Below are positions 1 through 64,000 of a DNA stretch of 64,000 nucleotides, piece by piece. The DNA lies in NCBI GenBank assembly GCA_902599315.1, contig CACKEY010000004.1, forward strand, positions 62,001-126,000. Reading direction: 5' to 3'. Source of the DNA: an uncultured SAR86 cluster bacterium (GTDB lineage Bacteria; Pseudomonadota; Gammaproteobacteria; Magnimaribacterales; D2472). Made by a program: the position numbers and the translations under genes. The stretch's first letter is position 1. Every line of letters starts with the position of its first letter. The notes under the pieces are model-generated. The model had not been told where the DNA came from. It ran no database searches and saw only the letters and a list, made by a program, of their open reading frames with translations.

Positions 1-586
1 TGTAACTAATTTGATCGATATCAAAAAAATCCAGATTAAAAAAAGTTTTGCTAAATAAATTCCAAAAATAAGACTCCCCTTGTTTATTTTTAAAACCTCT
101 TATTTCAACAAAAGCAGTTTTATCAAATCTCTTCTGATCTAAGGACATAAAAATAAATCTTGCATATGAAAGTAATGAACCTCTTCCTTTACCCCGAAAA
201 TCTGGCTTTAGAAATAAAGTTCCTAATTCTGTGTAAGGTTTTTTATACAAATACATTGAAAGGACGTCTAGGTCTTTACCAAAGTTTAAAGACTTAGATT
301 TGAGTGTTAAATTTGATTTCTTAAAAAAAACTGAAGGTTTTTTTTTAGAAACCGAAGTGTAAATTGCTGATAGTCCCACAATCTTATTATTATCCTCGAG
401 AACAAATAAGTAGCTATCATGATTGGGTTTTTTAATATTCTTTTTCTGAGATCTTTCAGACCAAAGTAATCTCTTTTTTATTTCTTGGCTTGTTTTAGGC
501 ATAGTGGTCATACCTGCACCAGAATTCTTGATTAAATGCTCAACATTTTTTAAGTCTGAGCTTTTTACAAGTCTAACTAGCTTCAT
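1..586 (-). CDS. astA: arginine N-succinyltransferase-like protein (partial, 3' end outside window)
   Basis: Read by eye on minus strand from ATG at 586: MKLVRLVKSSDLKNVEHLIKNSGAGMTTMP...LFVLEDNNKIVGLSAIYTS...ELGTLFLKPDFRGKGRGSLLSYARFIFMS...; resembles AstA (GxGxTxxP, TLFLxPxxRxxGxGxLLSxxRFxFM). Open to window edge, so absent from the ORF track. Confidence 0.75.
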   Translation of the reverse strand, partial: MKLVRLVKSSDLKNVEHLIKNSGAGMTTMPKTSQEIKKRLLWSERSQKKNIKKPNHDSYLFVLEDNNKIVGLSAIYTSVSKKKPSVFFKKSNLTLKSKSLNFGKDLDVLSMYLYKKPYTELGTLFLKPDFRGKGRGSLLSYARFIFMSLDQKRFDKTAFVEIRGFKNKQGESYFWNLFSKTFFNLDFFDIDQISY

Positions 587-640
587 GAGCTTATTATAAC
601 AATTATAGTTTTTTGAGAGTTCTATTAACGCTAAAAGGGA

Positions 641-1513
641 CTAATGACGAAGCTCGCAAACAATTTCGTTATAAAATTTTTGCATGCCTTCTATCTTTTG
701 CTCCAAAGGAGCATCATTCATAATTCCGTATAACATCCAAGGATAAGTTGTCATGGTTGTGACACCTAAATCTTTCATCTTCTTGAAGCCATCCTTGCTA
801 AAGGCATCCCAACAAGTAAAACAAATATACTCATAGTTTTTCTTATCTGGAAACTCTTTTCTTTTTAAGTTTACTTTGCTCATTAATTCTTCTAGCTCAC
901 TTAAACTGTGCATATCTGAAATCCATCCATCATGACTTGCAGCTCTTTTTATTGCTGGTTCTGAAAAACCTCCCACATAAATAGGTATATCATTCTTTGG
1001 AGCAGGAAGCATTTCTAATTTTTTAAAGTTAAAAAATTTCCCATTGAAATCTACCATCTTCCCAGACCAAAGTAATTTCATAATCTCAAGCATTTCATCC
1101 GCTCTTGCGCCTCTTCGCCTAAATTCTTGTCCACCTGCCTCAAATTCCTCTGGCATCCAGCCCATGCCAACACCAAGATCAAATCTGCCATTGGAAACTG
1201 CATCGAGAGTTGAGACCTCTTTTGCAACCCTCAGTGGATTCCTTGCCGGGAGAACATATACGCTAGTATAAAATCTGATGTTTTTAGTTGCTCCAGCTAA
1301 AAAAGATAGAGTGCTAATAGGATCAGGCCAATCGGTACCCTGCTCCCATCTTACACTTCCATCATCAGTGTATGGATATGGTACAGAAAATGTTTCTGGG
1401 TGGATTAAATGATCCGAGACTGCAAGAAAATCATAACCAATTTCATCTGCAGCAATCCCCAATGGCTTAATTTCATCCATTGGTAAAATTGATAAAGGTA
1501 TTGCAAATTTCAT
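641..1513 (-). CDS. LLM class (luciferase-like) flavin/F420-dependent oxidoreductase
   Basis: Luciferase-like TIM barrel motifs (DFLAVSDHLIHP, GRFDLGVGMGWMPEEFEAGG, PIYVGGFSEPAIKRAA). Confidence 0.85.
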   Translation of the reverse strand: MKFAIPLSILPMDEIKPLGIAADEIGYDFLAVSDHLIHPETFSVPYPYTDDGSVRWEQGTDWPDPISTLSFLAGATKNIRFYTSVYVLPARNPLRVAKEVSTLDAVSNGRFDLGVGMGWMPEEFEAGGQEFRRRGARADEMLEIMKLLWSGKMVDFNGKFFNFKKLEMLPAPKNDIPIYVGGFSEPAIKRAASHDGWISDMHSLSELEELMSKVNLKRKEFPDKKNYEYICFTCWDAFSKDGFKKMKDLGVTTMTTYPWMLYGIMNDAPLEQKIEGMQKFYNEIVCELRH

Positions 1514-2697
1514 ATTCCTATTGCCCTAGTGATAAACCAAAAAGTACCCATAGAGAATACTACAACACCAGCAAAATTATGAATAGAATTAAAATAGGCA
1601 TTTGAGAGAAACCTTTTTGATAAAGCTAATAAGCTCAAGATTCCAAATGCAACTGCAAGTTGACCAATCTCAACGCCGATATTAAAACTTAAAATAATTG
1701 GCAACAATTTATCTTGAGGTAAACCTACTTCAGATATAGCTCCTGCAAATCCTAATCCATGAATTAATCCAAAAAATACAGTTATTAATAATGGCAGCCA
1801 TAGAGAGTTATAATGCATAGTCAAGCTTAGATAAATAGTTAAAAATAAGGCTAAACCAAAAATTAACATAGGGTCTAAAGTTCCAAAAATTACTAGAGGG
1901 GTAAATGCTAAAACTGCAAAGATGAAATTTTTTATGAGTCTGTCAAATTCATAATTGTGTTTAAAAAACTTCTCTAAGGCCAAAAGTAATATCGAAAATC
2001 CAATTAAGATTTCTACCATCACTGAATGAACTCTTAAAACATTCATCGCACCAAATCCCAAAGTTAAGCTATGACCAATGGTAAATCCAGTAATTGCAAT
2101 TATTAAGAATCTACCTTGAAACAATAATAACAGGCCTAGCAAAAAAACAAGATGATCCCAACCACCCAAAATATGTTCAATTCCAGAAAATAAATAGCTT
2201 AAGTATGAACTTTGGTTCTTCTTTGATTCTGACAAAGAACCTATAAGCCAAACATCAGATGAATTGGCAAACATAAATTCAGGAATTGTTTCATCATCTA
2301 TTGATCCTCTAGCAATATGTGTATGAATTGGGCCTAAATCTTGAAATAAAGAAATAGATACCTGTGATGGCATTTCCACGCATTTAAAATCCCAAAAAAA
2401 CTTCAAGACCCCAGCTGCATTATTTTCATTGAATGTTACTGATTCTTGAATCTGACACTGATCTCCCAAATTAATTGAATTTTGAAGATAAGTTAAAAAA
2501 TCTGGATATGATCGATATTTTGTTTCAGGCCTTAAAAGTCTAAAAATACCTTGTTTAATAGTTCCGGTAACCTTTATTTCAACCCCATCCTCAACATTAA
2601 GAAATTGGAATTTAGAATATGACTCACTTCGATTATGAGCTTCCAGCGAGGGAAGCAAAATAAGAAAAAATATGATAAATATTTTTTTATAATTCAT
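1510..2697 (-). CDS. HupE/UreJ-like membrane protein with N-terminal extracytoplasmic domain
   Basis: Signal-like N-terminus, then multi-TM region with GIEHILGGWDHLVFLLGLLLL, GFTIGHSLTLGF, GLIHGLGFAGA, NIGVEIGQLAVAF motifs. Confidence 0.8.
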   Translation of the reverse strand: MNYKKIFIIFFLILLPSLEAHNRSESYSKFQFLNVEDGVEIKVTGTIKQGIFRLLRPETKYRSYPDFLTYLQNSINLGDQCQIQESVTFNENNAAGVLKFFWDFKCVEMPSQVSISLFQDLGPIHTHIARGSIDDETIPEFMFANSSDVWLIGSLSESKKNQSSYLSYLFSGIEHILGGWDHLVFLLGLLLLFQGRFLIIAITGFTIGHSLTLGFGAMNVLRVHSVMVEILIGFSILLLALEKFFKHNYEFDRLIKNFIFAVLAFTPLVIFGTLDPMLIFGLALFLTIYLSLTMHYNSLWLPLLITVFFGLIHGLGFAGAISEVGLPQDKLLPIILSFNIGVEIGQLAVAFGILSLLALSKRFLSNAYFNSIHNFAGVVVFSMGTFWFITRAIGI

Positions 2698-3988
2698 TCG
2701 CTTTTACAACATCGTACCAATTTCTTAAATCTTCTAAATATTCATCAAGCATTTGCTCTCCTTGATAACGAATATATTCTGATTCAACTTCTTTTGAAAC
2801 ATCACCAAATGGAGGAGCGCTTGAAATTATCTTTTTGATTAGTATCAGAATATGAGCTTGTTCATCAAACTCTATCAATTCACTGACTTCACCCTCCTCA
2901 AGGTCTAAAGCAATCTGAGTTAGCGAAGGTCCTATGTATTCTCTGATTTTCATGGCAGGCAATATAGTATTTGGCAGTGTGATCACTTCATTTTCAGCAA
3001 GAGATTTTGCCTTTGCAAAATCTCCTGCAATTAAAAAATCTCTTGCCTTGATTGCAAGCTCTTTATTGTTGGATTTAAAACTTAACTTTATAAGATGAAG
3101 CTTTGGGCTTGGAGTAAAAAGATCTTCGTTAAGTGAATAAAAATTTTCTAAATCGTTCTGAGAAATTGTTAATTCATTTGCATCTGAGATAATCGAACTG
3201 ATCATCTTTTGTATGATAATGCTTCGAATCTCAGAATCATTCTCAATCATTCCAAGATCAATACCCCTCTGAATAAGAAGTTCCTCATCTATCATTCTTT
3301 CAAGGATATTTTCAGGATCAGAATCTATCAAACCTGTCTTTCTTGATTGCGCTATTGATTCTAAATACGACTGATATTTCTCTTTTGAAATTGCTCTCTC
3401 ATCAATTTTAGCGACCCAATTTAATTGAGCGATATCTACCTCTTTAATAAAACTTGACCCAATTATCAAAACAGAAATAATTCCACCAAGAAGAATCAAA
3501 GGGTGAATATCAAACTTCCATTGAAAAAAATGTTTAGTTTTTTCTATTGGAGTTAAAGTCATCTTTATGTGATCAATATCATCCTCTAAATAAACTTCAC
3601 CAATCGGTTCAAACCCAAATTCTTTATAAAAATTTAATAATCTATATTGAGCTGAGAGGCTAATATCATATTTAGGATACTTTAAAGCACAAAAATCAAT
3701 GGCCATCTTAGTAAGAACTTTGCCCAAACCTTCTCTTCTGACACTTTCTTTGGTTAAAACTCTGCCAATTTCAGGACCATCATATCTTTGACCAGGTTTA
3801 CCTACTCTCAAATAGCCGACTAGTTCAGAATCTTGATATGCAAGTAGATGATCGCAGTCTTGATCTTTAAAATCGGCATCAATAAATGCACAGTCTTGCT
3901 CAACAACAAAAACTTCCTGACGAAGATTCAATAGTCCATATAGCTCCTGTTTCGTGAGAGCAGAGTATGATTTCCATTTAAATTCCAT
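2687..3988 (-). CDS. ElaA-like GNAT acetyltransferase fused through a TM segment to a PpiC/SurA-like peptidylprolyl isomerase domain
   Basis: N-terminal LRQEVFVVEQDCAF...YLRVGKPGQRYDGPEIGRVLTKESVRREGLGKVL (ElaA/GNAT); TM HPLILLGGIISVLIIGSSFI; C-terminal SurA-N-like helices and degenerate parvulin domain. Confidence 0.75.
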   Translation of the reverse strand: MEFKWKSYSALTKQELYGLLNLRQEVFVVEQDCAFIDADFKDQDCDHLLAYQDSELVGYLRVGKPGQRYDGPEIGRVLTKESVRREGLGKVLTKMAIDFCALKYPKYDISLSAQYRLLNFYKEFGFEPIGEVYLEDDIDHIKMTLTPIEKTKHFFQWKFDIHPLILLGGIISVLIIGSSFIKEVDIAQLNWVAKIDERAISKEKYQSYLESIAQSRKTGLIDSDPENILERMIDEELLIQRGIDLGMIENDSEIRSIIIQKMISSIISDANELTISQNDLENFYSLNEDLFTPSPKLHLIKLSFKSNNKELAIKARDFLIAGDFAKAKSLAENEVITLPNTILPAMKIREYIGPSLTQIALDLEEGEVSELIEFDEQAHILILIKKIISSAPPFGDVSKEVESEYIRYQGEQMLDEYLEDLRNWYDVVKANEL

Positions 3989-4044
3989 GCTGAGATTATA
4001 TTGGTTTTATTGCGTATAATCTTAACTCAAAAGAGGAGATTAAT

Positions 4045-4524
4045 ATGAGTGAGTTATACAACATAAGTGTCAAAGACATAGATATGAATTTAGTTGATTT
4101 AAGTTCCTATGAAGGCAAAACATTGTTAATTGTTAATGTAGCTAGTAAGTGCGGCTTTACTCCACAATACAAAGATCTGCAAAACCTATATGAGAAATAT
4201 CAAGATCAAGGATTAGAAGTGTTAGGCTTCCCATGTAATCAATTTGGCGCTCAAGAGCCTGGAACGAATGAAGAAGTGAAATCATTTTGTGATCTTAATT
4301 ACAATGTTTCATTCAAGATGTTCGATAAAATCGATGTAAACGGATCAGATGCTAGCCCTTTATTTAAATTTCTTAAACATGAATCTCCTGGAATCATGGG
4401 CACAGAAGCAATTAAATGGAATTTTACTAAATTCCTTGTTAATAAAGATGGTCAGGTAATTAAAAGATTTGCTCCCAAAGATGGTGAATCAGAGATTGAA
4501 TCCGAATTACAAAAAATCTTATAA
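4045..4524 (+). CDS. glutathione peroxidase (Cys type)
   Basis: NVASKCGFTPQYKDLQ, FPCNQFGAQEPGTNEE, IKWNFTKFLV motifs. Confidence 0.93.
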   Translation: MSELYNISVKDIDMNLVDLSSYEGKTLLIVNVASKCGFTPQYKDLQNLYEKYQDQGLEVLGFPCNQFGAQEPGTNEEVKSFCDLNYNVSFKMFDKIDVNGSDASPLFKFLKHESPGIMGTEAIKWNFTKFLVNKDGQVIKRFAPKDGESEIESELQKIL

Positions 4525-4525
4525 G

Positions 4526-4966
4526 TTAAATTATTAAACTCATCAAAAGAGCGTCCTCTTTTTCAGGCTTACTGTAGTAATCCTGTCGTATGGCATCTTT
4601 ATAAAATCCATTTTTTTTATATAGATTAATAGCAACTAAATTTGAAACCCTTACTTCAAGGTTAATGACTTTTACCCCAACAGCTTTGTTTTGAAGAATA
4701 ACTTGTTTTAAAAGTTTGTCGCCCAGGCCCTTTCGATGATATGCAGGATCAATTGCAATATTTAGTAAATGTGATTCAGGAATTATTGGTGAATAGATAG
4801 CAAAACCTATTATTGTCTCAGCATGCTCAAGCACTGTTGAATAATGCCCAACCTCCATGGATGAAATAAATTGAGCTTTTGTCCAAGGCATAAGATTAGT
4901 AGAGTTTTCAATCTCTACAATAGATTCAATATCATCCGAACTAGCAGGTCTAATTTTCGTTTGCAT
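4526..4966 (-). CDS. rimI: ribosomal protein S18-alanine N-acetyltransferase
   Basis: GNAT fold, MPWTKAQF, HLLNIAIDPAYHRKGLGDKLL, NLEVRVSNLVAINLYKKNGF. Confidence 0.88.
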   Translation of the reverse strand: MQTKIRPASSDDIESIVEIENSTNLMPWTKAQFISSMEVGHYSTVLEHAETIIGFAIYSPIIPESHLLNIAIDPAYHRKGLGDKLLKQVILQNKAVGVKVINLEVRVSNLVAINLYKKNGFYKDAIRQDYYSKPEKEDALLMSLII

Positions 4967-5400
4967 TAGGTTGCTTGCAAAGGCTTAAGTTTTTGCCAAA
5001 GAGTTTTTTTTAAATTTGAATCAATGAGCATCTGTTCTAATGAGGGAGAAGTTATTGCATTAAATGATATAGAGGATTCTATTGAACTTGAAAATATGAT
5101 GATTGCCTTTAAGTTTTCACCCTCAGAAAACTGACGAATTTCTATAGGCTGCTTATTGGAGGTCAAAAAAGCTCCCATTGTTGCTGAGGCACTTGGTCCA
5201 CGAATGGAGTCAACTATAGCTTCTAGCAACTTCATTTCTTTTTCAGAGTAATCATCTACAGAATTAGCATGTAGTGTTAGAATATTGTCCTTTTTAAAGA
5301 AGAAGATTCTTGTTTCATCATTAGATTGATGTTTATTTGAATCTCCAAAAAGAGGAATACCAATTTTAGATAAAATAAATTGAGATTTGTTTGATAGCAT
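4966..5400 (-). CDS. candidate divergent DNA polymerase III psi subunit (HolD-like)
   Basis: Overlaps rimI start by one base (TAATG), as holD-rimI neighbours in E. coli; N-term FILSKIGIPLFG and C-term SPSLEQMLIDSNLKKTLWQKL resemble psi ends. Start MLSNKSQF at 5400 preferred over track start 5439. Confidence 0.5.
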   Translation of the reverse strand: MLSNKSQFILSKIGIPLFGDSNKHQSNDETRIFFFKKDNILTLHANSVDDYSEKEMKLLEAIVDSIRGPSASATMGAFLTSNKQPIEIRQFSEGENLKAIIIFSSSIESSISFNAITSPSLEQMLIDSNLKKTLWQKLKPLQAT

Positions 5401-5410
5401 CACAAAAGCA

Positions 5411-7084
5411 ATGATGAAAGATTTAATTAAAAAATACAAACCTTTTGAGCCTATTCCATTGAAAGGAAGGCAATGGCCAAATACGGTTATTCAAGCAGCA
5501 CCACGTTGGTGCTCAGTTGATCTTCGCGATGGAAATCAAGCTCTTATTGAACCCATGGGTCATGAGAGAAAAAAACGAATGTTTAAACTTTTATGTGATC
5601 TAGGATTCAAAGAAATCGAAGTAGGTTTTCCAGCTGCTTCTGAGACTGACTTTGAATTTGTAAGATGGTTAATTGAAGAAAAGCAAATTCCCTCAGATGT
5701 CACAATACAAGTATTAACTCAAGCAAGAGATCACATTATAGAAAGAACTTTCGAATCACTTGAGGGAGCATCACAAGCTATAGTGCATTTTTATAACTCG
5801 ACTTCCACGCTGCAAAGAAAAGTAGTTTTTGATCAAGATAAATCTGGAATAAAAAAAATAGCAACCGATGGAGCAAAGCTTGTAAAAAAACTTGCGTTAA
5901 CTCAAAGTGAAACAAAATGGTCTTTTGAATACTCTCCAGAAAGCTTTACAGGTACTGAGCTTGATTATGCTGCAGAGGTTTGTGATTCTGTTGTCGATAT
6001 TTTAAAAGATGCAACATCTGAAAAAATCATTATCAATCTGCCAGCGACAGTTGAAATGGCAACACCAAATGTATACGGTGACCAAATTGAATGGATGAAT
6101 GAAAATTTAGAAAATCGAGAAAGTATTTGTCTCTCTTTACATCCTCACAATGATCGTGGAACTGCAGTAGCAGCCTCTGAATTTGGATTAATGGCAGGCG
6201 CTGATAGAGTTGAAGGAACATTATTTGGTAATGGAGAAAGAACTGGCAATGTTGATATTGTCACTATTGCATTAAACCTGCTTACTCAAGGCATTAATCC
6301 TGAGCTTGATTTTTCCGATATTAACTCTGTAATTAGGGAAGTTGAGTACTGCAATCAACTTCCTGTTCATCCAAGACATCCATATGCTGGTGATTTGGTT
6401 TTTACAGCTTTCTCGGGATCTCACCAAGATGCAATTAAAAAAGGACTAAATTCTTTAGAAAAATCAAATCAGTTAGAATGGGAAGTACCATATCTCCCTA
6501 TTGATCCTGCAGATCTAGGAAGATCATACGAAGCTGTTGTAAGAATAAATTCTCAATCAGGAAAAGGTGGAGTTTCTTTTATCCTTGAAAAGGATCATGG
6601 TGTCTCTCTTCCACGAAGACTGCAAATCAACCTGAGTCAAAAAGTACAAAAAGTTGCTGAGGATACTGGTAAGGAAGTAATGTCCAGGGATATTTGGAAG
6701 GTATTTGAAGAAAATTATATTTCTGTTTCTGGTAGACTCAAGCTACTAAATTATGCCCTATCGTCAACTGAGGACTCTTCTGGCAATACTTCAGATCAAG
6801 TTGAGATTTCTTTAGAAGATAAAAATAAAAAAGTTAATCTTACAGGTATCGGTGGAGGCCCAATTGAGGCTTTTATATCCTCAATAAATAAGTACTTTTC
6901 AACATCTATTTCTGTTTCAGACTATCACCAGCAATCAGTTACCTCTGGTGCTGACGCAAAAGCAGCTGCATTTATTGAGCTTACTATGGATGGAAAGAAT
7001 GAATGGGGTGCAGGTATCGATGGAAATACAACAAAAGCTTCTTTTCAAGCCATTATCTCAGGACTTAACAAGCTAATTACTTAA
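5411..7084 (+). CDS. leuA: 2-isopropylmalate synthase
   Basis: WPNTVIQAAPRWCSVDLRDGNQALIEPM, LHPHNDRGTAVAASE, GNGERTGNVDIVT; start likely MMKDLIKKYKPF at 5411 (track start 5387). Confidence 0.93.
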   Translation: MMKDLIKKYKPFEPIPLKGRQWPNTVIQAAPRWCSVDLRDGNQALIEPMGHERKKRMFKLLCDLGFKEIEVGFPAASETDFEFVRWLIEEKQIPSDVTIQVLTQARDHIIERTFESLEGASQAIVHFYNSTSTLQRKVVFDQDKSGIKKIATDGAKLVKKLALTQSETKWSFEYSPESFTGTELDYAAEVCDSVVDILKDATSEKIIINLPATVEMATPNVYGDQIEWMNENLENRESICLSLHPHNDRGTAVAASEFGLMAGADRVEGTLFGNGERTGNVDIVTIALNLLTQGINPELDFSDINSVIREVEYCNQLPVHPRHPYAGDLVFTAFSGSHQDAIKKGLNSLEKSNQLEWEVPYLPIDPADLGRSYEAVVRINSQSGKGGVSFILEKDHGVSLPRRLQINLSQKVQKVAEDTGKEVMSRDIWKVFEENYISVSGRLKLLNYALSSTEDSSGNTSDQVEISLEDKNKKVNLTGIGGGPIEAFISSINKYFSTSISVSDYHQQSVTSGADAKAAAFIELTMDGKNEWGAGIDGNTTKASFQAIISGLNKLIT

Positions 7085-7850
7085 AGTTAGGTTCACGCTT
7101 TTCTAGAAAAGCTTTAACGCCCTCCATGTTTTCGTCAGATCCAAAAATATTATTTTGAGCCTCTGCCTCAGCTTTAAATGTTTCATCATATGATTGAGTA
7201 ATTGAATCATTCATAAGTTTTTTTGTGAGTGATAATGCCTGAGGTGATCGTTTTGATAAATGCTCTGCCCATTTTTTTGTCTCAGAGGATAATTTATCTA
7301 ATTCCACTACTTTGTTAGCAATACCCATGCTCAAACAATCAGCAGAAGATATTTTTTTTGCCTCAATTGCGAATTCTAAAGCTCTTGCATATCCAATGGC
7401 TCTTGTTAATAGAAAACTAAGTCCACCATCTGGAACTAATGCAATGTTACTAAATACTGACATGATATATGAGTCTTTAGCCATGATTCTAAGGTCGCAT
7501 GCCATAGCCAATGCGGCACCGATACCTGCAGCGGCACCATTTATTGAACCAATGACTGGTTTTGGCATTTCAATGATATTCTTTAAAAACGGATAATAGC
7601 CTCGTATCAAAGCGTCCTTGGTATCAGACCAAGATGCATCTCTTTCAGTTAAGTCGGCACCGGCGGAAAAGCCTCTACCTTCTCCAGTTATAACTAAAAC
7701 TCTGATTTGAGAGTCATTTTTTACCTTTTCAGTAGCGTCACCCATATCCCAAACAAGCTGCTCATTGAAAGCATTCATCATTTTTGGTCGATTAATAGTG
7801 AGCGTTGCTACTTTATTTTCAACTTCTAAACTTATGGTTTCATAACTCAT
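7077..7850 (-). CDS. enoyl-CoA hydratase/isomerase family protein
   Basis: Crotonase motifs GRGFSAGADL, GSINGAAAGIGAALAMACDLRI. Confidence 0.9.
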   Translation of the reverse strand: MSYETISLEVENKVATLTINRPKMMNAFNEQLVWDMGDATEKVKNDSQIRVLVITGEGRGFSAGADLTERDASWSDTKDALIRGYYPFLKNIIEMPKPVIGSINGAAAGIGAALAMACDLRIMAKDSYIMSVFSNIALVPDGGLSFLLTRAIGYARALEFAIEAKKISSADCLSMGIANKVVELDKLSSETKKWAEHLSKRSPQALSLTKKLMNDSITQSYDETFKAEAEAQNNIFGSDENMEGVKAFLEKREPNFK

Positions 7851-7871
7851 ACTTTTCTCCTGATTGATTAA

Positions 7872-8849
7872 TTATTTCTCATTTAAGATTAAATCGCCAT
7901 CAGAAAAAGTTAAAAAAGCACTCTTTTGATCATTATCTGCTCTTGACCAATTAACCCTAGTCTTTGAGCTTGGATTTGAAAAGATAAATGCTTTTAAAAT
8001 TTCTCCAATTATCTTTTTATTTGGCATAGCCAGATTATTAGCTTTAATCCAAAATCTGATAATCTCTGTGCAAATTTCTTCATCTAGATCTAGCAAGAAT
8101 TTTCTCTCTAATTTAGAACCTTTGATATTTTCTCCAAATTGTCGCACGATTAAATAATCATGAGCGAGTTTATGTTTTGCAACTAAATCAGCTGTTTTTT
8201 GAATTTGTGTGCTTGCATTAGGCCATCGACTTAAGATTGTTTTAAGAACTTCATTACGAATAAAATTGCGGTCCTGATTGACCTCAAAGTTAGTATTATC
8301 AGTAACAAAGTCAATATTCTGGAAAGATAGATATTCAAATAGTTGAGATTTAGAATAGCCTAGCCACGGCCTTAAAAGCGTGCCTTTTCCTAACTTACGT
8401 TTTTTTACTGGACCTTGCAGGCCGTCAAGACCAGTTCCTCGAAGAAGTCGATATAAAACTGTTTCAGCAACATCATCTGCATGATGAGCCATTAATAATT
8501 GATCATTTTTTTCAAGGACTGTTTTAAAAATACTATATCTTGCATTTCGTGCAGCTGATTCAAGACCAGATTTTTTTGGATTTATATCTACGACGTGGCT
8601 TTGAAAATTAATGTTTCTATCTTTACAGAATTTTCTGCAATGATCTTCCCATAAATCTGAGTTTTTATTTAATGAGTGATTTACATGAATTGCAGAAAGC
8701 CTGGAATAGAAGCGCTTTTCAAGACTTAGCTTATAACAAAAATGTAAAAGCGCAGAGGAATCTCCACCTCCACTAAAGGCAACTATTATATTTTTATTAG
8801 GATCAACTAGATCAAAAAAAGCTTCTGGATCAAACAAATCAAGCTCCAA
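7872..8849 (-). CDS. tilS: tRNA(Ile)-lysidine synthetase
   Basis: [15 protein letters not shown]-loop, [25 protein letters not shown]; next to accA. Confidence 0.93.
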
Positions 8850-9783
8850 TTTTAAGCAAACGTTGATAACGTCTTTGAAGTAACTCCTCTTGAGAGAATT
8901 TCGATAACTCAGCTATATTTGTTAATAATGATAATTTGATACTTGCTGAAATCGTATCGTAATCTTGGTGAGCTCCACCAATAGGCTCGCTAATTATCTC
9001 ATCGACAATGCCAATTTTTTTTAAATCATTTGCTCCAACCTTCATGGCTTCAGCTGCTTGAGGAGCTTTGTCAGATTCTCGCCAAACTATTGAAGCACAG
9101 GCCTCAGGAGATGCAACTGAATAGGTGCCATACTCTAAAATAGCAATATGATCACCTACACCCAATGCTAAAGCTCCCCCTGAACCACCCTCACCTGAAA
9201 CAACAACTAGAATTTTAGTTTTGAGACTAGACATAACAGCTAGGTTTCTAGCAATTGCTTCACTTTGTCCTCTTTCCTCACCCTCCACACCTGGATAAGC
9301 TCCCGCAGTATCAATAAAAGTGATGACTGGCATATTAAATTGCTCTGCAAGTAGCATTAGTCTTTTAGCTTTTCTGTAACCCTCTGGTTGAGGCATTCCA
9401 AAGTTTCTTTTAATTTTTTCTTCAGTGTCTCTGCCTTTTTCATGACCAATAATCATGACAGGAATTCCTTCTAATTTTGCAATACCTCCAACCAATGAGG
9501 CATCGTCAGCAAATTGACGATCACCGTGAAGTTCCTCGAATTCATCAAAGATTCTCTCAACAAAATCAAGTGTATGTGGCCTTGCTGGATGACGAGCAAC
9601 CTGCACTTTTTGCCAAGTAGTCAACTTAGAATATATTTTCTTTGTAAGTGCCACTTGTTTAGATTTTAACTTATCTATTTGAGGCAAAAGTTCTGGATTA
9701 TCTGATGCAGCCAATTGTAGTGCCTCGATCTTCTCAGCAACTTCAGCTATTGGTTTCTCAAACTCTAAAATATTAACAGTCAT
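8839..9783 (-). CDS. accA: acetyl-CoA carboxylase carboxyltransferase subunit alpha
   Basis: [48 protein letters not shown]. Confidence 0.97.
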
Positions 9784-12700
9784 TTGTTTAATTTAATTGC
9801 TTCATCTCCAAACAGATCCTTGAGTATTTTTATGTTTTCGGATGAAGGCATAAGTTTAAATTCATCACCAAGCTCTATTATAGCCTCGGAGTCCTCATGT
9901 AAAATTTTGAGGTGTATTTTACAACTTCCATGCTTCCAAAAATCTCCATTTAAATTCTTTAAATTAGCCATATTTGATTGGATTGAATCATTTGGTAAAT
10001 TTCTTGCATCTATCATAATGGAGTTATTGCCCTGACTCATTTGTGATTCTAGGGAGAATATAGATCCGACTTTCATCTTATACATTCTCCGATTTAATTC
10101 TTTGGATTTGTAATCATCGATCTCAAGGGAGCCTGCAAAAATAAGAATAGCGTTTGTTTTTAATAATAAGTGGTGCCTCTCTAAGACATCTGTATTAATA
10201 GTTCCTTCCATAGTTCCTGTACCGTCATCAAAGCTAATAAAGGCAATTTGTTTATTTGATCTATCTTTGATCTGCCTATAAGAATTTAATAAGCCAACTA
10301 TTTTTGCTCTGCTTACATCTTCAGTAACTTCACTAATTTTATGAGATCTTAAATTCTCAACCATGTTCTCAATTGCAATTACTGGATGGCCTGAAAAGTA
10401 ATATCCAAGAGCATCTCTTTCATGATTAAGCAGATCCTCTTTAGATAAATCTTTTACATTAAGATATTTCTCATATGGATCAAATGTTTCCTCCATCGAG
10501 GCGAAGAGATCTGATGTTCCGGCCATTTGAGAGCTACTCTTTTGTCCCTCTCTTAGCATATCCTCCATGCAAGCCAATGCAATGGACCTAGATGGTGCTA
10601 ATTCATCGAATGCTCCTGCCTTGGTAAGAGCTTCAATGGATTTTTTGCCTCCTAATCGTATATTTACTTTTTTAGTAAGATCAAAAAGGTCTTTGAAAGA
10701 ATGATTTTTTCGAACATCAATCACATGATCTATAAAAGAATCTGCAACACCCTTAATTGCGCCAAGACCATATTTGATATGCAGGTTTGCATTGACATTG
10801 AAATGCTTGTTACTTGTTTTAATATCTGGAGTTAACACCTTTATTTGCATTTCATTGCATTCATTAATGAGAGTACTAATTTTGTCCGTGTTACCTAATT
10901 CTGTAGATAGAACAGCTGCCATAAAGTGTTCAGGATAATAGGTCTTTAAATACGCAGTCTGGTATGAAAGCATTGCATAAGCAGCAGAATGCGATTTGTT
11001 AAAACCATATCCTGCAAACTTTTCAATAAGGTCGAATATTTTTTCTGCGGTAGCTTTTTTTATATCATTTTTTGAGCAACCATCTACAAATATTTGTCTT
11101 TGCTGTTCCATCTCTTCAACTTTTTTCTTACCCATAGCTCTACGTAAAATATCTGCTTGACCAAGAGAGTAGCCAGCTAAAACCTGTGCAGCTTGCATAA
11201 CTTGTTCTTGATACAAAATTACTCCATAGGTCTCAGATAATACTGGTGCAAGCAGTTCATGAGGAAAAGTTACTTTACTTTTTCCATGCTTTCTATCAAC
11301 AAACTCATCATGCATGCCTGATTCCAAAGGACCCGGCCTATATAAAGCTAATAAAGCAACAATTTCCTCAAATTTTGTTGGCTTTAATCTTCGAATCAAC
11401 TCTCTCATGCCTGTTGACTCTAGTTGGAACACAGCAGTGGTTCTTCCAGAAGCAAGTAAATCAAAAACCTTAGGATCATCTAAAGTTAAAGTATTTAAAT
11501 CTAATATCTCTTTATTTTGCTGAGTTAAATATTCGTTTATAGTCTTTACCGCTCGATCTATCACTGTAAGAGTTCTTAGTCCTAAAAAATCAAATTTAAC
11601 CAGCCCAATAGTCTCAACATCATCTTTATCAAACTGAGTCATCAAAGAGCTGGATTGAGGATCGAAATAGGTTGGACAAAAGTCTGCAATTGAGCCGGGT
11701 GCAATAACTATTCCACCAGCATGTTTACCAACATTTCTCGCTATTCCCTCGAGTTTATAAGCTAAATCTATTATTTCAGAAACTTCATCTTCATCTTGAA
11801 TCATTTTTTTAAATATTGGCTGAGAGTTAATAGCTTTTTCTAAAGTCATGCCTGGAATGAAAGGAATCATCTTTGAAATTCGATCGCCTAAAGCATATGG
11901 TTTACCTAAGGCTCTAGCCACATCTCTAACTACAGCCCTAGCAGCCATAGTCCCGAATGTTGCAATCTGAGATACAGCAGACTTTCCATATTTTTGTGCT
12001 ACATAATCAATGACCAAATCTCTTTTATCCATACAAAAATCAATATCAAAATCTGGCATAGATACTCGTTCGGGATTAATAAATCTTTCAAAAAGAAGAT
12101 TATGCTCAATTGGATCAAGCGCTGTAATTCCCAAAGCATAAGCCACTAATGATCCTGCTCCTGAACCTCTACCAGGTCCAACTGGTACATCATTGTCTTT
12201 AGACCATTGAATAAAGTCTGCAACTATTAAAAAATAACTTGAAAACCCAGTTGCATGGATTTGAGCCAGCTCATAATCAAGTCGTTTTTGATAAATTAGT
12301 TTATCTTCTTTTGAATAAGATTTTATAATTTCATGCAATTGAGTATTAGATAGCTCCGACAGAAATGAATTAAAATCATGTTTCTTGGGAACTGGATATT
12401 CTGGAAGGAAATATTGATCTGTTGTAAGAGTTACATTACATTTTTGTGAAATTGTAAGAGTATTATTTATTAAAGTATCAGGGTCACAATCGCTAAACAA
12501 AATATAAATATCCTTTGTAGATTTAAAAAATTGCTCTGGAGTAAAAAGTCTTTCTCGATTTGAGTCATTCAATGTCTTACCTGTATTTATGCAAACTTTA
12601 GTCTCATGAATATCAAAATCTTCTTTTTGAGAGAACATTGTGTCGTTTGACGGAATAACTGGAATTAAAAATTCGGATGCTATTGGCAAAATACATTGAA

Positions 12701-13235
12701 TAAATTCTTCTTCAAAAATTTTACCTAACCTTTGAATTTCGATAATAAAATCATTTTTAAAAGTTTCTTTGAAAGAGAGTAATTCTGTTTTGAGGTCTTG
12801 ATTTTTCTGATGCTTGGCAAGATTGAAAATTGTAGATGATGATCCCCCTGAAATTACTATGATATTACCTGCGCAACTACTAAGATCATCAAAAGATACA
12901 GAAATGTGGCCATTTTCTTGCAGAAGTTGAGATTTTGAGATGATTGCCATCAATTGTTTCAAGCCATCATTATTTTTTGCTAGGCATAAAATTTCACCCA
13001 ATTCACCAGAAGGCGATTTTAAGTTTAGAGTAGTCCCTGCAATGGGTTTAATTCCTGCTGCTTCTGCCTTTTGAAAAAATTTGACCATGCCAAACATATT
13101 ATTTAAATCCGTTAATGCGACAGATGGCATTTTTAATTTTTTGGCATTTTCAATAATCTCATTGATTCTAAGCAATCCTCTTGTAATACTAAATTCAGAG
13201 GATACTCGAAGATGAACAAAGGAAGTTTGCATCAC
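9780..13235 (-). CDS. dnaE: DNA polymerase III subunit alpha
   Basis: PHP domain and [54 protein letters not shown]. Confidence 0.98.
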
Positions 13236-13777
13236 TTAACAACGACACCTTTAAATGATTTTCGATGCCATGACGTATAGCCAGATTCTTTTAAAGCATT
13301 TAAATGATGCGCAGTGCCATAACCTTTATTTTTTGCAAAATCGTATATGGGATACTGTCTATCAAGCTTTTTCATAAAATCATCTCTATGTACTTTAGCA
13401 ATAATTGAGGCTGCTGAAATTTCTGAAATTAGCTTATCACCTCCTATCACTGCCTTGCAATTTACTTCAATTTTTGGCGTAAATTTTCCATCAATGTATA
13501 CCAAATCTGGTGTGATAGTTAATTTCATTATAGCTTGTTGCATGGCAAGCAATGTTGCCTGATGGATATTTATTTCATCAATTTTATTATTTGAAATACT
13601 CGCAAAACTAAAAATAGATTGTTCTTTGATTAATTTAGCTAGGATTTCTCTTTTTGAAGAGGAAATTTTCTTAGAGTCAGTTAAACCTGGAATAGGATTA
13701 TTTAAAATTACGGCTGCTGCGGTGACAGGGCCAGCTAAACAGCCCCTTCCAACCTCATCGACTCCAGCAACAATCAC
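13232..13777 (-). CDS. rnhB: ribonuclease HII
   Basis: AGVDEVGRGCLAGPVTAAAVIL, DSKKISSSKRE. Confidence 0.95.
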   Translation of the reverse strand: MIVAGVDEVGRGCLAGPVTAAAVILNNPIPGLTDSKKISSSKREILAKLIKEQSIFSFASISNNKIDEINIHQATLLAMQQAIMKLTITPDLVYIDGKFTPKIEVNCKAVIGGDKLISEISAASIIAKVHRDDFMKKLDRQYPIYDFAKNKGYGTAHHLNALKESGYTSWHRKSFKGVVVK

Positions 13778-14898
13778 AATAAATTCTTTATTGCTCTGGC
13801 CGCATTATCAAAACCTTTTCCAGACATAGCATCGTTAATTTCTAAAAGATGAGATTGATATTGTTCTGGCATAGATAATATCTTTGAGTAACTGTAAACA
13901 ATTGAGTCAGGTGTTAAATCATATTGAATTAACTCAGGAAATATAGGTTTTTGAAGCAGAAGATTAGGAAGGCCAACAAATGGAGTACTAATCAATTTAC
14001 TTAAAATTGCATAATTAAGTTTATTAGTTTTATAGCAAATAATAGGTGACGAGCCTAATATTGCTGCTTCAAGCGTAGCTGTACCAGAAGTAACAATTGA
14101 AATTGGAGATATCGAAAGGAAATCCTGTGCAGAGTTCAGAGACAACTTATAAGGAATTTCGTTAATACCTTTTATTTGCTCGATAATGATAGCTAATTTT
14201 TTGTTTGCAGCAGGTATTAAAAAATATGCATTAGGATCTTGGTTCAGTAATTTTTTTGCTGCCGCGATATAAACTGGCATCAACTCAGATATTTCGCTTT
14301 CTCTGCTTCCTGGCAAAATGCTAATAAAATTTTTTGAAGCTTCTAAACTGTGTCTTTTGATAATATCTTCAATATTGTTTGGTTTAAGTTGACTGAATGG
14401 ATGGCCCAAAAAAAAGCTTTGCATATTTTTTTTTGAGTAAAAATCGCATTCAAACTTAAATAAACACATTGTTAAATCTATATTAGCTTCAATAGATCTG
14501 ATTCTATTCTCTCTCCATCCCCAAACTGAGGGACTTACAATTTGAATTGTTTTAACATTGTTTGATTTAAGTTTTTTATGAAAAAAAATATTGAAATCAG
14601 GCGAGTCAACGCCGATAAAAATATCAATTTTGTTAGAAATAAATACCTTTAACAGCTTTCTTCTATTTAAAAGAATTTTTGGAAGTTTGAGTAATGGATC
14701 AATAAGGCCCATTACATGGAGATCATGATAGTCAATTCCATTAGGTGTGACGATTGGGTTAGCATTGACTTCAGGGCCACCTAAACCATACAAATCAATC
14801 TCAAATATATCTTGCAATGATTCAATAATTTTTGCACCGAGTCTATCGCTAGAGTGTTCTGCAGCGATGATGCCAACTTTTAGCCTTTCTTTTGCCAC
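13774..14898 (-). CDS. lpxB: lipid-A-disaccharide synthase
   Basis: GLGGPEV, MGLIDPL, VSPSVWGWRENR, LPGSRESEI; GTG start at 14898. Confidence 0.96.
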   Translation of the reverse strand: MAKERLKVGIIAAEHSSDRLGAKIIESLQDIFEIDLYGLGGPEVNANPIVTPNGIDYHDLHVMGLIDPLLKLPKILLNRRKLLKVFISNKIDIFIGVDSPDFNIFFHKKLKSNNVKTIQIVSPSVWGWRENRIRSIEANIDLTMCLFKFECDFYSKKNMQSFFLGHPFSQLKPNNIEDIIKRHSLEASKNFISILPGSRESEISELMPVYIAAAKKLLNQDPNAYFLIPAANKKLAIIIEQIKGINEIPYKLSLNSAQDFLSISPISIVTSGTATLEAAILGSSPIICYKTNKLNYAILSKLISTPFVGLPNLLLQKPIFPELIQYDLTPDSIVYSYSKILSMPEQYQSHLLEINDAMSGKGFDNAARAIKNLL

Positions 14899-15666
14899 CT
14901 ATCGAAGTAAGCCTCTTTCAGATCTTTCAATAGAGCTAATAAAAGTTTCAAGTGCAAGATTTGGATCTTTATTTAATGCATGAAGTTGCTTAATAGCATC
15001 TTTAAGAGAGTAGCCTTTTCTGTAAATAATTCTATAAGCTTTTTTAATAATATTTATAGAATCATTATCATAGTCATTTCTCTGCATGCCAACTGTATTT
15101 AAGCCTATTGGTCGAGCTGGATTAGCAGCAACTTTTACGAATGCAGGAACATCCATTGTTATGATGGTGTTTATTCCAGTAAATGAGTGATCTCCAAGAG
15201 TGCAAAATTGATGCACGAGAGTTACCCCACCTAAGACTACATTGTTTCCTACCTTCACATGTCCAGCTAAACAAGTTGCATTAGCAAATACGTTATTGTC
15301 ACCAACAATACAATCGTGAGCTATATGGACATATGCCATAAATAAATTTTCGTTCCCTATCACAGTTTTAGATTGATCCTGAACAGTTCCTCTATGAACT
15401 GTAACTCCTTCTCTAAAAATATTGTTATCACCTATCTCTAGGGTAGTCGCTTCTCCTGCATATTTTTTATCAGGAGTGTCTTCACCAATTGTTGAAAATT
15501 GAAAAAAACTATTCCCCTTACCAATCTTAGTTGGCCCTTTAATTACAACATGAGAATGGAGAATACAATTTGGACCTATTTCTACATCAGGCCCTATTAC
15601 GCAAAATGGGCCAATTTTGACTGACTTATCAATTTTTGCTGAAGAATCAATTATAGAATTGGTCAT
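14899..15666 (-). CDS. lpxA: UDP-N-acetylglucosamine acyltransferase
   Basis: Left-handed beta-helix hexapeptides; NLFMAYVHIAHDCIVGDNNVFAN; VHQFCTLGDHSFTG. Confidence 0.96.
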   Translation of the reverse strand: MTNSIIDSSAKIDKSVKIGPFCVIGPDVEIGPNCILHSHVVIKGPTKIGKGNSFFQFSTIGEDTPDKKYAGEATTLEIGDNNIFREGVTVHRGTVQDQSKTVIGNENLFMAYVHIAHDCIVGDNNVFANATCLAGHVKVGNNVVLGGVTLVHQFCTLGDHSFTGINTIITMDVPAFVKVAANPARPIGLNTVGMQRNDYDNDSINIIKKAYRIIYRKGYSLKDAIKQLHALNKDPNLALETFISSIERSERGLLR

Positions 15667-15668
15667 AT

Positions 15669-16109
15669 TTATTTAGCTCGATCAGCGCAAAGAATTGTTG
15701 CCTCACAGACATTTTTACCACTAACCTCAGCCTTACAGTCAAACTTCCAAATACCTTTTTTTTCAGAACGGATAGTCGCATACAAATCTATTACTTCGCC
15801 GGGAATTACAGGGTTTTTAAATCTTACCTTGTCAACACCAGCAAAATAATAAATGCTTCCTTCCTCTGGAGTTTTGTTCATAGTCATAAAACCTAAAATT
15901 CCAGCTGCTTGAGCAAGTGCTTCAATTATCAAAACTCCAGGCATAACTGCTTTATTAGGAAAATGTCCATTAAAAAAATCTTCATTTATTGAGACATTTT
16001 TTTGAGCATGAATTGTTTCACCTAGCGCAACGGATACTATCTTATCGACAAACAAAAATGGGTGTCTGTGGGGTAAATGCTTAAGGATATCTGAAAATTC
16101 AAAGCTCAT
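15669..16109 (-). CDS. fabZ: 3-hydroxyacyl-ACP dehydratase
   Basis: LPHRHPFLFVDKIV, NEDFFNGHFPNKAVMPGVLIIEALAQAAG; start MSFEFSDI at 16109 (ATGA overlap with lpxD) preferred to 16151. Confidence 0.95.
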   Translation of the reverse strand: MSFEFSDILKHLPHRHPFLFVDKIVSVALGETIHAQKNVSINEDFFNGHFPNKAVMPGVLIIEALAQAAGILGFMTMNKTPEEGSIYYFAGVDKVRFKNPVIPGEVIDLYATIRSEKKGIWKFDCKAEVSGKNVCEATILCADRAK

Positions 16110-17035
16110 TTTGAAATCCGTCTCTTTATAAAAACTGAGGACTTTGCCCAATCTTTGTGCTCTTGTGCTGGCATTATACCGACATAATTTCCAGACTTAT
16201 TAATGCTCTTAGTAATAAGAGTATGAGCTCCAATTAGGACATCATCAGCTATCTCTAAATGCCCCAAGATGCCGGATAGACCACCCATTTGGAGGTTTTT
16301 TCCAATAATTGTTGATCCAGCTATTGCACAGGAAGCGGCAATCGCAGAGTTTTCTCCTATACTTACATTATGCGCAATATGAACAAGATTATCTAACTTC
16401 ACACCATTATGAATTTCAGTATTTCCAATTGCTCCTCTATCTATAGTGCATCCAGCTCCAATTTCAACATTATCACCAATAATCAACTTTCCTAGCTGCT
16501 CAATCTTAGTGTATCCATTTTTATGAGGCGCATAACCAAAACCATCTGAGCCTAATACTGAATTAAAATGCACAATTGAGTTCTTCCCAATCTCAACATT
16601 CATTACCAATGAAGCATTTGCATGAATGATTGAATCCTGGCCGATCTTGCAATCTGGACCAATAAATACATTTGGCCCAATTATAACTGATTCATCAACA
16701 TCAGAACTTTCATGGATATAATAGGAAGGCCGCTTTGAGTCGTATAGATTTGGGTATTTTTGATACAAAGAAGAGATCTTTGCATAAGCTAGATAAGGGT
16801 CATTAACTACAATTCCTGAATTAATTTTATCTTTGAATTCTGGACTAACGATAATCGCAGATGCAGAAGTCTTATTTAGATATTTCTTATACTTTGGATT
16901 AGCTAAAAAGGTAATGCAGCCTGAAGATGAATGTTGAATTGTACCGATTGAAGAGATCTGAAGACTAGAATCTCCAATCACCTCTCCATTAACTTTCTTA
17001 GCTAATTCATTAAGGCTATAAGATTGCCCTGACAA
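16106..17035 (-). CDS. lpxD: UDP-3-O-(3-hydroxymyristoyl)glucosamine N-acyltransferase
   Basis: ITFLANPKYKKYL, GSDGFGYAPHKNGYTKIEQLG, HIAHNVSIG. Confidence 0.96.
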   Translation of the reverse strand: MSGQSYSLNELAKKVNGEVIGDSSLQISSIGTIQHSSSGCITFLANPKYKKYLNKTSASAIIVSPEFKDKINSGIVVNDPYLAYAKISSLYQKYPNLYDSKRPSYYIHESSDVDESVIIGPNVFIGPDCKIGQDSIIHANASLVMNVEIGKNSIVHFNSVLGSDGFGYAPHKNGYTKIEQLGKLIIGDNVEIGAGCTIDRGAIGNTEIHNGVKLDNLVHIAHNVSIGENSAIAASCAIAGSTIIGKNLQMGGLSGILGHLEIADDVLIGAHTLITKSINKSGNYVGIMPAQEHKDWAKSSVFIKRRISK

Positions 17036-17037
17036 AT

Positions 17038-17571
17038 TTATTGTTCGTTTTGTTCTTCAGCTAAGGCAACGTCTAGCAATGAAGTTACATCATCAGTCAA
17101 AACAAGAGCAGGATCTGAAAAAAGAACATTTTCTTGTGAAAGAAGAAGTTTTACTTCTTTAGCTGCTATAAGCTCTGAAAGAATTTTTTGAAGAGTAGGA
17201 TTAATATCTGCAAAAATCTTTTCAACTGTTTGATTTTGCTTGGCTTGAACCTTGCCAATTATAAATTCAATTTCCTGACCTTTTTCTTGAATATCTCTTT
17301 GCATATCTACTATTTCGTCTTGAGCAAGAGTTTCTCCATCTTTCTGCAGCTTTTCAGCTAAAGCTTGTCTTTCGGTTTGAAGAAGAGTAGCTTTTTCAAT
17401 ATTAGCAGCATAATCAGATTCTTCAGACAAGGCCTTTAAAACATCCTGAGCAACTTGAGTGCCTAAGACAGCATCTCTCATATTGATAACGCCAACTCCC
17501 TCCATAGCCAAAGCAGGAATTGCAAAGAGTAGCGATGTAAGAAAGAAAGGTACAAATAGTAATTTTTTCAT
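17038..17571 (-). CDS. skp: OmpH/Skp-like periplasmic chaperone
   Basis: Signal peptide, coiled-coil, position between bamA and lpxD. Confidence 0.85.
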   Translation of the reverse strand: MKKLLFVPFFLTSLLFAIPALAMEGVGVINMRDAVLGTQVAQDVLKALSEESDYAANIEKATLLQTERQALAEKLQKDGETLAQDEIVDMQRDIQEKGQEIEFIIGKVQAKQNQTVEKIFADINPTLQKILSELIAAKEVKLLLSQENVLFSDPALVLTDDVTSLLDVALAEEQNEQ

Positions 17572-17635
17572 TTTTCACCCCTTAAATGGTTGTTATATTC
17601 TATAGTAATTATGATAAAAAACACTACTTAGGTGG

Positions 17636-20051
17636 TTAAAATACTGTTCCAATAGTGAACTGGAATTCTTCTGTTCTATCATAAATCCCATCATTAAATG
17701 GTTGCGAAAAGCTGAAACTCATTGGCCCAAAGCCAGTAATCCATGTAACACCCACTCCAATGGAATATCGCAGTTCATCGACTGACGGCTCAAAACAATT
17801 AATCTGATAATCCTGACAATCAGTAGAGAAAACGTTTCCAAAATCCAAAAAGAACGCTGATCTCATCGATCTTTGGTCCTCTATCATTGGCAGTTTAAAA
17901 ATTAATTGAAGGCTGCCCTCTATTAAGAGATTACCGCCAATTGGGTCTCTTCTTTGCTGATAAAGGTATGGGTTTTGAGCTATTGAATCAGGGGTTCCAT
18001 CAAAATCTGAATCAACAATTAATGGACACTCTTCAGTAACCGGATCAAAGTCATAGCATGGTGATGGCGTCACTCTTGGACCAAGTGTATTAGATTCAAA
18101 GCCTCTTATGGATCTTGGACCACCAGAATAAAAATTTTCAAAAAAACGGAGTTTTCTCAGTATCTCCATAAGCTCCTATGTATCCAAGCTCTCCATCAAA
18201 TCCAAAAACAAGATTAGAAAAGCCAAGTGGTCGGTAGAACTTTTGCCGTAAATTGGTTTTGTAATAGGTTAAGTCACTTCCAGGAACTGTAACTTGAAGC
18301 ATAACATCAGTTGATGATCCGTAAGTGGGAAACATACCTCTATTTAGAGTTACTCTTGACCATACCGCTTGTGCCTTTAAAACATCAAAAACATTACCCT
18401 CAGAGGATAAAAAATCTGAAATTTCACGAGATGGTAAAGAACCAGAATCAATATCCGTATTATCAAAATTAACGTTTAAACCAATTCTTTGCGTATCACT
18501 TATTGGATATCCAAATTGCACTCCCAGCCCTTGAGAATTTGTTAAGTAATTTGCAATATTGTATTCGCCGTAATCTGTCTCTCTGAAATAAATGCTGTAG
18601 CCTCTGCTGACTCCATCCATAGTAAAATATGGATCAAAAAATGAAACATTATATGATTCTTGGTAAATACTTTTATTTATCCCAAAAATAAACCTATTCC
18701 CAGAACCAAGATAATTATTATCAGAAAGATTCAGTCCGATATTCATTCCAAAATCACTATATCCTATTGAACCTCCGACTGAGGATGTGCTCTCTTCTTC
18801 AACTGTAAATTCAATATCTACCTGATCTTCAGTCCCGGGTACTGGAATTGTTTCAACATTTACTTCTTTAAAAAATCCAAGCCTCTCAAGACGAACCTTA
18901 GACCCTTCAATTAAATTATCTGAAGCCCATGCCCCCTCAAACTGACGCATTTCTCTTCTTAAAACTTCATCATTAGTTAAGTAGTTTCCCGCAAAAAGTA
19001 TTTTTCTTGCATATGTCCTATTCCCTGGTTGGACCAAAAATAATAATGATACGGTTTTATTTTCTTGATCAATTTCAGGATTTCCAGAAACTTCTGCGAA
19101 GGTATAGCCTTCATTCCCTAAAAGATTTACAAAATATTCCTCTATTTGGGTAATTTGAGCTTGGGAATAAATTTTATTCTTTTGGCTTTCTACAATTGGA
19201 TTATAGATAGCTTCATCCAAAGGCATCTCACCAATTACGCTCACATCATCTATTTTATATTGGTCTCCCTCTGAGATGCTAAGAGTAATAAAGACATCTT
19301 CTTTATTTTTTGAAACTGAAACCTGAGAAGATTCAATGGAAAATTTTAAATAGCCTCTATCTAAATAAAACGACTCTAAGTTTTCTATGTCTCCTTCGAG
19401 CTTTTCTTTTGAGTACTTATCTTTATTTGATAAAAATGCGTACCATTTACCCTCTTGAAGCTCAAATCCGGTCATTAGCTCTTCGTCAGTAAATAAGTTG
19501 TTTCCAATTATATTAACTTTTTTAATTTTTGCGCTTTTACCCTCATCAATAATTATTTTTAAAGCTAATGTATTTCTTGGTCTATCTTCAGTTTCGATAT
19601 TTACACTTGCGCCATATCTACCCTGGGATGAGTATTGACGAACTAATTCGCTTTTCATTCCATTTAAAGTGGAGCGCTTATAAACTTGTCCTTCAGCAAT
19701 CCCAGCACCCTCAAGACCTTTCAACAAGTCCTCCGATTTAAGCGCTTTATTGCCTTCTAATTCTATAGAGGATATTGATGGTCTTTCTAGCAAGCTTATA
19801 ATTAATGCATTTCCATCTTTAGCTATTTGAATATCATTAAACTGTGCAGTAGCAAATAAAGCCTTTGAGATTTCTCTTACTTTTGCCTGGCTCATTTTAT
19901 CTCCAACACTTACAGGGATTGCTGTAAAAATGCTACCAATGGAAACGCGTTGTAAGCCTATTATTCTTATATCTGTAATTAAAAATTCATCAAATGCTGA
20001 AGTAGATAGTGATATAAAAGCGAGGGTATAGAGCGCTATTTTTTTCATCAA
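17636..20051 (-). CDS. bamA: outer membrane assembly factor BamA, interrupted by a frameshift near 18138-18146
   Basis: ORF 18138..20051 (signal, POTRA, barrel start) ends GDTEKTPFF*; ORF 17636..18169 resumes in a different frame as FFENFYSGGPRSIRGFESNTLGP...QFTIGTVF; removing one T from the T7 run joins them. Confidence 0.9.
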
Positions 20052-20056
20052 AGATT

Positions 20057-21400
20057 CTATAGAAATTTAGAGATGTCATTAAATACTGCAAAGATCATAA
20101 GAAATCCTACCGCAACCCAGCCTGACATATAAAAAAAGTTCTCCATTTTTTCTGGCATTGGTGACCCACGCACTGCTTCGATACCAAGCATAACCAATTG
20201 ACCGCCATCTAAAACTGGAATTGGAAGGAGATTCAACACACCTAAACTAATACTCAATAGAGCCATGAGATATAAGAATGGCATAAAACCAGCTTTAGCT
20301 GTATCACCTGCCATCTGCACAATACCAATTGGACCGCTAAGATTTTGCGTGCCTAGATCTCTGGTAATCATCTTGCCAACAAAAGTTAGAGTTTTAATAC
20401 TCAGGTTATAAGTTTCGTAGGTTCCTTTAAAAAGTGAAGCAAAAAAAGACCTTTTTAATCCCGGGATTATTCCAATATATTTTTCTTCATTGCCCTCAGC
20501 ATTTTTTCTAGTACTTAGGGGCACATTTAGATAGATGGTTTGTTCATCTCTCTTAACCTTAAAATTTATATCAGATCCCTGATAGCCCTGTAACACTATT
20601 CTTAAATCTTCAAAGGATTTTATAGGCTGACTATTCGCTTCTAGAATTCTATCATTGACCTTCAATTCACTTTTAGCAGCGTTGCTATCTGAAGCAATTA
20701 CGCCCACCGTAGGTTGCAATTTCATAGATAATTCAAAGCCCATAAAATTTTCTGGTGCATTTTGTTCATTTGGATCTGAAAGATAGTTGTTTACTGGAAC
20801 AGAAACATCATATTCAAATGATTGCTGACCGCTGAGAAAAGTAAAATTAATTCTTCCATTTGTACCAGATAAAGCAAGAAGTTCTAATCTAATATCCTGG
20901 AGACTCGAAACTTTTTTTTCATTTATTGCAATCAAGATGTCTCCCACCTCCAAAGCAGAATTGTTCTGCAGGTATTCTGAAGTCACTGATGATATTTCAG
21001 GTATAAATTGGCGCTCAACAGAGTTAGCAAAGATCATGGATAAAATACCAATGGCTAGAATAAAATTTGCTACTGGGCCTGCTAGCATTACAAGTGCTCT
21101 TTGCCACCTTGGCTTGCTTTCAAAGGTTTTTTGATTTTGTTCCGGAGTTAAGGGCTGCGAAAGGTCTAATTCCTCAACTATTGCTTTCTCAGTATGAAAA
21201 GCAACATATCCACCCAACGGAAGTGCAGAGAGAGCAAATTCAGTTCCGTGCTTATCTAACTTTTTATAGATAACTGGTCCCATGCCTATCGAGAAACGAT
21301 AGATGTGAATATTACACATTCTTCCTACAATAAAATGTCCAAATTCATGAATTGCTATGAGAACACCCAGTAATACAATTGCTGAAATTAGATAAATCAT
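20057..21400 (-). CDS. rseP: site-2 protease (two PDZ domains)
   Basis: IAIHEFGHFIVGRMCNI, LGVLNLLPIPVLDGGQL. Confidence 0.96.
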   Translation of the reverse strand: MIYLISAIVLLGVLIAIHEFGHFIVGRMCNIHIYRFSIGMGPVIYKKLDKHGTEFALSALPLGGYVAFHTEKAIVEELDLSQPLTPEQNQKTFESKPRWQRALVMLAGPVANFILAIGILSMIFANSVERQFIPEISSVTSEYLQNNSALEVGDILIAINEKKVSSLQDIRLELLALSGTNGRINFTFLSGQQSFEYDVSVPVNNYLSDPNEQNAPENFMGFELSMKLQPTVGVIASDSNAAKSELKVNDRILEANSQPIKSFEDLRIVLQGYQGSDINFKVKRDEQTIYLNVPLSTRKNAEGNEEKYIGIIPGLKRSFFASLFKGTYETYNLSIKTLTFVGKMITRDLGTQNLSGPIGIVQMAGDTAKAGFMPFLYLMALLSISLGVLNLLPIPVLDGGQLVMLGIEAVRGSPMPEKMENFFYMSGWVAVGFLMIFAVFNDISKFL

Positions 21401-21413
21401 AATCTTGAAAAAT

Positions 21414-22565
21414 TTAGTGTAGGGATTTTATCACCTTCTCTGCTTGAATGCGTGCTTCTTTATCATATTCAAATATTTCATCTATTGTTCTCACCTTAGA
21501 ACATGAAAAGCAATTAAAAGTTCTTTGTATTACTTCATAAATATCAACGAAATCAATATTTTTATTTATGAATGCCTCTACAGCTATCTCATTCGAAGCA
21601 TTAAAAATAACTCCAAGATTTCCCTTCTTGTTACAAACTTCTCTGGCTATATCGAAAATCATTTTTCGATCATGCGCTACAGGCTCAAATGACAAATTTA
21701 ACTCAGAAAAATCAATCTCCTTAAAATTTATTGGAAGTCTTTTACCCATTCCTAAAGCATTCGAGATAGGTACTTCCATGCTTGGATTGCTCATCTGCGC
21801 AATGGTTGACCCATCAATAAATGTAATCATTGAATGAATAATGCTTTGAGGATGAACTACAATCTCAATTTGAGATTCTGGGATATTAAAAAGATAATGT
21901 GCTTCAATTAATTCTAAACATTTATTTACAAGAGTTGCTGAATCAATTGTAATTTTGGCGCCCATGCTCCATGTTGGATGTTTCAAAGCATCATTTAGTG
22001 ATACCCCTCTTAAATCGCTCAAAGAGTCTTCTCTAAAAGGTCCACCTGAGGCAGTAATCAGAATTTTAGAAATTTCATTAAGATTTTTTTCAAGAGGAAG
22101 GCATTGATATAAAGCATTATGCTCACTATCTACAGGGATGATTTCTGCATTTTTCTTTTTGGCAAGGGGCATTAGAATATCACCGGCCGCTACAATACTC
22201 TCTTTATTAGCGATTAGGATTGTTCTGCCAGCTTCGATGGCAAAGAAACTTGCTTTCAATCCAGCAAATCCTGAAATTGCTGAAATTACTATATCTACAT
22301 TTGGATCTTGAATAAGCCCTTGCAATTCATCCTCGTTGCTTAATATATTTGAATTAACTTGCCAAAAATTATGAGATCTATCAGCTTGAGATTGAGCAGC
22401 AAAAATATAATTTGGATTAAATTCTTGAATAATTTCCTGAGCCTTATCTACGTTACTCCCAAATCCAATACCATATAGATGGAAATCTTCTTTATTTTGC
22501 CTGATTACACTTAAGCAGCTTTTTCCGATGCTGCCAGTAGCTCCAAGTAGCACAATATTTTTCAT
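21414..22565 (-). CDS. dxr: 1-deoxy-D-xylulose 5-phosphate reductoisomerase
   Basis: LLGATGSIGKSCLSVI, ANKESIVAAG, PVDSEHNALYQCL, ITASGGPFR. Confidence 0.97.
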   Translation of the reverse strand: MKNIVLLGATGSIGKSCLSVIRQNKEDFHLYGIGFGSNVDKAQEIIQEFNPNYIFAAQSQADRSHNFWQVNSNILSNEDELQGLIQDPNVDIVISAISGFAGLKASFFAIEAGRTILIANKESIVAAGDILMPLAKKKNAEIIPVDSEHNALYQCLPLEKNLNEISKILITASGGPFREDSLSDLRGVSLNDALKHPTWSMGAKITIDSATLVNKCLELIEAHYLFNIPESQIEIVVHPQSIIHSMITFIDGSTIAQMSNPSMEVPISNALGMGKRLPINFKEIDFSELNLSFEPVAHDRKMIFDIAREVCNKKGNLGVIFNASNEIAVEAFINKNIDFVDIYEVIQRTFNCFSCSKVRTIDEIFEYDKEARIQAEKVIKSLH

Positions 22566-23374
22566 ACAATTAAATTTGTTGAAAAAATAAAAATCGGAAC
22601 TACTGCGATATGTGAATCTAAACGATCCCAGATACCACCATGGCCAGGAATTAGAGACCCACTGTCTTTGATTGATTTATCTCTTTTTAACTGACTTTCA
22701 AAATAGTCGCCAACGAATGCAAAAGGCAAACTTAACAACGCAGCCACAACAAGATCAAGTGACATAAAGTTAAAAAAATAAATCACTAATAAAAAAATTA
22801 AGACGAATATAACCCCGCCTACAAAACCTTCCATGGTTTTATTCGGACTAATTTCAGGAAATAAAGGGGTCTTACCTATGATACTTCCAACAAGATAGGC
22901 TCCAACATCAGCTAAAATAGTATTAAATAAAATAACAAAAAGTAAAAAATATTTATTAATGTCAAAGAATTCTGAAAACAACATTAAATAGATTAAGCCA
23001 TATAAAAAACCTAAGACTAAAAAAAGTCCTAAATAGTTATTTTGGAAGCTTATAAAAGAGGGAGACTTCTTTAGTATCAAGCAAACACCATATGCAATCC
23101 AAAATGTTGAGGTTATTCCAATAAATAATTTAAGAAAACTTTCTGTAAAATAAATAGGAAGCATAATTAAAGAAACAAAAAATATTAACTGTTTTAAATC
23201 GATATTCGAATCAGAAAGCATCAACCATTCTTTAATTAACAAGAATCCTACGGCCAATACAATTGTTAAGATTAGAAAAATATTTTGTAGGTAAAGAATA
23301 CCAAATAAACTGATTGCTAAGATTAGAGCAGCGGGCAATCTTTGAATGATATTTTTATATAGTTCTTTTGCCAA
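22562..23374 (-). CDS. cdsA: phosphatidate cytidylyltransferase
   Basis: Multi-TM; DVGAYLVGSIIGKTPLFPEISPNKTMEGFVGG; DSGSLIPGHGGIWDRLDS. Confidence 0.95.
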   Translation of the reverse strand: MAKELYKNIIQRLPAALILAISLFGILYLQNIFLILTIVLAVGFLLIKEWLMLSDSNIDLKQLIFFVSLIMLPIYFTESFLKLFIGITSTFWIAYGVCLILKKSPSFISFQNNYLGLFLVLGFLYGLIYLMLFSEFFDINKYFLLFVILFNTILADVGAYLVGSIIGKTPLFPEISPNKTMEGFVGGVIFVLIFLLVIYFFNFMSLDLVVAALLSLPFAFVGDYFESQLKRDKSIKDSGSLIPGHGGIWDRLDSHIAVVPIFIFSTNLIV

Positions 23375-24086
23375 ATCGCCTCTCCGTATTAAAAAATGCT
23401 TCTAAACATTGCAAAAATTCCTCTTCTGTAAAATCTGGCCAAAGTGTATCAGTAAATTGGATCTCAGAATAAGCAAGATGATATAACAAAAAATTACTTA
23501 TTCTCTGATCACCGCCAGTTCTGATAAGTAGATCTAAATCACTTATCGGAGCTTTTAAAAATTTAAAAATAGTCTCATCTGATACCTCCTCCAATGAGAG
23601 TTTATCTAATTTGATTTCCTGAGCTATAAGCTTTGTAGCTTGAATAATATCTGCACGACCCCCATAACCAAGAGCAATATTTAATTTAAGCCTTGGGTCT
23701 TCAAATGCAGTAGATCTCTCAGCTTTAAATATTGCATCAATCACTGTTTTTCCAAATGAAGAATAATCTCCAAAAAAATTTAATCTTACCTCTTGCTGAA
23801 TTAATTCTGATAATTGAGAGTCTATTGCCTTGATAATAAGTTTCTTTATTCCTAGAATTTCTTTTTTGGGACGCGACCAGTTTTCGGTGCTAAATGCATA
23901 TAAACTTAAAGACTCTAATTTAGCTTTTGCAGCAGACTCGACGATTTTTTTTACAACTTCTACGCCTCTTTCATGGCCTGATGTTACGCTTAAGGCATTT
24001 TTTTTTGCCCACCTTCCATTACCATCCATGATAATTGCAGCATTTATTCCTGGAAGTTTAAGTGTTGGGTTCTTACTTTCTGCCAT
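23355..24086 (-). CDS. uppS: undecaprenyl diphosphate synthase
   Basis: AIIMDGNGRWAKKNAL, GHERGVEVVKKIV, YAFSTENWSRPKKE, LLIRTGGDQRISNFLLYHLAYSE. Confidence 0.97.
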   Translation of the reverse strand: MAESKNPTLKLPGINAAIIMDGNGRWAKKNALSVTSGHERGVEVVKKIVESAAKAKLESLSLYAFSTENWSRPKKEILGIKKLIIKAIDSQLSELIQQEVRLNFFGDYSSFGKTVIDAIFKAERSTAFEDPRLKLNIALGYGGRADIIQATKLIAQEIKLDKLSLEEVSDETIFKFLKAPISDLDLLIRTGGDQRISNFLLYHLAYSEIQFTDTLWPDFTEEEFLQCLEAFFNTERRFGKRTI

Positions 24087-24106
24087 TATGGCTGGATATG
24101 GAATAA

Positions 24107-24661
24107 CTAAATCTCTATTAAATCTTCTTCTTTTTGTTTAAGTTCTGCATCAACAAGTCCAATAAAATGGTCTGTTTCTTTTTGAACTAAATCTTCAATA
24201 CGCTTAAGATCATCTTCTGAAAAATCTCCAGCTTTTTGCTGATCTTTTGCTGCATTATTTGCATCCCTACGGGTATTTCTTATTGAAATTCTAGAATTTT
24301 CTGCCTCATTTCTTGCTTGCTTAATGTACTCTTGACGAGTCTCTTCTGTTAAAGCAGGCATAGTCAGTCTAATTAAATCGCCACTAGTACTTGGGTTTAA
24401 ACCTAAATCAGATGCCATAATAGCTTTTTCTATCTCAGCTATAAGAGATTTATCCCATGGAGAAATAGCCAAAGTTCTTCCTTCTTCTACTGAGATATTT
24501 GCTGCTTGATTGATGGGAGTTGGATTTCCGTAATAATCAATTTTTACTGAATCAAGAATACCAGGATTGGCTCTTCCTGTTCTAATTTTATTAAACTCAT
24601 GAACAAGGGAGTCTATAGCTTTCTGCATCTTAGGTTTTATTTGATCAATGATTTCGCTCAT
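24107..24661 (-). CDS. frr: ribosome recycling factor
   Basis: KIRTGRANPGILDSVKIDYYG, PWDKSLIAEIEKAI; start MSEIIDQIKPK at 24661 preferred. Confidence 0.95.
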   Translation of the reverse strand: MSEIIDQIKPKMQKAIDSLVHEFNKIRTGRANPGILDSVKIDYYGNPTPINQAANISVEEGRTLAISPWDKSLIAEIEKAIMASDLGLNPSTSGDLIRLTMPALTEETRQEYIKQARNEAENSRISIRNTRRDANNAAKDQQKAGDFSEDDLKRIEDLVQKETDHFIGLVDAELKQKEEDLIEI

Positions 24662-24663
24662 AA

Positions 24664-25377
24664 CTATGATATTAATGTTCCAATTTCCTCGCCGCAAGCA
24701 ATTCTTTTCAAAGCATCGTCTTGATTCAAGTTAAAAACTTTTAATGGCAAACTATGATCTCTCGCTAAAGTTAAAGCGGTTGCATCCATAATCTTTAGGT
24801 TTTGTCGAATTGCATCATCAAAAGCAAGAGAGGGATAAAAAATAGCATTTTTATCTTTTTCGGGATCAGCTGAATATACTCCATCGACTCTAGTTGCCTT
24901 AAGCATAATATCTGCTTGAGTCTCTATTGCTCTTAGACATCCCGCAGTATCAGTTGTAAAAAATGGATTGCCAGTTCCAGCTGTAAAAATTACAACAAAG
25001 TCATTAGCTAAAAGTTGAATTGCTAGACGTCTATCATAATGCTCTGCAACACCAGACATTGATATAGCTGACATTACTCTAGTTTTAACACCAGCTCTTT
25101 CTAGAGCATCTCTTAAAGCAATCCCATTCATAACAGTTGCTAACATGCCCATATGATCCCCAGCAACCCTATCCATCCCAGCTTTGCTGAGCTTCTCACC
25201 CCTAAAAAGGTTTCCTCCTCCAATTACAATCCCAATTTGAGCACCTAGCTCTTTACAATCTTTAACAGATTGAGCCATTCGATCCAATATTTTTGGATCT
25301 ATTCCTTGATCATCGTCTCCAGCAACAGCTTCTCCACTAAACTTTACAAGAAGACGTTTATAATTAAGAGATGTCAT
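24664..25377 (-). CDS. pyrH: UMP kinase
   Basis: [40 protein letters not shown]. Confidence 0.97.
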
Positions 25378-26231
25378 TGTTGAAGTTGTTCGGCTACCTC
25401 TGCAGCAAAATCTTTAGCCTCAATTTCAATACCCTCGCCAACTTTATAACGCGCAAAGGATATAATTGATGCATTATTATCGTTTAATAACTCCTCAATT
25501 GAATGATCTGGATCTTTTATAAAACCCTGTGAAAGTAAAGTTACTTCTGACAAAAATCTCTTTACCTTACCTTCAACCATTTTTTCCATAATAGACGCAT
25601 CTTTCCCAGAATCCTTTGCCTGAGTTAAGAATATTGACCTTTCTCTCTCAAGTAATTCAGGATCAATATCTTCAGATTTTAGGCAACTGGGATCAGTTGC
25701 AGATACGTGCATTGCTAAATCTTTAGCTAATTCTTTATTATCTGTATTAATAGAAACAATGGCAGCAAGTCTTCCGTCCGAATGAAGATATGCTCCGATA
25801 CATCCGTTAGATGGCACTTCAAGCGTAACTAATCTTCTTAACTGAATATTTTCTCCAATTGATTGGATGAGGGTTTGTCTCTTGCCTTCAAATTCAGTTT
25901 TTAAATCATCGATATCATTAACTTGATTATTTGTTAAGTAATTTGCGACCTCTGTTGCAAAATCTTTGAATTTCGAATCTTTAGCAGCAAAATCAGTTTC
26001 TGAATTAATTTCTACAAGACTCATGTATGCCTGATTATGTGCAATCTTTATAGCTCCATCAGCTGCTACTCTTGAAGCTTTTTTCTCAGCTTTAAGAGAA
26101 CTATTTGCCCTAAGAAGATCTAAAGCTTTCTGTAAATCACCTTTAGTTTCGACTAATGCCTTTTTACATTCCATCATGCCTACACCAGACATATCTCTTA
26201 ACTCTTTAACTTGACTGGCTGAAACACTCAT
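25374..26231 (-). CDS. tsf: elongation factor Ts
   Basis: [31 protein letters not shown]. Confidence 0.97.
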
Positions 26232-27190
26232 TTTTCTAACTTAGGATCTTCATCAACAGCATCAGATTCACTTGAATCTTCTGAATCAACTTCAGCAATC
26301 TGATCAACTAATTCATCATTTGAGTTATCAGCATCCTCTTCACTTTTATCACTAGAATCTTCTTTATCAATTGACAAAACTTCTTCTGGCTCACTCAACT
26401 CGGCTTCCTTAACAAGGTTTAGAGCTTTTCCTGATGTTACTGTGGCTTTTTTAATTTTAACTGCTTGGGTGTCATCGTCAGATTGAATATTTGCCGCTCC
26501 ACCCTTGGAAGATGCAAGACCTCTTTCGCAAGCATCACTTATAACTTTAGTGATCAATCGAATTGATCTAATTGCATCATCATTACCTGGAATAATATGA
26601 TCAATTCCCTCGGGATTTGAATTGGTATCAACCAAAGCAATGATTGGGATACCCATCTTCTTCGCTTCAGTAATTGCTATTTTTTCGTATGCAACGTCCA
26701 CAACAAACAATGCATCGGGAAGTCCCTTCATGTCTTTTATTCCACCAACGCTTGCATCAAGTTTTTCATACTCTTTAGTAATGTCTACAGCTTCTTTTTT
26801 AGAAAGTTTATTAATTCTTCCAGATGACTGAAGCTCCTCTATGTCCAAAAGTCGTCTAATTGAGCCCCTAATTGTTTTCCAGTTCGTAAGGGTGCCGCCT
26901 AACCACCTTTTGTCAATGTATGGTAGGCCGATCGCGGAAGCAGATTCTTTAATGGTTTTTGAAGCTGAACGTTTTGTTCCAACAAATAAAATTCTATTCC
27001 CCTTCGAACATATTTCTTCAGCTTTGGATGCAGCAGCATTTAAATACTCTTGAGTCATCTCAAGATCAATAATGCTGATTTTTTTTCTAGTATCAAAAAT
27101 AAAGGATCCCATTTTAGGATTCCAAAACCGTTGTTGATGACCAAAATGAACGCCTGCATTTAACAGGTCTTTAATAGAAACAATACTCAC
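26228..27190 (-). CDS. rpsB: 30S ribosomal protein S2 with acidic C-terminal extension
   Basis: VSIKDLLNAGVHFGHQQRFWNPKM; GTG start at 27190 with GGAGGAAATT-GTG preferred over ATG at 27223. Confidence 0.95.
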   Translation of the reverse strand: MSIVSIKDLLNAGVHFGHQQRFWNPKMGSFIFDTRKKISIIDLEMTQEYLNAAASKAEEICSKGNRILFVGTKRSASKTIKESASAIGLPYIDKRWLGGTLTNWKTIRGSIRRLLDIEELQSSGRINKLSKKEAVDITKEYEKLDASVGGIKDMKGLPDALFVVDVAYEKIAITEAKKMGIPIIALVDTNSNPEGIDHIIPGNDDAIRSIRLITKVISDACERGLASSKGGAANIQSDDDTQAVKIKKATVTSGKALNLVKEAELSEPEEVLSIDKEDSSDKSEEDADNSNDELVDQIAEVDSEDSSESDAVDEDPKLEK

Positions 27191-27280
27191 AATTTCCTCC
27201 GGGGTTATTCTCCGGTACCTCATATAGTTGACTCAAATTTTATGAGCACCCCAACAATAATCTTTTCGGTACCTTCGGGA
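27191..27280 (-). promoter_or_regulatory. putative structured rpsB-tsf leader (S2 autoregulatory type)
   Basis: Complementary segments GGGGT(27252-27248)/ACCCC(27205-27201) and CTCATA(27246-27241)/TATGAG(27224-27219); two GGTACC copies; SD GGAGG at 27200-27196. Confidence 0.5.
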
Positions 27281-27318
27281 TTTTAAGTTTTTGTATTTTA
27301 TAGAAAAGTTAAAGCAGA

Positions 27319-27993
27319 TTAAAGCTTTTTACTTAAGAAGTCAGTAAAACTATATTCCCCGATTTCCATTGAGTTGATTGATCTTGCTGCCTTCAAAGCT
27401 CCTATTGCAAATATATCTCTACTGCTTGCAATATGCTGAAAATTTGTAATTCCTTCCTCGGTTTTAAATTCAATTCTGTGAATTCCAAAGATATTCCCAA
27501 TTCTATAAGACTCAACGTCAATCAAGCCGTCTATTTTATCTGCGTGACAGTTTTCTAGAAATCTAACGATTTCTAATGCCGTGCCAGATGGAGAATCTTT
27601 TTTGTTTGTATGATGAATTTCAATAATTTTACAACTAACTGAGGTATTGATTGAAGAAAGATACTTCTCTATTGAACTTTTTAAATTTGCAATGCCAACT
27701 GACATGTTGGACGCAATTAATATTGGGATAATTTTTTTTGCAGCTGTTACACCTTCTAAATGTTTAGCACTTAATCCTGTTGTGCCTGATATGAAAGGAA
27801 TCTTGTTTTCTACACAAAAGTTTAAAGCCTCAGTGAACCCATCAGGTACAGAAAAATCTATCAACGCAGATACACTATTTAAGTCAAACTCTTTAGCTTG
27901 AAAATCACTGATCTGAATATCAGATAGTTTTTTGCATTGAGCCTGAATTGCTCGACCCATATTACCATTGAAGCCATTAATTAATATTCGCAA
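27319..27993 (-). CDS. dapB: 4-hydroxy-tetrahydrodipicolinate reductase (short form, 224 aa)
   Basis: GFNGNMGRAI, ISGTTGL, SNMSVGI, IIEIHHTNKKDSPSGTAL. Confidence 0.92.
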   Translation of the reverse strand: MRILINGFNGNMGRAIQAQCKKLSDIQISDFQAKEFDLNSVSALIDFSVPDGFTEALNFCVENKIPFISGTTGLSAKHLEGVTAAKKIIPILIASNMSVGIANLKSSIEKYLSSINTSVSCKIIEIHHTNKKDSPSGTALEIVRFLENCHADKIDGLIDVESYRIGNIFGIHRIEFKTEEGITNFQHIASSRDIFAIGALKAARSINSMEIGEYSFTDFLSKKL

Positions 27994-27997
27994 TTTT

Positions 27998-29107
27998 CTA
28001 TTTATTATGAAATTGGTCTGAAGCGTTTTTGAAAGATTGCTTTATTGGATGATGTTCATCCCCAGCTATTGATTTAGCAAATTCTTCAAAAATCTTAATT
28101 TGTGCTTTTGAAAGATTTACTGGAGTCTCAATCACTACTCTGCACAAAAGATCACCTCTTCTTGAGTCACGAACTGAAGCAGCGCCTTTGCCTTTAATTC
28201 TAAAAATTCTGCCTGTTTGAGTGTAAGCTGGAATTTTTAATGCGATTTTTGATTCTAACCCAGGAATATTAATGGTTCCCCCCAAAACTGCAATTTCAAA
28301 AGGAATAGGGGCTTCAAAGTAAAGGTCTTTACCTTCTCTTTCAAAAATTTCATTTTGAGCAACCCTAATTGCAACATATAGATCTCCGGTACGGCCACCC
28401 CTTAAAGCACTGCCCTCTCCAGAAAGCCTAACTTTATCTCCATTATCTACACCGGGGGGGATACTTACAGATAGTGATTTAGTCTCTTGTATCACTCCAG
28501 CTCCCCTGCAGACATTACAGTGATCCTTAATAATACTGCCCTCTCCTCCACATACATTACATGTCTGTTGAACTGAAAAGAAACCTTGTTGCATTCTAAT
28601 CTGGCCGGCACCATTACATTGACTGCAGGTAACAGGAGCTGAACCTGATTTAGCGCCAGAACCTGAACATTCAACACATATTTTATCTACAGGTATTTTA
28701 ATTGTCTTTTTGACGCCAAGGATTGCTTCTTTTAAAGAAAGCTCGATGTTGTATTGGAGATCTTGGCCCCTTGTGGATCTTCTAGAGGAAGTACGTCCCC
28801 CAAACACATCTCCAAATATGTCTCCAAATATATCTCCAAAATTAAAATCTTGGAACCCTCCACCTTGGCCACCTCCCATTCCTTGGACACCAGCATGGCC
28901 GAATTGATCATAAGCTGATTTTTTTTCTGAATCAGAAAGTATTTCATAGGCCTCTGCAGCCTCTTTAAATTTTTCGTTAGCAGATGGGTCGTCCGGATTT
29001 CTGTCCGGATGATATTTCATTGCTAATTTCTTAAATGCTTTTTTTAATTCAGCATCTGAAGCGCTTCGAGAGACACCCAAGACCTCGTAATAGTCTCTCT
29101 GTGACAT
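27998..29107 (-). CDS. dnaJ: chaperone DnaJ
   Basis: J domain with [20 protein letters not shown] region, four CxxCxGxG zinc motifs. Confidence 0.98.
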
Positions 29108-29110
29108 TAT

Positions 29111-31021
29111 TTATTTTTCTTCTTCTTTAACTTCTTCAAACTCTGCATCAACCGTATTCTCGTCGCTAGAGCTTTCATCTGTAGTCTCAGAAGAACCTTC
29201 CTCAGCTTGAGGATAAAGTTTTTGAGTTAATGGAGTTAATACCTCGTTTAGATTTTTTGTAGCTTCTTCTATAGCTTCTAGGCTGTCTTGTTTTATTGCC
29301 TCCTCTAAATTCACTGTAGAGGTTTCTACTGAATCTTTTTCTTCTTCAGTGAGCCTATCTCCAGCTTCTGAAATTGACTTTCTAGTAGCATGAACAAGCA
29401 TATCTGCATTATTTTTTGCTTGCACAAGACTCTCGAACTTTTTATCGTCCTCCGCATTTGCTTCAGCATCTTTGACCATCTTTTCAATATCATCATCAGA
29501 CAGTCCACTTGAGGCTTTGATAACTATAGACTGCTCCTTGCCAGTATTTTTATCTTTGGCAGCAACATTCAAAATACCATTTGCATCAAGATCAAATGAA
29601 ACTTCAATTTGAGGAGTTCCTCTCGCAGCTGGTGGAATGTCAGTTAAATTGAATTGACCCAAAGATTTATTTTGAGCTGCTTGTTTTCTTTCACCCTGAA
29701 TAACATGAACAGTTACAGCTGATTGATTGTCTTCTGCTGTTGAAAAGACTTGAGATTTTTGAGTAGGAATTGTTGTATTTTTTTCAATTAAGGGTGTCGC
29801 AATGCCTCCTAAGGTTTCAATTCCCAGAGTTAGAGGAGTTACATCAAGCAAGAGCACATCTTTTGTATCACCAGACAAAACTGACCCTTGAATTGCAGCA
29901 CCAACTGCAACAGCTTCGTCAGGGTTCAGGTCCTTTCTTGGCTCTTTTCCAAAAAAGTCCTTTACTTTCTGCTGAACCATTGGCATTCGAGTCTGCCCGC
30001 CAACAAGTAATATTTCATTTATATCTCCGATACTAAGTTTGGCATCTTCCAAAGCAAGTTTTAATGGGGCAAGGCTTCTATCAACTAAATCTTCAACTAG
30101 AGACTCAAGTTTTGCTCGAGTTATTTTATGTACAAAATGTTTTGGCCCAGAACTATCAGCAGTAATATATGGAAGATTTATTTCTGTTTGGTCTGATGAA
30201 GAAAGTTCAATTTTTGCTTTTTCTGCTGCTTCTTTTAGACGTTGAAGAGCCATCGGATCACTTTTTAAATCAAATCCAGATTCCTTCTTGAATTCATCAA
30301 CAAAATAATCAATTAATTTAAGATCGAAATCTTCGCCACCTAGGAAAGTATCGCCATTGGTTGATAAGACTTCAAATTGGTGTTCTCCGTCAACCTCAGA
30401 AATCTCTATAATAGAAATATCAAATGTGCCGCCTCCGAGATCATAAACAGCAACAACCGAGTCACCTTTATGTTTATCTAGACCATACGCAAGGGCTGCA
30501 GCTGTCGGCTCATTAATTATTCTCTTTACTTCGAGACCAGCAATTTTACCTGCATCCTTAGTTGCTTGCCTTTGGGAGTCGTTAAAATAAGCTGGAACTG
30601 TAATAACAGCCTCTTTAACTTCATGACCAAGATACTCCTCTGCAGTCTTTTTAAGCTTCTTCAAAACCTCTGCTGAAATCTGAGGAGGTGCTAATTTTTT
30701 ATCATCAACTTTGACCCAAGCGTCTCCATTATCAGCCTTAATAATTTCATAAGGAACCATGTCCATATCTTTTTTGACAACGTCATCATCAAACCTTCTT
30801 CCAATCAATCTTTTAATTGCGTACAAAGTTTTTTCTGGATTCGTTACAGCCTGTCTTTTGGCAGGCGTTCCAACTAAAATTTCACTCTCATCAGAATAAC
30901 CAATCACTGAAGGAGTAGTTCTACCTCCCTCTGTGTTTTCAATTACCTTTGGTTGTTGTCCTTCTACAACTGCTAAGCAGCTATTAGTTGTTCCTAAATC
31001 AATTCCTATAATTTTTGACAT
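29111..31021 (-). CDS. dnaK: chaperone DnaK
   Basis: [46 protein letters not shown]. Confidence 0.99.
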
Positions 31022-31038
31022 ATCTATTTCTCTATTTC

Positions 31039-31608
31039 TTAATTTTTAATAACGGAGACTCTGGCAGGTCTCACGACCCTATCATGGAGCTCCCAACCCC
31101 TTTGAAATATATTTTCAATTTCATTATTTTCTTTCTTCGGATCCTTTGAAGTCATTACAGCTTCGTGTTTTACTGGATCAAACTGTTCATTAACAGGATA
31201 GATGGGTCTAATACCAAATTTATCAAGGGCAGATTCAAAAGATTTAAGAGTAAGTTCTACTCCTTCTTTATCCTCTTTTGTTGAATCATTGGAGAAGTTA
31301 TTAAGTGCGTGCTCAAGATTATCTACTACAGGCAATAATTCGTTTAGCAATCTCTCCACACCATATTTATGTGCTTTTTCAATGTCAGCAGTATTTCTTT
31401 TAAAGGCATTATCTAGCTCAGCTCTTGATCGAAGAAGAGCTTCTTCAAGTTCCTGTATCCTTTCCTCTTCGTTTTCAGCCTCGTCAACATCTTTATCGAT
31501 TGAATCGGTTGCTTCTTCTTGGATTTCTCCATCATCAATAATTTCTTTGGATGTAACAGAAATATCTTCAGAGTTAGATTTATCTTTTGTTTTTTGTTTT
31601 TTTGCCAT
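31039..31608 (-). CDS. grpE: nucleotide exchange factor GrpE
   Basis: [22 protein letters not shown]; upstream of dnaK. Confidence 0.95.
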
Positions 31609-31630
31609 CTATAAACCCCTATGATAGATA

Positions 31631-31658
31631 TATAGGGGTGACCCAAGATGAGTTCAAG
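31631..31658 (-). promoter_or_regulatory. sigma32-type heat-shock promoter of the grpE operon
   Basis: Minus strand CTTGAA (31658-31653), 14-nt spacer, CCCCTATA (31638-31631); matches CTTGAA-N13-15-CCCCATnT closely. Confidence 0.7.
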
Positions 31659-31673
31659 GGGTTAAATGTAGAT

Positions 31674-32099
31674 TTATTTCTTAGGTTTTACGTATAGAAC
31701 CATTGTATGGTCAACTAACTCATAACCGAATTCTTCAGCAATATCTTTTTGCCGCTGCTCAATCAATTCATCATTGAACTCATTTACAGTTCCACTCTCA
31801 AGGCAAATCATATGATCATGATGCTCATCCTCAGCAATCTCGTAAACAGAATGCCCATCTTCAAAGTTATGTCGCTTTACTATTCCAGCTGTCTCAAATT
31901 GAGTGAGAACTCTATATACAGTAGCTAATCCAACATCTTCTCCTGAGTTAATGAGCTGTTTATATATGTCCTCTGCGCTTAAATGATGCCCACTATTTAT
32001 TCGCTCTTTTCCATGAGACTCCAACGCTTCCAAGATTCTTATTCTTGGAAGCGTAGCCTTTAAACCAGCTTTTTTTAAATCATAATTTTCTTTACTCAT
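31674..32099 (-). CDS. fur: ferric uptake regulator
   Basis: GLKATLPRIRILEAL, GLATVYRVLTQFETAGIVKRHNFEDGHSVYE, HHDHMIC. Confidence 0.96.
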   Translation of the reverse strand: MSKENYDLKKAGLKATLPRIRILEALESHGKERINSGHHLSAEDIYKQLINSGEDVGLATVYRVLTQFETAGIVKRHNFEDGHSVYEIAEDEHHDHMICLESGTVNEFNDELIEQRQKDIAEEFGYELVDHTMVLYVKPKK

Positions 32100-32144
32100 G
32101 AATTTTCCACTCTATACTCATTCAAAGTATAATCAATATACCTA

Positions 32145-32483
32145 ATGAAGCAATTAACTAAACTATACATAATATCTTTTTTATCTTTTGGGTTGCTTGG
32201 TTGCTCATCTTTATCTCCATATAAAGTGCCTATTTTACAAGGCAATATAATTGAAGAAAAAGATGTCGAACAGCTTTCTGAAGGTCTAACAAAAGATCAA
32301 GTTCAATACCTTCTCGGTACACCAATGCTCAATAGTCCATTACATCCCGATAGATGGGATTATATCTATTCCGTAACAATTGGCGATCAATTAATTGGAG
32401 AGAAGAAGCTTTCTTTAATCTTTGATGACAATCAAAAATTAAACACATGGACTCTACAAGAGAGTACTTTAAATAAAAATTAA
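32145..32483 (+). CDS. bamE: outer membrane assembly lipoprotein BamE
   Basis: Lipobox LLGCSS, LTKDQVQYLLGTPMLNSPLHPDRWDYIY; divergent from fur. Confidence 0.93.
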   Translation: MKQLTKLYIISFLSFGLLGCSSLSPYKVPILQGNIIEEKDVEQLSEGLTKDQVQYLLGTPMLNSPLHPDRWDYIYSVTIGDQLIGEKKLSLIFDDNQKLNTWTLQESTLNKN

Positions 32484-32518
32484 TTTTTGAGCGTCCTTTG
32501 CTCATAAAACAGAAAAAA

Positions 32519-32953
32519 TTATTGGCTTTGCTCTGTAAGCTGTTTTTCAAATGCTTGCATAAATTTTGTTCCAATTTTTTCTATCAAGCTTTGTTTTGCA
32601 AAAATCTTAAGAAAAAATGGCAGTTGAAATTTGGTCAAAAATTTAACCTTTGTATTTTTTGAATCTATTGATTCAAGGCTCCATATTGCTGAGAAGTCTT
32701 TGAATGGCCCTTTTAATTGTGAAATACATACGTCAAAACCATTTGTTTTATTGATGGATTCAAATGAGTAAGTGTTATTCATTAATGAAAAGACTAATCT
32801 CCCCTTTACCAAATCATCTTCAGAGGATGGCATCCTAGTTGATTCAATACATCCAGGTAAAAATTCTTTGTAGGCTTCAAAGTTATTAATAAGATTAAGA
32901 ATTTCTTCGGGAGAGGCTTGAAATATTTCAGATCCCTCAAAGCTGCTCGACAT
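32519..32953 (-). CDS. ratA: RatA/Coq10-like START-domain protein
   Basis: SPEEILNLINNFEAYKEFLPGC; divergent position to bamE/smpB as in gammaproteobacteria. Confidence 0.85.
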   Translation of the reverse strand: MSSSFEGSEIFQASPEEILNLINNFEAYKEFLPGCIESTRMPSSEDDLVKGRLVFSLMNNTYSFESINKTNGFDVCISQLKGPFKDFSAIWSLESIDSKNTKVKFLTKFQLPFFLKIFAKQSLIEKIGTKFMQAFEKQLTEQSQ

Positions 32954-32955
32954 AT

Positions 32956-34314
32956 TTAACCAAGTAATTGATAAATAAAAACTGATGCAACAAGCACAGG
33001 AGAAATAAATTTAATAAAAAATCTCCAAATTTTAAAAATATTCACATTGGCTGCAGAGAGCTCCTGCATGGCAAGCTGAGGTTTAAAAAACCATCCTGCA
33101 AAAATTGCTACAAGCATGCCACCTAACGGCATCAATATATTGAAAGTTAAATAGATAATTGAGTCCATGAAATTCCTTTTTCCAAGAAAATATTCATTCT
33201 CCCAGGTATTCATGCTAAGAATGCTTCCTATACCAACAAACCAAATGATGAGTCCAAGAATTATTGCAGCAGCAGATCTTGAAACAATATTATTCTCTTC
33301 AAAATATGCAACACTTGGTTCGAGCAAAGAAATTGCGCTACTCAAAGCTGCAATGGATAACAACATAAAAAATGCTGGACCAATAATATTTCCTAAAGGC
33401 ATCTCAATAAAGATTGTTAATAGGCTCTTAAATACTAAGCCTGTTCCTTGTTGAGGTTCCATGCCATAAGCGAAGATCATTGGAAAAATAGCAAGTCCAG
33501 CTAATATCGCAATCAGGGTATCCAAACCAGCAACGGTAAGGGATGTTTTAAAAATATCTTCTGACTTTCGCATATAAGATCCATAACACATGATGGAACC
33601 CATGCCTAAACTGAGGCTAAAGAATGCTTGACCCATAGCGCTTAAAAAAGTTTCAGGGTTAACCTTAGAAAAATCTGGAGTAAACAGATAGGCTAAACCT
33701 GCATTAAAATCTCCATTTATCACCGCATTGATAAGCATCACTATCATTAAAATGAACAACATGGGCATTAAAAGGCGAACCATTCTCTCGATACCTGCTA
33801 TAACGCCTGATGCGATTATGGCAATGTTCATTCCTATGAAAATTGAGTGCCAGAAAAATAATGTCGATGGAGACCCCGTTACTTGTGCATATTGCTCAAA
33901 AGATGAAATATCTGTATCTGGCATAGCTGCGATTCCAATATAGTTAATACAAATTCCAGCAAGAACGCTATAAAAAGATAAAATTAAAACCCCAGAAAAT
34001 AATCCAGTCCACCCTACTGACTGCCAGTAACCAGTTTTACCAGAATCAATTGCAGCTTTTTTCATGGCACTTACAGGACTGTGTTGAGAATATCGTCCAA
34101 TCATTATTTCAGCCATCATTATAGGAAGGCCAACAACCAAAATGCAGCCTAAATATATCAAAACAAAGGCACTACCTCCGGCCTCTCCTACTTTGTAAGA
34201 AAAACCCCATATATTCCCTAAACCCACTGCAGATCCAGCAGCTGCTAATACAAAAGTCCACTTTCCAACCCAAGTAACTGACTCAGAAATATTCTTTGAA
34301 GAGCTAATATTCAT
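32956..34314 (-). CDS. neurotransmitter:sodium symporter (NSS/SNF) family transporter
   Basis: LAAAGSAVGLGNIWGFSYKVGEAGGSAFVLIYL, multi-TM. Confidence 0.93.
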   Translation of the reverse strand: MNISSSKNISESVTWVGKWTFVLAAAGSAVGLGNIWGFSYKVGEAGGSAFVLIYLGCILVVGLPIMMAEIMIGRYSQHSPVSAMKKAAIDSGKTGYWQSVGWTGLFSGVLILSFYSVLAGICINYIGIAAMPDTDISSFEQYAQVTGSPSTLFFWHSIFIGMNIAIIASGVIAGIERMVRLLMPMLFILMIVMLINAVINGDFNAGLAYLFTPDFSKVNPETFLSAMGQAFFSLSLGMGSIMCYGSYMRKSEDIFKTSLTVAGLDTLIAILAGLAIFPMIFAYGMEPQQGTGLVFKSLLTIFIEMPLGNIIGPAFFMLLSIAALSSAISLLEPSVAYFEENNIVSRSAAAIILGLIIWFVGIGSILSMNTWENEYFLGKRNFMDSIIYLTFNILMPLGGMLVAIFAGWFFKPQLAMQELSAANVNIFKIWRFFIKFISPVLVASVFIYQLLG

Positions 34315-34317
34315 ATT

Positions 34318-34776
34318 TTATGTGTATGGATTATTTAAAAACGCGATTGAAGTTATACAACATATTGTAACTAAGTTTGTAATTAAATTTCGTGCATTTG
34401 CATATTTAATATTACGTTGAAAATAATCACTGTTTTGTCTTTCAAATCTTAAAAAAGCATGAAGTGAAATAATTAGCAATACAAGACTTGAAGTAAGGTT
34501 TACAAATGAAGTTAATGCTACTCCGAGACCTAAGATAGAAAAACCAATTGCAATCCAAAGATTTTTTGTCGAAGCATGCTCATTTTTCCAGCCCCAAATT
34601 ATGCCGCCCAAAAAAGCAACAATAATGCCTCCATAAATTGCTAAAGCTTGAATGGATTTTACGGCTAAATTAGGATTAAAAATCCACGGAATTAAAGCAA
34701 AAAAAACAAATAAGCTCAAACCCCAGTATATAAGTGTTACTTTAGTATCCTGCATATACAACCTCAAAATTTGCAA
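34318..34776 (-). CDS. DUF3429-like membrane protein
   Basis: Four to five hydrophobic segments, SIQALAIYGGIIVAFLGGIIWG. Confidence 0.65.
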   Translation of the reverse strand: MQILRLYMQDTKVTLIYWGLSLFVFFALIPWIFNPNLAVKSIQALAIYGGIIVAFLGGIIWGWKNEHASTKNLWIAIGFSILGLGVALTSFVNLTSSLVLLIISLHAFLRFERQNSDYFQRNIKYANARNLITNLVTICCITSIAFLNNPYT

Positions 34777-34811
34777 ATAGTTTTAACAGATTCATAATTA
34801 TGGTGATCATT

Positions 34812-35276
34812 ATGAATGTTAAGAATAATAATATCATCGTAAAGAATAAAAATGCTTCAAGAAATTACCACTTGAGTGATAAATATCAAGCTGGATTAGT
34901 GCTTGAGGGATGGGAGGTAAAAGGCTTAAGAAATGGAAAAGTGGATGTCAAAGACTCATATGTTACCTTAAGAAATAAAGAGGCATGGATTATTGGTTTG
35001 AAAATTGATGCTCCAGCATCATTAAAAAATGAAAATATTGACCCCATCAGATCAAGAAAATTACTTTTAAATAAAAAAGAAATTAATAGAATACTTGATG
35101 CAATCAGCCAGCAGGGCCTTACATGTGTTTTGACTTCTCTTTATTGGAAAGAAAATAAAATTAAATGTGATATTGCTATCGGAAAAGGTAAAAAAACCTA
35201 CGATCAAAGGGAAGATGTCAAGCGGAGAGATTGGAATCGTGAAAAACAAAGAATTTTGAAAAATTCAAATCGTTAG
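34812..35276 (+). CDS. smpB: SsrA-binding protein
   Basis: NKNASRNYHLSDKYQAGLVLEGWEVKGLRNGKVDVKDSYV; directly upstream of ssrA; start 34812 or 34800. Confidence 0.96.
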   Translation: MNVKNNNIIVKNKNASRNYHLSDKYQAGLVLEGWEVKGLRNGKVDVKDSYVTLRNKEAWIIGLKIDAPASLKNENIDPIRSRKLLLNKKEINRILDAISQQGLTCVLTSLYWKENKIKCDIAIGKGKKTYDQREDVKRRDWNREKQRILKNSNR

Positions 35277-35305
35277 TCGTTTTAATATATAATCACTCAC
35301 CCCAT

Positions 35306-35655
35306 GGGGGCGAATTGGGTTCGACGTTTTTATTGGATTCCAAAGCGCATGCCAAGATTGTGGTAACTCTTGTAAAACATACTACAAAAAAATTAGTTGC
35401 AGAAAACGACAACTACGCTTTAGCTGCTTAATTAGCTAACCAATGCAAAAATTGTCTATGGTTTGAAGCATTGGCAAATTACATAGACTAGTTTTATTGT
35501 GGAGTCTTAACGCAGTAAAATCAAAACTAATCTAGACTAGCCTTCGATATCCTGCTCTTCGGGTCATCAAGGTAAAACAAAAAGAATGAGCTAAGCATGT
35601 AGAAGTTAGGCTGAAGGACTAACGGACGCGGGTTCAATTCCCGCCGCCTCCACCA
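35306..35655 (+). ncRNA. ssrA: transfer-messenger RNA
   Basis: 5' GGGGGCGAATTGGGTTCGAC pairs with 3' CGCCTCCACCA; tag ORF GCAGAAAACGACAACTACGCTTTAGCTGCTTAA = AENDNYALAA*; GGACGCGGGTTCAATTCCCGCC T arm. Confidence 0.97.
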
Positions 35656-35762
35656 TTCATGAAGTTTTAAGTATTTTTAGATTTTCCAAAAAAAAATGAA
35701 ATTACTGACTGCTTTACTTATATTAAATTCATCATTAAACTAGCGCCTCAAACTTGATATAT

Positions 35763-36026
35763 ATGGCAAATAGTAAACAAGCAATCAAAAGAGCTCGTCA
35801 GAATGCAGATAGGTACAAACTAAAGCATTCTCAAAGATCTCAAGCTAGAACAGCGGTAAAAGCAGTTAGAAATGCAATAGCTGAAAATAATAAAGAATCA
35901 GCATCTACTCTTTTGCAAACTGCACAAAAGGTATTAGATTCTGCTGCCTCTAAAAAAGTGATTCATAAAAATGCTGCCGCTAGAACAAAAAGCCGTTTGG
36001 TCAAAGCTGTTAAAGCAATCAGTTAA
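35763..36026 (+). CDS. rpsT: 30S ribosomal protein S20
   Basis: MANSKQAIKRARQNADRYKLKHSQRSQ; start at 35763 preferred over 35754. Confidence 0.96.
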   Translation: MANSKQAIKRARQNADRYKLKHSQRSQARTAVKAVRNAIAENNKESASTLLQTAQKVLDSAASKKVIHKNAAARTKSRLVKAVKAIS

Positions 36027-36028
36027 TT

Positions 36029-37042
36029 CTAGATTTCAGACAAGTCGTTCGCGATCATTCCAAGCAATTTGTTTGTGTTGTCACCAGTAAAACCCGAAAT
36101 AATTTCAATCCCCTCATATTTTTGGTTAAGAGATGACAATTTTTTTCTTATTAGTTCAATGAAGCTTGACTGCATCTTCTTAGTAATCGTATCTTTTTTA
36201 TTAATAGCAATCCATATACTTTTGTCGAGCAAACTTGGATCAAATATTTTTAGCTCCTTTAATAGAATATTAAGCTGATCTTCAATTGAGCTTTCAATAT
36301 TTTGAGGGTCTAGCAAAAGAAGTAAATGACCAGTTCTGGAAATATGTTTTAGAAAGTTTAGACCTAAACCAGCTCCTTGTGATGCTCCCTCAATCAAACC
36401 TGGAATATCAGCAATAATAAATGAAGTTTCAAAGATTTGAACTGTTCCTAAGTTTGGGCGTAATGTTGTAAATGGATAGTCTCCAATCTTAGGGCGAGCG
36501 GCTGATATTTTATTTAAGAAAGTAGATTTTCCAGCATTTGGAAATCCAACCAACCCAACATCAGCGAGAGAGCGTAATTCTAATCTAATAGAAATTTCAT
36601 CGCCAGGCCAACCTGAAGTATGACGCCTTGGAGACTGATTGGTACTAGATTTAAATCTAAAATTTCCCACTCCTCCCTCTCCGCCTTTAGCAACAAGATA
36701 ATTAATTTCTTCTTCACAGCAGTCATAAATAATTTTGTTTGAAAGAGAATCAAAGATTACGGTGCCTTTTGGTACTTTTACAACGAGATTTTTTGCATCT
36801 TGACCTGTTCTTTTTTTACCTGCGCCAGCACCCCCATTATCTGCAATTAAATACTTTATATTACGGAAATTTACCAAGGTATTGAGGTTAGGATCTACTT
36901 TAAAAATTATATCTCCTCCTTTGCCGCCATCGCCCCCATCAGGCCCGCCTCGAGGAATAAATTTTTCTCTTCTAAAACTTGTACAGCCTGCACCACCGTT
37001 TCCAGCTCTTGCTTCTAACAGAGCTTCATCGATGAAATTCAT
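36029..37042 (-). CDS. obgE: GTPase Obg/CgtA
   Basis: MNFIDEALLEARAGNGGAGCTSFRREKFIPRGGPDGGDGGKGG, GFPNAGKSTFLN. Confidence 0.98.
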   Translation of the reverse strand: MNFIDEALLEARAGNGGAGCTSFRREKFIPRGGPDGGDGGKGGDIIFKVDPNLNTLVNFRNIKYLIADNGGAGAGKKRTGQDAKNLVVKVPKGTVIFDSLSNKIIYDCCEEEINYLVAKGGEGGVGNFRFKSSTNQSPRRHTSGWPGDEISIRLELRSLADVGLVGFPNAGKSTFLNKISAARPKIGDYPFTTLRPNLGTVQIFETSFIIADIPGLIEGASQGAGLGLNFLKHISRTGHLLLLLDPQNIESSIEDQLNILLKELKIFDPSLLDKSIWIAINKKDTITKKMQSSFIELIRKKLSSLNQKYEGIEIISGFTGDNTNKLLGMIANDLSEI

Positions 37043-37045
37043 GAT

Positions 37046-37303
37046 TTATTGTGAGATGACGTTGACTGTCTTTTTTTGCTTGATTCCCTTATAGGTAAAC
37101 TGCACCTGTCCATCTGAAGTAGCAAATAAAGTATGGTCTCTTCCCATACCAACATTTTTCCCAGGATGAGTATTTGTTCCGCGTTGACGAATTATGATTT
37201 CGCCAGATTTTACAGTTTGTCCACCAAAGCGTTTTATACCAAGTCTCTTAGAGTTGGAATCTCTACCGTTTTTACTAGAACCACCTGCTTTCTTATGAGC
37301 CAT
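37046..37303 (-). CDS. rpmA: 50S ribosomal protein L27
   Basis: [29 protein letters not shown]. Confidence 0.98.
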
Positions 37304-37305
37304 TT

Positions 37306-37623
37306 CTACTTACCTACTTTAATTTCTTTTATCTTTATTTGAGAATATTTTTGTCTATGGCCTATTTTTCTCATGCTATGCTTTCTTCTTCGGAATCTAA
37401 GTATAGTAACCTTTTCGCCTTTTACTTCTTCAACTATCTCAGCAACAACTTTAGCATTTTCTATGTAAGGTTGCCCAATCTGAACATCATTACCGTCAAC
37501 ATAGAGCATTACATTTTCAAAAGCATAATCAGCCCCTGATTTTTCATGCAAAAGATCAACTTCTAGAACTTGACCTAACTCAACTTTGTGTTGTTTTCCA
37601 CCTGCTTCTATTACTGCGTACAT
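37306..37623 (-). CDS. rplU: 50S ribosomal protein L21
   Basis: [23 protein letters not shown]; start 37623 preferred over 37644. Confidence 0.97.
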
Positions 37624-37709
37624 AGTTATCTCTAAAGGTGGCAAAATATACGCTTTCTAGAGGAAATTATCAATACTTATGTATAATTTTAGGCTTCTAA
37701 CTATTGAAG

Positions 37710-38678
37710 ATGAACTATCTAAAACCAACAACAAAAAATGAGCTCAATAGAGTTCAAACTGCATTAAAAAAAGAACTTGCTAGCGAAAAAATAATTCAAG
37801 ATATTTATGAATACATTTTTAATACAGAAGGTAAAAAAACAAGAGCTCTATTAAGTTTGTTATCTTCAAAATCTTCAAAAATAAAGCCTAGTGAAAGAAT
37901 CGATTTAGCTAGCATTATTGAGCTTTTACATACTGCAACATTAGTTCATGATGATGTTGTTGACGGATCAGAGGTCAGACGAGGCAGTAAGTCAGTAAAT
38001 CAAGTATGGACAAATTCATATAGTGTATTAATCGGTGATTTTATCTATTCAAAAGCATTTATATTGATGGTAAAGCTAGGCATTCCATCTATCTTAGACG
38101 AATTAGCTAAAGCCACTAATGACATAGCTAGGGGAGAAATTATTCAATTAGAGCTATCTGAAAAAAAAGAATCCATTAAGCTCAATGAATTATTGAAAGT
38201 TAGCTATCTTAAAACAGGTAGGCTTTTTGAGGCGTCTGCAAAAACTGGAGCAATGCTTGCAGAAAAATCATCAGAAGAAGTTAAAAGCTTTGGATTATTA
38301 GGAAGGTCTTTAGGTACTGCTTTCCAAATACAGGACGATATTTTAGACTATGCAGCGCTTAAATTTGACACAGGCAAGCCTGCTTTCAAAGACTTTAAAG
38401 AAGGAAAAATTACTTTTCCATTATATTTTGCTATACAAAATGCTAACTCAAAGGAAAGAAAATTTCTATTAGGGAAATTGGGTGCAAAAAAGATAACAAA
38501 CAAAGATCAAAATAAAATCTATCAGTTAATACATAATGATGGAACACAAAAAGAAATAAATGCATTACTAGAAAAATATTCAAAAGAGACACTTAAGCAT
38601 TTAAATAAGTTGAAACATCATGCCTGTTACAATGAGATGTTAAACTTAATTACCTTTTCAAAAGTAAGGAAAAAATGA
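37710..38678 (+). CDS. ispB: polyprenyl (octaprenyl) diphosphate synthase
   Basis: LLHTATLVHDDVVDGSEVRRG, FQIQDDILDY; divergent from rplU. Confidence 0.93.
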   Translation: MNYLKPTTKNELNRVQTALKKELASEKIIQDIYEYIFNTEGKKTRALLSLLSSKSSKIKPSERIDLASIIELLHTATLVHDDVVDGSEVRRGSKSVNQVWTNSYSVLIGDFIYSKAFILMVKLGIPSILDELAKATNDIARGEIIQLELSEKKESIKLNELLKVSYLKTGRLFEASAKTGAMLAEKSSEEVKSFGLLGRSLGTAFQIQDDILDYAALKFDTGKPAFKDFKEGKITFPLYFAIQNANSKERKFLLGKLGAKKITNKDQNKIYQLIHNDGTQKEINALLEKYSKETLKHLNKLKHHACYNEMLNLITFSKVRKK

Positions 38679-39196
38679 CATTTATACCAGCTTCAAGTTA
38701 TACAAAAGAAGATTTGATTAATTGTGGAAACGGAGATTTATTCGGGCCAAGTAATGGTCGGCTCCCAGCCGATGAAATGTTAATGTTTGATTCAATTGAT
38801 CAGATTGATCAAACCTCGGGAAGATACTCAAAGGGTAAAATAATTGCACATCTAAACATTCAAGAAAGCCTTTGGTTTTTTAAGGTTCATTTCAAATCTG
38901 ATCCTGTCATGCCTGGATGCCTTGGTTTAGATGCAATGTGGCAATTATTAGGATTTTATCTTTGTTGGCTAGAGTTACCGGGATATGGGAGAGCATTGGG
39001 CTCAGATAAAGTGAAATTTTTTGGTCAGGTTACTCCAAATGCTAAGCTTGTTAGGTATGAAATTGATATTAAGCGAGTTATAAATAGAGGAGCAGTTGTA
39101 GGATTTGCGGATGGAAATATGTTTGTCGACGATAGACATGTATATTCAGCAGATGGTTTAAGAGTGGGTTTATTTAAGGATACCAGCGAATTTTAA
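38675..39196 (+). CDS. fabA: 3-hydroxydecanoyl-ACP dehydratase/isomerase
   Basis: RLPADEMLMFDSI, WFFKVHFKSDPVMPGCLGLDAMWQLLGF. Confidence 0.96.
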   Translation: MTFIPASSYTKEDLINCGNGDLFGPSNGRLPADEMLMFDSIDQIDQTSGRYSKGKIIAHLNIQESLWFFKVHFKSDPVMPGCLGLDAMWQLLGFYLCWLELPGYGRALGSDKVKFFGQVTPNAKLVRYEIDIKRVINRGAVVGFADGNMFVDDRHVYSADGLRVGLFKDTSEF

Positions 39197-40404
39197 TGAA
39201 AAATGTAGTTATTACCGGCATGGGCATAGTCTCATGTATTGGTAAGGATCTTCAAGAAGTATTAAAGAGCCTAAAGGTTGGAAAATCTGGTATTACTAAG
39301 AATACCAAATATGAAGAAATGGGTTTTAGGAGTCATATTTCAGGTTCCATAAATATCAATTTAGCTGAATTAATTGATCGAAAAACTCTTCGTTTTATGA
39401 GTGAGGCCTCTGGCTTTGGCTATATAGCTGCCAAAGAGGCTATTAGAAATGCATCAATTAACTTAAGCGAAATAGATTCCTCTAGAATTGGTATAGTGGC
39501 TGGATCTGGAGGAGCATCCTCAGCTGCTCAAATAGATGCATCAGACATAGCAAGAGAAAGAGGGCCAAAAAGAATTGGACCGTATGCTGTTACAAAAACT
39601 ATGGGTAGTACTGTCTCAGCAATTTTGGGAACAACTCTTGGACTTCAAGGAGTAAATTATTCTATTTCATCTGCATGCTCAACTAGTGCTCATTGCATTG
39701 GACATGCAGCAGAACTTATTCAATTAGGTAAACAAGATATCATCATTGCAGGTGGGGCAGAACAAGAACATTGGACTTCATCATCTATGTTTGATGCTAT
39801 GGGAGCACTTTCATCACAATATAATGATGAGCCCGAAAAAGCATCTAGACCCTTTGATACTGGTAGAGATGGTTTTGTAATAGCCGGAGGTTCTGGCATG
39901 CTCATTTTAGAAGAAGAAGAGCATGCAATTAAGAGGAATGCTCAGATAATAGCAAGATTAAAAGGGTATTCTGCAAACTCTGATGGATATGATATGGTTT
40001 CTCCTTCAGGCGAGGGAGCAAAAAGATGTATGAGTCAGGCCATTAATGAATATGGTTCTGATGTTGATTATATTAATGCTCATGGCACTAGTACTCCTGT
40101 TGGGGATTTAGCTGAACTTAATGCAATAAAAGAAGTGTTTGGGAAAAGTGCACCAGTGATTGGATCAACAAAATCAATGACAGGTCACTCCTTAGGTGCA
40201 ACTGGAGCACAGGAGGCAATTTACTCTATTCTCATGATGCAAAATGATTTTATTGCTCCATCGATTAATATAAGTACTTTGGTTGAAGAAGCTGAGGGGC
40301 TGAATATATCTCAATTAATGATGGAGCAAAAACTAAATGCTGTTATGAGTAATTCATTTGGTTTTGGTGGAACCAATGCAAGTTTAATTTTTAGTAAATT
40401 TTAA
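39196..40404 (+). CDS. fabB: 3-oxoacyl-ACP synthase I
   Basis: [49 protein letters not shown]; next to fabA. Confidence 0.96.
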
Positions 40405-40751
40405 GCTAATCGAGACCCATTAATCGCTTCTTTATGTGGAGTAGCCAAAATAATACTTCCATCTGGCTGGGTAAAACCCGTTACAAGACACTCGGACATA
40501 AATGGTCCTATCTGCTTTCTAGGAAAATTAATAACAGCAGCAACTTGAATGCCTATCAAATTATGGGGGTCATAATGATCAGTAATTTGTGCAGATGATT
40601 TTTTAATGCCTATTTCATCTCCAAAATCTATTGTCATCTTTATTGCAGGCTTGATTGCTTCTTTAAAATTCTCAGCTGATATTATGGTTCCGACACGAAT
40701 ATCCACTTTCTCAAATTCCTTCCAGGTTAAGTCATTCATTTCATTTCTCAT
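40401..40751 (-). CDS. csaA: CsaA-like tRNA-binding domain protein
   Basis: [57 protein letters not shown]. Confidence 0.88.
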
Positions 40752-41609
40752 TTAATCTATATCTTCCCACCATGGAAAAAAATCTGGCATGTCAGAAGAT
40801 ATAAGGTTTTTGAATCTTGCTGGCCGCTTCTCTAGAAATGAATTAACGCCCTCTTTTGCGTCATCTGATGCACCTCTTGAGTCAATAGCTTTACTTTCAA
40901 TTACATGAGCCTCATATGGAGCTGCTTGTCCAAAAGATCTCCATAGCATTTGTCTTGTGATAGCTATTGAGACGGGCGCAGATTTCTTTACTAGCTCTTG
41001 TGCAATTTTTTTTGCATCATTTATAAGATTTTCTGGCTTGTGGATACTTGAAATTAACGCTATGTCTAATGCTTCCTTAGAATCTATTATTCTTCCTGAG
41101 AAAGTTAAATCTAAAGCTTTTGAAATTCCTACAATCTTTGGAAGAAACCAACTACTGCAGGCATCTGGGACAATTCCTCGATTGTTAAAAACAAATCCAA
41201 ACCTAGCATCCTCAGAAGCAATACGAATATCTCCAGGTAGTTGCATTGAGGCTCCAATACCTACTGCAGGACCATTACAGGCAAAAATAATTGGCTTTAA
41301 AAATTTATACATTCGCAAGGTTAAGATGCCGCCTGAATCCCTTCTAAAATCATCTTCTTGTACCGCAAAATTGTCAAAAGAAGGATTGAATGTATTTTTA
41401 CCGCTACTTAAATCAGCTCCAGCACAAAAACCACGACCTATTCCAGAAATAATTACAGCATTAAAGGTATCATCTTCTTCTATCAAATCAAAAGCGCAAA
41501 TTAATTCTTCCATCATTAAGAATGTAAAAGCATTTAATTTTTCTGGCCTATTTAAAAGAAGAAGAGCAAGATTTTCATGTCTCTCTAATTTAATTGTGCT
41601 GAAATCCAC
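40752..41609 (-). CDS. enoyl-CoA hydratase/isomerase family protein
   Basis: GRGFCAGADLSSG, ACNGPAVGIGASMQLPGDIRIA. Confidence 0.9.
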   Translation of the reverse strand: MDFSTIKLERHENLALLLLNRPEKLNAFTFLMMEELICAFDLIEEDDTFNAVIISGIGRGFCAGADLSSGKNTFNPSFDNFAVQEDDFRRDSGGILTLRMYKFLKPIIFACNGPAVGIGASMQLPGDIRIASEDARFGFVFNNRGIVPDACSSWFLPKIVGISKALDLTFSGRIIDSKEALDIALISSIHKPENLINDAKKIAQELVKKSAPVSIAITRQMLWRSFGQAAPYEAHVIESKAIDSRGASDDAKEGVNSFLEKRPARFKNLISSDMPDFFPWWEDID

Positions 41610-41615
41610 TATAAT

Positions 41616-42053
41616 TTAGAAAGGTATGTCTTCCTCTGAGATCTGGTTGTCATGCGACTGAGCAGTTTGAGCAGCCGGCTGAGATTGATCAAATTCTCCA
41701 CTATCGCCGGATGATTGTCTCCCACCAAGCATATTCATCTCATTGCCAAGTATTTCTGTGGTGTACTTGTCATTCCCCTCTTTATCTTGCCACTTTCTAG
41801 TCTGCAGTTTTCCCTCGACATAAAGCTGTGAACCCTTATCTAAATACTGCTCTGCAATTTCTGCTAATTTGCCAAAAAATACAACCCTATGCCATTCAGT
41901 TTTTTCTCTTTGCTCTCCACTATCTTTATCTTTCCAGGATTCAGAAGTCGCAATTGAAAGTGTTGCTACTGCTGTATTTGTTTGGGTATATCGTATTTCA
42001 GGTTTTTGACCTAAATTTCCTACCAAAATTACTTTATTTACTCCTCTAGCCAT
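41616..42053 (-). CDS. ssb: single-stranded DNA-binding protein
   Basis: [41 protein letters not shown]-terminal acidic tip EEDIPF. Confidence 0.98.
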
Positions 42054-42120
42054 AATTACCTCTTATAATTACATAAGTTTAACTCGAAACAATTCAGCTG
42101 GATTAAAATTCTGTAAATAA

Positions 42121-44943
42121 ATGGAAAAAATTTCTATAAAAGGCGCTAGGACTCATAACCTTAAAAATATTTCCCTTGAAATACCTCGGGGAGAATTAAT
42201 AGTAATTACTGGATTGTCAGGATCAGGTAAGTCATCTCTTGCATTCGATACTATATATGCCGAAGGTCAAAGACGATATGTTGAATCTCTTTCAGCATAT
42301 GCAAGACAGTTTTTATCTATGATGGAAAAACCCGATGTCGATCAAATTGATGGGCTGTCTCCAGCAATATCGATTGAACAAAAATCTACTTCTCATAATC
42401 CAAGATCAACAGTAGGAACTGTTACTGAAATTTATGATTATCTAAGATTATTATATGCACGGATAGGCGTTCCAATTTGTCCAGATCATAATGAGGAGCT
42501 TTCTGCCAAAACTGTAAGTGAGATATGTGATGAGATTTACTCACTTGGCTACGGTAAAAAAATTATGATTATGGCTCCCATTGTAAGAGGTAAAAAAGGA
42601 GAGCATCTTGGTATATATGAGGACTTAAAAACTGAGGGTTTTGTTAGAGTAAAAATTAATGGTGTTGTCTACCCGCTAGATGAATTTCCAGCCTTGAATA
42701 AAAATCAAAAACATGAAATATCAGCTATTGTCGACAGGCTTAAATTACAAAAAGACGATGATAATCGATCTCGGCTATCTGAATCAATTGATACAGCGCT
42801 CAGTTTATCTGATGGTCTAATACAGATAGAGGTATTAGAAGAGGAATCAGAAGTGCTCCTTTTTTCTTCAAATTTTTCGTGTTCTCAATGCGGTTATTCA
42901 GTAACTGAGTTAGAGCCAAGAATGTTTTCATTTAATAATCCTTTTGGAGCCTGCGAAAAATGTGATGGTTTGGGAGTCATTCAATACTTCGATCAAAAGA
43001 AGTTGATCTCAGACGACTCTGCAACGATAAATGAAGGGGCTATAAAGGGATGGAATAGAAGAAACAGATTCTACTTTCATCAATTAAAATGTTTAGCTAA
43101 GCATTATGATTTCAATTTAGATACTCCATGGAAATCCTATTCTGAAGAAATTCAAAACATTCTTTTATGGGGATCAAAGGATAAGATCAATTTCTCAAAA
43201 AGCTTTAGAAGTGGCAGTAAAATAGTTAGACAGCATCGTTTTGAGGGCATTATCCCTAATACTGAAAGACGTTTTAAAGAAACAGACTCTGAATTTATTA
43301 GAAATGAATTAGCAAAGATGCTTTCAGATAGTTACTGCGATGCTTGCGAAGGATCGAGATTAAAGAAAGAGTCAAGGAATGTTTTTATTAATGAAACTCC
43401 TATTCAAGATATTACAAATCAAAAAATATCTGACGCATTATTGTTTTTTCAAAATATTCGACTTAATGGTTCTAAAGCAATGATTGCGGAAAAGATTCTA
43501 AAAGAAATTAAGGAGCGCCTTACCTTTCTTGAAGATGTAGGTCTGAACTATCTTACTTTAGATCGAAGCGCAGGCACTCTCTCTGGAGGAGAGGCCCAAA
43601 GAATTAGGCTGGCTAGTCAAATTGGTTCTGGTCTTGTGGGAGTAACGTATGTTTTAGATGAGCCTTCAATTGGACTTCATCAACGAGATAATGAAAAACT
43701 TATCAAAACTCTGTACCACCTCAAAAGCCTTGGAAACACTGTAATAGTTGTTGAGCACGATGAGGAAGCAATTAGATGTGCAGATCATATTATAGATATC
43801 GGTCCCGGTGCTGGAAAACATGGAGGGGAGATATGTGCTCAGGGATCATTAAAAGATATTTTAAAAAGTAAAGAATCAATGACAGCAGCTTACCTTTCTG
43901 GCACAAGAAAAATTAATTTTTCTAAAAGCACTAAAAAACCAGATAGATTTATCGAGATTATTGAGGCATCTGAAAATAATTTGCAGAATGTAAATGCAAA
44001 AATACCCATTGGTGTTTTCACTTGTATAACTGGAGTATCTGGTTCAGGTAAATCCTCACTCATCAATCAAACTTTGATGCCTATGAGTAGTTTTTTACTT
44101 AACAAAGCTAATCTAAACAAAGAAATTAAATGTAAACAAATTAAAGGTTTAGAGCACTTAGATAAAGTGATTGGAATAGATCAATCTCCTATTGGCAGAA
44201 CTCCAAGATCTAATCCAGCAACTTACACAGGTCTTTTTTCACATATTAGAGATTTATTTTCTCAATCTGAAGAGGCACGAGCAAGGGGTTATAAGCCTGG
44301 TCGATTTAGCTTTAATGTTAAGGGAGGAAGATGTGAGGCTTGTCAGGGCGATGGAATGATTAAAGTTGAGATGCATTTTTTAGCTGATATCTTCGTAAAG
44401 TGTGATGTTTGTGAGGGCAAAAGATATAACGAGCAAACACTTGATGTTAAGTACAAAGGTAAGAATATTGCTGAAGTTTTGAGCATGACTGTTGAAGAGG
44501 CTCTTGAATTCTTTCAAGCAATCCCAGCAATTAAAAATAAACTACAGACATTAGCAGATGTAGGACTAACTTATATAACTCTTGGTCAATCGGCCACTAC
44601 ATTATCTGGGGGAGAAGCTCAAAGAATTAAACTTGCTAAAGAACTATCTAAGCGAAGTACCGGAAAAACATTATTTATATTGGATGAACCAACTACAGGT
44701 CTTCACTTTTATGATATTGAATTATTGCTAGGAGTTTTAAAAAGACTATCTGATCAAGGCAATACAGTCGTAGTTATTGAGCATAATCTAGATGTAATTA
44801 AATCGAGCGATTGGATAATAGATCTTGGTCCAGAGGGAGGAAGCGATGGGGGGCTGATAATTGCAGAAGGCGCCCCCAATAAAGTAGCTCAATCTAAAAA
44901 GTCCTACACAGGAAAATATTTAAAAGAGGCTCTAAAAAGTTAA
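42121..44943 (+). CDS. uvrA: excinuclease ABC subunit A
   Basis: [53 protein letters not shown]; two ABC domains, zinc motifs. Confidence 0.98.
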
Positions 44944-45353
44944 GCTACTGAATCTTCTTTTAGCTCGGGCTCTAATATTTCAGTTGAGTCATCTAAATTT
45001 CTGTCAACCCACTCAACATAAGCCATGTCAGCTTTATCTCCCGGCCTGAATCCCGCTTTTATAATCCTTAGATAACCACCTGGTCTATCTTTTGACTTAA
45101 TAGAAATTTCCGTAAAGAGTTTATTTACAGCTGAATCGAGTCTTAGCTTATTAAAAGCCCTTCTTCGATTTGCAACAGAGTCGTCTTTAGCCATTGTGAT
45201 TAAAGGCTCAATAAAAGACCTTAATTCCTTAGCCTTAGGAACAGTTGTTTTTATAAGTTCCCTTTCAATAAATGCAATGGCAAGGTTCTTCATCAAGGCT
45301 TTTCGATGAGAAGAATTTCTATTTAATTTTCTACCTGATTTTTTATGTCTCAT
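44940..45353 (-). CDS. rplQ: 50S ribosomal protein L17
   Basis: [25 protein letters not shown]; start 45353 preferred over 45377. Confidence 0.97.
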
Positions 45354-45358
45354 TTTTA

Positions 45359-46324
45359 TTAACCCATTGGCGGCCAATTCTCTAATGTTGTACCTAGAGA
45401 AAAACCTTTTGAAGCAAGAACATCCTTGATCTCATTTAAGGATTTTTTACCTAAATTTGGTGTTTTTAACAAATCAAACTCTGTTCTTTGCAATAGATCC
45501 CCTATCAAGAAGATGCTTTCTGCCTTCAAGCAGTTCGTGGACCTAACAGTTAATTCAAGCTCTTCAATTGACCTCATTAGGAATGGATCAAAGTCATTTT
45601 GATCTTTTTTAGCCTCTTGTTCAGCAATTGCATCTAAATTTACAAATGCAGCTAATTGCTGTTGCATGATAGTTGCAGCATGCTCAATGGCTTTCTTTGG
45701 ATCAAGTGTTCCATTTGTCTCCAACTCAACAATCAGTTTATCTAAATCAGTTCTTTTTTCAAATCTTGCATTTTCAACCGAATAAGCCACTCTTCTAACT
45801 GGACTAAAAGATGCATCTACTTTCAAAGCTCCAACTGCGGTTTCCTCTTCACCCCTTGAGTCTGCTGGCTCATAACCTCTGCCAGTTTTTACAGTAGCAG
45901 TTAGTGAAAGGCTTACTTTATCTACCAACGAAGCAACATGATGCTCAGCGTCAGGCAATTCAACGTTTCCTGGAACTTCAAACGAACTGGCTGTGACTTC
46001 ACATGGACCTGAGACGTCTAGTTTAATTACTGCACTATTTCCTTCAATAAGAGTTATGGGCAGATCTTTTAGATTTAATAAAATATCTATTACATCTTCT
46101 CTAACTCCTTCAATCGTAGAATACTCATGCGAAATACCATCGATTGTTACATCGGTTATGGCTGAGCCAGGCATAGACGATAAGAGTATTCTTCTCAATG
46201 CATTTCCTAGAGTGTGCCCAAAACCTCTTTCTAATGGCTCTAAAGTTATTTTAGATGTATTATTCTCTGCGTCATCAACTTGGATGTCAGTTGGGACTAA
46301 AAGATCGATTACTGATGTTTCCAT
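45359..46324 (-). CDS. rpoA: RNA polymerase subunit alpha
   Basis: [26 protein letters not shown]; alpha[18 protein letters not shown]. Confidence 0.98.
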
Positions 46325-46347
46325 AATTTCCTTCCGTTTTTAAAGTA

Positions 46348-46968
46348 TTATTTTGAATAAAGCTCAACAATGAGATTTTCATTAATTTCAGCACTTAAAT
46401 CTGTTCTATCAGGCACAGATTTGAATACACCCTTGAGAGTTTTAGAATCTACTTCAAGCCACTCACAGGCTTCTCTTTGACTAGCAAGATCTAAAGCACT
46501 TTTAATTCTTAATTGTGTCTTAGATTTCTCTCTTACTTCTAATTCATCACCAGGTTGGACCTGATATGATGGAATATTGACTATCGAACCGTTTAAATGA
46601 AATGCTTTGTGCGATACAAGCTGTCTTGCTTCAGCTCTTGTAGCCGCAAACCCCATTCTATATACAACATTATCTAATCTTTGTTCAAGATAGCTCAGTA
46701 AATTCTCTCCAGTATTACCTTTTGATTTTGAAGCTTTTTTATAGTAATTCCTGAATTGCTTCTCAAGAACGCCATACATTCTTCTGACTTTTTGTTTTTC
46801 ACGCAACTGAACACCATAATCAGATAATCTTCCTCTTCTCAAGCCATGCACACCTGGAGCTGTCTCCATATTACATTTAGATTCAATTGATCTCGCGCCG
46901 CTTTTAAGAAAAAGATCTGTTCCCTCTCTTCTTGATAATCTTAGTGATGGACCTCTATATCTTGCCAT
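46348..46968 (-). CDS. rpsD: 30S ribosomal protein S4
   Basis: [21 protein letters not shown]. Confidence 0.98.
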
Positions 46969-46976
46969 GTTTCCCC

Positions 46977-47351
46977 CTATACCCTGCGTTTTTTTGAAGG
47001 ACGACAGCCATTATGCGGCAATGGTGTAACATCCGTGATACTTTTAATTTTTAAGCCACATGAATTTAAAGATCTAATTGCAGATTCTCTGCCGCCTCCT
47101 GGCCCCCTGACTTTTACATCTAAATTGATCATGCCAAATTCTTTAGCAGTATTTCCAGCTTTTTCTGCAGCAATTTGAGCAGCAAAAGGAGTGCTTTTTC
47201 TAGACCCTCGAAAGCCTGATCCACCTGATGTGGCCCAGCAAACTGTATTACCCTGTTTGTCAGTAATAGTGATAATAGTATTGTTAAAGGATGCGTGAAT
47301 ATGAGCTATACCATCAGAGATAACCTTTTTAACTTTTTTTCCACCTGCCAT
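46977..47351 (-). CDS. rpsK: 30S ribosomal protein S11
   Basis: [34 protein letters not shown]. Confidence 0.98.
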
Positions 47352-47354
47352 TGA

Positions 47355-47711
47355 TTATGCCCTCATTGGTTTTTTTGGTCCCTTACGAGTCCTTGCGTTA
47401 GTTTTGGTTCTTTGACCATGAACGGGAAGTTTTCTTCTATGCCTAATTCCTCTATAGCATCCCAGATCCATTAGTCTTTTAATATTTGTACTAACGGAAC
47501 GACGAAGATCGCCCTCAACTGTATAGTCGGCAACAGCTGTTCTGATGGTTTCAATCTGTTCCTCAGAAAGATCAGAAACTTTTTGGGAGCAATCTAATTT
47601 TACGCTTAAACATATATCTTGAGCAGTTTTTTTGCCTATCCCATATATATGAGTTAAAGCAATCTCTAGATGTTTATTTTCTGGTACGTTTACGCCTGCA
47701 ATTCTAGCCAT
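47355..47711 (-). CDS. rpsM: 30S ribosomal protein S13
   Basis: [26 protein letters not shown]. Confidence 0.98.
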
Positions 47712-47717
47712 ATTCTT

Positions 47718-47834
47718 TTATCCTTGCTTTTGTTTATGTTTAGGGTCTGTTTTACAAATCACAAACAAGACTCCCTTTCGTCTAACTAATTTACAATCTC
47801 TGCAGATCTTTTTAACTGATGCTCTAACTTTCAT
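47718..47834 (-). CDS. rpmJ: 50S ribosomal protein L36 (zinc-ribbon form), missing from ORF track
   Basis: Translated by eye: [38 protein letters not shown]; between secY and rpsM. Confidence 0.96.
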
Positions 47835-47836
47835 AT

Positions 47837-49132
47837 TTATCTACTATAATTTTTTAAATTTGCTTTCTTTAACAATGATGAATATTGACTAGACATCATG
47901 TGAGACTGAACCTGAGACATAAAATCCATCAGAACAACAACTATGATTAGTACAGATGTTCCACCAAGATAGAAAGATACTCCTGCAAAGTTAATTAACG
48001 CGAGCGGCAGCAAACATATTAAAGTTAAATAAATGCTGCCAAAAACTGTAAGCCTTGCTAACACACTGTCAACATATGCAGCGGTTTGTTCTCCGGGTCT
48101 AATCCCTGGAACAAATGCACCTGATTTTTTAAGATTATCTGTTACTTCTTTGGTATCAAAGGTCAAAGCAAGCCAGATAAAGCAAAATGAAATGATGAGT
48201 GCAGAAAATGTAAGTATGTATAAGGGTTGCCCAGGATTTAGTGCAAGTGAAATAGTTTGTAAAAAACCAAATGATTCAGCCTGTCCAAACCATGTAGAAA
48301 GTGAGGCTGGGAATAACAAGAATGTACTTGCAAAAATTGCTGGGATAACTCCTGCCATATTTACTTTAAATGGCAAATGACTTGCCTGAGCTTGCATTAA
48401 TTTTCTTCCTTGTTGTCTTTGCGCATAGTTGACAGTAATTCTTCTTTGACCTCTTTCAATGAACACAACAATTGCTATTACTAGCATAGCTAGGACACCT
48501 ATGCCTAAGAGTAACAAAATATTTAAATCTCCTTGACGCGCTTGCTCTAAGGCCTGACCAATAGCTCCAGGAATACCAGTTAAAATACTTGTAGCGATAA
48601 TGATTGAGATACCGTTCCCAATACCACGCTCTGAAATTTGCTCACCAAGCCACATTAAAAAAATTGTTCCAGCTACAACACTAAAAACTGCTGAGATAAA
48701 AAATGAAGTTCCTGGTTCATATGCAAGGCCGCTAGCTCCGAGCGTTACTGCAAGAGCTGAGGCTTGGACAAAAGCAAGAAGAACAGTTCCATATCTTGTG
48801 AATTGAGTAATTTGATTTCGTCCAGCCTGACCATCTTTTTTTAACTCTTGCAAATATGGAATTGAATTAGAAAATAACTGCATAATAATCGCAGATGAAA
48901 TATAAGGAACTACATTTAGAGCAAAGATGCTCATCCTCTCAAGAGCTCCTCCTGAAAATAGATTAAACATCTCAAGAATAGTTCCTTGATTTTGATCAAA
49001 CAAAGCAGCAAGTCTTGCCGGATCTATCCCAGGAATTGGAATATGAGTTCCAAGGCGATAGATAACAATAGCCATGAAAACAAATCTTAGCCTCCTCCAA
49101 AGATCACTCATTCCTTTATTTTGTTCAGCCAT
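47837..49132 (-). CDS. secY: preprotein translocase subunit SecY
   Basis: [35 protein letters not shown]-like [20 protein letters not shown]. Confidence 0.98.
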
Positions 49133-49137
49133 GTAAA

Positions 49138-49680
49138 TTACTCAGCAGATTCCTCGGTTGTTTGAGAATTTGTTTGATTTGTTTTTTTTGTAGTTTTCAA
49201 AAATTTTTCTCTTACTGGTTTGACTTCAACAGCCGCTATTGTTCCGCCGGCTTTTTCTATAGATTTTTTTGCACCTTTAGTTACATTGATTCCAGTTACG
49301 GTCATAGCTTGAGAGATCTCGCAAATACCAAAAATTTTTACTTTTTTAGTTGCTTTTGAAATTATCCTATTAGCTTTTAAGGTATCTAGATTTACTTCTG
49401 TCATGGTAGATATATTTTTAAGATTAATTTCTTTAGATCCTCTATTAACTCTTGATGAAAAGCCAAATTTAGGAATTCTTTGCTGCAGCGGCATTTGTCC
49501 GCCCTCAAAACCTCTTGCAATTGAGCCACCTGATCTAGATTTCTGGCCCTTATGCCCTCTTCCAGCAGTTTTACCAGTTCCAGAACCCATACCTCTTCCA
49601 ACTCGCTTCCTATTTTTAGTAGATCCTGAGCTTGCAAGAGTGTTCAATCGTAAAGAATTATTAGTATCTAAATTTTCCAT
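49138..49680 (-). CDS. rplO: 50S ribosomal protein L15
   Basis: [26 protein letters not shown]. Confidence 0.96.
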
Positions 49681-49682
49681 TT

Positions 49683-49868
49683 CTAGCTCTCTTTTACTTC
49701 TAACATGTCTCTTATCTTATTAATCATTCCACGATTACTAGGAGTGTCTTCTACAGTTACAGTTTGTTGCAACTTCCTAAAACCAAGCCCTTTAACGCAT
49801 TTCTTATGATTGGGCAGCCTTCCAATACTGCTCTTTATAAGTTTGATATCTATTGTTTTATTACTCAT
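49683..49868 (-). CDS. rpmD: 50S ribosomal protein L30
   Basis: [30 protein letters not shown]. Confidence 0.96.
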
Positions 49869-50371
49869 GATATTTCTGCTGTCTTTTTACCTCTTCTTAA
49901 AGCCACTTCTTCTGGAGATTCCATTGAGCTCAATGCATTGATAGTTGCTCTCACAACATTGACTGGATTTGTTGATCCATAACATTTTGCTAAAACATTT
50001 TGAACACCAACGAGCTCTAACACAGCTCTCATTGCACCACCAGCAATAATCCCTGTTCCCTCTGCAGCAGGTTGCATATAAACTTTTGCTGCTCCGTGCT
50101 TTGCCTTCACTGGATACCAAAGAGTTGAAGCATTTAGACTAACGTCAATCATATTTCTTCTTGCATTCTCCATTGCTTTTTGTATTGCAATTGGTACTTC
50201 TTTAGCTTTACCTCTTCCAAAACCTACCTTTCCCTTACCATCGCCTACAACACATAAAGCTGTGAATCCAAATATTCTCCCGCCCTTTACAACTTTGGCA
50301 ACCCTATTGACCTGAACAAGCTTTTCTTCAAGCGCATCTTGTTGCTGTAAGTTATTATTTTGTTGATTCAT
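49865..50371 (-). CDS. rpsE: 30S ribosomal protein S5
   Basis: [35 protein letters not shown]. Confidence 0.98.
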
Positions 50372-50376
50372 TTTTT

Positions 50377-50724
50377 TTAAAACTCCAATCCAGCTTCACG
50401 AGCTGATTCTGCAATGGCTTTTATGCGGCCATGATATTTATAACCTGATCGATCAAAAACTACTTTTTTAATGCCTGCTTCAATTGCCCTTTCGGCTATT
50501 TTTTGCCCAATAGCCTTAGCAGAACTAAGATTGTTTGATGCCATTTTGTCTTCTTTCTCATTGGTAGAAGCTGAAGCCAATACAGTTGATCCAGTTGAAT
50601 CAAAAATTTGTGCATATAAGTTTTGAGAGGACTTAAAAACTGATAGCCTGGGCTTATCTTGCTGAGATATCCTGATTCTAGTTTTTCCTGCGCGTCTTAT
50701 TCTAGAGTCTGATTTAGAATTCAT
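50377..50724 (-). CDS. rplR: 50S ribosomal protein L18
   Basis: [34 protein letters not shown]. Confidence 0.97.
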
Positions 50725-50727
50725 TTA

Positions 50728-51270
50728 TTATGCTCCCGCTGCTTTTTTAGCTTCTTTTCTTCTGATGTTTTCATCTGAATATTTAACACCCTTACCTTTA
50801 TAAGGCTCTGGTGGTCTAAATGCTCTTATTTCTGCAGCAACTTGACCCAAAACTTGCTTGTCATGACTTTTGAGAACAACTTCTGTTTGTGATGGTGTTT
50901 CTACCTCAACTTGCTCAGGAAGGTCATAATGGACAGGATGCGAAAAACCTAATGTAAGTTCTAATTTCTTTCCACTTGCTTTAGCTCTGTATCCAACTCC
51001 CACAAGTATTAGTGTTTTCTGAAAGCCCTCAGAAACTCCAATTACCATGTTATTTATTAAAGAGCGAGCTGTCCCAGCAAGTGCTGTTGATTCTGATGAA
51101 GATTCGTCATACGAAATTGTAATCACACCATCCGCATGAGATGCAGATACTGATTCTGGTAGTGTAAAGTCAGACTTACCCTTAGACCCTGAAACTGAAA
51201 TCATTTTATCTTCGAGTTTAATTTCTACACCTGATGGAATTGAGACTGGATTTTTAGCAACTCTAGACAT
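50728..51270 (-). CDS. rplF: 50S ribosomal protein L6
   Basis: MSRVAKNPVSIPSGVEI; RPPEPYKGKGVKYSDE. Confidence 0.98.
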   Translation of the reverse strand: MSRVAKNPVSIPSGVEIKLEDKMISVSGSKGKSDFTLPESVSASHADGVITISYDESSSESTALAGTARSLINNMVIGVSEGFQKTLILVGVGYRAKASGKKLELTLGFSHPVHYDLPEQVEVETPSQTEVVLKSHDKQVLGQVAAEIRAFRPPEPYKGKGVKYSDENIRRKEAKKAAGA

Positions 51271-51272
51271 GA

Positions 51273-51668
51273 TTAAAAAACCTCACAAATGACTTCGCCG
51301 CCAATATTTTGTGACCTTGCATCTTTGTCGCTCATTAACCCTTTGTTAGTCGAGAGAATATACATGCCTAATCCATTTTTTACTTCTGGAAGATTTGAAG
51401 ATGAAGAGTATCTTCTTAAGCTAGGCTTTGAGATTCTTTTAATTTCTCTAATTGCAGGAGCCTCATTAATATATTTAAGAGAAATACTTAATGAATCTTT
51501 GCCATCTAATGAAATTTTTTCACAAGCAGTTAAATAGCCTTCTTTCACAAGCAAAGATACTAGCTCATGCTTGAATTTAGAAAAAGGTGCGTCTACGACC
51601 TTTTTACCACGCATGAGGCCATTTCTAATTCTTGTTAAACAATCTGATGTAGGATCTTGAAAACTCAT
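51273..51668 (-). CDS. rpsH: 30S ribosomal protein S8
   Basis: MSFQDPTSDCLTRIRNGLMRGK; start 51668 preferred over 51767, which would run into rpsN. Confidence 0.96.
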   Translation of the reverse strand: MSFQDPTSDCLTRIRNGLMRGKKVVDAPFSKFKHELVSLLVKEGYLTACEKISLDGKDSLSISLKYINEAPAIREIKRISKPSLRRYSSSSNLPEVKNGLGMYILSTNKGLMSDKDARSQNIGGEVICEVF

Positions 51669-51672
51669 AATA

Positions 51673-51978
51673 TTACCAACTTGATTTAACCAATCCAGGA
51701 ATGTCGCCGCGCATTGCAGCTTCACGTAATTTAATTCTGCTAAGTCCAAATTTTCTATAGACAGCATGCGGCCTGCCAGTCAAAGAGCATCTTCTGGTAA
51801 CTCTTGAGGGACTTGCATTCCTAGGAAGCTTTTGTAATTTTTCAAAAGCTGCCATCTTTTCTTCGTAAGAATTTTCAGGATTTAGGAATGCCTCTTTCAA
51901 TGCAGCTCTTTTTACTGCATAACGTTCTACCGTTTTTTGTCTTTTGACATCTCGAGCTATTACTGATTTTCTTGTCAT
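51673..51978 (-). CDS. rpsN: 30S ribosomal protein S14
   Basis: [30 protein letters not shown]. Confidence 0.97.
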
Positions 51979-51989
51979 TTATTTTTACC

Positions 51990-52526
51990 TTATTTTTTAA
52001 ATGGGAAATTTAATACTTCTAGCAACGCTTTTGCATCTTCCATATTCGAAGCTGATGTATTGATGCATATATCCATTCCTCGGATCTTGTCTATGTTGTC
52101 ATAGTTAATCTCAGGAAAGATAATTTGCTCCTTTATGCCCATACTGTAGTTACCTTGACCATCAAAAGATTTGGGATTTAGACCTCTAAAATCTCTTTCC
52201 CTGGGAATTGCTATATTCACTAAGCGCTCTATGAAATCATACATTCTGTCGCCTCTTAATGTGACTTTGCATCCAACTGGCCATCCCTCTCGCAATTTAA
52301 AGCTTGCAACTGATTTTTTTGCTTTTGTTATTACAGCTTTCTGACCCGCAATTAATTCTAGGTCGTTAACTGCAGACTCTAGATGCTTTTTATCAGTCAA
52401 TGCTTCCCCAACACCCATGTTGATAACTACTTTAGTAAGTTTTGGCACAGCCATAACATTATCAATTCCCAATTTCTCTTTTAATTGAGGGAGCAATTCT
52501 TTATTAAAGGTTTCTTTTAAATTCAT
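51990..52526 (-). CDS. rplE: 50S ribosomal protein L5
   Basis: [35 protein letters not shown]. Confidence 0.98.
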
Positions 52527-52861
52527 GATTTAATTTCTTTTTTGTCTGATGAATAAACTCTTAATTTCTTATCTCCATCTATCTGAAATGAGATTCTGTC
52601 AGCTTTCTTTTGTTTTGGATTCCAAATTGCAACATTGGATAGATTGATTGCAGCCTCTTTCTCGACTATGCCACCTGTTTCTCCAAGTTGTGGATTAGGT
52701 TTAGTATGTTTTTTCATCATATTAATGCCTGTAATTACTGCTTTATTATTAAATTTAGAAATTTTTTGGACAGTTCCTTTTTTTCCAATATCCTTTCCAG
52801 CAATAACAATAACCTCATCACCGGTTCTCAATTTCGTTACTGTTTCATTATTTTTTTTCAT
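52523..52861 (-). CDS. rplX: 50S ribosomal protein L24
   Basis: [24 protein letters not shown]. Confidence 0.96.
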
Positions 52862-53229
52862 TACAAAACTTCCGGCGCTAGTGATAAAATTTTCATGTGC
52901 TTGCCATCTCTAAGCTCTCTAGTGACTGGCCCAAAAACCCTTGTACCAATTGGGGCTTTGTTACCACCTATTAAAACGGCTGCATTTTCATCAAATTTAA
53001 TTAATGACCCATCTCTTCTTCGAACGCCCTTTTTGGTTCTAACCACCAAAGCATCAACAACCTGACCTTTTTTTACCTTACCAGTTGGAATAGCTTCTCT
53101 TATTGCTACCTTAATAACATCACCAATATTGGCATATCGTCTCTTTGAACCACCAAGGACTTTGATGCACATTACACTTCTAGCTCCACTGTTGTCAGCT
53201 ATAGTTAATATAGATTGCATTTGAATCAT
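52861..53229 (-). CDS. rplN: 50S ribosomal protein L14
   Basis: [33 protein letters not shown]. Confidence 0.98.
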
Positions 53230-53507
53230 GATTGACTCTCCTGAATCTCAACTTCAGATGTAACAGAGTCATTTGCAGAAAGCAGTTTCCAAGTTTTAGA
53301 CTTAGAATACGGTTTGCACTCTTGCACTGTGACCACGTCACCAATCTTAGCCATATTTTCTTCATCATGAGCATGCACTTTTGTAGAACGCTTCATAATT
53401 TTACTGTATGTAGGATGCTTGACTTTGCGCTCAACTTTTACAGTTATCGTTTTATCAGCTTTATCGCTAATAACTACACCAGTCAGCTGCCTTGGATTAG
53501 TACTCAT
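53226..53507 (-). CDS. rpsQ: 30S ribosomal protein S17
   Basis: [31 protein letters not shown]. Confidence 0.97.
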
Positions 53508-53722
53508 GCGGATGCTTCCTCAGATTTTTTTTCATTAATAATAGTTTTTATTTGAGCAATCTTTTTTCTATCAACAGTCAATAAATGGGATTCAGTAAGC
53601 TGGCCAGTTTTATGCTTCATCCTATTTTTAAATTGATTTTCTCTAATTTCTAAAACTAAACTTTCTAAAGCTTTAACGTCTTTCTTACGAAGGTCTTGAA
53701 GATCACTTGTTAACTTTGCCAT
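53504..53722 (-). CDS. rpmC: 50S ribosomal protein L29
   Basis: Position between rplP and rps[25 protein letters not shown]. Confidence 0.95.
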
Positions 53723-53724
53723 TT

Positions 53725-54135
53725 TTATAATGCCTTTTTGATAAATGTGGTTCTGACTGGTAGCTTGGCTGCTGCTAATTTGAAAGCTTCTCTAGCAACT
53801 TCTTCTGATACTCCGGCCATTTCATATAAAACTGTTCCTGGCTGAACAAGGCTTACCCAATATTCAACATTACCTTTTCCTTTACCCATTCTTACTTCTA
53901 ATGGCTTTTTGGTGATGGGTTTGTCAGGAAATATACGAATCCAAATGTTACCACCACGTTTAATAGATCTTGTCATCGCTCTTCTAGCAGATTCAATCTG
54001 GCGAGCTGTAATCCTGCCTCTGGTTGTTGCCTTTAAAGCGTACTCACCAAATGCAATTGTGTTGCCTGATTGAGCAAGGCCCCGGTTTCGGCCTTTATGC
54101 ATCTTTCTAAATTTTGTTTGTTTTGGCTGTAACAT
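53725..54135 (-). CDS. rplP: 50S ribosomal protein L16
   Basis: [25 protein letters not shown]. Confidence 0.98.
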
Positions 54136-54137
54136 TA

Positions 54138-54797
54138 TTAACTTCCTTGATCCTCATCTTTAAAAGGGTCGCCTAATACTTCACCGGTATATACATGGAC
54201 CTTTACGCCAATTAATCCATATGTGGTTGCAGCTTCTGCTACCCCATAGTCTATGTTTGCTCTTAAAGTATGAAGAGGTACTTGGCCTTCTCTGTACCAT
54301 TCAGCCCTTGCAATCTCTGCTCCACCCAATCTGCCAGAAACCTCAGTTCTAATACCTTTAGCGCCTTGTCTCATGGCACTTTGAACAGCTCGCTTCATGG
54401 CCCTTCTAAACTGAACTCTTCGTTCTAACTGTTGGGCAATTCCTTCGGCAAGAATTGTTGCATCAATATCTGGCTTGCGAACTTCTTTAATATTGACTTG
54501 AACTGGCAGAGAAACAATTTTTTGAACTGAGGCTTTCAAGGATTCAATCTCTTCACCCTTTTTTCCAATAATAATGCCAGGTCTAGATGTATGAATATTT
54601 ACAACAAAATTTTGAGCAGATCTTTCTAGCTCCACTTTGCTAATAGAAGAGAATCTCAATCTATCTTTGATATGATTTCGAACTTTAAGATCTTCAATCA
54701 AATTCTCTCTATAAGATTTTCCTTTTGCATACCACAAAGCATTATGCTTCTTGATAACACCAAGTCGAAAGCCTGTTGGATGAACTTTTTGACCCAT
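54138..54797 (-). CDS. rpsC: 30S ribosomal protein S3
   Basis: [29 protein letters not shown]. Confidence 0.98.
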
Positions 54798-55135
54798 TAC
54801 TTCTCCTGATCCGATAATATGATTTCGATATGGCAGGTAGGCTTAATGATCCTGTCAGCCCTGCCTCTCGCACGAGGTTTCATTCTTTTTAATCTCATTC
54901 CTTGGTTTACAATGACTGACTTAACAACTAAAAAATCAATATCTGCCTTGTCATTATTTTCAGCATTTGCAATTGCAGACTCTAAAAGTTTTTTTATTAC
55001 AGCTGATGCTTTTTGCTTATGAAAAGTAAGAAAATCCATTGCGGCATGCACTGATTTACCTCTTACAACGTCAGCAACTAGTCCTGCTTTTTGAGCAGAT
55101 AATCTAGTTCCTTTTAGATAAGCTCTTGTTTCCAT
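54797..55135 (-). CDS. rplV: 50S ribosomal protein L22
   Basis: [27 protein letters not shown]. Confidence 0.97.
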
Positions 55136-55407
55136 TATTTCGCCTTCCTATCCCCTGAATGCATTCTGAAAGTCCTTGTGATGGCAAATTCACCCAATTT
55201 ATGTCCAACCATATCTTCGTTAATAAATACAGGAACATGCTGCCTTCCGTTATGCACAGATATAGTTAATCCAACCATAACTGGGCTGATCATAGACCTT
55301 CTAGACCATGTTTTAATAGGTTTTTTGCTGTTTTCACTTATTGCTTTATCAACTGCTTTTTGCAGAGATAAATCAATAAATGGTCCTTTCTTTAATGATC
55401 TTGGCAT
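55135..55407 (-). CDS. rpsS: 30S ribosomal protein S19
   Basis: [22 protein letters not shown]. Confidence 0.98.
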
Positions 55408-55410
55408 TAT

Positions 55411-56238
55411 TTATTTCCTTTTCGATCTTCTTCTTACAATTAGATCGTCAGTTCGTTGATTTTTCCTAGTTTTATATCCTTTTGTAGGAATACCCCAAGG
55501 AGTTGATGGGTGCCTGCCACCAGAAGTTCTTCCTTCTCCCCCTCCATGTGGATGATCAACTGGGTTCATTGCTACACCCCTTACGGTAGGTCTAACCCCT
55601 CTCCATCTTTTAGCTCCAGCCTTACCCAGCGATCTTAAATTGTTTTCTTGATTCGAAACAGATCCTAAAGTAGCCTTACAAGCTGATAAAATCTTTCTCA
55701 TTTCGCCAGATTGCAATCTTAAAGTTGCATAAATTCCTTCTTTGGCAACTAGTCTTGCAGATGCGCCAGCACTTCTTGCGATCTGAGCTCCCTTTCCAGG
55801 TTTCATTTCAATGCAATGAATTGTTGTTCCTAAAGGAATGTTAACTAATTTCATGCAATTACCTGCTTTCATCTCTGTTTGCTCTGCAGAAAGCACCGGA
55901 TCGCCAACTTTAATTTTATTGGGAGCGATAATATATCTCCTCTCACCGTCAGCATATTTAAGTAAAGCTAGATGAGCAGATCTATTAGGATCATATTCAA
56001 CTCTTTCTACAACAGCCGGTACATCTAATTTATCTCGTTTGAAGTCAATCACTCTGTAGTGTTGCTTGTGGCCCCCGCCTCGATGTCTTACAGTTATTCT
56101 ACCGTTATTATTTCTTCCACCATTTTTTGATTTTTTTTCAAGCAGAGCTTTTTGAGGCCGACCCTTATAAAGATCAGATTTAATCGAGATTACGCCCCTT
56201 CTTCCTGGACTAGTTGGTTTAGCTTTGATTACAGCCAT
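55411..56238 (-). CDS. rplB: 50S ribosomal protein L2
   Basis: [43 protein letters not shown]. Confidence 0.99.
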
Positions 56239-56240
56239 GA

Positions 56241-56543
56241 TTAACTAATTCCCTCAAATTGGATTTCAGAACCTTCCCTTAGAGCAACATAGGCTTTCTT
56301 GTAATCCGATCTTTTATATATACCGAATCTATTTCTTTTTGTTTTTCCTTTTTGTGTTGAAGTAGTAACGCTATCCACCTTTACATCAAATAAATCTTCA
56401 ACAGCTTTTTTTATTTCTAATTTTGTTGAAGATATGTCTACCTTAAATACAACTTGATTCATGCTTCCAACAGATGTAGCTTTCTCAGTAATATATGGAG
56501 AATGAATTAATGTAAGTAATTTTTCTTTATTCATTAGACCCAA
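56241..56543 (-). CDS. rplW: 50S ribosomal protein L23
   Basis: [42 protein letters not shown]; start could be the later Met at 56534. Confidence 0.96.
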
Positions 56544-57145
56544 GCCTCAATTAATTTAAATGCAGCAGGAGTAACTGCAACTTTTTCAGATCTTAACAAA
56601 ATAACAGGATTGATTTCTTTTACTGTAACAATATCTACATGAGGAATATTTCGAGCAGAGAGATATAAATTTGTATCCATTTCGTCAAGAATTATGAGAA
56701 CATTTTTGAGATTAAATTGCTCTAGGAAATTATTCATTTCTTTAGTTTTTGGTGCTTCAAATTTTGGCTGCTCAATAGCTACCAAACGCTCTTGTCTATG
56801 TAATTCAGAAAATATGGAGCTTATTGCCGCCCTATACATTTTCTTATTGATTTTTTTTGAATAGTCTCTTGGTGTAGATGCAAAGGCAACTCCACCTCCC
56901 CTCCATATAGGGCTTCGAATTGTTCCTGCTCTTGCTCGACCTGTGCCTTTTTGACGATATGGTTTTTTACCACCCCCTCTTACTTCTGATCTAGTCTTTT
57001 GTTTATGAGAGCCCTGTCTAGATCCAGCCAAATAAGTTACTACGGCTTGATGAACAAGTGTTTCATTAAAATCTTTACCAAATGTAGTTTCAGAAATCTG
57101 AACGTCAGTTTTTTTATTTTCGATATTTAGTAAATCTAATTTCAT
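56534..57145 (-). CDS. rplD: 50S ribosomal protein L4
   Basis: [46 protein letters not shown]. Confidence 0.98.
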
Positions 57146-57768
57146 TTTTGCTTCACAGCATTAGTAATTTTTAGTGTCGAGCCATTAAACCCTGGCACAG
57201 CACCTTTAACATAAAGCAAATTATTTTGAACATCTGCTCCCATTAGTTCCAAGCTTTGTATGGTCTTTTTTTCATGCCCCATATGACCTGACATTTTTTT
57301 TCCTTTCCAAACTCTTCCAGGAGTTTGACATTGTCCAATTGAGCCATGAGCTCTATGTGCAAGAGAATTACCATGTGTTGCATCTTGCATAGCAAAATTG
57401 TGTCTTTTAATAACGCCAGCATATCCCTTGCCTTTAGAAATTCCACTTACATCAACCATTTTTCCAATTTCAAATATATCTGCAGTTAGGTGATGTCCGA
57501 TTTTAAGCTCGCTAGTTTCTTCAGTTCTAAATTCAAATAATTCTCCGTTAGAAAGGTTTTGTTTCTTAAAGAATTCTTTAGATGATTTTGTTAAATTTTT
57601 GGATGAATTCTTTGAAACAACAACGGCACTATATCCATGTTTTTCAGGCGTTTTTATATCAGCAACAAAATTGGCTGCAACTGAAATAACTGTTACTGGA
57701 ACTGAGGTGCCGTCTTCTTGAAAAAGTCTCGACATACCTGATTTTTTTCCAACTAAGCCTATGCTCAA
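57142..57768 (-). CDS. rplC: 50S ribosomal protein L3 (TTG start)
   Basis: [45 protein letters not shown]; start codon TTG at 57768 with GGAG upstream. Confidence 0.97.
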
Positions 57769-57833
57769 TTTAATCTCCTTTTATACGGGGCTTTAAACCC
57801 TCTATGGCCGCTAAGCGTTACAAAAGCAACAAA

Positions 57834-58145
57834 TTAGCCTAAACTAATTTGCACATCAACCCCAGAAGAAAGGTCAAGCTTCATTAAAGCGTCAACAGTT
57901 TTATCTGTAGGTTCTACTATATCCATAAGTCTTTTATATGTTCTTATTTCATATTGGTCTCTAGCATCTTTATCTTTATGCGGAGACGTTAAGATTGTTG
58001 TTCTTTCTTTCTTTACTGGCAAAGGAATTGGTCCCTTAACAATCGCACCAGTCTTTTTTGCAGTCTCAACAATTAACTTTGTTGAAGCATCAATTAAACG
58101 GTAGTCGAAAGCTTTTAATCGTATTCTAATTGATTGATTATCCAC
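57834..58145 (-). CDS. rpsJ: 30S ribosomal protein S10
   Basis: [29 protein letters not shown]. Confidence 0.98.
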
Positions 58146-58192
58146 TTTTTAACTAACCCCTTTAAATTTAAGCTTTATGCAAAATGTTGCGT

Positions 58193-58222
58193 ATTCTATG
58201 TCTCTAAAGCCCCTAATGTCAA
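58193..58222 (-). promoter_or_regulatory. sigma70-type promoter upstream of rpsJ (S10 operon)
   Basis: Minus strand TTGACA (58222-58217), 18-nt spacer, TAGAAT (58198-58193). Confidence 0.65.
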
Positions 58223-58252
58223 CATATTTAGAGGATTTATACGTTTATTGTT

Positions 58253-60346
58253 TTAGGAAGTTTTTAACTGCTCAGCAATGTTATTTGGAACTTCAGCATA
58301 CTTAAGAAATTCCATAGAAAAACTTGCTCTGCCTTGGGTAGCGGATCTTAAATCAGTTGCATAACCAAACATTTCAGATAAAGGCACTTCAGACCTAACA
58401 GTTTTACCTGTAGGAATTTCATCCATTCCTAAAATAATTCCTCTTCTTCTATTTAAATCCCCTACAACATCACCCATATGCTCTTCTGGAGTAACAACTT
58501 CCACAGCCATCATAGGCTCCAAAAGGACAGGATTAGCTTTTAAACAACCCTCTTTTAATGCCATAGATCCAGCAATTTTAAATGCCATCTCACTTGAATC
58601 AACATCGTGAAATGATCCATCATATAAGGTTGCTCTAAGCGCTAGTAGAGGATAACCAGCTATTACACCATTTTTCATCTGCTCTTGAATCCCCTTATCA
58701 ACAGCAGGAATGTATTCTTTGGGCACGACACCACCGACAATCTTATCTACAAATTCGTATTCATCGTCTAATCCAAGAGGCTCTAATTTAAGCCATACGT
58801 GTCCATATTGACCCTTCCCCCCGCTTTGCCTGACGAATTTTCCTTCTATATCGACTGATTCTCTTATAGTTTCTCGATAAGAAACCTGTGGCTTACCAAT
58901 ATTTGCTTCTACATCAAACTCTCTTCTCATTCTGTCAACCAAGACATCCAAATGAAGCTCGCCCATGCCAGAAATAATTGTTTGAGCAGACTCCTCATCA
59001 GTATGAACTCTAAATGAGGGATCTTCTTGAGCAAGTTTACCAAGAGCGACGCCCATCTTCTCTTGGTCTGATTTTGTTTTAGGCTCAACAGCTACTGAGA
59101 TTACAGGCTCGGGAAAGTCCATTCTCTCTAGCACCACCTGATCACCCAAATCACAAAGGGTATCCCCAGTTGTGACGTCTTTAAGGCCTATACATGCAGC
59201 AATATCACCGGCACGTATCTCTTTAATCTCATTACGATCATTTGAGTGCATTTGAACCATTCGTCCTACTCTTTCTTTCTTGGTCTTAGTAGAATTCATC
59301 ACTCCATCACCAACAGAAAGTACTCCAGAATAAACTCTTATAAAAGTTAAGGTTCCTACAAACGGATCGGTGGCAATTTTGAAAGCTAGTGCAGAAAAGG
59401 GTTCCTCATCAGAAGATGATCTACTTATTTCAACCTCTTCATCATCTGGCAATGATCCTTTGATTGCTTTAACTTCATTTGGAGCAGGTAAATATTCAAT
59501 TGCAGCATCTAAAACTGCTTGCACTCCTTTGTTTTTAAAAGCTGATCCACAAAAAGCGGGAACTATTTCATTTGCAAGAGTCCTAATTCTAATACCTTCT
59601 TTGATTTGTTCAGATGTTAGTTCTCCGTTTTCTAAGTATGTATCCATCAACTCCTCATTTGCTTCGGCTGCGCTTTCAACCATTGACTCCCTTAATGATT
59701 CACATGTACTTTGAACATCTGCTGGAATTTCTTGCTCCTCAAAAGTAAGCCCCTGGTCATCTTCATTCCAAAAAATTGCTTTCATTTTTACTAAATCAAC
59801 CACGCCCTTAAAATCATCTTCAGCTCCAATGTTGTATTGCATAGGCACAACATTTGCTTTTAACCTATCCTTGATCTGATCTGTTACCCTCGAAAAATCT
59901 GCTCCAGCTCTATCCATTTTATTTACGAAAACAATTCTAGGAACCTCATATCTATCAGCTTGGCGCCAAACTGTTTCTGATTGTGGCTCAACACCAGAAG
60001 TGCCGCAGAATACAACAACGGCGCCATCTAATACTCTTAAGGATCTTTCAACCTCAATAGTAAAATCTACGTGTCCTGGCGTATCAATAATGTTAATTCT
60101 ATGTTGAGGAAATTGTTGCTCCATGCCTGACCAAAAGCATGTTGTAGCGGCAGAGGTAATAGTAATACCTCTCTCTTGTTCCTGCTCCATCCAATCCATG
60201 GTTGCTGCTCCGTCATGAACTTCGCCAATTTTATGAGACAGCCCGGTATAAAAAAGAACTCTCTCAGTTGTCGTAGTTTTACCCGCATCAACGTGAGCAC
60301 AAATACCAATGTTTCTGTACTTACTAAGTTCAGTCTGTCTAGCCAT
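58253..60346 (-). CDS. fusA: elongation factor G
   Basis: [48 protein letters not shown]. Confidence 0.99.
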
Positions 60347-60372
60347 AATTGAAACCTATGAAATGTGATTAA

Positions 60373-61217
<845 letters not shown>

Positions 61218-61236
61218 AATTTCTTATTTGGACGCG

Positions 61237-61265
61237 ATTTTATAGACATGATTCACTATGGTCAA
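61237..61265 (-). promoter_or_regulatory. sigma70-type promoter upstream of rpsL (str operon)
   Basis: Minus strand TTGACC (61265-61260), 17-nt spacer, TAAAAT (61242-61237) in the 50-bp rpoC-rpsL gap. Confidence 0.6.
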
Positions 61266-61267
61266 CA

Positions 61268-64000
61268 TTATTCCTCGGTTTCTTGTAATTCTTGTCTTAA
61301 TGCTGCTTCAATATCATCCTCAGATAGCATTGATTCAGTTGAATCGCTAGCTTTCTTAGCCGCCATTTGATCATGGAACTCCATTCCAGTTCCAGCGGGT
61401 ATCAATCTTCCAACAACAACATTCTCTTTCAAACCTCTTAAGTAATCAATTTTACCTGTTACGGATGCCTCAGTAAGAACACGGGTAGTTTCTTGGAAAG
61501 ATGCAGCAGAAATAAATGAATTAGTAGTAAGTGAAGCTTTAGTGATTCCAAGTAATACTCTTTCAAAACGTGCAGGCTCTTTTTTTGCAGAAACAGCTTT
61601 AGTATTTTCTTCAATTAGCTCAGCATACTCAACTTGGTCGCCCTGAATAAACTTAGTATCTGCACCATCAACAATTAATGCCTTTCTAAGCATTTGACGT
61701 AAAATGGTTTCAATATGTTTATCATTGATAAGAACTCCTTGAAGTCTGTAGACGTCCTGAATTTCATTAACTATAAAATTAGTTAATTGAGGAATTCCTC
61801 TTAAACGCAGAATGTCATGAGGGCTCAGTGGCCCATCAGAAATAATGTCACCTTTTTCTATTCTCTCGCCCTCAAAAACTGTGAGAATTCTGTGTTTAGG
61901 AATTAGCATCTCAATATTTTGAGTTTTCTTAGTTGCCCCATCAGGAGTGATGACAAGCCTAACCTTACCTTTAGTTTCTTTACCAAATGCTATGATTCCA
62001 CTTTCTTCAGCAAGCACTGCTGCGTCTTTTGGCTTTCGTGCCTCAAAAAGATCTGCAACCCGTGGAAGGCCACCAGTAATATCTTTGGTTTTAGATCCTT
62101 CAAGTGGGATCCTTGCTAGGACTTCTCCTGCATGTAACTTCTTGCCATCTTTTAGATTAACTAAGGCTTTAGATGGTAATGAATAATTTGCAGGCGTTTT
62201 ATGCTCGCCCAATGGAACTGGCTTACCTTTTGAATCAACCAAAGCAATAGATGGAACTTTATCTTTTCCTGCAGAAGGTCTCTCAGCGACATCAATAACT
62301 TCAATGCTGCTAAGTCCAGTCAATTCATCTGTTTTTGAACGCACAGTTACGCCGTCATCTATGTCAGTAAATTGAACAATGCCCTCAACTTCACTAATGA
62401 TTGGACGAGTGTAAGGATCCCAACCAGCAATTTTTAGGCCTGGCTCAACATTAGTTTGATCCTTTACAAATAAAGTAGCTCCATAAATTATTTTATGCTG
62501 CTCTATCAATTTACCCTTTTCATCAATTAAAGTAACTTGGCTATTTCTTGAAACAACAACTTCTTGTTTATCTTTATTTGTTACAGTCTTAATGTCTGAA
62601 GAAAAGTTAATCATTCCAGCATTATTGACAACAATTGCATTATCTTCAGATGAACTTGATGCAGCTCCGCCGATATGGAAAGTACGCATGGTTAATTGAG
62701 TTCCAGGCTCACCAATTGATTGAGCAGCTACAACTCCAACAGCTTCTCCTCGATGTACTAAGTGACCTCTAGCCAAATCTCTACCGTAGCACTTAGCACA
62801 GACACCATAACTTGCTTCACATGTCATTGGTGATCTAACCTTTAAGGATGATATGTTTAGTTCATCAATTTTCTTAATCGATTCTTCATCAATGAGATGG
62901 CCAATTGAATACACTTCCTCTCCATCCGAATTAAAAATTGGCTCTGCAATGACCCTGCCCAATATTCTTTCTGTAAGTGGCTGAATGATATCTCCACCCT
63001 CGACAATAGATGAAACTACGATTGATTGATCAGTGCCACAATCATCCATTACAACAACTGAATCCATAGCAACATCACAAAGCCTTCTAGTTAGATAGCC
63101 TGAATTAGCTGTTTTCAAAGCTGTATCAGCAAGTCCTTTTCTCGCTCCGTGAGTGGATATAAAGTATTGAAGTACAGATAAACCTTCTCTAAAATTTGCA
63201 GTGATTGGAGTCTCAATAATAGATCCATCTGGCTTAGACATTAGACCTCTCATGCCTGAAAGCTGTCTTATCTGAGCAGGCGAACCCCTAGCTCCAGAGT
63301 CAGCATATATAAATACAGAATTAAATGAAGCCTGATCAACTTCTTTGCCCTCATTATCTGAGACTTGATCAGTGCTAATTTTTGTCATCATAGCCTTAGC
63401 AACTTTCTCATTTGCACGAGACCAGATATCAATTACTTTGTTATATCGCTCACCTTGAGTTACAAGGCCAGATTCATATTGAGATTCAATAGATTTTACC
63501 TCCTTTTCAGCTGCATCAATTATGGATGGTTTTTCCTCAGGAATGACAAAGTCGTCAACACCAATCGAAGATCCAGATCTAGTTGAATGCTCAAAGCCAA
63601 GATACATTAGTTGATCAGCAAAAATAACAGTATCTTTGAGTCCAGCCTTTCTATAAGAAATATCAATTAAATTAGAAACAGATTTCTTATCTAATGTTTT
63701 GTTTACATTGTCAAAACCAACCTCAATAGGTGTAATTCTCCAAACCAATACTCTGCCAACAGTAGTGTCTTCTAAAAAAGTACCTTTATCAGCATTAGTT
63801 ATCCTAACTCTGATATTTGCATGTATATCTATAGTTTCCGATTCATACGCTCTTAGCACCTCATCAGGATTGCTAAAAACCCTTCCATCTCCCTTTACAT
63901 TAACTTTATCTCGAGTCATATAGTAAAGACCCAATACAATATCTTGAGTAGGATTGATTATTGGCTCTCCATTGGCTGGCGATAAAATATTATTTGTTGA
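61268..64000 (-). CDS. rpoC: RNA polymerase subunit beta' (C-terminal part; 5' end outside window)
   Basis: [48 protein letters not shown]; frame stays open to 64000 (…[29 protein letters not shown]), so track start 63934 is internal. Confidence 0.98.

Follow-up and report, generated by a model that had tools for sequence, protein, structure and literature searches.

Does a bacterium of the SAR86 cluster really carry a bamA gene interrupted by a single extra base, or does the interruption belong to its draft sequence only? BamA is essential in Gram-negative bacteria, and a real lesion would mean that a free-living bacterium relies on recoding to make a protein that its envelope cannot do without. 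The gene lies in a window of 64 kb (the whole stretch of DNA analysed here; positions 62001-126000 of contig C4; GC content 35.6 %) from draft genome G000, which comprises 1,444,216 bases in 17 contigs and is 89.79 % complete. The split is very probably a draft error, i.e. a surplus base that arose in sequencing or assembly.

The split bamA gene

On the minus strand, positions 18169-18138 read ...GAT ACT GAG AAA ACT CCG TTT TTT TGA AAA TTT, with exactly seven Ts in the run 18140-18146. The initial annotation had placed an extra base at this run, and had taken the 637-aa ORF and the downstream ORF for one gene (17636-20051). Both claims held: the 741 positions of the BamA model TIGR03303 were covered over their full length by the two pieces (Table 1). 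After one T was dropped, the joined gene counted 804 codons including the stop, which equals the length of bamA in relatives G005 and G003.

Table 1. Coordinates, in the window, of the bamA pieces and of a further feature.
Feature	Position	Strand	Remarks
T7 run with one extra base (A7 on the plus strand)	18140-18146	-	Relatives cross the site in one frame
bamA 5' part (N-terminal region and first part of the barrel)	18138-20051	-	637 codons, ends at UGA; TIGR03303 positions 1-612 (636 bits); 98 % identical to the intact G005 gene
bamA 3' part, shifted frame	17636-18169	-	TIGR03303 positions 609-741; 97 % identical to G005 and G003
tmRNA gene	35306-35655	+	Tag AENDNYALAA

ORF starts were listed mechanically: the TTG at 20051 is followed by a first ATG that begins MKK, and the ATG listed for the downstream ORF lay upstream of the lesion, in a frame that is not that of bamA. 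The genuine bamA codons of the 3' part number 168 with the stop; they occupy about 18139 to 17636, and the protein ends in ...FTIGTVF. Comparison of the joined pieces with the relatives uncovered no frame damage in G000 bamA besides the T7 site. This run and an A7 at 20039-20045 were jointly the longest of the gene. The adjoining ORFs, of 177 codons on one side and 447 on the other, had the sizes expected for skp/ompH and rseP (judged by size only). A spare BamA or TamA was sought in the G000 assembly and not found; as bamA was the only Omp85 gene encountered there, BamA had no visible substitute.

Private changes were counted codon by codon, wherever G005 and G003 agreed and G000 differed. 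The 636 codons before the site displayed 46 synonymous and five nonsynonymous changes of this kind, and the 168 codons after it 11 and one, respectively; the 3' part is thus not decaying and shows no relaxation. An error, a very recent mutation and a rescue working at full efficiency would all leave the 3' part undecayed, so this result does not tell them apart.

The site in related genomes

Same-genus genomes covering the site displayed P-F-F-E-N-F-Y in one frame, and their bamA was open over 803 to 819 codons, except in G010 and G022. In the latter the contig ended within the gene. In G010 (FRAM18_bin297, L117:10923-13334) the bamA frame breaks about 200 codons after the start, a position other than the one affected in G000.

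The nearest relative, G005 (94 % DNA identity), reads CCATTTTTCGAA at the site, i.e. CCA TTT TTC GAA, and G003 (92 % DNA identity) reads CCATTTTTTGAA, i.e. CCA TTT TTT GAA. Since both lack the extra base, the out-of-frame T7 is private to the G000 assembly. A T7 at this position is no signal in itself, because two further relatives (L018 and L019) also carry one, but in frame, their proline codon being CCT. None of the relatives displayed the UUU-UGA arrangement. Six Ts after CCG, as opposed to CCA, were seen in no other genome of the species, a point that counts against a draft error.

The initial annotation had proposed this comparison and had named an intact frame in the relatives as the outcome that would speak against a real lesion; the relatives were indeed intact, which supports its ranking of a homopolymer sequencing error in first place. 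Strictly speaking, what the intact relatives prove is that the lesion is private, and not that it is an error.

Frame breaks elsewhere in the drafts

About 650 kb of G000 were searched with proteins of the relatives, which covered about 320 kb at more than 60 % identity; within the window, 59,618 bases were covered at more than 45 % identity. No frame break other than that of bamA was found in the window, and this single frame error in 64 kb speaks against a draft error to the extent that the assembly is thereby not generally poor. Elsewhere, the survey of G000 detected a second unambiguous lesion of one base that is private to this assembly, in the gene of an M16-type peptidase (L111:3581-3600; G000:C6 ~3581-3600, minus strand). 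Here a private change of GG to G, not at a slippery site, splits a gene that was intact in 18 relatives (917-953 codons), which makes another draft error likely.

The same survey on sister assembly G009 yielded two candidate lesions in 325 kb. One of them was a single T missing from a T run (G009:C1, L163:14130-14170, minus strand), a loss private to G009, in a gene that by eye reads as atpB, apparently for subunit a of ATP synthase (...FLAELTLHPFGKWMMPVN); it is likely a draft error as well. Given the peptidase lesion of G000 and the atpB lesion of G009, it is commonplace in these drafts for a gene needed in working order to show a single private frame break. The label of the related contigs was SAR86 cluster bacterium, and many had isolate names beginning with AG- or AH-, a style in use for single-cell genomes. 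A published benchmark put the single-cell workflow from which many of the SAR86 relatives come, and G000 possibly not, at 3.0 indels per 100 kb (PMC11247762).

The bamA split resembles the one-base indels of draft single-cell and metagenome assemblies in being isolated, private and located in a run, in a gene that must work and whose frame is otherwise intact; no difference was seen. One surplus T would have been miscalled, or brought in by amplification, within a homopolymer of what is otherwise a normal, undamaged bamA. The living cell would then possess a single bamA of 803 codons, read normally and with nothing to recode. We infer that this specific base is an error and not a real recent mutation. 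Accordingly, a lone frame break in an essential gene of a draft SAR86 genome is no ground for claiming recoding or gene loss unless relatives or reads are consulted.

Real mutation or recoding as improbable alternatives

No positive support was found for a real mutation, nor for its rescue by slippage or +1 frameshifting, all of which require a real insertion first. An improbable reading is that the cell or strain sequenced had really acquired the insertion, very recently and with no programmed rescue, and was either doomed or living on traces of full-length BamA. T runs are hotspots of replication slippage, the bamA T7 is among the two longest runs of its gene, and the undecayed 3' part would suit a very young mutation equally well. 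Against this, such a lineage should not persist since BamA is essential and only one Omp85 gene was found, so that its capture by chance would be needed.

It is even less probable that a free-living SAR86 strain truly carries the insertion and obtains its essential BamA only via slippage or +1 frameshifting on U7-GA, where no classical stimulator was present. The initial annotation had kept both mechanisms as alternatives; they are not supported, as the site was not conserved, an SD-like stimulator was lacking and comparable lesions occurred elsewhere in the drafts.

Taken by itself, rescue by transcriptional slippage on the T7, with RNA polymerase making some mRNAs one U shorter and thereby restoring the frame, deserves very little credence. 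Such slippage has been reported for frameshifted genes of Blochmannia and Buchnera, some of them essential, with about 30 % full-length transcripts (PMC3017870). These poly(A/T) genes and SAR86 bamA have in common an AT-rich genome, an indel in a run and a maintained coding constraint. The endosymbiont tracts are, however, much longer (9-12), and part of the frameshifts recur across populations or species (PMC3017870), whereas the bamA tract is a T7 only, private to G000 among the same-genus relatives, in a free-living planktonic organism. E. coli RNA polymerase also slips on poly(T), with rescue by deletion at about 10 % on T8 and T7 at the detection threshold, and rescue by insertion at 5 % on T7 and 10 % on T8 (PMC6260861); the bamA tract thus lies at that threshold. 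Because one U must be lost here, slippage alone would probably supply a small share of BamA. Homopolymer deletions are rare in E. coli transcriptomes (PMC5574713). The window itself also speaks against slippage of unusual strength: its intact genes with support from relatives contain about 75 A/T runs of seven to nine (79 before allowing for the bamA run and for a few runs tallied on both strands).

Rescue by +1 ribosomal frameshifting at UUU-UGA, by analogy with CUU-UGA of prfB, is scarcely credible. As in prfB, a slippery codon precedes UGA and a +1 shift would restore the protein; with UUU followed by U, tRNA-Phe could re-pair perfectly in the +1 frame, and slow decoding of the UGA would favour the shift. 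The prfB gene of G000 itself has the classical site (CGGGGGCAT CTT TGA C) and keeps the textbook signal CGGGGGCATCTTTGAC. In contrast, the bamA site has UUU instead of CUU, is not conserved, its UUU-UGA occurring in no relative, and is not preceded by an SD-like G-rich element at prfB spacing, an absence already pointed out in the initial annotation. A hairpin stimulator was rejected, as the predicted local RNA fold did not surpass those of shuffled sequences (z 0.38 and 0.94), and so was a GGAG/CTCC pairing ahead of the T run, which the nearest relatives do not share.

Other candidate frame breaks

Three further candidates in G000 were dropped. L126 was non-coding, upstream of a conserved start, and L119 was an ambiguous case, a small insertion in a 230-codon frame. 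At L122 (G000:C1, L122:10936-12551), the 539-codon ORF of many relatives, with a C-terminal alpha/beta hydrolase, was present as two overlapping ORFs (ATGGTGA). This split was common to a clade composed of G000, G005, G007, G011 and G018, and is therefore a real gene fission or fusion. Other relatives displayed listed in-frame stops at this locus, many of them TGA, beside open frames of 535 to 540 codons.
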